A program made the position numbers and the translations under genes. The notes under the pieces are model-generated. The model had not been told where the DNA came from and did no database searches. It was given only the letters and a program-made list of their open reading frames with translations. DNA of 50,348 nucleotides from Methylobacter sp. (lineage in GTDB: Bacteria; Pseudomonadota; Gammaproteobacteria; Methylococcales; Methylomonadaceae). Below are positions 1 through 50,348 of the stretch, piece by piece. How positions within the stretch are numbered: the first letter of the stretch is position 1; every line of letters starts with the position of its first letter. The stretch lies in assembly GCF_030680395.1 (NCBI RefSeq), contig NZ_JAUXVR010000003.1, positions 1-50,348 of the forward strand, written 5' to 3'.

Positions 1-276
1 CTGAATGAACCGGGTGAGTTCGTTTTGAGCGATGCTGAAGTTTTGCCAGTTGATAATCGCATTGGGGCTGTTGGTGACGACGGTCACGCCCGGCGTGGCG
101 GTATCAATGCTGACTTGCCCGCTTATGATTTGCGCGCCGTCGGGGTTGGCATAAGAAAAAGAAGGGTAGAGTATCGTTAAAACAGCCAGATGAAGTGCGC
201 GACGCAGCGGCTGGTTTGCGCCAAACAATGACTGCCGGTGCGCGGACTGTTTTTTCCGATAGGTTTTCATGGTCAT
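1..276 (-). CDS. filamentous haemagglutinin-type (TPS) secreted protein, N-terminus only
   Basis: The reading frame is open from 276 to the left window edge, so only the first 92 codons are visible. The start is ATG at 276 or ATG at 270 (MTMKTYRKK); neither has a good ribosome site. A basic N-terminus and a hydrophobic stretch (ALHLAVLTILYPSFSYA) form a signal peptide ending in an SYA-N type site. The following residues, including ISGQVSIDT, TNSPNAIINWQNFSI and NELTRFIQ, match the conserved start of the haemagglutination-activity (TPS) domain recognised by two-partner secretion TpsB porins. The protein is therefore probably exported and cell-surface or secreted. It follows the adenylate cyclase gene on the same strand after about 100 bp. 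The rest of the gene and any TpsB partner lie outside the window. Confidence 0.8.
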   Translation of the reverse strand, partial: MTMKTYRKKQSAHRQSLFGANQPLRRALHLAVLTILYPSFSYANPDGAQIISGQVSIDTATPGVTVVTNSPNAIINWQNFSIAQNELTRFIQ

Positions 277-375
277 AAAGCGCACTTTAATTGTAATTAT
301 TTGATTACATTATATCGGCGGCTAACCCAATTCCTTAAGGTTATCAGTGAAAAATGCGAGCCAATTGTCAAAATG

Positions 376-2610
376 TTACTTACTGGTGTGGGTAAACGCG
401 CCATCCCAGTCGCTTTCAGGCGGCGATTCAAGATAGTAGGCTATCCGGTCAAGATAAATTGGGTACAACTTATCATGTGGATACTGCTCAGCTAATTGCT
501 CGAAAACGATTTGTGCGGCTACCCATTGTTGTTGTCGATAACTGTGCAGGCCCTGGTTCAATAAGTCGAGAATCTGCAATTGCCCGGCACTGATATCCTC
601 TGTTACGCCCAACGGTTCATAAATGGTAATAGGTTTGTGCTTGCCCTTGACGCGTACTTTGTCCAGTTCCCGATAGGTGAACTCCGGAGCCGCCATAAGG
701 GTGCTTTCACTGACAATCATTTTTACCCCATATTGTTTGGTGAGTCCTTCCAAGCGTGAGCCTAAATTGACTGCATCGCCCATGATTGTGTAGGCAATGC
801 GAAATTGCGATCCCATATTGCCTACACTCATTTTGCCGGTATTAAGGCCTATGCCAATGTCAACTTCCGGCCAGCCTTTGGCTTTAAAATCTTTTTGAAT
901 GGTCGTTAAAGCTTGCAAGATTGCAAGACCGGCTCTTACTGCGTAGGTGGCATGTTGCGGGTTATGCATCGGAGCGCCCCAAAACGCCATGATGGCATCG
1001 CCGATATATTTGTCGATAGTACCTTTGTGTTCATGTATGACGCGGGTTACCGGTGTTAAGATATCGTTAATCAGTTCACACAGTTCCTGAGGTTCCATGC
1101 CTTCAGAGATGGTGGTAAAGCCCCTGACATCGGAAAATAATACGGTCATTTCCCGGCTTTCGCCTTTTAATGAAAATTCTTCATCCGATTGGCTCATTTG
1201 TTCGACTAATTCGGGCGGAATATATTGGCCGAACATGTTGCCCATTTGTTTTTTCTTGCGGCTTTCAAAGAAAAAACCGAAAAATATCTGGATGCCGTAC
1301 AGTAAAGTCAATAAGGTGATGGGGCTTGCCAGTACAGTATCGATGTTCCACATCGCCCAACAGTAAAAATTGAATGCTATTCCGGCAATAAGCAATACAC
1401 CGAATATAAGCGCGGATAAAAATACGGGTAAGCGGGGAAATACAAAGATAGCCAGCAGGCAGACCCATAGTAACTCACCCAATTCAACCGCCAGGATATA
1501 ACTGGGTCTGGATTTAATGGTTTGATCGAGTAATCCGCTGAGAATATTGGCATGTACCTCAACGCCTGCATAGACGTTTTGTACCGGAGTTACCCGTAAA
1601 TCGAGCAATCCCGCCGCCGACGTGCCGACAATAACAATTTTGTCTTTCAATTTCTCTACGTCGGCTACACCATTAAGCACATCGGTAGCTGAAATATAGG
1701 GAAAACTGCCCTGTCTGCCGCGATAGGGCACCAAAAGGGTGCTGCTCTGATCGACCGGAATATGAAAGCTTTCAATGTCCAGGCCTTCCAGATGGCTATC
1801 GATATTATTTTTGCCATAACCCTCGCCGGTAATAAATTTAACCTCCGGCATGCCCAACAAGGCTCTGAATAATGCCAGCGACAATGCTTCATAAAGCTGA
1901 TGATTATAATTGATTAACAGTGGCAGTCTTCGATAAACACCATCTTCATCGACGTTGGGATTGTTAAAAAAACCACCTGCCATAGCCGCTGTTTGCAGTT
2001 TAGGCAGGTTAGCGGCATAGCTTTGTCCGTTGAACAATAAAGGACTGAAAGGTAAGCCATCTGCTGCCGCCAAGGACGCTGGCAATATGCCCACTTCCGG
2101 AGTTTTTTCGGTTATATGGCTGGCGAAATAACCCAAAACTACAGGCCTGTTTTCGATACTTTTGGCAAACATGTCATCGTAAGACAGTTGCGGACGCATC
2201 GTTTCCAGAGTCGATAAAAAATCGGCATTCTTTTGCAAAGGGCCGGATGCCATTTTTTCCAGCAATTCAACTCCCGCGCTGGTATCAGGCTCGGAAAAGA
2301 CCACGTCGAAACCCAGTAACTTGACGTTGTAATAATCAAACAGCATATCGACCAAATAGGCCAGTTTATCCCTGCGCCAGGGCCAGCGGCCTTCTTTGGC
2401 AAGGCTTTCCTCATCTATATCGATAATGACAATGCGTGGATCGACGGAGTTGAGAACCGTTGTCCGCAAGCGCAAGTCATATAAAATATTTTCCATGCGC
2501 TGCAGGGTTGGAATATGTAGCCAGTGTGCAGTGTGAGCCATGAATAACAGCGTGATTAAAGCACATGCCAGAAAACGATAAAATTTAAGCCATTTATTAC
2601 TGAATTTCAT
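376..2610 (-). CDS. CHASE2-domain class III adenylate cyclase
   Basis: Membrane receptor that probably makes cAMP. An N-terminal membrane segment (LACALITLLFMAHTAHW) is followed by a large extracytoplasmic CHASE2 sensor (about residues 35-350; IVIIDIDEESL, GRWPWRRDKLAYLVD), three further membrane helices (about 370-460) and a cytoplasmic cyclase domain. The cyclase keeps both metal-binding aspartates (FSDVRGFT, YIGDAIMAFWGAP), the adenine-selecting lysine just before YIGD, and the transition-state Asn and Arg in DAVNLGSRLEG, so it should be active. I chose ATG at 2610; a TTG at 2622 would add four residues. About 80 residues after the cyclase domain look like a small helical tail. It is co-oriented with the downstream secreted adhesin and the upstream HD-GYP gene. 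No regulatory site is evident. Confidence 0.92.
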   Translation of the reverse strand: MKFSNKWLKFYRFLACALITLLFMAHTAHWLHIPTLQRMENILYDLRLRTTVLNSVDPRIVIIDIDEESLAKEGRWPWRRDKLAYLVDMLFDYYNVKLLGFDVVFSEPDTSAGVELLEKMASGPLQKNADFLSTLETMRPQLSYDDMFAKSIENRPVVLGYFASHITEKTPEVGILPASLAAADGLPFSPLLFNGQSYAANLPKLQTAAMAGGFFNNPNVDEDGVYRRLPLLINYNHQLYEALSLALFRALLGMPEVKFITGEGYGKNNIDSHLEGLDIESFHIPVDQSSTLLVPYRGRQGSFPYISATDVLNGVADVEKLKDKIVIVGTSAAGLLDLRVTPVQNVYAGVEVHANILSGLLDQTIKSRPSYILAVELGELLWVCLLAIFVFPRLPVFLSALIFGVLLIAGIAFNFYCWAMWNIDTVLASPITLLTLLYGIQIFFGFFFESRKKKQMGNMFGQYIPPELVEQMSQSDEEFSLKGESREMTVLFSDVRGFTTISEGMEPQELCELINDILTPVTRVIHEHKGTIDKYIGDAIMAFWGAPMHNPQHATYAVRAGLAILQALTTIQKDFKAKGWPEVDIGIGLNTGKMSVGNMGSQFRIAYTIMGDAVNLGSRLEGLTKQYGVKMIVSESTLMAAPEFTYRELDKVRVKGKHKPITIYEPLGVTEDISAGQLQILDLLNQGLHSYRQQQWVAAQIVFEQLAEQYPHDKLYPIYLDRIAYYLESPPESDWDGAFTHTSK

Positions 2611-2756
2611 CAAAGAAGCCAAGTTGATCAGGATGAGTGAGGCGTGGGGAATGGGAAATATTTAACCGCCAAGCCATATAGAGTTTCGCAAAGTTTTGTT
2701 GGCGTTCCTTTGCGTATAACGTTGCCTTCACTGCGGTAATATTTTTTCTTATCTAT

Positions 2757-4400
2757 TTAATCAACGTCAATTTGGTAAGCATCCAGAAACTTTTCAGCAT
2801 ATTTTTTATAGATTTTATGTTCAATAAATGCATCATACAGATCGGGGTCAATATGCTTTTCTTCTTTCATTTTCTTTAAGATAAACAAAGCGTCAGAAAG
2901 TTTTTTTCCTGATTTGTAAGGCCGGTCTTTTGCTGTTAATGCTTCAAAGACATCGGCTATGGCCATTACCCGTGCCGGAATGGACATTTGTTCTCGGTTA
3001 AGTCCTTTTGGGTACCCTTTGCCGTCCATGCGTTCATGATGGCCGCCGGCATATTCGACGACGTTTTGTAAGTGTTTGGGGAATTTAATGGCTTCCAGCA
3101 TGGCAATAGTAACGTTAATATGATTATTGATGATTTTTCGTTCCTCCGAGGTCAACGTGCCTCGGAATATACTCAAATTGTAAACCTCTTCATCGCTTAA
3201 TAACGGGACGCTGTCATTGTTGGGTGACCATGTAAGCTTTTGTAACGATTTAAGACGGACAATGTCTTCATCCAACATTGCTTCTCCTCCGGTATTGCAG
3301 CGGCGGATAAATGCCAAGTCATCGTCCAGTTGGGCAATATTGGCTTGGTAAGTTTGTTCCGGTTCGGGGGACGGCGCTTTCTTGTTTTGCAATTCAGCAA
3401 TTTGCTGTTTAAGCAGAGCGATCTCCTGATCGCGTTTTAATACTTCAAAGCGGGCTTCCACCAAATGAATACGGTCAAAAATAGCTTCCAGCTTTGTTGC
3501 CTTGTCAATGACATATTCGGGCGTGATGATCTTGCCGCAGTCGTGTAACCAACTTGCGATAGTGAGTTCGTAATGATCTGCGTCGCTAAGTTTAAAATCC
3601 TGCAAATAGCCATGGGTAGTATCGCTTGCCGCTTCTGCCAGCATTAAGGTCAACTCCGGGACGCGACGACAATGTCCGCCGGTATAAGGCGATTTTTCAT
3701 CAACCGCAGTCGCTATTAATTTGACCAGTGACTCAAACATGTTTTCCAGGTCGGTAATAAGCTGTTGTTTTGTTAATACGGTTGCCGCTTGTGAAGCCAA
3801 GGCTTCGGCAAAACGTTGAGAGACTGAATCGAACTTGATGATTTCTTTGGTTTCAGGATCAATGGCATTAATCAGTTGCAGGATGCCGATGATCTCACCT
3901 TGGTGATTGGTCAGGGGAATGGAAAGGAAAGATTTTGAGCGATAATTATTTTTTTTATCGAATGCCTTGGTACCGGCAAAATCGAAATTAACGGCATCGT
4001 AGGCATCGTCAATGTTGATGGTTTTATTGTTGTGATACGAATAACAGACGACATTCTTGAGGTTGGGTTCCCCATTTTCTCCATACAGGGGAATATTCGG
4101 AATACTAATGGGATTTCCTCCTCCTCCTAAAAAAATACCAAGACTATCGGAACGGATGATTTCTATTCTAATGGCGTTACCATCAACCCGGTATATTGTT
4201 CCTCCATCTGAGTTGGTAATGGATTTTGCTCCCAGCAAAATTTTTTCCAATAATTGCGCAGTATCTTTTTCAGAGGAAAGCGCAATACCGATGTCAGTTA
4301 ACTTTTCAACTTGACTGATGATTTTTTGTAAATCGGCAGAAAGTTCGTTATCAATAGAGGCGGTTTTTTTAAACGGGGGGATATTTTTTTGCGTAGTCAT
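2757..4400 (-). CDS. GAF and HD-GYP domain cyclic-di-GMP phosphodiesterase, insert-containing
   Basis: Probable c-di-GMP hydrolase with a GAF sensor. A short N-terminus precedes the GAF domain (about 30-215), whose FLSIPLTNHQGEIIGILQLINA core is typical. The HD-GYP domain starts near 225: H243 (GGHCRRV), H286-D287-GK (LHDCGK), H454-H455 (GGHHERMDG) and GYP at 462-464, then ARVMAIADVFEALTAKDRPYK. All expected metal ligands and the GYP motif are present. Between the HD pair and the GYP part is an insertion of about 100 residues (305-405) with a charged coiled coil (LKRDQEIALLKQQIAELQ), so the protein is longer than a minimal GAF-HD-GYP. It is cytoplasmic, with no membrane segment. The start is ATG at 4400. 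Its neighbour is a cAMP cyclase, which places two second messengers side by side. Confidence 0.9.
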   Translation of the reverse strand: MTTQKNIPPFKKTASIDNELSADLQKIISQVEKLTDIGIALSSEKDTAQLLEKILLGAKSITNSDGGTIYRVDGNAIRIEIIRSDSLGIFLGGGGNPISIPNIPLYGENGEPNLKNVVCYSYHNNKTINIDDAYDAVNFDFAGTKAFDKKNNYRSKSFLSIPLTNHQGEIIGILQLINAIDPETKEIIKFDSVSQRFAEALASQAATVLTKQQLITDLENMFESLVKLIATAVDEKSPYTGGHCRRVPELTLMLAEAASDTTHGYLQDFKLSDADHYELTIASWLHDCGKIITPEYVIDKATKLEAIFDRIHLVEARFEVLKRDQEIALLKQQIAELQNKKAPSPEPEQTYQANIAQLDDDLAFIRRCNTGGEAMLDEDIVRLKSLQKLTWSPNNDSVPLLSDEEVYNLSIFRGTLTSEERKIINNHINVTIAMLEAIKFPKHLQNVVEYAGGHHERMDGKGYPKGLNREQMSIPARVMAIADVFEALTAKDRPYKSGKKLSDALFILKKMKEEKHIDPDLYDAFIEHKIYKKYAEKFLDAYQIDVD

Positions 4401-4796
4401 GTACTAAGTACTGCGATTTTAGAAAGTATTTATTTAACTATAGTCCATGTAAGTTGACGACGCAAAAATAGATTGTCGATTATCTGCTTTAAGTTGATAA
4501 GCTGATTAAATTTAATGAATTAACGACGGCTGGCCTTTAATGCTGCGTCAAATAGGCAAGCGTTTTACGACGCTTTTACAGGAGAACGGAAGTTAAGTAA
4601 TTTGCGGAAGATATTGGGAATTAATACTTGATGCCAGGCAAGTTATGCCAAAAATATAAATAAATTTTTCGCTACAAACTTGGATTGATCTAACTGCTGT
4701 TGTGCAGGGACAATGGGACTTATTGGGTCGCTATCGAGTTGAACATATCTGGAATTAACATAAGAGTTTAATGACTTAATTTGTTAAAAATATCGG
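4401..4796. other. gene-free interval between HD-GYP and deacetylase-like genes
   Basis: About 400 bp, AT-rich, without a credible reading frame. A small hairpin (arms AAGCGT at 4558 and ACGCTT at 4570) is the only structure I see; it has no following T-run. The interval probably contains the promoter of the HD-GYP gene, but no convincing -35/-10 pair can be assigned by eye. Confidence 0.4.
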
Positions 4797-5738
4797 CTAT
4801 TCAATATCATTGAAGCCAGTCATTAATGTCTTAACATGAATAGCAACACTGGCAGCTAACGCGTTAAGATTATAGCCTCCTTCTAAGGCTGAAATAATCC
4901 GGCCCTTGCAACAACTGTCAGCAATGCTCATTAACTCCTGAGTAATCCATTTGAAATCATCTTCAACCAGCATGATGGAGGCTAACGGATCATCCTTATG
5001 GGCATCGAAACCGGCTGAAATCAGCAATAAATCAGGTTTGAACTTTTTCAGTGCGGGCAAAATAAGGTTGTTGTATTTTTGCCGGAATTCAATGCCGGAA
5101 TCACCCGCAGCCAGCGGCACATTGATAATATTGCCGACACCGGTTTCTGCAGGATGTCCGGTGCCGGGGTAATGCGGCATTTCATGGCTGGATGCATAAA
5201 GCACATTAGGCTGATTGTAAAAAGCCGCCTGTGTGCCGTTACCATGATGGACATCAAAGTCAACAATGGCGATACGTTCTAGCTGGAAATGTTGACGCGC
5301 ATAATTAGCCGCAATCGCTATATTATTAAATAGGCAAAATCCCATTGCCAGCTGGGGTTCTGCATGATGACCCGGTGGACGTATGGCGCAGAATGCATTG
5401 TCGGCTTTGCCGGTCAAGACTTTATCAACTGCATCGCAAACAGCGCCAACCGCGCGAAAAGCGGCTTGTCTTGATCCAGGCGACAGCACTGTATCATGAT
5501 CCAGATAGTGCTCGCCTTGTGTGGGAATAGCTTCAAGAATGGCATCAATATGAAATTGGGGATGAACCAGTCGAATTTGCTCTTCTGTACCGAGTGGCGG
5601 TGATTGGCGGATTAAACCTGAGAACTCCGGTGCGGCCAATGCTTTTTCTATACTCCTGAGTCGGTCAGCGCATTCAGGGTGTCCAACACCTGTTTCATGA
5701 AAAAGAAAATCAGGGTGACTATAATAAAATGTCTTCAC
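4797..5738 (-). CDS. histone deacetylase / acetylpolyamine amidohydrolase family protein
   Basis: Zinc amidohydrolase of the arginase-deacetylase fold, 313 residues, typical for bacterial class II HDAC-like proteins. Active-site motifs are intact: the double histidine (RPPGHHA), the zinc ligands Asp and His in DFDVHHGNGTQ, the second Asp in SAGFDAHKDDPLA and the late catalytic-loop glycines (ALEGGYNL). The natural substrate in bacteria is usually unknown; acetylated polyamines or proteins are possible. The start appears to be GTG at 5738, giving the family N-terminus MKTFYYSHPDFLFHETG. It stands between the HD-GYP gene and the regulator gene on the same strand, with 72 bp to the latter. It is soluble, with no signal peptide. 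Confidence 0.92.
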   Translation of the reverse strand: MKTFYYSHPDFLFHETGVGHPECADRLRSIEKALAAPEFSGLIRQSPPLGTEEQIRLVHPQFHIDAILEAIPTQGEHYLDHDTVLSPGSRQAAFRAVGAVCDAVDKVLTGKADNAFCAIRPPGHHAEPQLAMGFCLFNNIAIAANYARQHFQLERIAIVDFDVHHGNGTQAAFYNQPNVLYASSHEMPHYPGTGHPAETGVGNIINVPLAAGDSGIEFRQKYNNLILPALKKFKPDLLLISAGFDAHKDDPLASIMLVEDDFKWITQELMSIADSCCKGRIISALEGGYNLNALAASVAIHVKTLMTGFNDIE

Positions 5739-5810
5739 AAAGTTTCACTTTAGAGTCTGATAGTAAAAAACGATATTATCGGGAGTTGCCGCAATTAATA
5801 AGGTGATTCG

Positions 5811-6650
5811 CTAAATGCCTGGCGAGCTTATTTTAACAGGTACAGCCACATTCAGTTTGTATCCAAAACCTTTTACAGTCAAAATCCATTGCGGGTTGTT
5901 AGGGTCGTCTTCAATCTTTTTTCTTAATAGATGCATGTACTGATAAAGATCCGATTTGGTTGCCCGGTTATTTTCAGGCCAGAGATGGTTGATAATTTCA
6001 TGGGTCATAAATACGCGATCAATATCTTTCGCCAATAACTCAAAAAGTTCAAATTCTTTACGGGTCAGATTCAATAACTTCCCGTTAAACAGGACGGATT
6101 TGGAACGTTGATCGATTTGAAAAGGTTCTACCGTAAAGCAGTTGTCATTATTGGCCAGATTATTAGACGGCTGATTGTTGCAGATAGCCGCATTTTGCTG
6201 CTGAAGCCACAGCAGTCTGCGATCATTAGCGGCTCGCCTTTCATAATTTCTTTTTTCTTGAGTAAATCGATGACGGAGCTTGAATTTGTTATGCAGATAA
6301 TCTTTCAGTTGATTGACATCAAGAGGCGTATCTAAAGTTGTATCTACCCAGCGAATTGCTTCTTTTGCTACATTGGAAGCGTTATTAACGTCACGTAAAT
6401 AACATACTGGAATTTGATGATTAATACTCATGTCACGGATCAAGTCGAAGTTAATTTTTTGAGCTTGATCTTGTGTCGGTCCCGCAGTAAGAATAACTAT
6501 ATTTGGCTGCATCTGAATCATTTTATTAATAGATTCCTTGTCGGCAGTGGATTCAAAAACCTTATAACGATTTGCATGACAATACCCTTTCAATAACCCC
6601 AGATGATAGGGATCATCGCTAATCAGTCCAATCCGAAAATCTGTATTCAT
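5811..6650 (-). CDS. OmpR/PhoB-type transcription regulator with degenerate receiver
   Basis: DNA-binding regulator of 279 residues. The C-terminal winged helix (about 170-270: LLNLTRKEFELFELLA, RVFMTHEIINHLW, DLYQYMHLLRKKIEDDP, ILTVKGFGYKL) is a clear Trans_reg_C domain. The N-terminal 120 residues have the receiver layout (SDDPYHLGLLKGYC, QPNIVILTAGP, TPLDVNQLKDYL). By alignment the phospho-accepting Asp is Thr (ILT in place of ILD) and the conserved Lys before Pro is also Thr (DTPLD). It is probably phosphorylation-independent. A linker of about 45 polar residues joins the domains. ATG at 6650 has a good ribosome site (CGAGGAC, 5-6 nt upstream). No sensor kinase lies next to it, which fits an orphan, atypical regulator. 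Confidence 0.88.
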   Translation of the reverse strand: MNTDFRIGLISDDPYHLGLLKGYCHANRYKVFESTADKESINKMIQMQPNIVILTAGPTQDQAQKINFDLIRDMSINHQIPVCYLRDVNNASNVAKEAIRWVDTTLDTPLDVNQLKDYLHNKFKLRHRFTQEKRNYERRAANDRRLLWLQQQNAAICNNQPSNNLANNDNCFTVEPFQIDQRSKSVLFNGKLLNLTRKEFELFELLAKDIDRVFMTHEIINHLWPENNRATKSDLYQYMHLLRKKIEDDPNNPQWILTVKGFGYKLNVAVPVKISSPGI

Positions 6651-7183
6651 TATGAGTCCTCGTAAAATCCATTAAAGTGAACAGACACTGGGCCTGGAGG
6701 GCAACAACAAAATAATTTATTTGCAAACGATAAAATAAAAGTCTTAAATATTTAAAAGTTACAATAAATTAGCAAGTTATAATTAACATTATCACAATCA
6801 CGAGTTAATACACAAGGATACTTAGCTCCATTAGTAATAGCACGTATCCAAGAATTCGCTTATTTTAATCCAGAATTATTTGATAATTAATGGCGGTTTG
6901 GATCAGCCATATTGATTTCTAATCGGCTGTTTAAAAACCATGTTATTACCGGCTAAACTTTCGACGATTGGTATGTATTTTTACGTATTTTGTTTATGCA
7001 GTTGCTTTGTTAGGGTTAGCCATATCAATATAGACTTGAAACTGAGTGGCGTTTTCAATGGTTGTGACGAGCAATCAAAAAAATCGACAAAAATATTATT
7101 GCTGGTGTTATCTAAAATAAAGCTGTCACAACTCGTTACAATCAACTTAATGTCTTATTAAAAAACGGATAGTCACCTAACTT
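6651..7183. other. AT-rich gene-free interval between divergent genes
   Basis: About 530 bp between the divergently transcribed regulator and dehydrogenase genes. It is strongly AT-rich (especially 6700-6900) and would hold both promoters. A 73-codon open frame at 6940-7161 has no ribosome site or family resemblance and is not called as a gene. I see no clear terminator, riboswitch or operator. Confidence 0.4.
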
Positions 7184-8125
7184 ATGAAAATTGCCATCAT
7201 CGGAACCGGTCGTGTCGGCTCGACTCTTGCTTATGCCTTGGTAATAAAACAGATTTGTGATCATCTGGTGATTGCCGGGCGTACTTATGAAAAAGCCCGG
7301 GGCGATGCTCTGGATTTGCAACACACGTTGGCTTTTTGCTCAAGGCCTATGCGTATTGAGAGCTGTACCAATGAGCAGGTAAAGGATGCCGATATTGTTG
7401 TAATCACCGCATCGGTTGCGCCTGATGGGCAGGTTTTGACTTCTCGTCTGCAATTGGGCGAGAAAAATACACTGCTGTTCAGGGAATTGATTCCAATACT
7501 GGCTGTCAATAATCCCAACGCCGTGTTTGTTATCGTCACCAATCCGGTCGATGTAATGACTTATGCTGCGTGTAAATTATCCGGTTTTGCCTCCAATCGG
7601 GTGATAGGCGTTGGGACGCTGGTGGATTCCGCCCGATTTCGTGCCTTACTTTCACAGGAAGAACATATTCATCCTGACGATCTTCGAGCCTATATTCTGG
7701 GTGAGCACGGTTCCAATCAATTACCTATATTGAGCAGTGCAGAAGCGGGAGGGGAGAGCATCGGCGACACGCCAATTCACCGACAGTTATTTGCACAGGT
7801 TACCGAGGCCGGTTTTGAGGTTTATCGTCTCAAAGGTTATACAAATCACGCTATCGCCACTGCGACATGCATGGTTATTGAGGCTGTGGTTTTCGACGAA
7901 TACCGCACCATGCCGCTCGTTACGCGGTTTGACGACTGGATGGGCATTCAAGATAACTGCTTTAGCATCCCGGTGGTAGTAGGACGCAGCGGCATTATCC
8001 GTCATTTACACCCTGAGTTGGACGACAGCGAACAGCAAGTCCTGCGAACTGCGGCCACTGCTATCAAAAATGCTATTGTTTCATTGATACCCGACTTGGT
8101 AGATGACAGCCGCATCGATATTTGA
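7184..8125 (+). CDS. lactate/malate dehydrogenase family protein (substrate uncertain)
   Basis: NAD-dependent 2-hydroxyacid dehydrogenase, 313 residues. The Rossmann start is MKIAIIGTGRVGSTLAYAL; ALDLQHT, VTNPVDVMTYAACKLSGF, the substrate-binding Arg in DSARFR and the catalytic His in GEHGSNQLPILS are all present. The mobile active-site loop, which separates lactate from malate dehydrogenases, reads TASVAPDGQVLTSRLQLGEKN. Compared with the usual TAG..xKPGxTRLDLxxKN it is about two residues longer and lacks the KPG signature, so neither lactate nor malate can be assigned. The catalytic-loop Arg (SRL) remains. The gene stands alone, divergent from the regulator gene and convergent with the PilZ gene. 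The soluble enzyme would link pyruvate or oxaloacetate to NADH. Confidence 0.85.
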   Translation: MKIAIIGTGRVGSTLAYALVIKQICDHLVIAGRTYEKARGDALDLQHTLAFCSRPMRIESCTNEQVKDADIVVITASVAPDGQVLTSRLQLGEKNTLLFRELIPILAVNNPNAVFVIVTNPVDVMTYAACKLSGFASNRVIGVGTLVDSARFRALLSQEEHIHPDDLRAYILGEHGSNQLPILSSAEAGGESIGDTPIHRQLFAQVTEAGFEVYRLKGYTNHAIATATCMVIEAVVFDEYRTMPLVTRFDDWMGIQDNCFSIPVVVGRSGIIRHLHPELDDSEQQVLRTAATAIKNAIVSLIPDLVDDSRIDI

Positions 8126-8180
8126 TCAATGCGGCTTTTATTGCAAGTGACGTACTGAGTCCATCAAATAAGCCCTACAA

Positions 8181-8474
8181 TTACCATTCTAATGTCGTGA
8201 AGTTAAGGGCGACCTCCCAGCCATCTGCTGATTTATTTGCGCGCACCACCCTGCCTTCACAGCGAAGACGGGTCATGTTTTTGCCCATTTTTTGCTTGAG
8301 AATGAAGCATCGCAGCATTGAATTCGGCTCGACCGCATTATCCGTAGTAAAACAAACCCCAATAGTACTCAGATTGCGTGTTACGCCCGTACCTGAATCA
8401 AGTTCAACGGTACAAAATGTAGGATATCGGCCGGCTAATCGATTTTCTTTGCTATGATTCATATCTTGTTCCAT
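8181..8474 (-). CDS. PilZ domain protein (probable c-di-GMP receptor)
   Basis: Single-domain protein of 97 residues. Both c-di-GMP contact motifs are visible: RxxxR (RLAGR, near residue 12) and N-x-S-x-x-G (NLSTIG, near residue 35), followed by the beta-barrel pattern (MLRCFILKQKM, TRLRCEGRVVRAN, GWEVALNF). It probably binds c-di-GMP and acts through an unknown partner. The start may be ATG at 8474 or ATG at 8462 (MNHSKENR). It is convergent with the dehydrogenase gene, about 55 bp apart. Together with the HD-GYP gene upstream it shows c-di-GMP signalling in this organism. Confidence 0.85.
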   Translation of the reverse strand: MEQDMNHSKENRLAGRYPTFCTVELDSGTGVTRNLSTIGVCFTTDNAVEPNSMLRCFILKQKMGKNMTRLRCEGRVVRANKSADGWEVALNFTTLEW

Positions 8475-8767
8475 GTGGATGATTTGTTGGGCATGGTGGC
8501 AGATTAATATAGGGAATCGGTATGCCTTTGCAATTATGCAGGAAGGAACCTATTTCAAAATTTCTGCGGATAATAGATGTTTAGTTACCATTATATTATT
8601 TAAAGTTTATATAGTTAAATTGATATCGCAACCAATCGAAAAGACATCGGCTGTAAAAACGGATGGGGCGGTACACGTGTCTATAGGATAGAAAATACGA
8701 GGGACTCAATCAATAAGCACTGTTACCTAGCAGGTGAAGCTGCTAGACCTGCCGGAAGATGCTCAAG

Positions 8768-8795
8768 CAGACTCATTCAGTACTGAATGAGTCTG
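8768..8795. repeat. perfect 28-bp palindrome
   Basis: The arms CAGACTCATTCAG (8768-8780) and CTGAATGAGTCTG (8783-8795) are exact reverse complements around a TA centre. With only two central bases it would make a cruciform or act as a dimeric protein-binding site more readily than an RNA hairpin. The downstream sequence is AGGCTTACTTATTTT, which is not a classical U-tract. Confidence 0.75.
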
Positions 8796-8954
8796 AGGCT
8801 TACTTATTTTATGTGAATTAGGTAAAATCAGTCAGTTGAAGCGATCTCGGTATTTTTAAAACGCCTTGCCCACGTTTAGTTAGATTTACCGATAATGCCG
8901 CTCACCAACAGGGTTTTATACTATTGATAAAAGCCTTCAATCGTCCATTCGTCC

Positions 8955-8980
8955 CCCATTAACAAATGGGTAGTCTTTTT
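8955..8980 (+). terminator. possible Rho-independent terminator upstream of prfC
   Basis: A six-base stem (CCCATT/AATGGG) with loop AACA is followed by TAGTCTTTTT. It would end a plus-strand transcript from the 8475-8950 interval. The stem is short, so confidence is low. Confidence 0.35.
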
Positions 8981-9018
8981 GTTGTGTACCGTGTGCGTAC
9001 CTATTTTTTGCATAAAAC

Positions 9019-10605
9019 ATGTCGATTACTGAAATAAGCTCTGAAACCAAGCGTCGTAGAACTTTTGCTATCATCTCCCATCCTGACGCGGGAAAAACCA
9101 CCATCACCGAAAAACTATTGCTGTTCGGAGGCGCGATTCAGCTGGCAGGTTCGGTGAAAGGCCGAAAAGCGGCGCGTCATGCGACTTCCGACTGGATGGA
9201 AATGGAAAAGGAGCGGGGCATTTCGGTAACCACCTCGGTGATGCAGTTCGAGCATAAAGACTGCATTATTAACCTGCTCGATACCCCAGGCCATGAGGAT
9301 TTTTCCGAGGATACCTACCGCACCTTGACCGCGGTCGATTCGGCACTGATGGTAATCGACGTTGCCAAAGGTGTTGAAGACCGCACCATCAACCTGATGG
9401 AAGTGTGCCGCCTGCGTACCACGCCGATTCTGACCTTTATCAACAAACTGGACAGGGAAGGGCGCGAACCTATCGAATTGATGGACGAGGTCGAGAATAT
9501 CCTGAACATCAAATGTGCGCCGATGACCTGGCCTATCGGCATGGGCAAACGCTTTAAGGGTGTTTATCATCTGTATAAAGATGAAATACACCTGTTCAGC
9601 GCCCAACATGGCGGCAAGATTGCCCAAGCTGAAATCATCAAAGGCTTGAATAATCCAAAGCTGGATGAGCTGCTGGACGATCAGGCCGAAGAACTCAGGG
9701 AGGAAATTGATTTGGTCAAGGGCGCCAGCCATGAATTCGATCTTGAAGACTATTTGGCGGGCAAGCTAACGCCGGTTTTTTTCGGCTCAGCCATCAACAA
9801 TTTCGGGATCATTGAATTGCTGGATGCGTTCGCTGAATATGCGCCGGCACCCAGACCCAGAGAGGCAGAGCAGCGCACGGTGTTGCCGGATGAGCCGGCG
9901 TTTACCGGCTTTGTGTTTAAAGTTCAGGCCAACATGGACCCGTCTCACAGAGACCGGATTGCCTTTTTAAGAGTGTGTTCCGGTAAATTCGACAAGGGCA
10001 TGAAGGTTCATCATGTGCGTATCGGAAAAAACATTCAGGTTGCCAACGCCATTACCTTCCAGGCCGACACCCGAAAAAGCGTCGAAGAAGCGTATCCCGG
10101 CGACATCATCGGCCTGCATAACCACGGCACCATCCAGGTTGGCGATACCTTTACCCAGGGCGAAACGCTTAAATACGGCGGCATTCCTTATTTTGCGCCG
10201 GAGTTATTCCGCCGCGTGGTGTTAAAAGACCCGTTAAGAGCCAAAGCTCTGCAAAAAGGACTAGTGCAGTTGACCGAAGAAGGCGCGACTCAGCTGTTCA
10301 GACCGTTAAAAAACAACGACCTAATTCTGGGCGCGGTCGGTGTCTTGCAGTTTGACGTCACTGCGTTCAGGCTTAAAAGCGAATACAACGTTGAATGCGT
10401 TTATGACGCCATCCCCATCTCAGCCGTGCGTTGGGTAAGTTCAGACAAACCGGCCAAGCTGGAAGAGTTCAGGAACAAAGCTTTTGATAACCTGGCCGAA
10501 GACGGCGGCGGTTACCTGGTTTACGTTGCTAATAGCCGAGTCAACCTGCAACTGACCGAAGAGCGCTGGCCGGATATTAAATTCAGCGCGACGCGGGAAT
10601 TGTAG
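9019..10605 (+). CDS. prfC: peptide chain release factor 3
   Basis: GTPase that recycles RF1/RF2 from the ribosome after termination; 528 residues, the usual family length. The N-terminus after a short leader reads [30 protein letters not shown] (G1 P-loop). It continues with [21 protein letters not shown] (switch I), [18 protein letters not shown] (G3) and [13 protein letters not shown] (G4 NKLD). The remaining domains ([46 protein letters not shown]) match RF3 rather than EF-G. ATG at 9019 has no strong ribosome site. The gene is monocistronic, with a stem-loop 5 bp after the stop codon. Confidence 0.98.
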
Positions 10606-10609
10606 AATT

Positions 10610-10644
10610 GATCGGGTCCGGGTTGCACGAATTCAGACCCGATC
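10610..10644 (+). terminator. stem-loop after prfC
   Basis: Exact nine-base arms GATCGGGTC (10610-10618) and GACCCGATC (10636-10644) enclose 17 nt and begin 5 bp after the prfC stop. There is no clear T-run (GGCTTTACGG follows), so it may be a weak terminator or an mRNA 3' protective hairpin. Confidence 0.5.
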
Positions 10645-10790
10645 GGCTTTACGGTTCAAAATATATTCAACTGGTAGGGAGAACTTGGGCTTTCGCGAAT
10701 GACGTAGTTCGGCCAATTTGCGACATTCAGAATTACTGGATTTCGGGCACTGAATGATTAATCAACAACCAATGGACGAATAACTTTATT

Positions 10791-11780
10791 ATGACATGGA
10801 TAAAAAAAATCTTTCGTCGCAAAGAGAAAGTCAGACTTGAGAAAGTAAGACCTGAGTTACCAGCCTCTTTCAATGAAAATACAATGCTTAGGTTTATTGA
10901 CGATACAATTAATGAACAACGCAAAACAAAATGCAAAAAAATTTATTTTAATTTTTCTACATTGGTATCTATTGAGCCTGTTGGCGTAGTAGTTTTAAGT
11001 AATCTTATTGATCATTTTGATAAAATCAATGTTGATGTGATCTTTGAAGGTTTTGAAATACAAAGTGAAGCTAACTTATTTCTTGATCAGAATGGGTTCT
11101 TTAAGCACCATCTTAAAGAAAAATACCAACCTAAGAGAAAATATCCACAAAAAAGAATCAAGTCGAATCAGAAACATTATTGTTACAAAAATCCCCAGCT
11201 AGTTTCTAGCGATGATGCAATGGGATACCTGTATTTCGATTTAATTCCATGGGTTGAGCGAGAAGTTAACCTGCCCGAAGATTCTTTATCAACACTTCGA
11301 TCAGCAATTGAAGAAATATTTCATAATATTCGAGATCATTCGGGCGAAAAGGTGGGTTATGTTTTCGCACAGTACGCTAAAAATAGAAATGAAATTCAAA
11401 TAGTAATATCAGATTTTGGAGTTGGTATTCCTAAGTTAGTCAAAACAAAAGTGCCGAGCATAAGCTTTGACTCTGACGCTTTGTGTAAAGCATGTGAAGA
11501 AGGTTTCACTACACAAAGTAATGTTAGAAATCGCGGCGCTGGACTCCCAAATTTAATGAAATATATCACTCTGCGTAATAGTGGCACTGTTTTAATTATC
11601 TCTGGAAAGGCTCGTGTTTTTGCAAATAAAAATAAAGGAAAGATTTTCAGTCCAGAAATTATTGCAACTCAAACTCAACATGATATTGCTTATCCTGGAA
11701 CGCTTGTAAAAGTTGGGTTACGTACAGATACTCTTAAGCAATTTACCGAAGACACAAAAGAGGAGGTATTTGAATGGTAA
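10791..11780 (+). CDS. GHKL ATPase with N-terminal STAS-like region
   Basis: A 329-residue soluble protein. The N-terminal part (about 30-110; KKIYFNFSTLVSIEPVGVVVLSNLIDHF, VIFEGFEIQSEANLFLDQNGFF) has the beta-alpha pattern of a STAS-like domain. The C-terminal part is a GHKL (HATPase) domain: N-box with Glu and Asn (AIEEIFHNIRDHS), G1 box (SDFGVGIPKLV) and G2 box (NRGAGLPNLMKYI). No phospho-accepting histidine domain, receiver or membrane segment is present, so it resembles anti-sigma or serine-kinase switch ATPases more than a two-component kinase. Its stop overlaps the start of the next gene by 7 nt, so the two are translationally coupled. The gene is markedly AT-rich against prfC upstream, which suggests transfer. 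The substrate is unknown. Confidence 0.72.
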   Translation: MTWIKKIFRRKEKVRLEKVRPELPASFNENTMLRFIDDTINEQRKTKCKKIYFNFSTLVSIEPVGVVVLSNLIDHFDKINVDVIFEGFEIQSEANLFLDQNGFFKHHLKEKYQPKRKYPQKRIKSNQKHYCYKNPQLVSSDDAMGYLYFDLIPWVEREVNLPEDSLSTLRSAIEEIFHNIRDHSGEKVGYVFAQYAKNRNEIQIVISDFGVGIPKLVKTKVPSISFDSDALCKACEEGFTTQSNVRNRGAGLPNLMKYITLRNSGTVLIISGKARVFANKNKGKIFSPEIIATQTQHDIAYPGTLVKVGLRTDTLKQFTEDTKEEVFEW

Positions 11781-12064
11781 TTCGTATTTTAGATTATGTA
11801 CCAAACGCATCAACTTATGAAGATGGGGAGGTAATTTTCAAAAAAATATTATTCGAAATAAAGCACGATAGACCCGTAACTATCTCCTTTGAAGGAATTA
11901 GTTCCGTACCTTCGGCTTTTATAAATGCAGCATTTATAAGATTACTTGAAGAATTAACTTTCGAAAAAATAAGGACATATTTGCGTATTACTGATTCTAC
12001 AAAACGCATTAACGAGCTAATAAAAAGTCGCTTCGATTTTGTTGTCAAGAATCAAAAGACTTAG
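11774..12064 (+). CDS. STAS-like DUF4325-type protein, partner of the preceding ATPase
   Basis: A 96-residue protein (MVIRILDYVPNASTYEDGEVIFKKIL...) with the DUF4325 pattern: a central FEGISSVPSAFINAAFIRLLEEL segment resembles the helix that follows the first strands of STAS-like proteins, and it ends in a helical ELIKSRFDFVVKN. It overlaps the GHKL ATPase gene by 7 nt, preceded by GAGGAGG inside that gene. By analogy to anti-sigma/anti-anti-sigma pairs it may be the regulatory partner or substrate of the ATPase; this is inference. It shares the AT-rich composition of its partner. Confidence 0.7.
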   Translation: MVIRILDYVPNASTYEDGEVIFKKILFEIKHDRPVTISFEGISSVPSAFINAAFIRLLEELTFEKIRTYLRITDSTKRINELIKSRFDFVVKNQKT

Positions 12065-12121
12065 CCAGTAGGGCGGGCACACGTTTTGTGTTCACGCGGT
12101 ATTATAGCTATCCCTCTAAAC

Positions 12122-12146
12122 GGTGGGTAAAAAAGCATTGCCCACC
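12122..12146. repeat. short inverted repeat flanking an A-run (REP-like)
   Basis: Arms GGTGGG (12122-12127) and CCCACC (12141-12146) surround TAAAAAAGCATTG. On the minus strand it reads as a hairpin with a T-rich loop. The form resembles short palindromic repeats dispersed in methanotroph genomes; no second copy was located in this window. Confidence 0.45.
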
Positions 12147-12244
12147 CAATGACCACAATGGGTCGAAATCTGCCGTAGCTGACTCGCAGCTATGATGGCA
12201 GTTGAGTTGTCTGCTATTTGACAATCAACTTTTTGGGTTACGAT

Positions 12245-12273
12245 GTTGGTTAACGATAAAACCGTTAACCAAC
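12245..12273. repeat. 11-bp inverted repeat after the ATPase/STAS pair
   Basis: Perfect arms GTTGGTTAACG (12245-12255) and CGTTAACCAAC (12263-12273) with a 7-nt spacer. It ends 5 bp before the FliK-like gene's stop codon, so it could serve as a terminator region for both convergent units or be a dispersed palindromic element. Confidence 0.6.
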
Positions 12274-12277
12274 CTAC

Positions 12278-14026
12278 CTACGCATTATCATCAAACAGTT
12301 TTTTCCCTGTCAGTTGATGCGGATGCGCCGCTTGCGTTTTTTGAGCGCCGTCGTGGGCGTCCATGTGCCCCGTTTTTAATCCTGATTCTTCAAGCTGGTT
12401 TTTCAGGTAATCAAGGTTGTGTTTGATGAGTTCAGTTGTTTGCATGTTTTGGCTTTTGAAAAAGGTATTGATAACATCGTTCCGGTAGGAAACGATGCAA
12501 TGAATGGTACCCAGTCCCGGCGGCGTAATGGTGATATTAACCGACCAGTCGCCGTTGCCGGATTGCTGTTTGTTTTCCTTGTCCTGCTGCACTTCAATCC
12601 GAACCGATTCCGCCTGTTGCCGGTCAATAAAAGGAATATCGATAATCCATAGCTGTTTTGGGTTGTCTTCCTTGGGCAGGGACATCAATTGATCCAATAC
12701 CAGTTTGGCAACGGTGTTTTCGGTTTTATGTTGCAGATTCTTGAGCAGGTCGAGATCGACTTGATTTAATGGCTGTTCGCCTTGATGGGTAATTTCCTGC
12801 TTTAAAGCTTGAATGAATTTAAGCAAATTGGCTTTAAAATCCTCGGCAACCAGTCCGGTATCGGCTAAAGCGCCTGCTTTGGGCACTACATTGATGCCAT
12901 CATCCGGATTTAACTTTGAAGGTAGCAACTCGGCTCCATGAACAGGCTTCGGATTAGCACCCGGTCCGTTAAGCAAGGGTTCTTTTTGCGTCAAATTCTG
13001 TAATATTTCAGCGGCTATGCGTTGCAATGATTGAGGTACGCTTTCATTTTTTATCAGCTGGGGTAGTTCTTTAATTAATTCGGCTTGAGCCGGCAGTTTG
13101 GCTTCGAGAAACAGCCCCGAATTGGTAATTGCCAGCTTAAGGCCCTGGCTAGTAATCAACTGCTCTTTTGGCGGCAGATTCTGAACTATTTTTGCGGCAA
13201 TATCCTTCAAAACTTGAGGAACGCTTTCGTTCTTCATTAGCTGCGGCAAATCCTTTATTAACTGATTTAAAAAGATGGGCGAAGCTTCATGTCGCGGTAG
13301 AAACTGCTTTGTAAATTCGGCTATTTTTGCTTCAGGAATGTTATTGGCGGCAGGGCTAATTTTAAATTCCGGCGTGGTTCCAGCTTTTATGATTTCCAGA
13401 TTCAGGCTTTGCCCGGTTTTTAAATCCGACGGTGCATTGGTCAGTTGAGTTCGATCAATAGTGATAACAGTAACTTGTTTATTGCCGGTATTCGCTGTCG
13501 ATGGATTGAAAATCTGTAGCTGAATTTTATTGCCGATAATACTGATTATCTTTGCGTCCAAAAGCTGCTTTACGGACGATGGGGAGGCGGCGTTATCCTG
13601 TTTCTCAGTGACTGTCAGTCGACCGGTTGCGACGTTTCCAGCATCCTTGGCGGTTGGACGCATCGGTTCCCTGCCGCTTGCGGCACTCCCGCCATCCCTG
13701 GCAGTCGGTATTAACTTTAAGCGCAATTCAATGGCTGGGTTTTTTAGTTCGGGTAACGGCTCAAGAACTTTAAATTCAATCACTGGAGCGACCTGGGTGA
13801 CCTGGATTTTTAAGTCCTGCCCAGAGTTTAGGGTAATAGGCTGGTTGCTTTGTACGGTGACGCTCTTGCCGCCCAATGATAAGGCAATAGCGTTTTTAGC
13901 CGCTTGTATATCGGCGTTAATCACTTTTACGTCAAGTTGTTGACCGACTTTCAGGCTTAAAGTGTTTTCCAACAGCCTGTTAGAGGCTGACAGGGACTGA
14001 GTGTTTATTGGCGAGTTAATATCCAT
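12278..14026 (-). CDS. FliK-like hook-length control domain protein
   Basis: A 582-residue protein. The C-terminal region (about 455-555: LWIIDIPFIDRQQAESVRIEVQQ, WSVNITITPPGLGTIHCIVSYRNDVINTFF, LIKHNLDYLKNQLEESGLKTG) matches the Flg_hook domain of flagellar hook-length regulator FliK. The long N-terminal part is proline- and lysine-rich and contains an internal duplication (ELIKELPQLIKNESVPQ against LIKDLPQLMKNESVPQ). Residues 108-136 (ARDGGSAASGREPMRPTAKDAGNVATG) look like a translated palindromic repeat inserted in frame. It follows the HDOD gene by 11 nt on the same strand. No other flagellar gene is in the window, so a role in hook length, or in another secretion ruler, is uncertain. Confidence 0.75.
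   Translation of the reverse strand: MDINSPINTQSLSASNRLLENTLSLKVGQQLDVKVINADIQAAKNAIALSLGGKSVTVQSNQPITLNSGQDLKIQVTQVAPVIEFKVLEPLPELKNPAIELRLKLIPTARDGGSAASGREPMRPTAKDAGNVATGRLTVTEKQDNAASPSSVKQLLDAKIISIIGNKIQLQIFNPSTANTGNKQVTVITIDRTQLTNAPSDLKTGQSLNLEIIKAGTTPEFKISPAANNIPEAKIAEFTKQFLPRHEASPIFLNQLIKDLPQLMKNESVPQVLKDIAAKIVQNLPPKEQLITSQGLKLAITNSGLFLEAKLPAQAELIKELPQLIKNESVPQSLQRIAAEILQNLTQKEPLLNGPGANPKPVHGAELLPSKLNPDDGINVVPKAGALADTGLVAEDFKANLLKFIQALKQEITHQGEQPLNQVDLDLLKNLQHKTENTVAKLVLDQLMSLPKEDNPKQLWIIDIPFIDRQQAESVRIEVQQDKENKQQSGNGDWSVNITITPPGLGTIHCIVSYRNDVINTFFKSQNMQTTELIKHNLDYLKNQLEESGLKTGHMDAHDGAQKTQAAHPHQLTGKKLFDDNA
13625..13707. repeat. in-frame palindromic repeat within the FliK-like gene
   Basis: Two related units of about 30 bp (each with GCCA-GGGATG and GCCGCAAGCGG or GTCGCAACCGG) lie in tandem. 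One contains the exact hairpin TGCCGCTTGCGGCA at 13672-13685. The length keeps the reading frame, and the encoded peptide (DGGSAASGREPMRPTAKDAGNVATG) is unlike the surrounding low-complexity sequence. Confidence 0.55.
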
Positions 14027-14037
14027 TGAATAATATC

Positions 14038-14919
14038 TTAAGCCAACATTTTTTGAATATGCTCGATCTCATCTTTGGCAGTGTCCAATATATTAATGCT
14101 GTCGTTTGCATTCAAATGTCCGGCCAGTTTTTTATAAGCAGGCAGGTCATCTATTTTGGGTATTTTTTTTATATCAACTTTGCCGATAAAACTGTGCAAT
14201 TGCGAGATCATTACAATGTCTGCGTAATTGGCTGGATTCTTGTTGTTGCGAAACCAATTTTCGGCATTAATCACCACATCCTCAAAATCCTCAGGAAAAT
14301 CCCAGTGACGAATAATTTGCACGCCAATGTCTGCTCTTAGTTCCTTTACCGTTTCTACAAGGTCTTTTGGATTAGCAAGAATATCGGGATGGTTATCGGC
14401 ATAAGTCAAAATGGGGACGATGCCAATATCATGGATCAGTCCGGCCAGCATGGCCCGGTCCGGATCAAAGCCTGGAATTTTATGGGCGAAAACGGCGCTG
14501 ATGGAGGCAATGTAACTGCTGTGCGTCCATAATTCCGCCATTTTCTGACGAATAACGGGGGACTTGGCGTTAAATACCGATTTCATCGCAAACGCAGTAA
14601 TAATGTCCTGGGCCGTTTTTAATCCCAATCGGGTCAACGCTTCGGGGCAGCTTTCAATCTTTTTTCGACTCATATACAAAGGGCTGTTGGCGATTTGTAT
14701 CAGTTTGGCGGTAATTGACGGATCAATTTGGACTATGCGGGCTATTGAGGAGGTGCTGGATTTATCATCGTTAATGGCGCGGCGAATTTTAAAAGCCACA
14801 TCCGGGATGGTCGGCAGCATCAGATCATCGGATTGCATATGCCGATAACAGTCCGTTAAAAGTTTGTTTTTAGCCAAACTTGCGCTGATATTGCTAAGGT
14901 TGTTAGTGGTTTGGCTCAT
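14038..14919 (-). CDS. HDOD domain protein
   Basis: A 293-residue soluble signalling protein. The HDOD domain covers about residues 30-230: LMLPTIPDVAFKIRRAIND, IARIVQIDPSITAKLIQIANSPLY, CPEALTRLGLKTAQDIITAFAM and the HD pair in GLIHDIGIVPIL. HDOD proteins resemble HD phosphohydrolases but usually lack activity and act as regulatory scaffolds. It is the first gene of a two-gene unit with the FliK-like gene. It is divergent from prmB with a 96-bp gap that must hold both promoters. The start is ATG at 14919. Confidence 0.9.
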   Translation of the reverse strand: MSQTTNNLSNISASLAKNKLLTDCYRHMQSDDLMLPTIPDVAFKIRRAINDDKSSTSSIARIVQIDPSITAKLIQIANSPLYMSRKKIESCPEALTRLGLKTAQDIITAFAMKSVFNAKSPVIRQKMAELWTHSSYIASISAVFAHKIPGFDPDRAMLAGLIHDIGIVPILTYADNHPDILANPKDLVETVKELRADIGVQIIRHWDFPEDFEDVVINAENWFRNNKNPANYADIVMISQLHSFIGKVDIKKIPKIDDLPAYKKLAGHLNANDSINILDTAKDEIEHIQKMLA

Positions 14920-15015
14920 GTTATGTCTATTTAATATTCAAACAAGCTCGCAAAGTTTAGTTTAAAATCTATCTATTCGTCGAACCGTAGTGCAGCTATC
15001 TTACTTTGTACAGCA

Positions 15016-15948
15016 ATGAAAACAACGCCATCTGAAGTTTTAACAACTTTATCAACTATTCGTGACTATATTCGCTGGGCCGCCAGCCGATTTACCGAGG
15101 CCGAAGTGAGTTTCGGTCATGGCACTACAACTGCACTGGATGAAGCGGCAGCTCTGGTTTTGCATACCCTTCATCAGCCCTATAATCTGGCCGATGCGTA
15201 TCTGCAAAGCGTTTTAACGCTGACTGAACGCCAGGCTGTAATCGATATGATCGACAGACGCATCAACGAACGCGTACCGGCCGCTTACTTAACGCATGAA
15301 GCCATTTTTGCGGGGCTGTCATTTTATGTTGACGAGCGGGTGTTGGTGCCGAGATCGCCGATTGCCGAATTAATCGAACAGCGTTTTGCGCCTTGGGTGA
15401 ATGAAGAGCAGGTCGGCCGCATTCTGGATTTGTGTACCGGCAGCGCCTGCATCGCCATAGCCTGCGCTTATGCCTTTGCCGATGCCGATGTCGATGCGGT
15501 GGATCTATCGGCGGATGCGCTGGCCGTGGCCGAGTTGAATGTCGCCAAGCATCAACTGGCCGACGCGGTGACGCTTTACCAGTCGGATTTGTTTAAAGAA
15601 CTGCCCGGCACTCGTTATGACATCATCGTCAGCAACCCGCCTTACGTGTGCCTTGAAGAATGGGAGCAGTTGCCCGCAGAATTTCGCGCCGAGCCTGATA
15701 TGGGCTTTAAAGGCGGACACTCAGGGCTGGATATTGTTTTACGTATTCTGGTCGATGCCGATCAATATCTGGCGGAGCAGGGGATTCTGGTTGTGGAAGT
15801 GGGCAGCAGCGCCGAAACGTTGCAAAACGCTTTCCCCGATGTGCCTTTTTACTGGCTGAATTTTGAGCGTGGCGGCGATGGCGTGTTTTTGCTGACGGCT
15901 GAACAGGTTAGTCAATATAACGAATTATTTTTAACGGCTTTAGATTAG
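15016..15948 (+). CDS. prmB: ribosomal protein L3 N5-glutamine methyltransferase
   Basis: SAM-dependent methyltransferase that modifies a glutamine of ribosomal protein L3; 310 residues. It has the N-terminal helical PrmB/HemK domain (about 1-90), [33 protein letters not shown], the SAM-binding [17 protein letters not shown], and the glutamine-contacting NPPY motif in [16 protein letters not shown]. The [12 protein letters not shown] segment and length fit PrmB better than PrmC. The stop codon is followed by aroC after 2 nt; the prmB-aroC pair is common in gammaproteobacteria. The start is ATG at 15016. Confidence 0.96.
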
Positions 15949-15950
15949 AT

Positions 15951-17039
15951 ATGTCTGGAAACTCAATAGGAAAATTATTTACCGTTACTTCATTTGGCGA
16001 AAGTCACGGCCCTGCCATAGGTTGTATCGTTGATGGCTGTCCTCCGGGAATGGCCTTGACCGAAGCCGATTTACAAGAAGATCTGGATCGCAGAAAGCCC
16101 GGCACTTCACGACACACCACCCAACGGCGTGAAGCCGATGAAGTCAAAATCCTGTCCGGCGTATTTGAAGGCAAAACCACCGGTACGTCGATTGGACTGT
16201 TGATTGAAAATACCGATCAACGCTCCAAAGATTATTCCAAGATCGCCGATACCTTCAGGCCCGGTCATGCGGACTATACCTATCAGCATAAATACGGTAT
16301 CCGGGATTATCGCGGAGGGGGGCGCTCATCCGCTCGCGAAACGGCCATGCGTGTTGCGGCGGGCGGCATTGCCAAAAAATACCTCAAGGAACAGGCGGGC
16401 ATAGAAATACGCGGTTATCTATCGCAACTGGGGCCGATAAAAATCGAGAAAGTCGACTGGGCGATTATCGACAGCAATCCTTTTTTCTGCCCGGATGCCG
16501 ATAAAGTGGCTGAAATGGAAGCTTATATGGATGCGCTACGCAAGGAAGGCGAATCCATCGGAGCTAGAATAGAGGTGGTCGCAACCAACGTCCCGCCGGG
16601 GTTGGGCGAGCCTGTTTTTGACCGTCTTGATGCTGACTTGGCTCATGCTTTGATGAGCATTAATGCGGTAAAAGGCGTAGAAATTGGCGACGGTTTCGAT
16701 TGCGTCAACAGCAAAGGTACAAAGTTTCGCGATGAAATCACTCCGGACGGTTTTTTAAGCAATCATGCCGGCGGTATTTTGGGCGGCATTTCCAGCGGCC
16801 AACATATCACTGCCAGTATCGCTTTAAAACCAACCTCCAGCCTGCGCCTGCCGGGCAGAAGCATCAACCTGCAAGGCGAGGCTATTAATGTGGTCACCGA
16901 AGGCCGTCACGATCCCTGCGTAGGCATACGCGCAACGCCGATTGCCGAAGCGATGATGGCGATAGTTATCATGGATCATTTGCTGCGTCATCGGGCGCAA
17001 AACATCAACGTGCAATCGGGATTGCCTGTTTTGCGCTAA
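15951..17039 (+). CDS. aroC: chorismate synthase
   Basis: Last step of the shikimate pathway: 5-enolpyruvylshikimate-3-phosphate to chorismate, using reduced FMN. It has 362 residues, the usual length. Family signatures are clear: [19 protein letters not shown] near the start, [66 protein letters not shown] and the C-terminal [33 protein letters not shown]. It is translated 2 nt after prmB, almost certainly from the same mRNA. A dispersed palindromic repeat follows it. Confidence 0.98.
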
Positions 17040-17065
17040 TCTACCGGAAAAGACAGGAAGCACTT

Positions 17066-17174
17066 CCTCGTTCCCACGGTTGCGTCACTAGTAACGCATA
17101 ATATTCGAAACGTAGATGGCAAAAGCATGGAACGCAACGCCGTCCACCAGACATTCCCACGCAACGCGTGGGAA
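17066..17174. repeat. dispersed palindromic repeat with terminal hairpin, between aroC and the MFS gene
   Basis: The stretch starts with CTCGTTCCCACGG and ends in a perfect hairpin, TTCCCACGC/GCGTGGGAA with an AAC loop at 17154-17174. The CGTTCCCACG...CGTGGGAACG form is a familiar dispersed repeat in methanotroph-like genomes. The hairpin ends only 9 bp before the MFS gene's ATG at 17184, so it may terminate aroC transcription or influence translation of the next gene. Confidence 0.6.
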
Positions 17175-17183
17175 CTAGCGAAG

Positions 17184-18359
17184 ATGAATAATTCAATGCC
17201 TATCCCATACTGGCGACTGTCAGGCTTTTACTTCTTTTATTTCGCCACAGTAGGGACTTTTCTCCCTTACTGGAGCCTCTATTTAAAAGAAAGCGGATTT
17301 AATCCTGTTCAAATCGGCGAACTTTTTGCGCTGCTAGGCGGCACAAGAATTGTTGCGCCGATGCTATGCGGCTGGGTTGCCGATCATACCGGGAAAAACT
17401 TACGCATCATCCGCATAACTTCTTTTTTAACCGCTTTACTCTTTGCCGGTTTTATAATTATTCACGGTTATTCCTGGTTTGCCTGGCTAACGATTGCCTT
17501 TGGCATTTTTTGGAACTCCACGTTGCCGCAATTCGAAGCGGTAACCTTATATCATTTAAAACACCAGGAGCATCGCTACAGCCGGATAAGACTGTGGGGA
17601 TCTATCGGTTTTATTGTTGCGGTGCTGGGTGTAGGCCGGTTATTGGATTACCTGTCGACCGACATGATCCCGGCAGTGGTTACCGCATGGATGACGTTGA
17701 TATGGCTGGTCAGCTTGATGACGCCGGCGACTCAGGCGCCCCATCACGAGACTGACGGTATCGGTATCCTGCAAATCATAAAAAGACCGGAAGTCGTCGC
17801 GTTTCTGCTGGCTAGTATGTTGCTGCAGTTCGCCCATGCACCGTATTACGTTTTTTATTCGATCTATCTGAAACATTATCAGTACTCGGCAAGTCTGACC
17901 GGATTTCTTTGGGCGCTGGGTGTTTTTGCCGAGATCGTTTTATTTATTTACATGCGCCGTGTGTTGAAACGCTTTTCCCTGCGGTCAATTTTATTGACCA
18001 GCAGTCTGTTGTCGATCATTCGCTGGTTGATCATTGGCTGGTGCATCGACTATTTTTGGGTATTGGTCTTTGCCCAACTATTACATGCGGCAACGTTTGC
18101 AGGCGTGCATGTCGCCGCTATTCACTTAGTCCATCAGTATTTTGGCGACCGGCATCAGGGTAAAGGCCAAGCGCTCTACGCCAGTTTAGGTTTTGGTCTG
18201 GGCGGAATGCTGGGCAGCTACTATAGCGGTTATTATTGGGAGTCGTTGGGTGCGGAGTTCGTCTATTCAATGGCGGCAGTATTTTGTAGTATTGCTTTTA
18301 TTATTGCCTATATCTGGGTTGGACGGGAAAGTTCTCAGGATAAGGCTGTATTAGGTTAA
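17184..18359 (+). CDS. MFS transporter, HcaT/PPP-like
   Basis: Inner-membrane carrier with about 12 helices, 391 residues from ATG at 17184 (MNNSMPIPYWRLSGFYFFYFATVGTFLPYWSLYLKESGF). An upstream in-frame ATG at 17127 lies inside the palindromic repeat and would add 19 unlikely residues, so it was rejected. The pattern FPYWxLYLxxxGFxxxQIGxLxAL with GWVADHTGKNLRIIR in loop 2-3 matches the MFS_1_like family that includes the E. coli 3-phenylpropionate carrier HcaT. The substrate is unknown. It precedes exbB by 50 bp on the same strand. Confidence 0.85.
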   Translation: MNNSMPIPYWRLSGFYFFYFATVGTFLPYWSLYLKESGFNPVQIGELFALLGGTRIVAPMLCGWVADHTGKNLRIIRITSFLTALLFAGFIIIHGYSWFAWLTIAFGIFWNSTLPQFEAVTLYHLKHQEHRYSRIRLWGSIGFIVAVLGVGRLLDYLSTDMIPAVVTAWMTLIWLVSLMTPATQAPHHETDGIGILQIIKRPEVVAFLLASMLLQFAHAPYYVFYSIYLKHYQYSASLTGFLWALGVFAEIVLFIYMRRVLKRFSLRSILLTSSLLSIIRWLIIGWCIDYFWVLVFAQLLHAATFAGVHVAAIHLVHQYFGDRHQGKGQALYASLGFGLGGMLGSYYSGYYWESLGAEFVYSMAAVFCSIAFIIAYIWVGRESSQDKAVLG

Positions 18360-18409
18360 AATGGGGCACAGGTTGTGCTAACTCGGTCTGCAAATATTTG
18401 GGAAATAAT

Positions 18410-19024
18410 GTGTTTGAAATCATAAAAAACGGCGGCTGGCTGATGCTGCCAATCATACTGTGTTCAATCGGCGCCATGGGCATCGTTGTTGAGCGTTTCT
18501 GGTCATTACGAAGAAAGAGGATTTTACCGCCGGATCTGGTGCCTCAGGTATGGCGATTATCCCGTGAAAAGAAGTTGGATGATGTCACCTTGCGCCATTT
18601 GAAAAACAGCTCCCCTCTCGGTTGTATTTTGGCGGCAGGTCTTGCCAACAGCCATCACGGCAGAAAATTCATGAAAGAATGCGTCGAAGAAGCGGGCCGG
18701 TCGGTCGTGCATGATTTAGAACGTTTTCTTAACACCTTGGGTACTATCGCATTAATAACTCCGTTGCTGGGCTTGCTTGGAACCGTGTTCGGCATGATTG
18801 ATGTTTTTTCATCGTTAATGGAGCATGGCGTTGGTAATCCCGGCGTTCTGGCAGGCGGTATTTCGGTAGCTCTGATTACTACGGCGGCGGGATTGACGGT
18901 TGCCATTCCCAGTTTGATTTTTCATCGTTATTTTGAAAGATTGGTCGATGAATACGTGGTCAGCATGGAAGAGGAAGCCGTAAAACTGATCGATGTTTTG
19001 CATGGAAACCGCGAGGAGGCGTGA
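18410..19024 (+). CDS. exbB: MotA/TolQ/ExbB family proton channel protein
   Basis: Inner-membrane component of an ExbB-ExbD proton-driven energy transducer. Three membrane segments are visible: near the N-terminus (GGWLMLPIILCSIGAMGIVVE), and a pair (FLNTLGTIALITPLLGLLGTVFGMIDVF, GISVALITTAAGLTVAIPSLIFH) with the family motif TPLLGLLGTVFGMI. The start is best placed at GTG 18410 (MFEIIKNGG), with GGGAA about 6 nt upstream; a TTG at 18398 would add four residues. Its stop overlaps the exbD start in TGATG. Linked to exbD and lpxK, an arrangement common in gammaproteobacteria. No TonB or outer-membrane receptor gene is nearby. Confidence 0.92.
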   Translation: MFEIIKNGGWLMLPIILCSIGAMGIVVERFWSLRRKRILPPDLVPQVWRLSREKKLDDVTLRHLKNSSPLGCILAAGLANSHHGRKFMKECVEEAGRSVVHDLERFLNTLGTIALITPLLGLLGTVFGMIDVFSSLMEHGVGNPGVLAGGISVALITTAAGLTVAIPSLIFHRYFERLVDEYVVSMEEEAVKLIDVLHGNREEA

Positions 19025-19455
19025 TGAATTTTCAACGCAAAAAAAAGGAGAAAATCGACATATCGATAACGCCGATGATAGATGTTGTTTTTTTACTGCT
19101 GATTTTTTTCATGGTGACGACCACGTTTAACCGGCAAACGGAAGTTAATATCAAGCTTCCTGAGGCGGAAGGGTCAGCAGCTGAGGAGCATCCCAAAACA
19201 GTCTCACTGGTGATTGATGCAAACGGCATTTACGCCTTGGTCGGCGATGACGGCTTGCCTCATCAATTAATCGACCAAAGCAGGGCGGGCTTAAAACAGG
19301 AACTGAGTGCACTTGCGGTAAATTCAAAGGATGTCCCTTTTATTATCAATGCCGATGACAAAACGCCTAACAAAGCGGTCATGACGGCGCTGGATATTGC
19401 CGGTCAAGTGGGATTCAGTCGCATCACCTTTGCAACCCTGCATCCTGCCGAATAA
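19024..19455 (+). CDS. exbD: ExbD/TolR family biopolymer transport protein
   Basis: Partner of the ExbB-like channel; 143 residues from ATG at 19024, with the strong ribosome site GAGGAGG inside exbB. A GTG three bases earlier is possible but less likely. The single membrane helix carries the proton-relay aspartate: ISITPMIDVVFLLLIFFMVTTTF. The rest is a periplasmic domain (SLVIDANGIYALV, VPFIINADDKTPNKAVMTALDIAGQVGFSRITFAT). It is followed by lpxK after 2 nt, so exbB-exbD-lpxK forms one operon. Confidence 0.95.
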   Translation: MNFQRKKKEKIDISITPMIDVVFLLLIFFMVTTTFNRQTEVNIKLPEAEGSAAEEHPKTVSLVIDANGIYALVGDDGLPHQLIDQSRAGLKQELSALAVNSKDVPFIINADDKTPNKAVMTALDIAGQVGFSRITFATLHPAE

Positions 19456-19457
19456 TT

Positions 19458-20462
19458 ATGAAAAAAACCTTATCCCGATGGCTGGTGGATATCTGGTATA
19501 AAGACCCGTTTATTGGCGTGTGGCTTATGCCGTTGGGTTTTTTATTCAGCGATTTCGTTAAATTCAGAAAATTCCTGTACCGTGTCGGCGTGTTAAAAAA
19601 ACACACTCTGCCGGTTCCGGTTATCGTGATAGGCAATATTACCGTGGGCGGCACAGGCAAAACGCCGTTGATTATCTGGCTGGCCGAGTTGCTTAAAAGC
19701 GAGGGTTTTAAGCCCGGCATTATCAGCAGAGGCTACGGCGGACAAGCCGAATCATGGCCGCAATGGGTCGATGCAAACAGCACAGCGGAACATGTCGGCG
19801 ATGAAGCCATGTTGATCGCCAAGCAAACCGCCTGTCCAATGGCCGTAAGCCCGTTGCGGGTGGATGCCGCGAAGCTGCTGCTTGAAAAGTCGGACTGTAA
19901 TGTCATTCTATCCGACGATGGTTTGCAGCATTACGCGCTGAACAGGGATATTGAAATTGCCGTAATTGACGGCGAAAGGCGTTTTGGTAACAGCTACTGT
20001 CTACCGGCAGGTCCCTTGCGCGAACCCATAGAAAGATTACAGAGCGTCGATTTTATCGTGGTGAACGGAGAGAAAACGGAAGATAACGAGTTTTCGATGC
20101 AAATCACTGGAAACACTGCGGTTAATTTAACCACCGGAGAGCAAAAGTCATTGCAGGAATTTATCGGCACCGGCTGTCATGCTTTGGCCGGCATAGGCAA
20201 TCCCGACCGGTTTTTTAAACTGCTTGAGTCAGCCGGTTTGACCTGTAAAAGCCATAGCTTCCCGGATCACTATAAATTCCAGCTTGGCGACATCTTGTTT
20301 CCAGGTTCCGAGCCGGTCTTGATGACCGAGAAAGACGCGGTAAAATGTATGACGTTTGCAACCAGCCAACATTGGTATATTCCCGTAAAAGCTATTCCTG
20401 AAACTGGTTTTTCGGAGCAATTATTAAACCTGTTACGAGAAAAAACAAAAACGGCGAAATAA
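19458..20462 (+). CDS. lpxK: tetraacyldisaccharide 4'-kinase
   Basis: Phosphorylates the 4' position of the lipid A disaccharide precursor, at the inner-membrane face; 334 residues. The P-loop is VIGNITVGGTGKTPLIIWLAE and the next signature is PGIISRGYGG. ILSDDGLQHYALNRDIEIAVIDGERRFGN and LPAGPLREP complete the family pattern. A hydrophobic N-terminal segment (FIGVWLMPLGFLF) is the membrane anchor. It is the last gene of the exbB-exbD-lpxK operon. It also shows that the organism makes Gram-negative lipopolysaccharide. Confidence 0.97.
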   Translation: MKKTLSRWLVDIWYKDPFIGVWLMPLGFLFSDFVKFRKFLYRVGVLKKHTLPVPVIVIGNITVGGTGKTPLIIWLAELLKSEGFKPGIISRGYGGQAESWPQWVDANSTAEHVGDEAMLIAKQTACPMAVSPLRVDAAKLLLEKSDCNVILSDDGLQHYALNRDIEIAVIDGERRFGNSYCLPAGPLREPIERLQSVDFIVVNGEKTEDNEFSMQITGNTAVNLTTGEQKSLQEFIGTGCHALAGIGNPDRFFKLLESAGLTCKSHSFPDHYKFQLGDILFPGSEPVLMTEKDAVKCMTFATSQHWYIPVKAIPETGFSEQLLNLLREKTKTAK

Positions 20463-20467
20463 AACGC

Positions 20468-20896
20468 TTACTTGGCTCTTTCAATATGAATCATGGTTGC
20501 TCTTAAAGAAGCCAGCACATCGATAAACAGGCAAACCATTGAGCTGAATATAAATAACACGCTGAACACCACAAATAGAATCAGAATTTCAGTGCTGATT
20601 TGATCGGTAAAACGTAACGTTATTGACCCCAGCATAAATACGCCGCTGCTTATCGCACTACATAAAAGCAGGCCGAAACTCCACTTGAGTACTTGACAGC
20701 GGTACACCATCGCATTGAGTTCCTTTTCCAGCTTTTCTGCTTCGTTGCTGGTTTTTAGCTCAGTGTAAATGTCTCTGACACGTCCGATAGCATGGGTATA
20801 ACGGGCGTTTAAGGTCAGTACGAAAATACCGATACTGGAAAATAAAACCAGGGAACTGGTTATCAGTTCAACAATGCCATCCAGTTTGGACAACAC
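20468..20896 (-). CDS. DUF2721 family membrane protein
   Basis: A 142-residue integral membrane protein: an N-terminal helix (ITSSLVLFSSIGIFVLTLNARYTHAIGRVRDIY), a charged cytoplasmic loop (KTSNEAEKLEKELNAMVYRCQVLKW) and two C-terminal helices. The ARYTHAIGRVRDIYTEL segment after the first helix and the overall layout fit DUF2721. Function is unknown. It is translated directly after NnrS (its start abuts that stop), so the two are probably one transcript. It is convergent with lpxK, only 5 bp apart. Confidence 0.8.
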   Translation of the reverse strand: MLSKLDGIVELITSSLVLFSSIGIFVLTLNARYTHAIGRVRDIYTELKTSNEAEKLEKELNAMVYRCQVLKWSFGLLLCSAISSGVFMLGSITLRFTDQISTEILILFVVFSVLFIFSSMVCLFIDVLASLRATMIHIERAK

Positions 20897-22072
20897 TTAG
20901 CCGTCCTGGCCGTCAATTCTTGCGCTGGTTAATATGGGGGCATAAACAAAGACGAATAAGGAGAATGCCGCCAGCCAGCAAAGTGTCGATACATAGATTA
21001 AATTTTCGTACCAGCCCGGCATCGCTATCGGTAATAAAACCCGAAACAATGCGGCGACATTAATCAGCACAAACGCGATAGCTATCGCATTGGAAGCCTT
21101 CAGCGCACGGCCGGTATGGCCTAGCGATACCCTCGCCATCATGCCCAGTGTTAATACGCCGATGCCTCCCAGCGTAAAAGCATGCAGCGCCAACGAAGGC
21201 ATTACTACAGAATAGGCCGATAACACAGTCAGCATAAAACCCAGAATGACCCACCCGTAACCGGCATAAAGCACCCATAACATCGGTACGTACATGACGC
21301 GTTGCACATACCAGCCGGCTAGTCTGGCGATATTCACGATAACAGCAGCAAGCGCCGCCAAGGCCAGCAAGGTTCCTGAAATGCCGGCTATTTGCAGGGC
21401 AAATACGATGACGGCTGATGCTACAGACAAGCTATCCAGTAACGGGCTTCTGATAATCAGCGTTCCCGGTATGCCGCGTTCGGTAAAAAAAGGAAAAACG
21501 CGCCCGGCGATAATCAGTATTAAGATGATAATTGTTGCAACGACCAGTTGGATTCCTATTGTTGCAGTGTTTTCTTGCAGACCCAACATTTCAGCATGGA
21601 TCAAGCCATTACCCAAGGCCAACAGCAGTAACAACCCGATAAAAAATAGATTTTTAAACTGTTTTGCCTGAATGATTGGCTTGCTGACTTGATAAGTCAA
21701 GACGGGTAAAAATGAAAAATCCACCAGTGCAATCAAGGCATCAGGCAGCACGCCTGCATAAAACGGCAGGATACGTCCATAAAGCCATAACAGGCACAGG
21801 CTTGCCAATTGGTCGCCAGTCACAGTCGGTTTTCCTGTCCAGTTTTTAACTGCCGTCAATAAAAAACCTGCAATGACGGCTACGGCATAACCCAACAGCA
21901 TTTCGTGTGCATGCCAGTAGTTATTGGGATAATAATGTTCCGACGTTAATGTGCCGTTGAATATGGCATTCCAAAACACAATCAGAATCAGTGCTGCGAG
22001 GCCTGCCAAGGCAAAAAAGGCTCTAAATCCAAGTGCAAAAAGAGGGTAATCAAAAATAGGTTGTGATTTCAT
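20897..22072 (-). CDS. nnrS: NnrS family haem-copper membrane protein
   Basis: A 391-residue protein with about 12 membrane helices. NnrS landmarks are present: PLFALGFRAFFALAG near the N-terminus, YWHAHEMLLGYAVAVIAGFLLTAVKNWTG, RVFPFFTERGIPG and ALHAFTLGGIGVLTLGMMARVSLGHTGR with conserved histidines. NnrS proteins bind haem and copper and protect against nitrosative stress, often with denitrification genes; none is seen here. The start is ATG at 22072. It is followed without a gap by the DUF2721 gene. Confidence 0.93.
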   Translation of the reverse strand: MKSQPIFDYPLFALGFRAFFALAGLAALILIVFWNAIFNGTLTSEHYYPNNYWHAHEMLLGYAVAVIAGFLLTAVKNWTGKPTVTGDQLASLCLLWLYGRILPFYAGVLPDALIALVDFSFLPVLTYQVSKPIIQAKQFKNLFFIGLLLLLALGNGLIHAEMLGLQENTATIGIQLVVATIIILILIIAGRVFPFFTERGIPGTLIIRSPLLDSLSVASAVIVFALQIAGISGTLLALAALAAVIVNIARLAGWYVQRVMYVPMLWVLYAGYGWVILGFMLTVLSAYSVVMPSLALHAFTLGGIGVLTLGMMARVSLGHTGRALKASNAIAIAFVLINVAALFRVLLPIAMPGWYENLIYVSTLCWLAAFSLFVFVYAPILTSARIDGQDG

Positions 22073-22125
22073 TGCTATGTTTCCAGCCAGTTCAGCTCAG
22101 CGTTCGAGAATGCCGTTAATTATAC

Positions 22126-22860
22126 TCATTTCTCTCTTGAAAGAGCCCTTTGTGTTTCCAGGATGATTTTTTTTATTTTATGCAATACTTGCTGTTGCTG
22201 CTCTGGAGGCAGTTTGGCAAAGTCCTGTTCAAATTCGGCCAGGCTATAGGCGGATTCATTTGCTGCGTTATCGGATACGCTAAGGCCGCAATCGGTAACG
22301 ACGTGTTTAATGGGGTCGCCGGCATTTTCTAAGGGTATTGCGGCGGACAGGATCTTGCGTATCATGGTATGAACGCGGATAAAAACGGACTGTCCGGTCA
22401 ATATGTCATCGACGATGCGTTTGGCATAGTCTTCCGTATAGCCTTTTCGCTTTGAATCTTTAAAGGTTTTCATTTGAATCGTAACAGGGGGATTTTTGTC
22501 GATCTGATATTCAAAATCAAAGGCGCTACCCTGCGAGGCGATCAACTTATCGGCATCAATGACCACTTGCAAGGCATTGTCCTTACAAACGATCTCCAGT
22601 CTGAGATTGTCGTAAAGACCGCGGGCCGGCAAAGGCGACTGGGCAAAGCTATAGGTTCGATTGCTTAATGGGTCGCTTTTCTGATGATAGCTCCAGGTAT
22701 CGGCAGCGAATATGTTAAAGGGACAAAAAAACAGCAGCGCTAAAATGAGTGCCTTGGCGGTTTTGTTAGCGGGTATGTCGAGGGGTAAAGCTATTGCTCC
22801 TTGCTCACTGCTCTTACCTGGAACTATGTAGGCATTGTAAAAAGCACGACTATGTTTCAT
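22126..22860 (-). CDS. secreted hypothetical protein, weakly VasI/IalB-like
   Basis: A 244-residue protein. Residues 1-35 are a polar extension, then a hydrophobic stretch with an AxA-type site (KALILALLFFCPFNIFAADTW) suggests export. The mature part (TWSYHQKSDPLSNRTYSFAQS, NLRLEIVCKDNALQVVIDADKLI, VTIQMKTFKDSKRKGYT, FIRVHTMIRKILSAAIPLENAG) has the two-sheet pattern of small periplasmic proteins such as VasI or IalB, but the match is weak. The only start before the signal is ATG at 22860. The N-terminal extension is encoded by GAGCA-rich repetitive DNA (near 22795-22815), which may be a recent insertion. The C-terminus is a glutamine-rich helix. Confidence 0.6.
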   Translation of the reverse strand: MKHSRAFYNAYIVPGKSSEQGAIALPLDIPANKTAKALILALLFFCPFNIFAADTWSYHQKSDPLSNRTYSFAQSPLPARGLYDNLRLEIVCKDNALQVVIDADKLIASQGSAFDFEYQIDKNPPVTIQMKTFKDSKRKGYTEDYAKRIVDDILTGQSVFIRVHTMIRKILSAAIPLENAGDPIKHVVTDCGLSVSDNAANESAYSLAEFEQDFAKLPPEQQQQVLHKIKKIILETQRALSREK

Positions 22861-22890
22861 TTTTGATGCCCATGGTCCAAAAGTGCTCGA

Positions 22891-23061
22891 TTATTCCAGC
22901 AACTTAAAAAAACTTTTCGGCGCGCCGCATATCGGACAATCCCAGCTATCGGGAATATCGGCCCAGCGGGTGCCCGGTGCAATACCGCTGTCAGGGTCGC
23001 CTTTGGCTTCATCATAGATATGCTCGCATTCCAAACAATGATACTTTTTAAAATCCGACAT
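22891..23061 (-). CDS. rubredoxin
   Basis: A 56-residue protein with one FeS4 site: Cys9, Cys12, Cys42 and Cys45 (CLEC, then CPIC). The intervening YDEAKGDPDSGIAPGTRWADIPDSWDCPICGAPKSFF is a textbook rubredoxin core. The first loop reads CLECEHIYD instead of the usual CxxCGYIYD, so the conserved Gly is Glu and the Tyr is His. It is a small cytoplasmic one-electron carrier. The start is ATG at 23061. It lies between rimK and the secreted hypothetical gene on the same strand. Confidence 0.95.
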   Translation of the reverse strand: MSDFKKYHCLECEHIYDEAKGDPDSGIAPGTRWADIPDSWDCPICGAPKSFFKLLE

Positions 23062-23121
23062 ATTCTGTCTCTTAAGATAATTGAAAGGGTAGTCTACGCG
23101 TGTTGAAAACCGGTTGCACAG

Positions 23122-24066
23122 TTAACCTTTACCGCGAGTACGGGTTCTTGTGCTGCTATTGGTAGGAGATTTGTCTTTTGAAATTTCCAGCGTCTCAAAA
23201 CGTTTTTCAATAAATTGAATGATTAAATCCGCAATATCCTTGCCGCTGGCAACTTCGATACCTTGCAATCCGGGCGATGAGTTAACCTCCATAATGACAG
23301 GACCGTGGTTAGATCGCAGCATATCGACCCCACACACGTTCAGTCCCATGATTTTTGCAGCACGCACCGCAGTAGAACGTTCTTCAGGCGTTAAACGCAC
23401 CAAAGTTGCAGAGCCGCCGCGGTGTAAATTTGAACGAAACTCACCTGCCGTTGCCTGGCGTTTCATCGCGGCAACGACTTTACCGTCTACTACAAAGCAG
23501 CGAATATCACTGCCACCGGCTTCCTTAATAAATTCCTGCACCATGATATTGGCTTTGAGTCCCATAAAAGCCTGAATAACACTCTCTGCGGCATTGTGGG
23601 TTTCTGCCAGGACCACACCGATACCTTGCGTGCCTTCCAGTAATTTAATCACCAGCGGCGCGCCGCCGACTTGAGCAATTAAATCCTCAATGTCGTCAGG
23701 ATTATTAGCAAAACCGGTCACCGGCAGGCCAATACCTTTTCTGGCAAGTAACTGAGTTGACCTTAATTTATCGCGCGACCGTGATATGGCCACAGACTCA
23801 TTCAAAGGAAAAACATTCATCATTTCAAACTGCCTCAATACCGCAGTCCCGTAGAAAGTGACTGAAGCGCCAATTCTGGGAATAACGGCATCGAATCCCG
23901 TTAAGTCTTCGCCCCGATAATGGATAGAAGGATTATGCGAGGTAATATTCATATAGCAACGCAATACATCCAAAACCCGTACCTTATGACCCCGTGCTTC
24001 TGCGGCTTTAACCAATCGAGAGGTCGAATACAGTTTGGGGTTACGGGACAAAATAGCTATTTTCAT
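23122..24066 (-). CDS. rimK: RimK family alpha-L-glutamate ligase
   Basis: ATP-grasp ligase that adds glutamate residues to ribosomal protein S6 in E. coli; here 314 residues. Signatures: [61 protein letters not shown], the ATP-grasp lysines in [39 protein letters not shown] and metal ligands in [16 protein letters not shown] 25-residue basic tail ([18 protein letters not shown]) extends the C-terminus. The start is ATG at 24066. No regulatory element is seen. Confidence 0.95.
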
Positions 24067-24489
24067 AAAGACTTAAGTTCTCGATTTATACATTTAAGGT
24101 AAAGGCATATTTTGACACGAAATAAAGCAGGATGCTTCAGAAATGGGGCGTAGAGCGGATGGGTATATTAAAATCTCTTTAAAAACAGAGGGGAATAATC
24201 AATGCAGTATTGGACATACTGACGAAACAAGGTAAAGGCCGTATCCAGTCATCGATTGCACTTATGAGCTAAATTTAAGAATGACAATGTGTTATGCCGC
24301 AAGGGCGGCGACCAAGCCGTGTTGGAGGTCCTGGACACGTTGCCCCAGGCCATCATCACGAATTTCATCAGTTGGGCGATTCTGAACGGTATAGCCACAA
24401 GGGACCGGGCTTGGGTTTGCTATTGCAGAGGGCTGGCAGAGCAAACAGTCAAAACGCCGGATGGTCGCCGTCAGTATCGGCTTGATGAG
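24067..24489. other. gene-free interval with an unexplained open frame
   Basis: About 420 bp between rimK and lpd. On the plus strand a frame from 24289 encodes a protein-like stretch (GGDQAVLEVLDTLPQAIITNF, WAILNGIATRDRAWVCYCRGL, TPDGRRQYRLDEL) before running antisense into lpd. It has no ribosome site and I cannot place it in a family; it may be the decayed end of a transferred gene. No terminator for lpd is evident. Confidence 0.35.
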
Positions 24490-25947
24490 CTAAGGTTTGC
24501 TTTTGTTTTTAAGGCTAAGTGCTGCGCCATGCAGGGCTTTGGCAAGGGTAGGGTGGGCGTGTATGGTTCTGGCCAAGTCTTCGCTACTGGCGGAAAACTC
24601 CATAGCCAGCACGGCTTCGGCAATCATTTCGGAGGCTTGTGTGCCAATAATATGAATGCCGAGCAGGGCATCGGTTTCGGCGTGTGCGATAATTTTAACC
24701 ATGCCCTCTGCTTGACCTACAGCTTGGGCGCGAGCAGTGGCTTTTAACGGAAAGGTGCCGATTTTGATGGGTTCGCCCATGGCCCTTAAGGCTTGTTCGG
24801 TTTGACCTACCCAGGCAATTTCAGGATCGGTAAAAGCAACGCTGGGCAGGAGGTCGTAATTGACAGGATGGTGAAGCCCCGCGACTTGTTCGGCAACAAA
24901 CAGGCCTTCTTCTATGCCTTTATGGGCAATCATGGGGCCAAGCAAGGTCAGGTCGCCTATTGCATAAACGCCGGGCAGGGTGGTGCGGCAGTTCTCATCA
25001 ACGTGGACATAACCGTTTTCATCGAGCAGTAAATTGGCTTCAGCGGCAGCCAGATTTTCAGTATTGGGTTTTCGACCGGATGCAACAATCAGCTTATCGA
25101 CACGCAGGGCATGAGTGCCTTCGCTATCCTGATATTCTACGGTGACCTTTCGGCTACGCTCAAGACTGGCTTTTTTACTGCCTTTTTTGGCAGAAATAAC
25201 CCGCGCACCCAGGCGCAGTTCCAGTCCCTGTTCAGTGTAGATACGATAGGCCTCGCGTGCAATTTGCTGGTCGGCCATGCTTAAAAACGATTCCTGCGCT
25301 TCCAGCAGAATGGTTTCAGCGCCGAGTCTGTTCCAAATGCCTGCTAGTTCAAGTCCTATAATGCCCGCACCGATAATAGCTAATCTCTTGGGTACCGCAT
25401 TAAGATTCAAAGCCATAGTAGAATCAATAATAAATTCATTATCAATCGGTGCGCAGGGTAAATCGATTGGGGAGGAGCCGGCGGCCAGGATAATATGTTT
25501 GGCTTCGATTATCGATACAGCGGAATGATCGGTCGGCGTGATTTCCACCAGCCGTTCATTGAGCAGCTTGGCCTCTGCCCGAATGCAGTCGATTTTGTAA
25601 TGAGCAAATGAGTCGGCGATTTGCCGGCTGAGTGCGTCAATAATATTGTTTTTACGCTGCATCATCTGCGCGATATCCACAGAGACACCTTCGACCTGGA
25701 TGCCGTGTTCTTTCAGGTTGTGGGTGATCGATTGATAAATTTTCGCTGATTCCAGCAGGGCGATGGACGCAACACAACCGGCGTTGAGATAAGTGCCTCC
25801 CAGATTGCTCCGGCCTTTTTCATCATGCCAGTTATCGACACAGGCGGTTCTTAAGCCTAGCTCGGCGCATCTGATAGCGCTGGAATAACCGGCAGGTCCT
25901 GCACCGATAACGATTACGTCAAACGATTTTGCTTGTTTTTTTGACAT
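24490..25947 (-). CDS. lpdA: dihydrolipoyl dehydrogenase homologue (E3) lacking a redox cysteine
   Basis: Third gene of the 2-oxoglutarate dehydrogenase operon; 485 residues. FAD- and NAD-binding motifs (VIVIGAGPAGYSSAIRCAELG, AIIGAGIIGLELAGIWNRLG), VYAIGDLTLLGPMIAHKGIEEG and the interface domain are well conserved. The active site is not. Where the family has GGxCLNxGCxPSKALL, this protein has GGTYLNAGCVASIALL: the first redox cysteine is Tyr53, Cys58 remains, and the usual Lys is Ile62. In the C-terminal catalytic pair HPTLxE, His465 remains but the Glu is Lys470. A normal disulfide cycle therefore seems impossible. The start is ATG at 25947, 4 nt after the sucB stop. It may be structural, otherwise changed, or replaced by another E3 encoded elsewhere. 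Confidence 0.9.
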   Translation of the reverse strand: MSKKQAKSFDVIVIGAGPAGYSSAIRCAELGLRTACVDNWHDEKGRSNLGGTYLNAGCVASIALLESAKIYQSITHNLKEHGIQVEGVSVDIAQMMQRKNNIIDALSRQIADSFAHYKIDCIRAEAKLLNERLVEITPTDHSAVSIIEAKHIILAAGSSPIDLPCAPIDNEFIIDSTMALNLNAVPKRLAIIGAGIIGLELAGIWNRLGAETILLEAQESFLSMADQQIAREAYRIYTEQGLELRLGARVISAKKGSKKASLERSRKVTVEYQDSEGTHALRVDKLIVASGRKPNTENLAAAEANLLLDENGYVHVDENCRTTLPGVYAIGDLTLLGPMIAHKGIEEGLFVAEQVAGLHHPVNYDLLPSVAFTDPEIAWVGQTEQALRAMGEPIKIGTFPLKATARAQAVGQAEGMVKIIAHAETDALLGIHIIGTQASEMIAEAVLAMEFSASSEDLARTIHAHPTLAKALHGAALSLKNKSKP

Positions 25948-25951
25948 AGTC

Positions 25952-27208
25952 TTATATGTTAAGCAATAGGTGAGCGGGCGCTTCCAGGCATTCTTTGATA
26001 GTGACTAAAAATTGCACGGCCTCGCGACCGTCAACCAATCGATGATCATACGATAAAGCCAGATACATGATCGGCCTGATAACAATCTGTCCGTTTTCAA
26101 CCACAGGCCGCTCTTTAATGGCATGCATGCCCAAGATAGCGCACTGCGGCGGATTGAGTATCGGTGTGGACAACATCGAACCGAAAATGCCGCCGTTGGT
26201 AATAGTAAACGTACCGCCTTTTAAGTCATCATAAGTCAAGGTGCCGGATCGGGTCTTTGCGCCGAAATCGACGATGCTTTGTTCGATGCCGGCAAAATCG
26301 AGTTGATCGGCATCGCGCAATACCGGCACGATCAGGCCGCGCTCGGTGCTGACCGCGATGCCGATGTCATAGTAGCCGTGATAGATAATGTCGTTATCGT
26401 CTATCGAGGCGTTAATGGCCGGAAAGCGCTTTAAAGCCTCAATAGAAGCCTTAACAAAGAACGACATAAAGCCCAGTTTGACGTGGTGCTTTTTTTCAAA
26501 GCGTTCTTTGTATTGGTTGCGAAGATCAATCACGTTTTGCATGTTGACCTCATTAAAGGTAGTCAGCATCGCCGCATTTTGCTGCGCCTGTAACAGGCGT
26601 TCGGCAACTTTGGCTCTTAGCCGGGTCATCGGGACGCGCTGTTCCGGCCGTAGATTTGAAATCCCCCTGCTTTCGGCTTCTACCTTTGGCGCATAAGGCG
26701 CAACGGTTTTTTCAGCTTCTTTGGGGGCTTCCGGCTCGGCTTTGGCGGCCGGAACTATCAGCTGAGCTTCTTGCAGGGTTTTTTTATGCAGGTAGTCAAG
26801 CACATCGGTTTTAGTCAGGCGGCCGTCTTTTCCGGAACCTTTGATAACGGAAGGGTCCAGCGTATTTTCAGCAATTAACCGGCGTACCGATGGGCTTAGC
26901 GGAATACCCGATTCTTCCTCATCCTCAGGTTCAGGGCTGGTCGCCGCTGTTTTTGGGCCTTCTTCTACGGCTTGAGGTTCCAGCAAAGCCAGTACATCTC
27001 CACCGACAACAATGGAACCGTCTTCCTTGAGGATTTTGCCAAGGATGCCGGATTCCGGCGCAGGAACTTCCAGTACAACTTTGTCTGTTTCAAGATCGAC
27101 GAGGTTTTCGTTTTTAATAACAGTGTCGCCGGGCTGCTTATGCCAAGTGATCAGCGTTGCATCTGAAACGGATTCGGGTAGGTTGGGAACGATGATTTCA
27201 ATGCTCAT
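25952..27208 (-). CDS. sucB: dihydrolipoyllysine succinyltransferase, E2 of 2-oxoglutarate dehydrogenase
   Basis: Transfers the succinyl group from E1 to CoA; 418 residues. The N-terminal lipoyl domain carries the lipoylated lysine in [19 protein letters not shown]. An acidic linker precedes the peripheral-subunit-binding domain ([39 protein letters not shown]). The catalytic domain (from about 190) ends with the active-site motif [16 protein letters not shown]. All key residues are intact, in contrast to lpd. ATG at 27208 starts 1 nt after the sucA stop with GGAAA upstream. Middle gene of sucA-sucB-lpd. Confidence 0.97.
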
Positions 27209-27209
27209 G

Positions 27210-30038
27210 TTATTTTCCTGAAAGTTTGCCGTAAAGGGCCGATTGAACGACTGCTTTTTGTTGTTCTATATGGACACGGAAATTGCCGACAGCAGGCGCT
27301 GCCGATGCTTCTCGACCGGCATAGGTCATGCTGATCCGGGAACCGATGTTGTCGGAAAAGTGATGTCGGGATTGATACCAGGCACCTTGATTTTGGGGTT
27401 CTTCCTGACACCAGATGAACTCTTTAAGCTGCGGGTATCTGCCGACTTCCGCTTTAAATAATTCATCGGGAAAAGGGTAGAGCTGTTCTATGCGGGCAAT
27501 AGCGACGTGCTTAAGGTCATCCTGGCGCCGTGCTTCCAGCAGATCGTAATAGACTTTGCCTGCACACATGACCAGGCGGGTCACTTTTTTGGGATTGATG
27601 TCGTCCTGCTCGCCGATGACGGGCAGGAATTGACCGTCGGTTAAATCTTCCAGTGTGGAAATCGCAAGCTTATGGCGCAGCAAACTCTTGGGACTCATAA
27701 CTATCAACGGTTTCCGATACGAACGCAGCATTTGGCGGCGCAACAAATGAAATATTTGCGCCGGCGTAGTCGGACTGCAAACCTGTATATTATGTTCGGC
27801 GCACAGTTGCAGATAGCGTTCCAATCGGGCGGAGGAGTGTTCCGGCCCTTGGCCTTCAAAGCCGTGCGGCAACAGCATCACCAGATTGCACATGCGCCCC
27901 CATTTGGTTTCGCCGGAACTGATAAATTGGTCGATAACCACTTGCGCGCCATTGGCAAAGTCGCCGAATTGCGCTTCCCAGATAACCAGAGTGTTCGGCA
28001 TCGTCGTGCTGTAGCCGTATTCAAAACCTAACACGCCTGCTTCGGACAGCAGGGAGTCGAAAATCTGCGTATTGCCCTGATCTTTGTCCAGGTGTTTAAG
28101 CGGCGTATAGGTTTTATTATGGAGTTGATTATGCAAAACAGCATGGCGATGTACAAAGGTGCCGCGACCGACATCCTGCCCGGTCAAGCGAACATTATGC
28201 TTTTCCATCAATAGCGTCGCGTAGGCCATGTTTTCGGCAAAACCCCAGTCCAGCGGCATTGCTCCGGCCGCCATTTTACGGCGGTTATCCATGACTTTGG
28301 CGACTCTGGGGTGCATTTCAAAACCGGTCGGCAGCCGCTGCATTCTATCGCTGCAAAAGCGCAGACGATCCATGGAAACCGAGGTGTTGCAGGGTGCTTT
28401 CCAGTCGCTGCCCAGAAATTTGTTCCATTGATTGGTGTACGGATAGGGACCATCGGACAGGATCGGTCTGGAAACAACTTCACCGGCTTCCAGCAGTTTT
28501 TGGTAATTTTGTTCCAACTCTGTCGCTTGTTCAACAGTGATAAGCCCGGTTTTAATCAGTTTTTCGGCGTAAAGTTTCCGCGTAGACTTAAGTTTGCGGA
28601 TTTTTTTATACATCAAGGGTTGGGTCGTCGAAGGCTCATCGGCTTCATTATGTCCAAGCCTGCGATAGCAAATAAGGTCGATGACTACATCTTTATTAAA
28701 AGTCATCCGGTAGTCCATTGCCAGTTTGGTTACAAAGATAACGGCGTCAGGATCATCGCCGTTGACATGAAAAACCGGCGCCTGGATCATGCTGGCCACA
28801 TCGGTGCAATAAAGCGTGGAGCGCGCGTCCAGCGGGTTACTGGTGGTAAAACCGATTTGATTGTTGATGACGATATGGACGGTTCCGCCGGTATAAAAAG
28901 CGCGGGTTTGCGACATGTTCAAGGTTTCCATGACGATGCCTTGTCCGGAAAAGGCCGCATCGCCGTGGATTAAAATGGGGATTACCGTATTTTTGCCGTT
29001 TATTCCTGCTCGGTCCTGACGGGCTTTAACCGAACCTTCGACAACCGGGTTGATGATCTCCAGATGCGACGGGTTGAATGCCAGCGTTATATGCACCGGA
29101 CCGCCGGGCGTACTGATGTCGGACGAAAAGCCCATGTGATATTTCACATCGCCGGTACCGACACCCGGCGAAAGCGGCGATGTACCGGCAAACTCATTAA
29201 ACAGGCTGGCCGGGCTTTTGCCTAAAATATTGACCAGCACATTTAACCGGCCTCGGTGAGCCATGCCGATCACAATCTCATTAACGCCTTTTTCGCCAAA
29301 TCCTTGAGTTAATTCATCCAGAATCGGGATCAGCGATTCGCCGCCTTCCAGAGAAAAACGTTTTTGACCGACAAACCGATTATGTAAATGGCTTTCTATG
29401 CCTTCCGCCGCAGTCAATAGCTTAAGCGTCCAGAGTTTTTTTTCAGGTTCCAGCTCCAAGTTGGCTTTAGAGCTTTCCAAACGGTTTATTATCCAGCGCC
29501 TGATATGGGTATCGACTATGTGCATGTATTCAGAGCCGATGCTGCCGCAGTAAATTTCTTGCAGATTGGCAATAATGTCGCGTAAAGGCAGTCGATCGCC
29601 ACCATAAAGCGCACCGGTATCGAACAAGGTATCCATATCAGGCTCGGAGAGACCGTAATAAGCGGGATCCATATCGGGAGGCGGCGGCAAGGTTCTGCCC
29701 AATGGGTTATTGGCTGCAATCTGATGGCCGCGGACCCGGTAATGATTAATAAGCCGGGCAACTGCCGATTGCTTTTTGACGCTTTCTTCGGTAAATCCTT
29801 GTAATTTGGCTAATCTACCTTGAGATTTAAGCGCAAGCTGCGCAAAGCGTTCTACGACAGGGCTGTGGGGTGTCTCAAAATCAGCGCCGTTGTGAATTTC
29901 GTTGAATCTTTTTTGCCAGCTGGATTCAACCGAGTCAGGGTCCTCGAGAAACCGTTCATATAAGTTCTCAACAAAGCCGGCGTTGCTACCATAGAGAGAA
30001 GAAGAATCTTGAAAAAGTTTAAGCAGCTTACTCATCAT
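27210..30038 (-). CDS. sucA: 2-oxoglutarate dehydrogenase E1
   Basis: Thiamine-diphosphate enzyme that decarboxylates 2-oxoglutarate in the TCA cycle; 942 residues, normal length. It has the E1 N-terminal peptide ([29 protein letters not shown]), [63 protein letters not shown] and the ThDP/Mg site [21 protein letters not shown] with [19 protein letters not shown]. Nothing is missing. The start is ATG at 30038 or 30035. First gene of the operon; the promoter lies in the 155-bp gap shared with the DUF2914 gene. Confidence 0.98.
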
Positions 30039-30193
30039 GAATGTCCAATTTATTCTGTAAGGATTTTGTCTTTGTCTGAACTCTTAAGTAGTATGTTACC
30101 AAGGTTTAACGCATTCGCTGACTAAAATATGCGATGCTGAGCCAAGAAAGACAATCAATTATTTTCATCTAAAAATATGGTCGATATAATTTT

Positions 30194-30958
30194 ATGACAG
30201 ACAACAGAAATATTGTAATTAAAGTTAAATACCCGGTATCTGGAAAAGCGACAGAGAAATTTGAACCAAAAATGATAACAGAATGGAATGTTAAAAGGAT
30301 ATTGCTTGCCGCCGGCGTGCTGGTTTTTATTTTAGCGGCGTTATTTTATGTTATTAATAATGATCCGCAAAAAAACGATTCAGATAATACTGCTGTAGTG
30401 GTAGCTGATACTATAGAAAAAAAGGTAACACCGCAGGTTGAAATTAAGGAAATCGAGATAAAAAAACCGGATAGTTCCAAGCAGGCGGTTACAAAAACTA
30501 ACCTGCCAATTAAGCCGACAAAAGAAGCCACTAAGAAAAATAAACCCGCTTCCGACATTACGGTTAAGACAGCTGTAAAAAAGCAGTCCACTGAAAAAGT
30601 TATTAAGGATATCGGGTATTCAAAGGTTAATCATCATGTAACAAGAGCAGTGTTAACTTACGATATTAATAATAAAGAACCTGTAGGAGAAATAGCCCGA
30701 GCTGTAAACGTTAGCAGAAAAAAGCCGGCCTGGATCTATTATTTTACTGAATTAAAATCAATGAAGGGTAGCAAGGTCTATCACGAATGGCTGAAAAATG
30801 ATGTGATTGTTTCCAAGCAGGAGTTGATTATATCGGGCGATACCTGGCGCACATCAAGCCGCAAGTTATTGACTGTCTCTGAAAATGGTAAATGGTCGGT
30901 AAGACTGATTGATGAGCACGGCCAATTATTAAATGAAAAGTTTTTTAAGGTTGAATAA
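30194..30958 (+). CDS. DUF2914 domain membrane-anchored protein
   Basis: A 254-residue protein with one membrane helix (RILLAAGVLVFILAALFYVI, about 35-55), a lysine- and threonine-rich linker (about 60-145) and a C-terminal DUF2914 domain (about 150-254: VTRAVLTYDINNKEPVGEIARAV, IYYFTELKSMKGSKVYHEWLKND, WRTSSRKLLTVSENGKWSVRLIDEHGQLL). Topology suggests the domain is periplasmic. Its function is unknown. Divergent from sucA; followed by the H-NS-type gene on the same strand after an AT-rich gap. Confidence 0.85.
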   Translation: MTDNRNIVIKVKYPVSGKATEKFEPKMITEWNVKRILLAAGVLVFILAALFYVINNDPQKNDSDNTAVVVADTIEKKVTPQVEIKEIEIKKPDSSKQAVTKTNLPIKPTKEATKKNKPASDITVKTAVKKQSTEKVIKDIGYSKVNHHVTRAVLTYDINNKEPVGEIARAVNVSRKKPAWIYYFTELKSMKGSKVYHEWLKNDVIVSKQELIISGDTWRTSSRKLLTVSENGKWSVRLIDEHGQLLNEKFFKVE

Positions 30959-31041
30959 CTTTATACGCTATATATCTAATATATTTATAATTAAATTAAT
31001 GATATAGTTAATATAACGTTTTCTAATCTTAAGGAATTAAA

Positions 31042-31356
31042 ATGACCGAATATCAAAATCTTTCTGAACATGAATTGCAAGCTGTTATTGAGAATGCAGA
31101 AAAAGCATTAAAAAATAAACAGGCTAATAAACGCAAAGAAGTTATAGCGCAGATTAAAGAATTGGCAGCCTCTATTGATGTCATTGTGGAAATTCATGAG
31201 CCTGAGAAAAAGTCTGTTCGTAAGGGCGCAAAAGTTGCTATCAAATATCGTCATCCTGATGACCATAATAAAACATGGACAGGTCGCGGAGTGGCGCCAA
31301 AATGGATGCAGGAATTGTTGAGCGCCGGACATGAGCGCTCCGAGTTTGAAGTATAA
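31042..31356 (+). CDS. H-NS family nucleoid-associated protein
   Basis: A 104-residue DNA-binding protein. The N-terminal coiled coil (LQAVIENAEKALKNKQANKRKEVIAQIKELAAS) drives dimerisation and the C-terminal DNA-binding part reads VAIKYRHPDDHNKTWTGRGVAPKWMQELLSAG, with the H-NS core W-T-G-R-G. H-NS proteins silence AT-rich and transferred DNA, which is relevant to the AT-rich island and integron here. ATG at 31042 has a good ribosome site (AAGGA). The upstream region is very AT-rich, compatible with autoregulation (inference). Confidence 0.93.
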   Translation: MTEYQNLSEHELQAVIENAEKALKNKQANKRKEVIAQIKELAASIDVIVEIHEPEKKSVRKGAKVAIKYRHPDDHNKTWTGRGVAPKWMQELLSAGHERSEFEV

Positions 31357-31384
31357 GGCTTACGATCTATCCAACAATACGCAC

Positions 31385-31420
31385 GATGAACCGCAGAGCT
31401 CCGGCTCGATGCGTTTCATC
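31385..31420 (+). terminator. imperfect stem-loop after the H-NS-type gene
   Basis: Arms GATGAA-C-CGC and GCG-T-TTCATC close an inner GAGC/GCTC pair, 28 bp after the stop. No T-run follows, so terminator function is tentative. The rest of the 31357-31658 gap shows no gene or motif I can support. Confidence 0.35.
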
Positions 31421-31658
31421 AAGGGCGTAAAAATTTCCGTGTAAACCGTCGTTAAAAATTATCTGACGCTTGATCTCATATAGAATCATAAACTGATTCA
31501 GGGTGGGCTTTCATGATTTGAACAGCCTGTTCAATTGCCAAATTAAGGATGTCATGACCGATTGATTCGCAGGAAACAGTTTGCGACGTTCGGCAGCCTT
31601 GCTTCACGTTAAAGTGCTGAAATAAACTGAGTCCTTATCGAACAATAAAGGATTAACA

Positions 31659-32159
31659 ATGGATGACTTTCTAAAAGAACTCATCGTCGGACTACCGGAC
31701 ACGCCGCAGATGGTTCGTGGAGCCATCCGGTTGATAGCTGCTGCGCTGTTAGGCGCAGTAATAGGAATCCAGCGTGAGCGCCTGGGCAAGCCTGCGGGAT
31801 TGCGAACGCATATGCTGGTTGCTTTGGGTTCGGCCCTCTTCGTGGTTACTTCCTTAGAATTCGGGATGTCTTCGAGCGATTTGTCGCGCGTGATTCAAGG
31901 GCTTGCTACCGGCATCGGCTTTATCGGAGGCGGCGCCATTCTCAAGTTGAGTGAAGAACGTGAGATTACAGGACTAACGACAGCGGCAGGCATCTGGCTG
32001 ACCGCAGCTGTCGGCGTGGCTGTAGGGATGGGGCGCTGGGGAACGGCGGCATTGAGCGTCGTATTGACATGGATCATTCTCGCGGTCATTGGCCAAATTG
32101 AATATCAGCGCGAGAAAAAACAAAAGGCCAAAGACAAAGACCCGAGTAATGACGTCTGA
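31659..32159 (+). CDS. MgtC/SapB family membrane protein
   Basis: A 166-residue inner-membrane protein with four or five helices. The family core is clear: MVRGAIRLIAAALLGAVIGIQRERLGKPAGLRTHMLVALGSALFVV, then GLATGIGFIGGGAILKLSEEREITGLTTAAGIWLTAAVGVAVGMG. MgtC proteins affect Mg2+ homeostasis and membrane potential, often by restraining the F-type ATPase. Its C-terminus is short (no extra cytoplasmic domain), as in the compact members. ATG at 31659 has an AAAGGA ribosome site. It appears monocistronic. Confidence 0.93.
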   Translation: MDDFLKELIVGLPDTPQMVRGAIRLIAAALLGAVIGIQRERLGKPAGLRTHMLVALGSALFVVTSLEFGMSSSDLSRVIQGLATGIGFIGGGAILKLSEEREITGLTTAAGIWLTAAVGVAVGMGRWGTAALSVVLTWIILAVIGQIEYQREKKQKAKDKDPSNDV

Positions 32160-32804
32160 AGTCCAATGGTATTGGATAAGCCAGCGCTTATAAGCGTCGT
32201 ATAGTGCCAAACAAATCCCTGGACTTGTGAAGCAATTACTGGAGTCTTCGACTTAAACCTGGTAGCGGTTCTATCCCGCAGTAGTTTTCGATCTTGCTCC
32301 AGGGTATGTTTGAAGATCAGCCACCTGCCTGCCATGGCACTCTCCCAATCCGCGCCGAGGCTTTCGCCGTCGAGCATCCGGAACGCCGCTTATCATAATG
32401 GTTAAATACCATCGCCTGATTTTGATAATCCCCCGTGGGCGAACGACTCATCAGCCAAGACCCACGCCCATGGCAAGAAAATGCGTCCAGAGATTTTGTC
32501 GGGGCTCATCGCGCACTGACTACTTATAGCTTTCCATCAATCAACACTTACTGACGTTTTTGACGATCGCTTGCATCCCGGATACGGTTTCTTTCCATAC
32601 CAGCGACGCCCTTGGGATAGAACGAAGCTTTTTACATCATGATGAGTTTAAGGTTCAGTGCGATACCGTACAGACAGCAAGGAACTGCCGGACATATTCT
32701 CTATTCAACCTTGTATATACGTCACATATTTTCGAGTGCTCACGGCATGGGCAAGAGTCTTTTGCCGCAGATGTCACTTGGGGTGCGGCCAGGAGAAACT
32801 GCAA
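32160..32804. other. gene-free interval upstream of the oxidase operon
   Basis: About 645 bp. It should contain the promoter of the oxidase operon, but I cannot point to it. On the minus strand (32105-32377) a frame beginning MLDGESLGADWESAMAGRWL reads like real protein for about 65 residues, yet it has no upstream coding sequence and overlaps the end of the MgtC-type gene. It may be a gene remnant. No repeat or RNA is recognised. Confidence 0.35.
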
Positions 32805-33467
32805 ATGCAAACTAATCTATTAAGATCACTTGCCTTTATGGAATTGGCGGCCTTGGCCGTGCTGGCATTGTTGGCGTTTTGCTATGTCGAGATTGCAGGT
32901 GTTTTTTCGCGGCATATGATTATACATATCGCGCTGATGACCGTCGCAGCACCTGTTTTAGCAAGTTTGCTTCTAAAGTTGCGTTATTCGTCCGCCAAAC
33001 CCGCTAGCGTTTCAACACTGTTCGCGGCTATCATCCTGCAAGCGGCTCTGTTGTTTGCATGGCATTCGCCGCCAGGTATCGGCCTGGCGATGGAAGGGCA
33101 TGCCGGTGCCTTGCTGATGCAGGTAACCCTACTTTTCTCCGCCTTATGGTTTTGGCTCATAATATTTAATCAGACCGGCGAATATTTATGGCGGGCGGTC
33201 ATTGCCCTGTTGTTGACCGGCAAGCTGTTTTGTTTAATTGCCGTATTACTGATATTTGCGCCGCGTGTGCTTTACGGCATGACGGCCGTTAATATGCCCA
33301 TGACTATTGAGCTCGCCGACCAGCAGTTGGCCGGACTGCTGATGGTTACTGTTTGTCCCATTACTTATGTGCTCGCCGCAGTTGTGCTGATTTCCCGATG
33401 GTTTCAGACGCTGTGTGATTCGCAAAATGATGTTGCACCGGAAAACAGCTCATGGCAGAGCCGGTAA
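32805..33467 (+). CDS. ctaG: CtaG-type (caa3) cytochrome oxidase assembly membrane protein
   Basis: A 220-residue protein with about six membrane helices. It has the CtaG_Cox layout: HMIIHIALMTVAAPVLASLL in the second helix, LLFAWHSPP, and ELADQQLAGLLMVTVCPITYVLAAV near the end. These proteins are linked to assembly of caa3-type oxidases, probably in copper delivery. I chose ATG at 32805 (MQTNLLRSLAF) because AGGAGA stands 8 nt upstream; a longer frame from 32658 adds 49 unlike residues. It overlaps the cytochrome gene by 16 nt. First gene of the oxidase operon. Confidence 0.82.
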   Translation: MQTNLLRSLAFMELAALAVLALLAFCYVEIAGVFSRHMIIHIALMTVAAPVLASLLLKLRYSSAKPASVSTLFAAIILQAALLFAWHSPPGIGLAMEGHAGALLMQVTLLFSALWFWLIIFNQTGEYLWRAVIALLLTGKLFCLIAVLLIFAPRVLYGMTAVNMPMTIELADQQLAGLLMVTVCPITYVLAAVVLISRWFQTLCDSQNDVAPENSSWQSR

Positions 33468-34603
33468 GAAGCCGTTTGCGTAAACTTCTGCCTTGGGCTT
33501 TCGGGCTTTTTGTCGCGGGGATTGTGCTTGTTCTAACCATTGCATATTCCGGCATTTACAGCGTGGCGGCGAGCGCAGGGCACCCGGATTGGCTGGATTG
33601 GTTTTTTGCACTGGGCAAGCGGCGTTCGGTCATTGTCAACAGTATGACTATTGACGCGCCGGTGCTTGATCTTGCCGAGTTGGTGCCGCTTGGGGCTGCA
33701 CACTTTCAAGGAGGGTGTGCCACCTGTCACAGGACGCCGGGGCAAGCGTTGAATCCCGTTTATGATCAGATGCTGCCGCCGCCTCCAGACCTGAAGACTC
33801 ATGCGCCAATGTGGACGCGCGAACAACTGTTTTGGATTGTGCGTCATGGTATTCAATTCACTGGCATGCCGGCTTGGAGCGGTCAGGATCGTGATGATGA
33901 AGTTTGGGCGGTGGTTGCCTTTTTGGAAGTGCTGCCGTTAATGGAGGCAGGGGATTATCGGCAGTATGCGAGAGGCCATAGCGAAGCTCAAAACTATTCA
34001 ATTAGAGAGATTGTCAGTGAGGGTAAGACCAAGATTAACCTCACCGCGTGTAACCGCTGCCATGATACCGACGATGCACCGCCGATGAGCCCCTATGTGC
34101 CCCGCATTGGCGGCCAGAACAAAGCTTATCTAAAAAGGGCATTACGGGAATATCACAGCGATCTGCGACAAAGCGGTTTTATGGAACCTATTGCCGCCGA
34201 ACTCGATGATGAACATATTAATCTGTTGGCGGACTATTACGCATCCCTTACGGTTTCTCTTGGCAACCCCGCCCGGAATCCATCTACGCCAAAACTTGAG
34301 CCGGGTCGCCAACTGGCTGAACAGGGCGACCGATCGCGCAAGATTCCGGCTTGCCTGTCGTGTCATGGCGCTAATAAACGTCCGGATTATCCTCGTCTGG
34401 ACGGTCAATCTGAGCAGTACCTCAGGCAGCAATTGCAGCTTTTGCAGAGAGGCGGCCGCACAAAAACGCCGCACGGCGCGATTATGACCACCATTGCAAA
34501 ACGTTTGACCGAGCAACAGGCAGAAGCCGCAGCGGTATTCTTCGCGAGTCAGCCATCGGCGGAACAAGTTGGGCACAAAGCAGGGGAGGGCTTGCGACAA
34601 TGA
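33452..34603 (+). CDS. membrane-anchored tri-haem cytochrome c
   Basis: A 383-residue protein with an N-terminal anchor (LLPWAFGLFVAGIVLVLTIAYSGIY) and three CxxCH sites: CATCH (about 90), CNRCH (about 196) and CLSCH (about 309). Each sits in its own class I cytochrome c domain, and downstream Met ligands are plausible (GMPAWSG, GFMEPIAAEL, GAIMTTIAKRL). It faces the periplasm. Located between ctaG and coxB, it probably feeds electrons to the oxidase or links it to a quinol-oxidising complex (inference). It starts within ctaG and its stop overlaps coxB in ATGA. Confidence 0.9.
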   Translation: MAEPVRSRLRKLLPWAFGLFVAGIVLVLTIAYSGIYSVAASAGHPDWLDWFFALGKRRSVIVNSMTIDAPVLDLAELVPLGAAHFQGGCATCHRTPGQALNPVYDQMLPPPPDLKTHAPMWTREQLFWIVRHGIQFTGMPAWSGQDRDDEVWAVVAFLEVLPLMEAGDYRQYARGHSEAQNYSIREIVSEGKTKINLTACNRCHDTDDAPPMSPYVPRIGGQNKAYLKRALREYHSDLRQSGFMEPIAAELDDEHINLLADYYASLTVSLGNPARNPSTPKLEPGRQLAEQGDRSRKIPACLSCHGANKRPDYPRLDGQSEQYLRQQLQLLQRGGRTKTPHGAIMTTIAKRLTEQQAEAAAVFFASQPSAEQVGHKAGEGLRQ

Positions 34604-35583
34604 GCCATGCCATCAAAAAAATGTTTTGCGCTGTGGCTTTGCTGGTTATAGCGGGCTGTGATGGCGGGCAATCGGCATTTTCCGGTCTGGGGCCGGTTTC
34701 ATCGCGCATTACACTGCTGATCTGGATCATGTTTATTGGAGCCGCTTTGATAACAGCTTTAATATGCGTATTGACGTTGATTTCAATAGCCGGTCCTGCC
34801 AATTGGCGTCACAAACTCACCGGTAAAAAAAGCATTATTCTGGGCGGGATTGTTTTTCCGGTAGTTACCTTAACCGCACTGCTGATTTACGGTTTTTTGG
34901 TTTTGAAAGCCGGGGGAACGTTGGTGCAGGCCGAAAATCCGGTGCATATTTCGGTGGTAGGCGAGCAATGGTGGTGGCGGATTATCTATCGGCACGACGA
35001 TGGACAGACTACGGAAAGCGCCAATGAGCTGCGAATTCCTACAGGACGCCCTATTAAAATCGAGTTATCGACGGCGGATGTGATTCACAGCTTCTGGATA
35101 CCCGCTTATGCGGGCAAGGTCGACATGATTCCGGGGCGGATCAATACCCTGCATTTTATGGCCGATAAGCCCGGCATTGTGACTGGGCAATGCGCGGAAT
35201 ATTGCGGCGGCGCCCATGCGCTGATGTCATTTTATACCGTGGCGATGACGCCTTCCGATTATGACGCCTGGCTCGCCAAGGAGCGGGCGAACGCGAAACC
35301 AGCGATTGATAATCAAGGCGAACAGCTGTTTTTATCCAGCGGATGCGGCGGCTGTCATACGGTTCGCGGCACTCAGGCGGATGGAAGGATAGGGCCGGAT
35401 TTGACTCATGCCGGCAGCAGGCTGTCGCTCGGCGCCGGTATTTTGCCGAACACGACGGAAGGCTTTGCCAAATGGATTAGTCAGCACCAAACAATTAAAC
35501 CGGAAAATTTGATGCCGCCTTTCGATATTTTTTCTGAAAGCGAGCTTCAGTCCTTATCGGTTTACCTGAACAGCCTGGAGTAA
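34600..35583 (+). CDS. coxB: cytochrome c oxidase subunit II with fused cytochrome c domain (caa3-type)
   Basis: A 327-residue protein. The N-terminus has a lipobox (LVIAGCDGG), then two membrane helices (about 40-110). The CuA domain keeps its ligands: ADVIHSFWIP (His) and QCAEYCGGAHALM (two Cys, Glu, His, Met). The aromatic cluster WWWRI for electron entry is present. After about residue 235 comes a cytochrome c domain with SGCGGCHTV and GPDLTH, whose axial Met is probably in NLMPPF. It accepts electrons from the tri-haem cytochrome or another c-type donor. It overlaps the preceding gene by 4 nt. Confidence 0.95.
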   Translation: MSHAIKKMFCAVALLVIAGCDGGQSAFSGLGPVSSRITLLIWIMFIGAALITALICVLTLISIAGPANWRHKLTGKKSIILGGIVFPVVTLTALLIYGFLVLKAGGTLVQAENPVHISVVGEQWWWRIIYRHDDGQTTESANELRIPTGRPIKIELSTADVIHSFWIPAYAGKVDMIPGRINTLHFMADKPGIVTGQCAEYCGGAHALMSFYTVAMTPSDYDAWLAKERANAKPAIDNQGEQLFLSSGCGGCHTVRGTQADGRIGPDLTHAGSRLSLGAGILPNTTEGFAKWISQHQTIKPENLMPPFDIFSESELQSLSVYLNSLE

Positions 35584-35588
35584 GCGCG

Positions 35589-36644
35589 ATGCTTAATATT
35601 GATGGAAGTAGTCTGGCTGTTAACCTGTTGATCTTTGCAGCGGCGGCTTGTGCTGTTTGGATCGCAGGCACCAAAATCACTGTCTACGCCGATGAACTGG
35701 CTGAGCGCTTTAATTTTAGTCATGCGCTGCTCGGGTTGTTGCTGCTCGCAGGACTTACTTCACTACCGGAAATTGCGACCAGTTTTACTGCGGCTCACGC
35801 CAATCATGCTCCGCTGGCCGTCAACAATATGCTCGGCGGTATTGCAATGCAGGTGGCGGTACTGGCTGTCGCCGACTTTTTTTTCGGCGAACGGGCTTTG
35901 ACTTCAGTGGTTCCTAATCCTATAGTCATGCTGCAAGGAGCCTTTAATATTTGCCTGTTAACTTTTGTCGCCATGGCGATTATCGTCGGCGACGTTCCTT
36001 TTTTAGGTGCCGGGGTTTGGTCGTGGGGAATATTCGCGGCTTCCGCATACAGTTTTATCAAAATCAGTAAAGCCGAGCAGCGCCTACCGTGGGTTATCAA
36101 CAATCCCGACGATATGGAGTTTGGCAGTAGCGAGAGAGGAAAGAACGCGCGGTCTCTTGAAGGCGACAGTTCGGTTTGGCTGATCTCGAAAATAGTCATC
36201 AGTGCTCTGGTCATCCTGTTTGCGGGTTATACCTTGGCGACTGTCGGAGATGCCATTGCCCGGCAAAGCAGATTAGGGGAGTCATTTGTCGGATTTGCCT
36301 TGATGTCAGCCGCAACATCGTTGCCGGAAGCGAGTATGGTGTTTGCCAGTGTACGCCGAGGCCTCTATACCATGGCCATATCCGGGATTTTGGGCACCAA
36401 TCCTTTCAACGTGGCACTGATATTCGGCGTTGACATGATAGCTCCCGGAGAACCGGTGTTATCTAACATCGGCGATTTTTCCGCAATCGGTACGCTGCTG
36501 GGTTTAGCCGTCACCGGATTTTTTTTAATGGGGCTGATAGAACGCGCCGACCGGACAATTTGGCGTATGGGCGTGGACTCAGCGGCGGTTCTTATCGTTT
36601 ATACAGGCGGCATGATTTTGCTTTATTCGATGAGGGGGAGTTAG
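35589..36644 (+). CDS. CaCA-type cation/Ca2+ antiporter-like membrane protein
   Basis: A 351-residue protein of about 10 helices with two inverted repeats. Each holds an alpha-repeat: LLAGLTSLPEIATSFTAAHANHAPLAVNNMLGGIAMQ and FALMSAATSLPEASMVFASVRRGLYTMAISGILGTNPFNV. These are the GxxTSLPE and G(T)NxFN motifs of sodium/calcium exchangers, with the ion-binding Glu in both. It is an odd member of an oxidase operon: a possible ion (Na+/H+/Ca2+) link to respiration is inference. ATG at 35589 has GGAG upstream. It overlaps the next start by 1 nt. Confidence 0.85.
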   Translation: MLNIDGSSLAVNLLIFAAAACAVWIAGTKITVYADELAERFNFSHALLGLLLLAGLTSLPEIATSFTAAHANHAPLAVNNMLGGIAMQVAVLAVADFFFGERALTSVVPNPIVMLQGAFNICLLTFVAMAIIVGDVPFLGAGVWSWGIFAASAYSFIKISKAEQRLPWVINNPDDMEFGSSERGKNARSLEGDSSVWLISKIVISALVILFAGYTLATVGDAIARQSRLGESFVGFALMSAATSLPEASMVFASVRRGLYTMAISGILGTNPFNVALIFGVDMIAPGEPVLSNIGDFSAIGTLLGLAVTGFFLMGLIERADRTIWRMGVDSAAVLIVYTGGMILLYSMRGS

Positions 36645-39184
36645 TGAAAAAAATAACCGAACAAGAAGCCGCTCTACCTAATTCTTTACCGAGGCCCGAA
36701 GGTGAAGAGGAACAACTGCTGCGCATTTGGGCGCAACCGACGGGATGGCGGTGGTTCACAGCGGTCAACAACACAACGGTGGGCTTGCTTTATCTTGGCG
36801 CCGCCTTTGTTTTTTTTGTTCTCGCCGGTTTGGTCGCTTTAGTGATGCGTACGCAACTTGCCGTACCGGAGAATCATCTGGTCAGCCAGGATTTATACAA
36901 CCAGCTTTTTACGGTACACGGCACCACCATGATGTTCCTGTTCGCGGTGCCGGCCATGGAGGCTTTGGGAGTGTTACTGCTGCCGCAAATGTTGGCTGCC
37001 AGGGATTTGCCTTTTCCGCGATTGAGCGCGTTTGCTATCTGGGCGTACATCATTGGCGGGGGGGTATTTTTCAGTACTATCTTTTATGACCTGGCGCCCA
37101 AAGGCGGCTGGTTTATGTATCCACCTCTAACATTGACAGAATATTCTCCAGGCGATAACGCCGATTTCTGGCTTTTAGGCATAGGCTTTATTGAAATATC
37201 GGCCATCGCCGGGGCGATTGAGATTATTGTCGGCATTTTACGGACCCGGCCGCCGGGGATGTCGCTGGATAAGCTGCCTATTTTCGGTTGGTCCATGTTG
37301 GTTTTCGCAGGCATGATTGTGGTGGCGTTTCCGGCGGTGATTCTGGCAACGATGTATTTGGAGATCGAACGCTCTTTCGGCTGGCCGTTTTTTACTGCCG
37401 CAGGCGGTGGCGATCCCTTATTATGGCAACATTTGTTCTGGTTTTTCGGCCATCCGGAAGTGTATATTATCTTCCTGCCTGCGGCCGGGCTGGTCTCGAT
37501 GATCGTGCCAACCATGGCGCGCACACCGCTGGTAGGTTACAAACTGATTGTCGTCGCGCTGATTGCCACCGGCTTTTTCAGTTTCGGCTTGTGGGTGCAC
37601 CATATGTTCGCTACCGGCATTCCCTCCCTCAGTCTGGCCTTTTTTTCTGCGACGAGCATGGCCGTAGCCGTGCCGTCCGGTATCCAGGTTTTTGCCTGGA
37701 TCGCTACCATCGCCTCGGCCAAAGGCCGGTTTCAGTTGAACACACCTTCGTTGTTCGTGCTGGGCATGCTGTTTATTTTTACGGTCGGCGGGCTGACCGG
37801 CGTAATGGTCGCGATGGTGCCGTTCGACTGGCAGGCACACGATACCTACTTTATCGTTGCCCATCTGCATTATGTATTGGTCGGCGGCATGGTTTTTCCG
37901 CTGTTCGCCACCTTTTATTATTGGGCCCCCATGGTCAGTACGCGAATGCTGTCCGAGCGGCTCGGAAAATGGTCTTTCTGGCTGATATTTATCGGTTTTA
38001 ATGTGACTTTTTTTCACATGCATATTACCGGTCTAATCGGTATGCCGCGCCGTGTATGGACGTATTCGGAGGCGTCGGGATGGGGGCCTTATAATTTTGT
38101 ATCAACGGTGGGCGCTTATATCATCGGCGCCGGAGTTCTGGTTTTTATCATAGACCTGATGCGCAATTTTCGGGTTGGGCAGCACGGCATGAGCAACCCC
38201 TGGAAAGCAGGAACCCTTGAATGGCTGCCTACGGATGTGTACTCCACCCGCTCCATTCCCTATGTAACCAGCCGCGAACCACTATGGGATCAGCCCAATC
38301 TGTCTGAGCAGGTCGAGGCGGGTGAACATTATTTGCCCAATGCGCCTACCGGCGGACGCGAGACTATTGTCACCTCCGCCATTGAAGCCAAGCCGCAATA
38401 TGTCATTCAAATGCTGGGGCCTGGCTGGATGCATTTTTTCGCCGCCGTCTTTATCGCCGCCTGTTTTCTTTTGCTGACTATCAAGGTGGTTGTGCCGGCG
38501 CTTGTTTGCGGCGTACTGGCTATTGTCTGCTTCCTGGTCTGGGCGTGGGAACTGGATAAAGGTCCTGCCAAAGGCCCGATCGATATTGGGGCAGGGCTTA
38601 AGCTTCCGGTTTATGTCACCGGCCCGGTCGGTCACGGCTGGTGGGCAATGGTTATCCTGATGCTCGTTGCAGGTTCGCTTTATTTCGCTTATTTGTTTTC
38701 TTATCTTTACACCTGGACAGTGTCGCCCGGAGTCTGGCCCGCCGATGCTGCTGATTTGCCCAGCTTGCAGTGGCCTGTTGTTAGTGGATTGTTGTTTATT
38801 GCCAGCGCTGCATTTTTTGCTGTGGCAAAGGGAACGCTCCCTGAACCGGGTGAAAAAAGTTTATTGACACCGCTATTGGTATTGCTCGGCGCGCTATTGA
38901 GCGTGTTTGCAGTGTACCTGGAGCTTTGGTGCCAGTGGCAAACGGGCCTTCGCCCTACAGAATCAAGCTATGGTGCATTAGTCTATATGGCCGGTGTTTT
39001 AGACGGCGAGCTGGTTTTTGCCGTGCTGATTATGTCGCTGTTTGTGATCGCGCGGCATTTTACCGGCAAGCTCGACCAAGTACGTTTTGCCAGCTTGGAA
39101 AATACCAATTTGCTGGCTTATTACACAGTGATTCAAGCACTTGCCGGTCTTTTGATAATTCACGGCTTCCCGAGAATGATTTAA
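36644..39184 (+). CDS. coxN: cytochrome c oxidase subunit I-III fusion
   Basis: An 846-residue fusion starting at GTG 36644, overlapping the previous stop (TAGTG), with GAGGGGG upstream. Residues about 30-570 are subunit I: HGTTMMFLFAVPAMEALG (haem a ligand), the cross-linked His-Tyr in HLFWFFGHPEVYII, CuB histidines in VHHMF, and HDTYFIVAHLHYVL for both haems. Residues about 640-846 are subunit III (GHGWWAMVILMLVAGSLYFAYLFSYLYTW). By alignment the K-channel Lys is Gln348 (PSGIQVFAW), and the D-channel Asn after FPR is absent (RDLPFPRLSAF), though its Asp remains. The symbol coxN follows the rhizobial coxMNOP fusion type; exact orthology is unproven. Confidence 0.9.
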   Translation: MKKITEQEAALPNSLPRPEGEEEQLLRIWAQPTGWRWFTAVNNTTVGLLYLGAAFVFFVLAGLVALVMRTQLAVPENHLVSQDLYNQLFTVHGTTMMFLFAVPAMEALGVLLLPQMLAARDLPFPRLSAFAIWAYIIGGGVFFSTIFYDLAPKGGWFMYPPLTLTEYSPGDNADFWLLGIGFIEISAIAGAIEIIVGILRTRPPGMSLDKLPIFGWSMLVFAGMIVVAFPAVILATMYLEIERSFGWPFFTAAGGGDPLLWQHLFWFFGHPEVYIIFLPAAGLVSMIVPTMARTPLVGYKLIVVALIATGFFSFGLWVHHMFATGIPSLSLAFFSATSMAVAVPSGIQVFAWIATIASAKGRFQLNTPSLFVLGMLFIFTVGGLTGVMVAMVPFDWQAHDTYFIVAHLHYVLVGGMVFPLFATFYYWAPMVSTRMLSERLGKWSFWLIFIGFNVTFFHMHITGLIGMPRRVWTYSEASGWGPYNFVSTVGAYIIGAGVLVFIIDLMRNFRVGQHGMSNPWKAGTLEWLPTDVYSTRSIPYVTSREPLWDQPNLSEQVEAGEHYLPNAPTGGRETIVTSAIEAKPQYVIQMLGPGWMHFFAAVFIAACFLLLTIKVVVPALVCGVLAIVCFLVWAWELDKGPAKGPIDIGAGLKLPVYVTGPVGHGWWAMVILMLVAGSLYFAYLFSYLYTWTVSPGVWPADAADLPSLQWPVVSGLLFIASAAFFAVAKGTLPEPGEKSLLTPLLVLLGALLSVFAVYLELWCQWQTGLRPTESSYGALVYMAGVLDGELVFAVLIMSLFVIARHFTGKLDQVRFASLENTNLLAYYTVIQALAGLLIIHGFPRMI

Positions 39185-39186
39185 TT

Positions 39187-39567
39187 ATGACGACATCAAA
39201 GCAAGTATTTTCTGAAAAGTTTATAGGCATAGCGCTGCTCTCTCTAGCCGGTCCTTTTATTTGGGTATTGCATTTTGCCGTTGTGTACGGGGTTCAACAT
39301 ATTGCCTGCGTCACGCTCGGAAACCGCGCCGACTTTTGGGTAGAGATCTCTGTTATTGTTATAACCGTTGTGGCGCTGCTGGCGTTATTGTTGTTAATCC
39401 TCAAGCCCGATATTTTGCAACGTCTGGATAGAAAGCAGGTCAGGCAGGAAAGCACGAAAGAGTTTTTCTCGGGAATTATGCGCTTGCTGGCGTTATTATC
39501 TTTTTTCGGCGTTTTATGGTCGGGGATCGCTTTGTTTTTTCTGCCTGCATGCGCTTCAGTCGTATAA
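39187..39567 (+). CDS. small membrane protein at the end of the oxidase operon
   Basis: A 126-residue protein with three predicted membrane helices: FIGIALLSLAGPFIWVLHFAVVYGVQ, WVEISVIVITVVALLALLLLIL and FFSGIMRLLALLSFFGVLWSGIALFF. ATG at 39187 starts 2 nt after the fusion gene's stop; a longer frame overlapping that gene was rejected. Position suggests an accessory subunit or assembly protein similar to the last gene of coxMNOP-type operons. I cannot assign a family. Confidence 0.75.
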   Translation: MTTSKQVFSEKFIGIALLSLAGPFIWVLHFAVVYGVQHIACVTLGNRADFWVEISVIVITVVALLALLLLILKPDILQRLDRKQVRQESTKEFFSGIMRLLALLSFFGVLWSGIALFFLPACASVV

Positions 39568-39985
39568 AGCACTGGAAGAGATTCGCGCTGATTTTATCTG
39601 AAATCTTGGGTGCGCAGGCCTGATACCCTGCACATTTTCTTGCCAATATCGTTTTTTCGTAGATCAAGCAACAATCAAACGAAGCTTATTCCCCATTTTC
39701 GGTTTTTACTCATCCCGCGTTAACATTTTTTAAACCGCCGTGTTACACGGCGTATTCATAAAAAATTTAATTGCCATTAGTGCAATATTCCTCTCCCCGG
39801 CGCCTTTAAGTTTAAAAACAAGGTGCAATTGCCTTACGCGCCGCTCTTTTTTCCCGCCTATAAAAACACCCATTTAAAAATACGGGAATCACGTATTATT
39901 ATGATATAGTTATCTTAATGAGAATGATTGTTGATAACTTTTGGAGCGGTTGATTTTTAATGCACTTTATTTCAATGGTTAATTT
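39568..39985. other. interval with Fur-like box and small hairpin before feoA
   Basis: About 420 bp without a gene. It has a short hairpin CGCCGTG/CACGGCG (39736-39752), which could end the oxidase operon. A Fur-like box and AT-rich promoter region lie in the last 80 bp before feoA. No other element is recognised. Confidence 0.45.
39919..39933 (+). promoter_or_regulatory. possible Fur box upstream of feoA
   Basis: TGAGAAT-G-ATTGTTG fits the 7-1-7 Fur consensus TGATAAT-N-ATTATCA at 10 of 14 positions, within a run of alternating A/T. It is about 50 bp before the feoA start, where a ferrous-iron uptake operon is normally repressed by Fur with iron. The match is by eye. Confidence 0.5.
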
Positions 39986-40219
39986 ATGACGATAAGCTTA
40001 AAAAACTTGGCTGTGGGTGATTTAGGAAAGATAGTCGGCTTTGAACAGTCGGGTAAGGCTTATCGCAAACGCTTGCTGGCTATGGGCTTGACGCCTGGGA
40101 CCGAGTTTAGCGTTACCCGTTTTGCACCGATGGGAGACCCGGTTGAAATTAAACTGCGTGGATTTTCATTAACCCTGCGTAAGGATGAAGCGGCAATATT
40201 GTTGATAGAGAAACTCTGA
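39986..40219 (+). CDS. feoA: ferrous iron transport protein A
   Basis: A 77-residue SH3-like protein: LKNLAVGDLGKIVGFEQSGKAYRKRLLAMGLTPGTEFSVTRFAPMGDPVEIKLRGFSLTLRKDEAAILLIEKL. The L..MGL.PG..V pattern and the PVEIxLRGxxLxLRxxEA ending are family-defining. FeoA is a small cytoplasmic partner of FeoB. Its stop overlaps the feoB start in TGATG. Confidence 0.96.
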   Translation: MTISLKNLAVGDLGKIVGFEQSGKAYRKRLLAMGLTPGTEFSVTRFAPMGDPVEIKLRGFSLTLRKDEAAILLIEKL

Positions 40220-42591
40220 TGAAAACTGATTTTACGGTTGGCGTTGTTGGTAATCCAAATTGTGGCAAGACGACATTATTTAATGCGCTGACCGGCGCCA
40301 GACAGCATGTCGGTAATTGGCCCGGCGTTACGGTCGAGAAAAAAACCGGTGAATACGGCTTCGATCATAAACTGATCGAATTAGTCGATCTACCCGGCAC
40401 CTATTCTTTAGAAGCTGCGGATGATCAGGTTTCCCTGGACGAAAAAGTCGCCCGTGATTATGTCGCCTCCAAGCAGGCCGATTTAATTATTAACATTGTC
40501 GATGCTTCTAATTTGGAACGAAATTTGTATCTGACCTCGCAACTGATCGAGATGCGGGTGCCAATGATTTTAGTGCTCAATATGATGGATGCCGTCAAGC
40601 AACGCGGCATCAAAATTGATGTTGCTTTTCTTGAGCAGTTTTTAGGCTGTCCGGTTATCCCGATTACCGCCTCAGTCAAGGGCGGTCTCGGCACATTAAA
40701 GGCCGCAATTAACAGTGCCGCTATCACCAAGCCGATACCTTCAGTAAAAATCAGCTATACCCCCGCGCTGGAGCAAGCCATTAATGACATTTCACCGTTA
40801 TTGCTTGAGACCGCACAACAACATCATTGCGACCTGCGCTGGCTGGCCGTTCGCTTGCTTGAAGACGATACGCTGGCCAAACAATTTGTAGGCGAGACTT
40901 CAGTCGCCCAAGGGCGAATTAATTCGCCCCTACAGACAGCTGCCCAATTACAGCGCAGGGTAGAAGCGGAAACGGATGATGAAATAGACATTCTTGCGGC
41001 AGATGCCCGCTATGGATTCGTCAACGAATTAACCAATGGCGCCGTCTGCAAACTAACCGAAGTGGGTCGCCATACGACCGACAAAATAGACAACATCGTA
41101 TTGAATCGCTTTTTGGGCATCCCGATTTTCCTGTTAGTCATGTATGCGATGTTCATGTTTACCATCAATATCGGTAGCGCTTTCGTCGATTTTTTCGATC
41201 AATCCGTGGGCGCTTTATTGATCGATGGCCTAAGTTTAATGCTTACTGACCTGAATTGGCCGCAATGGCTGATTGTATTAATCACCAATGGCGTAGGCGG
41301 CGGCATTCAGGTCGTCGCGACCTTTATTCCTATTGTCGGCTTTTTGTTTATGTTCCTGTCGGCGTTGGAAGACTCCGGCTACATGTCCAGGGCGGCTTTC
41401 GTGATGGACAGGTTCATGCGCATGATCGGTTTGCCGGGCAAATCCTTCGTGCCGATGATCGTCGGTTTCGGCTGCAATGTTCCGGCGATTATGGCGACGC
41501 GCACACTGGAAAGTCAGCGCGACAGGATATTGACCAATCTGATGAATCCGTTCATGTCCTGCGGCGCCAGATTGCCGGTTTACGCCTTATTTGCCGCCGC
41601 ATTTTTTCCGGTCGGCGGCCAGAATCTGGTGTTCGGTTTGTATTTATTGGGCATTGCAATCGCAGTATTGACCGGCTTGATCATGCGCCATACCCTGTTT
41701 AAAGGCGAATCGGCCCCCTTTATTATGGAACTGCCCGCCTATCACATGCCGACCGTGCGCGGCGTTTTTATCAGAACTTGGGACCGGCTCAAGTCGTTCT
41801 TGTTCAATGCAGGTAAAGTCATCGTGCCGATGGTATTAGTGCTGAACTTTCTTAATGCACTGGGTACGGATGGCACCTTTGGACAGGAAAACAGCAATAA
41901 ATCGGTATTAAGCGAGATTGGCCGCGGCCTGACACCGGCGTTTAAACCGATGGGCATAGAAAAAGACAACTGGCCTGCAACGGTAGGTATTTTTACCGGC
42001 GTTTTAGCCAAAGAAGCGGTGGTCGGAACGCTGGATGCCTTATACAGCCAGCTTGCGGTGACAGACGCAAGCGTCGAAAAAGCGCCGTTCAATCTTGAAC
42101 AGGCTTTAATTGACGCCTGTTTAACCGTGCCTAAAAACCTGCAAGACGTTGCAGACAATTTGTTAGACCCATTGGGCCTGAATATCGGCACCGTCGATGA
42201 TGTGACCGCGGCAGCCAGCGAGCAGGAAGTCAATGCCGGTACCTTTGCCGCCATGCAGCAAAGTTTTGACGGCAAAGCCGGGGCTTTCGCCTATTTGTTG
42301 TTTATTTTGCTGTACGCTCCCTGCGTTGCGGCAACCGCTGCAATCTACCGGGAAACCAACATGAACTGGACACTGTTTGTGGTGTTCTGGACAACCGGCA
42401 TTGCCTACATGACCGCAACGATTTTTTATCAATCGATGACCTATAGCCGGCATCCCGACTATTCTTTGGTTTGGATAACCGGACTAATCTTTGCGTTTTT
42501 GGCCGTATTGTTCGGACTGTGGTTACTCGGCAAAAATGCCGATGCAACCGCCGTAAAACAAAGCAGGGAGTCTTTAAGTGATCCTGTCTGA
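40219..42591 (+). CDS. feoB: ferrous iron transporter B
   Basis: A 790-residue Fe2+ permease. The cytoplasmic G-domain has VGVVGNPNCGKTTLFNALTGARQHVGNWPGVTVE (G1 and switch), LIELVDLPGTYSLEA (G3) and LVLNMMDAVKQRG (G4). A helical guanine-dissociation-inhibitor-like part follows, then about 10 membrane helices with VGFGCNVPAIMATRTLESQRDRILTNLMNPFMSCGARLPVYA. Near residues 230-241 (VAQGRINSPLQT) a palindromic DNA repeat has been inserted in frame in the soluble linker. Middle gene of feoABC. Confidence 0.97.
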   Translation: MKTDFTVGVVGNPNCGKTTLFNALTGARQHVGNWPGVTVEKKTGEYGFDHKLIELVDLPGTYSLEAADDQVSLDEKVARDYVASKQADLIINIVDASNLERNLYLTSQLIEMRVPMILVLNMMDAVKQRGIKIDVAFLEQFLGCPVIPITASVKGGLGTLKAAINSAAITKPIPSVKISYTPALEQAINDISPLLLETAQQHHCDLRWLAVRLLEDDTLAKQFVGETSVAQGRINSPLQTAAQLQRRVEAETDDEIDILAADARYGFVNELTNGAVCKLTEVGRHTTDKIDNIVLNRFLGIPIFLLVMYAMFMFTINIGSAFVDFFDQSVGALLIDGLSLMLTDLNWPQWLIVLITNGVGGGIQVVATFIPIVGFLFMFLSALEDSGYMSRAAFVMDRFMRMIGLPGKSFVPMIVGFGCNVPAIMATRTLESQRDRILTNLMNPFMSCGARLPVYALFAAAFFPVGGQNLVFGLYLLGIAIAVLTGLIMRHTLFKGESAPFIMELPAYHMPTVRGVFIRTWDRLKSFLFNAGKVIVPMVLVLNFLNALGTDGTFGQENSNKSVLSEIGRGLTPAFKPMGIEKDNWPATVGIFTGVLAKEAVVGTLDALYSQLAVTDASVEKAPFNLEQALIDACLTVPKNLQDVADNLLDPLGLNIGTVDDVTAAASEQEVNAGTFAAMQQSFDGKAGAFAYLLFILLYAPCVAATAAIYRETNMNWTLFVVFWTTGIAYMTATIFYQSMTYSRHPDYSLVWITGLIFAFLAVLFGLWLLGKNADATAVKQSRESLSDPV
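40912..40929. repeat. 18-bp palindrome inside feoB
   Basis: GGGCGAATT followed by AATTCGCCC is a perfect palindrome, continuing to CCTACAG. This form (GGGGCGAATTxxAATTCGCCCC plus CTAC) is a common dispersed repeat in bacterial genomes. It is in frame and is translated in the feoB linker. Confidence 0.6.
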
Positions 42592-42802
42592 TTTGAGAAC
42601 TTATTTAAAGGAACAACACCGCATTGCCTTAGCGGATTTAATTATTCATTTCGACATGGATGCCGATGCCTTGCGGGGCATGCTGGACAAATGGATCAGC
42701 AAAGGCAAGGTGCGTAAACTGCCTATGACGGCTTCTTGCGGCACCAGTTGCTGCAAGTGCGATACGGCTTTGACTGAGATTTATGAATGGGTTGATGAGT
42801 AA
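42578..42802 (+). CDS. feoC: FeoC-like regulatory protein
   Basis: A 74-residue winged-helix protein (MILSDLRTYLKEQHRIALADLIIHFDMDADALRGMLDKWISKGKVRKL) followed by a cysteine cluster CGTSCCKC, as in FeoC proteins that may bind a metal or an Fe-S cluster. The start is GTG at 42578 (GGGAG upstream), overlapping feoB by 14 nt. It probably controls FeoB stability or activity. Confidence 0.88.
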   Translation: MILSDLRTYLKEQHRIALADLIIHFDMDADALRGMLDKWISKGKVRKLPMTASCGTSCCKCDTALTEIYEWVDE

Positions 42803-42852
42803 AACCACATGAAATACTCTATATTCGCTTAACGGTTACCAAAACGCCGAGT

Positions 42853-43827
42853 CTATAGTTGATCCAATGGGCTCAACACGCCCCTGCCGCCTTTATTCAA
42901 TACATGGGTATAAATCATTGTTGTGGAGACATCGCTATGCCCCAACAATTCCTGCACCATGCGGATGTCATAACCCGCTTCCAGCAGATGTGTCGCAAAT
43001 GAATGCCGCAAGGTATGCGGTGTGGCCGGTTTAGCAATCCCCGCAGCTTGCACCGCTTTTTTCATCGCCCTTTGCAATAATTTCTCGTCAATATGATGGC
43101 GGCGATCCGCGCCGCTGCGTGGGTCGACCGAATAGCTGCGGGAAGGAAAAATATACTGCCAGCACCATTCTGTTGCCGCATTCGGATATTTTCGCGCCAA
43201 CGCGTCCGGCAAAAAAACATCCGTCTTACCGATACGTTTGTCGTCATCAAACAATGTCCGCCGCTGTTCCAAATGCGATTGCAATCCTGTCACCACCGAA
43301 GACGGCAACATCGTTACCCTGTCCTTACCGCCCTTGCCGTCACGGATTAAAATCTCGCCCCGTTCAAAATCCACATCCTTAACCCGCAAGCGCACGCATT
43401 CCATCAAGCGCATCCCTGTTCCGTACAGCATATTCGCCATCAGCCCATACATACCTTTAATCCGCGCCAGCACCTCCTGCACCTCAGAGCGCGTAAGCAC
43501 TACCGGCAAGCGCTGTGGTTGCTTAGCCCGCACCACATTGTTCAGCCACGGCAAATCTATCGCCAACACCTCCTTATACAAAAACAGTAGCGCCGATAAA
43601 GCTTGATTCTGCGTCGAAGCCGATACCTGTCCATCCACCGCCAAATGCGTTAAAAACGCCTCCACCTGCTCAGCCCCCATTTCTTGGGGATGACGTTTGT
43701 TATGAAACAAAATAAACCGTTTGACCCATTGCACATATTGCGTTTCTGTACGGATGCTGTAGTGCTTGACCCGAATGCGGTCACGCACTTGGTCAAGCAG
43801 TTTAGGAGGTGTATTTGTATTTGGCAT
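42853..43827 (-). CDS. intI: integron integrase
   Basis: A 324-residue tyrosine recombinase. N-terminal SAM-like domain about 8-90. Catalytic residues are present: Arg140 (GTGMRLMEC), Lys167 region (GKGGKDR), His271 and Arg274 ([10 protein letters not shown]), His297 (GHSDVSTT) and Tyr306 (MIYTHVL). Residues about 213-246 ([34 protein letters not shown]) are the extra domain found only in integron integrases, which handles single-stranded attC hairpins. It is transcribed away from the array. It looks full length and functional. It sits directly after feoC, on the opposite strand. No LexA box was recognised upstream. Confidence 0.98.
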
Positions 43828-43879
43828 AAAAAGGTTGCTATCAATAATGTAATTACTATAGAATCCAGCCTAACGGATT

Positions 43880-43951
43880 GCCGAAGCGGCATTATACACC
43901 GGCAATTTAAATTTAATATACACCTAAAAAGGTGTCTACTTAACGTTAGGG
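43880..43951 (+). promoter_or_regulatory. attI region of the integron
   Basis: The first cassette joins at G|TTAGGG (GTTAGGG at 43945-43951). The left boundary of attI is a guess. Within it lie the inverted repeats ATTGCCG/CGGCAAT (about 43879-43908) and CACCT/AGGTG (43921-43934). A cassette promoter and the intI promoter must lie in this 120-bp gap, but I cannot assign hexamers with confidence. Confidence 0.55.
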
Positions 43952-43997
43952 AGATTACATTGCTCCACCATCCATCACCTCATTCCAAGGAGAAATC

Positions 43998-44291
43998 TTG
44001 TACTCGCTTATTCTCAAACAACTGACGCTCTCCGATTGGCTACAATTAGCGGCACACCTGTTACTGCTGGGGCTATCTTGGTGGTGGTGGCAGAAAGCAG
44101 CGTTTCTATCATCACAATGGAAATTGCTCCGCGTGGGTTTCTATTGCCTATTGATCTTTGTGGTTCTGTATCAGGGCGACACCATCTGGGGTGCATACCA
44201 AACGAAATCTACGTATATCCAAGACGTATGCAATCTAATGTCATACAACTACAACGCCGCCGCTTGTAACAATGTCCGCCCATCTCCCTAA
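43998..44291 (+). CDS. cassette 1: small membrane protein
   Basis: A 97-residue protein with two hydrophobic segments (WLQLAAHLLLLGLSWWWW and VGFYCLLIFVVLYQGDTIWGAY) and a short polar tail with two cysteines. The start is TTG at 43998, with AAGGAGA 5-6 nt upstream. The stop codon TAA is formed by the attC R'' box (CCCTAAC), a common economy in cassettes. No family recognised. Cassette 1 runs from 43946 to 44370. Confidence 0.65.
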   Translation: MYSLILKQLTLSDWLQLAAHLLLLGLSWWWWQKAAFLSSQWKLLRVGFYCLLIFVVLYQGDTIWGAYQTKSTYIQDVCNLMSYNYNAAACNNVRPSP

Positions 44292-44376
44292 CCCGGCGCT
44301 CAACCGGAGCGCGGTTATAATGCGGTTTTGTTTTTTTCAGCTTTCCGGGCCGCGCCCGGTTAGCTCTACGTTAGAC
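44286..44376 (+). repeat. attC site 1
   Basis: R'' CCCTAAC (44286-44292) matches the reverse complement of GTTAGGG, which opens cassette 1. Arms GGCGCTCAACCGGAGCGCGG and CCGCGCCCGGTTAGCTCTAC fold as the standard hairpin. R' is GTTAGAC (44370-44376). It shares nearly the whole 90-bp sequence with attC 3, 5 and 6. Confidence 0.9.
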
Positions 44377-44394
44377 ACAAAGAATTGGTAATCC

Positions 44395-44544
44395 GTGCGG
44401 CTAGATGAATGTGGGTTCATCGCCACAAACAAAACACTCTGGCCGGAGTGCCGTACGGGAAACCTCGCAGAGCTAGCTACTCTGTGGAAGGTGGTCAAGA
44501 GGGGCAAGTCGTTCTTGGACGTAAACCATGAAAAGACCTCGTAG
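44395..44544 (+). CDS. cassette 2: weak small ORF (possibly decayed)
   Basis: A 49-residue frame from GTG at 44395 (MRLDECGFIATNKTLWPEC...FLDVNHEKTS) with no ribosome site. The frame continues past its TAG for another 24 codons to a TGA overlapping the next small frame (44616-44714, 32 residues, hydrophobic MIELTLKVKITVDKLIKIAQ). This could be a gene broken by one nonsense change. Neither is supported strongly. Confidence 0.3.
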   Translation: MRLDECGFIATNKTLWPECRTGNLAELATLWKVVKRGKSFLDVNHEKTS

Positions 44545-44722
44545 CCACCAACCAACACTCCATTATTTGCGAGTGCTGGGTACTCGGCATTCGCTCTAAA
44601 TTTGGTACAAACCCAATGATAGAGCTAACGCTAAAGGTGAAAATTACTGTTGACAAATTAATCAAGATTGCGCAAATCCTGATTCTTTGGTTTTCGGTAA
44701 TGCCACTCACCTGATTTAAGTC

Positions 44723-44750
44723 CTGGGCAGCATGGCAACATGTTGCCCAG
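44723..44750 (+). terminator. strong 12-bp hairpin with GCAA loop in cassette 2
   Basis: CTGGGCAGCATG and CATGTTGCCCAG pair over 12 bases (one G-U) around GCAA, a GNRA tetraloop. TCCTAATTAATT follows, not a clean T-run. It could be a terminator protecting downstream cassettes or part of a cassette-encoded RNA. A second weaker repeat, CTAACGC/GCGTTAG, follows at about 44769-44793. Confidence 0.5.
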
Positions 44751-44805
44751 TCCTAATTAATTCGATTTCTAACGCCATATTATTTCGCGTTAGTCGTTAA
44801 AAAGT

Positions 44806-44893
44806 GTCTAACATAACAATCAACGGGAACGCGGACATAATCTATGCTTAATCTTCATCCAAAGCACCGCGCCCCTTTATTTCTACGTTATGT
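44806..44893 (+). repeat. attC site 2
   Basis: R'' GTCTAAC (44806-44812) is the reverse complement of GTTAGAC, the opening of cassette 2. R' is GTTATGT (44887-44893). The arms (CAACGGGAACGCGG and CCGCGCCCCTTTATTTCTAC) differ from the main attC type, so this cassette has another origin. Confidence 0.85.
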
Positions 44894-44928
44894 GCCTGTC
44901 AGATTATTTACACAAGAGGAATATAAAG

Positions 44929-45198
44929 ATGCCGAAAACAATCAACTTTACCGGAAAATATACGTGGAACCCGGAACAAGACAGTATGTCGTTCGAGGCC
45001 ACAGTAGATGGAAAGAAAACTCCATGCCACATCTCAAGAGAAGCACTCGAAGACCACTACGGAGCAGACCAATCGAAAACAGTCGATCAAGCATTTTCTG
45101 ACAACCAATTCGTTATAGAGGATGTCGCTAGAAAGCTCATTAACAAAGGACAGGTTGATGCTCACGGTGAGTACCTAATCCGGTCACAGGATGTATAG
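44929..45198 (+). CDS. cassette 3: DUF1488-like protein
   Basis: An 89-residue protein from ATG at 44929 (MPKTINFTGKYTWNPEQDSMSFEATVDGKKTPCHISREALEDHYGAD), with AGAGGA 8 nt upstream. An in-frame GTG/ATG closer to the attC edge (44890) was rejected. The CxISREALEDHxGA block and overall length fit DUF1488, a family of unknown function common in proteobacteria. Cassette 3 spans 44888-45283. Confidence 0.75.
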   Translation: MPKTINFTGKYTWNPEQDSMSFEATVDGKKTPCHISREALEDHYGADQSKTVDQAFSDNQFVIEDVARKLINKGQVDAHGEYLIRSQDV

Positions 45199-45200
45199 CC

Positions 45201-45289
45201 ACATAACATGGCGCTCAACCGGAGCGCGGTAATATTGCGGTTTTGTTTTTTAGCTTCCCGTGCCGCGCCCGGTTAGCTCTACGTTAGGC
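45201..45289 (+). repeat. attC site 3
   Basis: R'' ACATAAC (45201-45207) is the reverse complement of the GTTATGT that opens cassette 3; R' is GTTAGGC (45283-45289). The body is the main attC type of the array (GGCGCTCAACCGGAGCGCGG...). Confidence 0.9.
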
Positions 45290-45323
45290 TGTTCCATCTA
45301 TTGCACTCTAAAATTGAATCCAC

Positions 45324-45710
45324 ATGGCAAAAATTGGCGTTTTTTGGGTACACAACCGCACTGTCATCGGTAAAGCTGGGAGTGTAGAGGCTGGAATAGA
45401 GGGCGTTCCAGGAATCATTGACAGCCATGAAAATCATGTTGATGTCTGGGACATAAATCGTCAGTGGTTGCGGGAATTTCCGTGTCTCGCTGGTGTTGAA
45501 TATCAGGAAATTCCGAGAGGTAGAGTGCTATTCTTGAAGAAGGAAAATAGGCCACTGGTGTATCTCGATAAAAGTCTAATGGCTATCGAAAATCGGTTGT
45601 TAATTTCAAAATTCTTCGAATTTGAACAGAGCATGGCCTTGTGGAAAAGTGATTTTCACTACGCCACATCAAAAAATGAACTGGATAACTTATTTGATGA
45701 AAATAACTAA
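45324..45710 (+). CDS. cassette 4, gene a: hypothetical protein
   Basis: A 128-residue soluble protein (MAKIGVFWVHNRTVIGKAGSVEAGIEG...). It includes VDVWDINRQWLREFPCLAGVEYQEIPRGRVLFLKKENRPLVYLDKSLM and an acidic C-terminus. I do not recognise a family. It is the first of two genes in one cassette (45284-46590); 89 bp separate it from the second and no attC lies between them. The gap contains a run of eight or more G. Confidence 0.65.
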   Translation: MAKIGVFWVHNRTVIGKAGSVEAGIEGVPGIIDSHENHVDVWDINRQWLREFPCLAGVEYQEIPRGRVLFLKKENRPLVYLDKSLMAIENRLLISKFFEFEQSMALWKSDFHYATSKNELDNLFDENN

Positions 45711-45799
45711 GGGTAGATATTGTAATCACACGGGGGGGGCGCTCGGTTATCTTTAAGTAATGTATTGCACTATCCACATCCATTAAGAGAATTCAAACC

Positions 45800-46480
45800 A
45801 TGATTAACGAAGTAGACATATTAGAAATAGAAAAACTTTTTACTGATATGCAACCGGATGCCTTAGGAAACAAGCCAGTTCGTGATGGAATTGTAAATCT
45901 CAAAACTTACATATCAGCCCCATATAGGGTGTTATGGATTTTGAAAGAGCCTAACGATGAAAAAGATGAAGGGGGTTGGGATCTCCGAGAATTCTTATCT
46001 AATGGTAATTTTAAAGGTTATCGCCAATGGAAAAGAACTTTCTCTTTACCGTTGCGTGTGTCGTATGGAATGTTGAATGGTTTTACCGAATGGGAGTCAC
46101 TTCCGAAAGTGGACAAAATTGAAAACCGTGTACTTGAATCTATTGCGTATATCAATTTGAAGAAAATTCCAGGGGGAGCCCGAGCTAATGGGTCTATGAT
46201 TGCTGATGCGTACAAAAAATCAAAGCATCTAATACTTGAGCAAATCAGAGTATTCAAACCACATGTCATTATTTGTTGTGGATTTAATATGTACTTATTA
46301 AACGCTGACTTAGGTATAACTGATGAAAACATAAAGAAAGATATTGAACATGCCCATTATACAAAACACGACTCTATTGTTTTTATTGATACTTATCATC
46401 CAGCACAAATTTCTATTAAACACCAAGTACATTACGAAGCAGTGATAGCAGCGTGTAAAAAAGGCTTTAATTTAGCCTAA
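45800..46480 (+). CDS. cassette 4, gene b: possible uracil-DNA-glycosylase-fold protein
   Basis: A 226-residue soluble protein. The strand VLWILKEPN (about 43-51), the helix ILEQIRVFKPHVIICCGFN (about 152-170) and IDTYHPAQ (His200) have the order and look of a UDG-superfamily fold: substrate loop, central strand, and the terminal HP motif. The first-motif catalytic Asp is not clear, so activity cannot be inferred. The stop TAA lies in the attC R'' box. AT-rich compared with the chromosome. Confidence 0.6.
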   Translation: MINEVDILEIEKLFTDMQPDALGNKPVRDGIVNLKTYISAPYRVLWILKEPNDEKDEGGWDLREFLSNGNFKGYRQWKRTFSLPLRVSYGMLNGFTEWESLPKVDKIENRVLESIAYINLKKIPGGARANGSMIADAYKKSKHLILEQIRVFKPHVIICCGFNMYLLNADLGITDENIKKDIEHAHYTKHDSIVFIDTYHPAQISIKHQVHYEAVIAACKKGFNLA

Positions 46481-46596
46481 CAGTTCGGTCAAAGGGACGC
46501 GCCGCCCGTTGGCGGTTTTGAAGTTCGTTTTTTATCAAGGTTCGGTGGCTTCGCTAGAGCCCAGTGAGCGGCGCGCCCCTTACCGTAGCGTTAGAG
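46475..46596 (+). repeat. attC site 4 (long type)
   Basis: R'' GCCTAAC (46475-46481) is the reverse complement of GTTAGGC that opens cassette 4; R' is GTTAGAG (46590-46596). At 122 bp it is longer than the main attC type and of different sequence (GGGACGCGCCGCCCG...GCGGCGCGCCCC), with an inner region GAAGTTCG. Confidence 0.85.
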
Positions 46597-46618
46597 CTAA
46601 TATCAACCAGAGCGGCGC

Positions 46619-46915
46619 ATGAATAGAATTATTGTAATACTTGTTGTTTTAGGGTTGGGCTGGTATGGCAACCAAAAATACCGAACCCACCAACAGGAAC
46701 TGCTATCTGATACATCGGAAACAACAACGGAGTATGTTGCCAGTTCAGAACCTGATGTCCCATCAAACAGTTCTCAGTTCAAGTGTGATGGTAGAACCCA
46801 TTGTTCTCAAATGACTTCGTGCGAGGAAGCAACATTTTTTATAAACAACTGTCTTGGCACTAAAATGGACGGTAACAACGATGGTATTCCTTGCGAGCGG
46901 CAATGGTGTCAATAA
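46619..46915 (+). CDS. cassette 5: Excalibur calcium-binding domain protein
   Basis: A 98-residue protein. One N-terminal membrane helix (IIVILVVLGLGWYG), a polar linker rich in Ser/Thr/Glu (about 20-52) and a C-terminal Excalibur domain: FKCDGRTHCSQMTSCEEATFFINNC followed by MDGNNDGIPCERQWC. The DGNNDGIPC calcium-loop motif and paired cysteines are family-defining. It is anchored in the inner membrane, domain outside. A second truncated copy lies at 47539. Confidence 0.88.
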   Translation: MNRIIVILVVLGLGWYGNQKYRTHQQELLSDTSETTTEYVASSEPDVPSNSSQFKCDGRTHCSQMTSCEEATFFINNCLGTKMDGNNDGIPCERQWCQ

Positions 46916-46922
46916 TGGCCAG

Positions 46923-47012
46923 CTCTAACATGGCGCTCAACCGGAGCGCGGCTATAATGCGGTTTTGTTTTTCAGCTTTCCGTGCCGCGCCCGGTTAGCT
47001 CTACAGTTAGAG
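46923..47012 (+). repeat. attC site 5
   Basis: R'' CTCTAAC (46923-46929) is the reverse complement of GTTAGAG opening cassette 5; R' GTTAGAG at 47006-47012. Main attC type; the right edge reads CTACA-GTTAG instead of CTAC-GTTAG, a one-base change next to the crossover. Confidence 0.88.
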
Positions 47013-47015
47013 CAC

Positions 47016-47432
47016 ATGAAACTCCATGCCCAAGGCCTGCAGATTGAACTACGTCCAAGACGAATGGTGGACGATGAAGATTGGGTCCGCGTCCAAGTGC
47101 TGGTCGGAACCAATGGCTTTAGTGGTGACTTTGAAGCTTGGCTTCAATTGGGTGATCTTGAGCGTTTCGCAAACGAGATTGGTGCCATGTACGAGTCGGT
47201 AGGGAAATCAAGCACCGCAGTCCTTGCTAGTGCTGAGCCAGATATCCAGATTAACTTGGCAATGCAGTCACTCGGCGGTATTGTCGGCACCTATGCGCTC
47301 GAAAGCGAAAGACCCGATGGCATACCTACAGTCCTGTCGGGAGGGTTCAATATCGATCAAAGCTTCTTACCAAGTCTCCGTCAGAGTATCTATTCTCTCA
47401 TTGCAGACTTGGGCGGAAAATATGTGCTCTAA
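47016..47432 (+). CDS. cassette 6: WapI-like immunity protein
   Basis: A 138-residue protein from ATG at 47016, only 3 nt into the cassette. The pattern LQIELRPRRMVDDEDWVRVQVLVGTNGFSGDFEAWLQLGDLERFANEIGAMYESVGKSS, with the DQSFLPSL ending, fits the WapI-type immunity proteins that neutralise contact-dependent WapA tRNase toxins. No toxin gene is present. The stop TAA is inside the R'' box CTCTAAC. A longer frame starting inside attC 5 was rejected. Confidence 0.7.
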   Translation: MKLHAQGLQIELRPRRMVDDEDWVRVQVLVGTNGFSGDFEAWLQLGDLERFANEIGAMYESVGKSSTAVLASAEPDIQINLAMQSLGGIVGTYALESERPDGIPTVLSGGFNIDQSFLPSLRQSIYSLIADLGGKYVL

Positions 47433-47516
47433 CATGGCGCTCAACCGGAGCGCGGTTACAGTGAGGTTTTGTTTATTCAGCTTTCCGGGCCGCGCCCGGT
47501 TAGCTCTACGTTAGAG
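47427..47516 (+). repeat. attC site 6
   Basis: R'' CTCTAAC (47427-47433) and R' GTTAGAG (47510-47516), main attC type. The central part differs slightly (GGTTACAGTGAGG). Confidence 0.88.
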
Positions 47517-47538
47517 CCAATATCAACCAGAGCTGCGC

Positions 47539-47688
47539 ATGAATAGAATTATTGTAATACTCCTTGTTTTAGGGTTCGGCTGGTATGGCAACCAAAAATA
47601 CCGAACCCACCACCAACAAGAACTACTGTCTGATACATCGGAAACAACAGAGTATGTTGCCAGCTCAGAACTAAAGTGGCTACACTAA
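47539..47688 (+). pseudogene. cassette 7: truncated second copy of the Excalibur cassette
   Basis: From ATG at 47539 the frame reads MNRIIVILLVLGFGWYGNQKYRTHHQQ... and follows cassette 5 closely up to YVASSE, then runs into IS sequence (LKWLH stop). The DNA just upstream (GTTAGAGCCAATATCAACCAG) also matches cassette 5. The Excalibur domain and this cassette's attC are gone. Confidence 0.9.
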
Positions 47689-47727
47689 ACCGGACACACA
47701 ATCTAAAATAATCTGAAATTAGAGAGA

Positions 47728-48039
47728 GTGTCAAAAATGGATCAAGAAAAACAAAAAATAAAAATATATAGCGCCGAATTTAGAGAATCCTCCGTGAAAC
47801 TGGCGATAGGTTCAAATCAGCCTATCACCCAGACAGCCAGGGACTTAGGTGTTAATCCCAATACGCTACATACCTGGATCAACAAATATAGTCAGCCAAA
47901 GGAGCCCAACAAAGTCGTGCGAACCGATGAGCATCTATATGAAGAATTGAAGCGGCTAAAGAAGGAAAACGCCCGGTTAATAGAGGAACGTGATCTGTTA
48001 AAAAAAGCAGCGGCGTACTTTGCCAAGGAGCAACGGTGA
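47728..48039 (+). CDS. IS3-family transposase OrfA
   Basis: A 103-residue helix-turn-helix protein with a leucine zipper: YSAEFRESSVKLAIGSNQPITQTARDLGVNPNTLHTWI and LYEELKRLKKENARLIEERDLLKKAAAYFAKEQR. GTG at 47728 or ATG at 47737. It overlaps orfB in GTGA. Intact, but its partner orfB is broken. Confidence 0.92.
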   Translation: MSKMDQEKQKIKIYSAEFRESSVKLAIGSNQPITQTARDLGVNPNTLHTWINKYSQPKEPNKVVRTDEHLYEELKRLKKENARLIEERDLLKKAAAYFAKEQR

Positions 48040-48738
48040 AGTACGCCTGGATCAAACAACATGAGAGCCAATTTTCGGTTAAATCGATGTGTCGGTTCAT
48101 GAGTCTTTCTCGTAGCGCTTACTATGCTTGGCTAGAGCGTCCTCAGACAGCCATTGAAAAAGACGATGCCGAGCTGGTTGAGGTTATTAAGACCCTGTTC
48201 AAAAAGAGTCGAAAAAACTATGGAACGCGTCGGCTCAAGGAAGCCTTAATCAAGCGGGATCGGCAGGTCAGTCGTCGTCGTATTGGCCGGTTAATGGAAG
48301 TCGCGGGTTTGGTGTTCGGCGACAACTATTCTGACGCAGGGGGTACTGGGATCAGATCTTTCCAGACACCATGATGACCGTTGCGGCTATAGATCGCATT
48401 ATTCATCATGCAACCATTATTGAATTAGAAGGAGACAGTTATCGAAAAAAACAGAACTTAAAACAATAATCAAAAATTTTTCACTAAAACCGGCCAAGGT
48501 AATTGTCGTCACCCGGACAGGATAGTTGACGCCGGACAGCTGGGATAATGCCGTCTCAGAAAGCTTCTTTCATACCCTGAAAACAGAACAGGTTCATCAT
48601 CAGTGCTATCAAACTAGAGCTGAGGCTAAACAGGATATATTTGAATATATCGAGGTGTTTTATAACCGTGAACGACTTCATTCAGCCAATAACTATTTGT
48701 CGCCAGTGGACTACGAAATGCAGCTAAAGTCTGCCTAA
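48036..48738 (+). pseudogene. IS3-family OrfB, interrupted by an IS21 IstB fragment
   Basis: The N-terminal part (MKYAWIKQHESQFSVKSMCRFMSLSRSAYYAWLERP...RRIGRLMEVAGL) is normal. The catalytic DDE core is replaced. From about 48317 to 48469 a fragment of an IstB-type ATPase is read (TILTQ, then WDQIFPDTMMTVAAIDR, IIHHATIIELEGDSYRKK). The C-terminal OrfB piece ([21 protein letters not shown]...[16 protein letters not shown]) resumes at about 48535. Confidence 0.88.
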
Positions 48739-48824
48739 CTTTGTGTCCGGAAAAGTGTTGACACATCAATCGGGGATGGCTTCAGCTCTAAATACCAACT
48801 GACTTTCTGCTAAGAACTTATGGC

Positions 48825-49049
48825 GTGGATATTAATGGTCCGTACAGCGGTGATGATGCAACAAAAAGAGCAGAGTATTCCGGCGGTGTGAGCGCGGAAA
48901 TCGGTAAGACCAAGCGCGTGAACATTTACTGCACAAAAATTGACGGTCGTAAATATTTTGGAATCTTCAGTGACCTCAATGCGTCGCTCAGGTACTACAG
49001 CGGTGAAACAGACTTTCTTTACAACTTCCATAATCAGGTTGCGAAGTGA
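48825..49049 (+). CDS. cassette 8: hypothetical protein, probably 5'-truncated
   Basis: The frame is open from 48792; a GTG at 48825 would give 74 residues (MDINGPYSGDDATKRAEYSGGVSAEIGKTKRVNIYCTKIDGRKYFGIFSDLNASLRYYSGETDFLYNFHNQVAK). No ribosome site or family. The left part of this cassette was probably lost with the IS event. It is followed by an attC. Confidence 0.5.
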   Translation: MDINGPYSGDDATKRAEYSGGVSAEIGKTKRVNIYCTKIDGRKYFGIFSDLNASLRYYSGETDFLYNFHNQVAK

Positions 49050-49055
49050 GCACGT

Positions 49056-49118
49056 GGCTAACCCTGCGTTCGAGCGGGACGCCGCAAAAGCGCGGCGCCC
49101 CTCAACTTTACGTTATGC
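49056..49118 (+). repeat. attC site 8 (short type)
   Basis: A 63-bp site: left GGCTAAC (49056-49062), arms GGGACGCCGC and GCGGCGCCCC around AAAAGC, right GTTATGC (49112-49118). The matching cassette start was lost, so its own R''/R' agreement cannot be checked. Confidence 0.75.
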
Positions 49119-49140
49119 CTCGCCAAAATAGGGGGTCGTT

Positions 49141-49209
49141 ATGCTTCAACTCATCGGAGCAGTTCTAATGCTCATTGCAACTACCATAATCAATGGGGTC
49201 AGATTCTGA
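49141..49209 (+). pseudogene. cassette 9: truncated small membrane protein
   Basis: ATG at 49141 with AGGGGG upstream starts a hydrophobic peptide (MLQLIGAVLMLIATTIINGVRF), but the stop lies in the GGGGTCAGATTCTGAGG sequence that begins the IS4 element. The true C-terminus and attC are beyond it or lost. Confidence 0.5.
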
Positions 49210-50348
49210 GGTATCCCCACGATTTATCCTTTCTCCAATTTTTCAAAATAGCCGACTAACAGCACCTGCGCCAGTTTTAGATAATCATCGGGCAATTCAA
49301 ACACAACATAACGACAGGCGATTTTTCCGAAAAAAATTAGCGAAAACGGCGAACGTTTTGTACCGCTATTAACCTTGATCTGTCGTTCAGTAGCGGTGCC
49401 CTTTAGGCTGAGGCCAACCAGCCAAAGTGCAAAGATGATAAGCGCTGCGATCAGCAAAAGATTAGCCCTGCGTTCGGCTTGAATCCTGCTTTCGCGTGTT
49501 AAATCCAATCCGTAATGATGGCTCTTGGTATCGCGAAAGCCTTCCTCGATTTGCATTCGAGTTCGGTAATAGTCCACAATTCGGATCGCCGAGTAGGCCT
49601 CCAAGGACGGAGATACAACCAGTAACCACGGCTCTTTCTCACGTTTGGCCTGCTGACGGCTGTGCTTGGATTTGGCTGGTTGCTTTTGAACTGTCAGGTG
49701 CTTGCGGCCTTGGGCTGTACGGAAAAAAGTTACCAGTTGTCCTGACAACGGATTGCGGCGCACCCAATGTGCCAAGCCAAGCAACTTGGGTTTGCGGGTG
49801 GCTTTAGCGTAGAGTAACTTAGCTGCAAACCCGTCATCGGAACGCTCTGTAAAAGCGATGAAATCCCGATTGCGAATCCGTCCCAGCCAATGCCAGTGCA
49901 AGTGTTCCACCTCGCGAAAAAAAGGCGTGCGAAACCCGGAGTCGGCTACCACAATAGGCGTGACGTATGGCGGGAATAGTTGTTTTAAGTGCGCCAGAAA
50001 TTGATGTTGTATGTGACAGTTACCTAATTTGTTACAAGGATGGACTTCCTCATACAAAGTAATAGCACGCCCACCTACGGGGAGCGAGGCGCGAAGGAGC
50101 TGTTGGCTTTGATCGTCAGTTAACGGCGACCAGTCAATAATAATCAGGGGCAAAGGAAGAGATTTCAACAAAAACCGGGCCATGGCGCCATATAAAGCGA
50201 TGCGGTCAGATTTTAGGTGACGATTCCCAACTAAGCGATCCAAGCGCTTGATTTTATGTTTGATAAACGTAGGCCCGGAAATCGCCCGACCCAGTGTCGT
50301 AATCGACACGGATGCGCCGGTCAAGCCGGCTCCGACCGCAATCATTAA
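49193..50348 (-). mobile_element. IS4-family element, continuing past the window edge
   Basis: The left edge is placed near GGGGTCAGATTCTGAGG by position, since cassette 9 breaks there. No inverted repeat can be checked because the other end is outside. Confidence 0.6.
49224..50345 (-). CDS. IS4-family transposase, possibly lacking its N-terminus
   Basis: At least 373 residues of a DDE transposase. The first Asp is probably in IIIDWSPL, the second in PIVVADSGFRTPFF, and the Glu in the family YREK motif (YYRTRMQIEEGFRDTKSHHYGLDL). The C-terminal helical part follows. The frame is open to the window edge, and IS4 transposases usually have about 30 more N-terminal residues, so the start at 50345 is provisional. 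Confidence 0.88.
   Translation of the reverse strand: MIAVGAGLTGASVSITTLGRAISGPTFIKHKIKRLDRLVGNRHLKSDRIALYGAMARFLLKSLPLPLIIIDWSPLTDDQSQQLLRASLPVGGRAITLYEEVHPCNKLGNCHIQHQFLAHLKQLFPPYVTPIVVADSGFRTPFFREVEHLHWHWLGRIRNRDFIAFTERSDDGFAAKLLYAKATRKPKLLGLAHWVRRNPLSGQLVTFFRTAQGRKHLTVQKQPAKSKHSRQQAKREKEPWLLVVSPSLEAYSAIRIVDYYRTRMQIEEGFRDTKSHHYGLDLTRESRIQAERRANLLLIAALIIFALWLVGLSLKGTATERQIKVNSGTKRSPFSLIFFGKIACRYVVFELPDDYLKLAQVLLVGYFEKLEKG

Follow-up and report, generated by a model that had tools for sequence, protein, structure and literature searches.

The chemistry of dihydrolipoyl dehydrogenase (E3) requires a dithiol, and the interface domain of the enzyme bears both its dimer contacts and its contacts with E2. 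It is normal for one E3 to serve several complexes, as occurs in E. coli. Other E3-like flavoproteins depart from this scheme: the soluble, Si-specific NAD(P)+ transhydrogenase (SthA) has been described as having no complete active-site disulfide and retains the lysine of the PSK motif, and the mycobacterial LpdA-type NAD(P)H-quinone dehydrogenase, which has no working disulfide, reduces quinones; we know of no LpdA-type protein located in a sucAB operon. The solved Pseudomonas E3s, LpdG (PDB 5u8u) and the P. putida enzyme (6awa), are 47–48% identical to the protein described in this work, and share with it the fold, the length, the FAD and NAD motifs and the position after sucAB. Residues of human E3 that affect its affinity for the complex are named in the available part of PMC6776566. 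In the type I methanotrophs, the TCA cycle was long regarded as incomplete because 2-oxoglutarate dehydrogenase activity seemed to be lacking, according to the accessible portion of PMC10602362.

Here, we analysed a window of 50,348 nucleotides from a Methylobacter sp. (contig NZ_JAUXVR010000003.1), in which the gene that follows sucAB encodes an E3-like protein without the first redox cysteine. An initial annotation of this sequence had proposed that a disabled dedicated E3 could be a cause of the missing 2-oxoglutarate dehydrogenase activity, or that the protein may have taken another role.

Results

The lpd-like gene following sucAB has altered redox and catalytic motifs

The minus strand of the window carries sucA (E1 of 2-oxoglutarate dehydrogenase, 27210..30038), sucB (E2, 25952..27208) and an lpd-like gene that encodes a protein of 485 amino acids (24490..25947), in this order and nearly abutting, with 4 bp from sucB to the lpd-like gene. 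The open reading frames of sucA and sucB encode proteins that each score above the cut-off of their own family model, and the lipoyl, E3-binding and active-site motifs of SucB look intact, in agreement with the functional appearance of both genes in the initial annotation. The product of the lpd-like gene scores above the cut-off of the NCBIfam model for E3, TIGR01350 (444.9 versus 408.8 bits). It resembles SthA in being E3-like and in having an incomplete disulfide, but it falls far below the SthA model NF003585 (292.6 bits versus a cut-off of 465). It also differs from the mycobacterial LpdA type, since it scores 234.9 bits against a cut-off of 479 with the model for this quinone dehydrogenase (NF005883), and it remains below the cut-off of the mercuric reductase MerA model TIGR02053 (301.2 versus 454.45 bits).

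The altered redox-site helix, GGTYLNAGCVASI (residues 50–62, 25762..25800, minus strand), has a tyrosine in place of the first redox cysteine (Tyr53, minus-strand codon TAT, 25789..25791) and an isoleucine in place of the lysine of PSK (Ile62, 25762..25764). The second redox cysteine position, Cys58, is retained (25774..25776, coordinates calculated from the reading frame and the motif), and the protein thus presents Tyr53–Cys58 where E3s have the redox-active CxxxxC pair. The His-Glu catalytic dyad is also incomplete, given that the HPTLAK sequence (24538..24555) retains the catalytic His465 and has Lys470 instead of glutamate. Unlike canonical E3s, this protein lacks the CxxxxC dithiol and the PSK lysine and, in its genus, the catalytic glutamate. 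Both Rossmann motifs of E3s are present: the FAD-binding GxGxxG reads GAGPAG (25888..25905) and the NAD-binding one reads GAGIIG (25354..25371), the three glycines of the latter being conserved in at least 115 of 116 family orthologues. The three substitutions and the intact FAD and NAD motifs had all been read correctly in the initial annotation; the range that it assigned to the altered site, 25775–25805, includes part of the motif, but Ile62 and Lys470 lie outside it.

An AlphaFold2 model built from 70 sequences (pLDDT 93.1), which replaced an earlier and poor model built from 16 (pLDDT 65.1), predicts an E3 fold. All 50 PDB matches listed for it are E3s, and the best listed is 6awa (TM 0.95). 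According to the homology with E3s, Tyr53 would be placed adjacent to the flavin. In contrast to the canonical E3s, the f1 orthologues that were displayed have one additional residue after GDL (GDLTLLGPM).

The first cysteine is absent from this gene throughout the family

In a sample of 61 genomes of the order, of which 37 belong to the family of the window, an orthologue without the first cysteine was found in 36: 33 of the 37 family members and one genome each in families f2, f5 and f6. An intact orthologue was present in seven genomes (families f7 and f8) and a broken copy in one (G030), and the remaining 17 had none. In a separate scan, limited to the best 80 of at least 520 confirmed matches, the cysteine was absent from the 10 Methylococcales loci and present in the 70 other loci; Methylobacter, Methylovulum and Crenothrix polyspora are among the named records in these best 80.

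A larger sample consisted of 151 genomes of the family, in which an orthologue was called at E 1e-100 or better. It was found in 117 of them, and was absent or under this limit in 34, 29 of which have a completeness of 90% or more and a contamination of 5% or less. All 117 orthologues were read; one of them ends at a contig edge, which leaves 116 at some positions. Position 53 is Y in 60, H in 27, F in 27, N in 1 and V in 1, so that Y, H or F occupies it in 114 of 116 and cysteine in none. Position 62 is M in 48, I in 35, L in 18, V in 14 and F in 1, and is never lysine. Position 58 is cysteine in 90 of 116 and S, G, N, D or T in the other 26. The catalytic histidine is retained in 97 of 117 and gone in 20, and the glutamate is retained in 99 of 117. 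E200, which adjoins the NAD motif, is retained in 113 of 116 and D332 in all 117.

A sequencing or assembly error at 25789..25791, the caveat attached to the initial annotation, was ruled out, because the tyrosine is common to all 22 other sampled genomes of the genus and the loss of the cysteine is family-wide. The possibility that Tyr53 and Lys470 are both shared by relatives was borne out in part. Tyr53 occurs throughout the sampled genus; Lys470 is found in 22 of its 23 genomes (G003 has glutamate) but in just 12 of the 117 family orthologues, which equals the number of members of this genus in that sample. Lys470 is therefore a trait of the genus and not of the family.

We also compared 43 altered sequences with 77 E3s, omitting the duplicates L012, L054–L058, L064 and L068 and the divergent f6 copy L051. 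The two cysteines, the lysine, the histidine and the glutamate are present in the 77 comparison E3s, whereas the first cysteine and the lysine are missing from all 43 altered proteins, a contrast that is due neither to chance nor to error. The 77 intact E3s have 117 conserved positions, 87 of which persist in 90% or more of the altered set. The 30 changed positions include 52–54, 58–62, 202–204, 336, 340, five within 397–409, 465, 470 and 474; by homology, several of these would be active-site residues.

Some copies are unusual. The divergent copy L051 (G052, f6), with the motif GGTSLLNGCIPAK, has lost the first cysteine and retains the second one and the lysine, and it is located on a different contig from sucAB. 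Two altered E3 genes (L053 and L054) were found in G009, one of them on a 5.4 kb contig, which could represent a duplication or a mixed bin. L292 (G110, motif TQGVVCHPGCLETF) and L293 (G088) share just 49% and 48% identity with the window protein, and are possibly further degenerate forms.

Origin, selective constraint and operon position

In a maximum-likelihood tree of 62 proteins that included L051, a single branch (85/99, recovered in 82% of 200 bootstrap trees) separates all 30 rows without the cysteine from the others. In a second tree, which excluded L051 and had 25 other gammaproteobacteria as its root, the label is accounted for by a single change (SH-aLRT 99). Both trees, whose alignments kept the active-site columns (a small bias), are compatible with the cysteine having been lost once in the methanotroph operon E3.

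Selection was evaluated from dN/dS by Nei–Gojobori counting; since the median dS is near 0.9, the values are approximate. The set for the altered gene comprised 24 sequences of the genus, taken from 23 genomes (G009 was counted twice), and 274 pairs, after dropping saturated pairs (2 of 276, and 6 of 120 for the PDH-type Lpd). The median dN/dS of the altered gene, 0.101, was higher than those of sucB (0.076), the PDH-type Lpd (0.065) and the stand-alone Lpd (0.066). By this measure, the altered gene is under purifying selection in the genus. The values per region, obtained from fewer pairs (for example, 258 of 276 remained in the first FAD region and, in the PDH-type Lpd, 68 of 120 in the His-Glu region), revealed that constraint is unevenly distributed along the protein. 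The NAD domain (0.063 versus 0.057 and 0.064 in the PDH-type and stand-alone Lpds, respectively), the central domain (0.052 versus 0.044 and 0.069) and the altered active-site helix (0.042 versus 0.035 and 0.032) are about as constrained as in the true E3s, whereas the first FAD region is slightly relaxed (0.136 versus 0.114 and 0.111), the His-Glu stretch is relaxed (0.152 versus 0.053 and 0), and the interface domain is relaxed about threefold (0.109 versus 0.035 and 0.033). Given that the altered helix is as constrained as that of the true E3s, the site evolves in the manner of a working site and not of debris. The purifying selection and this altered but constrained helix favour the idea, already contemplated in the initial annotation, that the protein has taken another role.

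The altered gene adjoins sucB in the 33 family genomes of the first sample that carry it, as determined by comparison of coordinates; the distance is at most about 400 bp in all of them and at most 60 bp in 29. This retained position points to a link with SucAB. One explanation, less probable than the reading proposed in the Discussion, would be a catalytically dead structural or regulatory subunit that fills the E3 sites on SucB, lowers the share of active E3 and throttles the NADH output of the TCA cycle, with FAD and NAD merely stabilizing the fold. In addition to the operon position, this explanation is favoured by the presence of an E3-binding domain in SucB, by the retention of the interface-domain residues E450 and F451 (113 and 116 of 117 family orthologues, respectively), and by a TCA flux that varies with the substrate in a relative, as described in the part of PMC6456754 that was available. 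However, a relaxed interface together with an NAD domain as constrained as that of the true E3s is the opposite of what a pure scaffold predicts. The relaxation of the interface weakens the idea of docking in general, and argues against a strong dependence on it.

Losses and disrupted copies

In G030, sucAB is present and the operon E3 copy (L052 5759–7164) is in separate pieces with a stop, which represents a natural loss of the gene in a family member. The frame is split in G153 and there is one stop in G179; 116 of the 117 family rows have no stop inside the match. The absence of the orthologue from 34 of 151 family genomes (or its position under the limit) and the broken copy of G030 indicate that the gene is not essential everywhere and can be lost. 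In five stretches of family f4 (L143–L146 and L158), sucB is present, accompanied by sucA in four, and no E3 of this type adjoins it; these lineages must take their E3 from elsewhere.

These losses and disruptions, and a dN/dS that exceeds that of the true Lpds (0.101 versus 0.065), are what would be expected from the slowly decaying relic of a redundant E3 that no longer has a function. We regard this as improbable, since dN/dS is far below 1 across the 24 sequences and reaches only 0.042 in the altered helix, the reading frames are free of stops in nearly all of the family orthologues, and the replacement residues are themselves restricted.

Canonical E3s are encoded elsewhere in the genome

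The genome of the window (4.36 Mb, 49 contigs) encodes two more E3-like proteins, which share 38% and 35% identity with the window protein; the initial annotation had proposed to look for a second lpd with both cysteines outside the operon. They share the E3 superfamily with the window protein, but differ from it in having the cysteine pair, the lysine, the histidine and the glutamate (CLNVGCIPSK and HP..E in both). One of these genes stands alone, and the other adjoins an E2-like gene whose product is 33% identical to SucB and which was taken as the pyruvate dehydrogenase E2. A second, stand-alone canonical lpd such as L002 (G000:C4) is frequent in the genus of the window. Among the matches listed, the genomes of the other family genera had a single canonical-type match, and G026 had none. 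The cysteine pair, the lysine and the HP..E motif were intact in the 45 canonical copies that were read, including the two of the window's genome; these regions were picked by hand from the E3 matches of relatives and are a subset of all canonical matches.

The complete genome of Methylotuvimicrobium alcaliphilum 20Z (G082) has the Tyr/Met version of the operon E3. Its matches above the cut-off of the E3 model are this altered gene, an intact E3 located directly after another E2, and a frame of 727 residues encoding a flavoprotein that barely exceeds the cut-off (412.0 versus 408.8 bits). The motif GGTYINAGCVSSM was found in the five sampled genomes of this genus, g11 (G032, G082, G104, G121 and G135). 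The plasmid contig of G032 matches the plasmid of 20Z with 98% identity in the compared stretch. For M. buryatense 5GB1, the available text of PMC10602362 describes a TCA cycle that is complete on methane and incomplete on methanol; for M. buryatense, that of PMC6456754 reports an oxidative cycle that is complete on methane and that, on methanol, contributes little to malate. Provided that 5GB1 is like the sampled members of its genus in this respect, the operon E3 without the cysteine coexists with a working cycle in Methylotuvimicrobium.

These observations bear on the proposal that the disabled operon E3 inactivates the 2-oxoglutarate dehydrogenase complex and thereby accounts for the activity missing from type I methanotrophs. 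It has in its favour that none of the 116 readable family orthologues has the first cysteine, and that the activity was held to be absent in the earlier work cited above (PMC10602362, accessible portion). However, intact E3s exist in the relatives and in the window's own genome, the sharing of one E3 among complexes is ordinary, and the sampled Methylotuvimicrobium genomes have the same tyrosine, while M. buryatense is reported to run a complete cycle on methane. For these reasons the causal reading was set aside, and the altered protein is probably not the cause of the absent activity; an inactivated complex seems quite unlikely. Least plausible of all is an E3 still working by an unusual route, such as Cys58 alone or a cysteine elsewhere in the chain, which is in line with the retention of Cys58 in 90 of 116 orthologues but conflicts with its replacement in the other 26, with the loss of the catalytic histidine in 20 of 117, and with the known E3 chemistry, which requires the cysteine pair.

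Discussion

Taken as a whole, the complete absence of the first cysteine and of Lys62 among 116 orthologues strongly supports the claim that the E3 chemistry is disabled, and selection maintains the gene in most of the family although it has lost residues needed for that chemistry, so that a different role is probable. Our main reading, to which we assign a probability of about 50%, is that the protein is a conserved pseudoenzyme whose ancestor was the dedicated E3 of the 2-oxoglutarate dehydrogenase complex, and that it would now be a thiol-free, NAD(H)-facing flavoprotein. The sequences show that the dithiol, the active-site lysine and, in the genus of the window, the His-Glu dyad have been lost, while the fold and the FAD and NAD motifs have stayed under selection. 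From established E3 chemistry, oxidation of dihydrolipoyl-E2 by this protein should be impossible. A complex whose dihydrolipoyl-SucB is not reoxidized by its own neighbour must use a canonical lpd from elsewhere in the genome; the supply would come from the lpd beside the other E2 and, in many genomes of the genus, also from the second, stand-alone lpd.

With less certainty, the motifs and the selection on them suggest that the pseudoenzyme may still bind FAD and NAD(H), and that, being encoded with SucAB, it is perhaps docked on them. Selection has preserved a flavin fold in which an aromatic or hydrophobic face, where the dithiol stood, is combined with a complete NAD motif. Two modes of action can be envisaged: NADH might reduce the flavin, which would then transfer electrons directly to a non-thiol acceptor in a diaphorase-like manner, or the protein might sense NADH and tune the complex. 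The loss of the lysine near the flavin could hamper hydride transfer. Two further observations count against this reading, namely the aspartate that replaces E216 in 18 of 116 family orthologues, and the f6 copy in which the lysine and the second cysteine persist.

The distribution of the altered gene was also compared with that of C1 metabolism. Hexulose-phosphate synthase (TIGR03128, above the cut-off) was found in none of the seven genomes with an intact operon E3 and in 33 of the 36 with the altered one (the exceptions are G017, G029 and G037); this pattern rests on about one evolutionary event and is thus only suggestive. The two groups are not distinguished by the presence of the pMMO family (PF02461), because divergent copies occur in six of the seven intact-E3 genomes and none was found in six of the 36 altered ones.

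In the literature searched, which covered titles and abstracts and left most subscription journals outside, no description of this altered E3 was found. The conversion of a catalytic subunit of core metabolism into a conserved pseudoenzyme over most of a bacterial family is unusual, and it is relevant to the long-standing debate about the TCA cycle in type I methanotrophs. Since the standard family model labels the gene as a working lpd, metabolic models built on this label would give the complex the wrong E3 gene. A more speculative and, for now, doubtful extension of the pseudoenzyme reading is that the dedicated E3 of an ancestor of the RuMP methanotrophs became a new kind of subunit. This thiol-free flavoprotein would read or discharge NADH at the complex through a rebuilt aromatic or hydrophobic site. 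If this were true, SucAB would be reliant on a shared E3, and its flux would be coupled to the state of NADH during methane oxidation.
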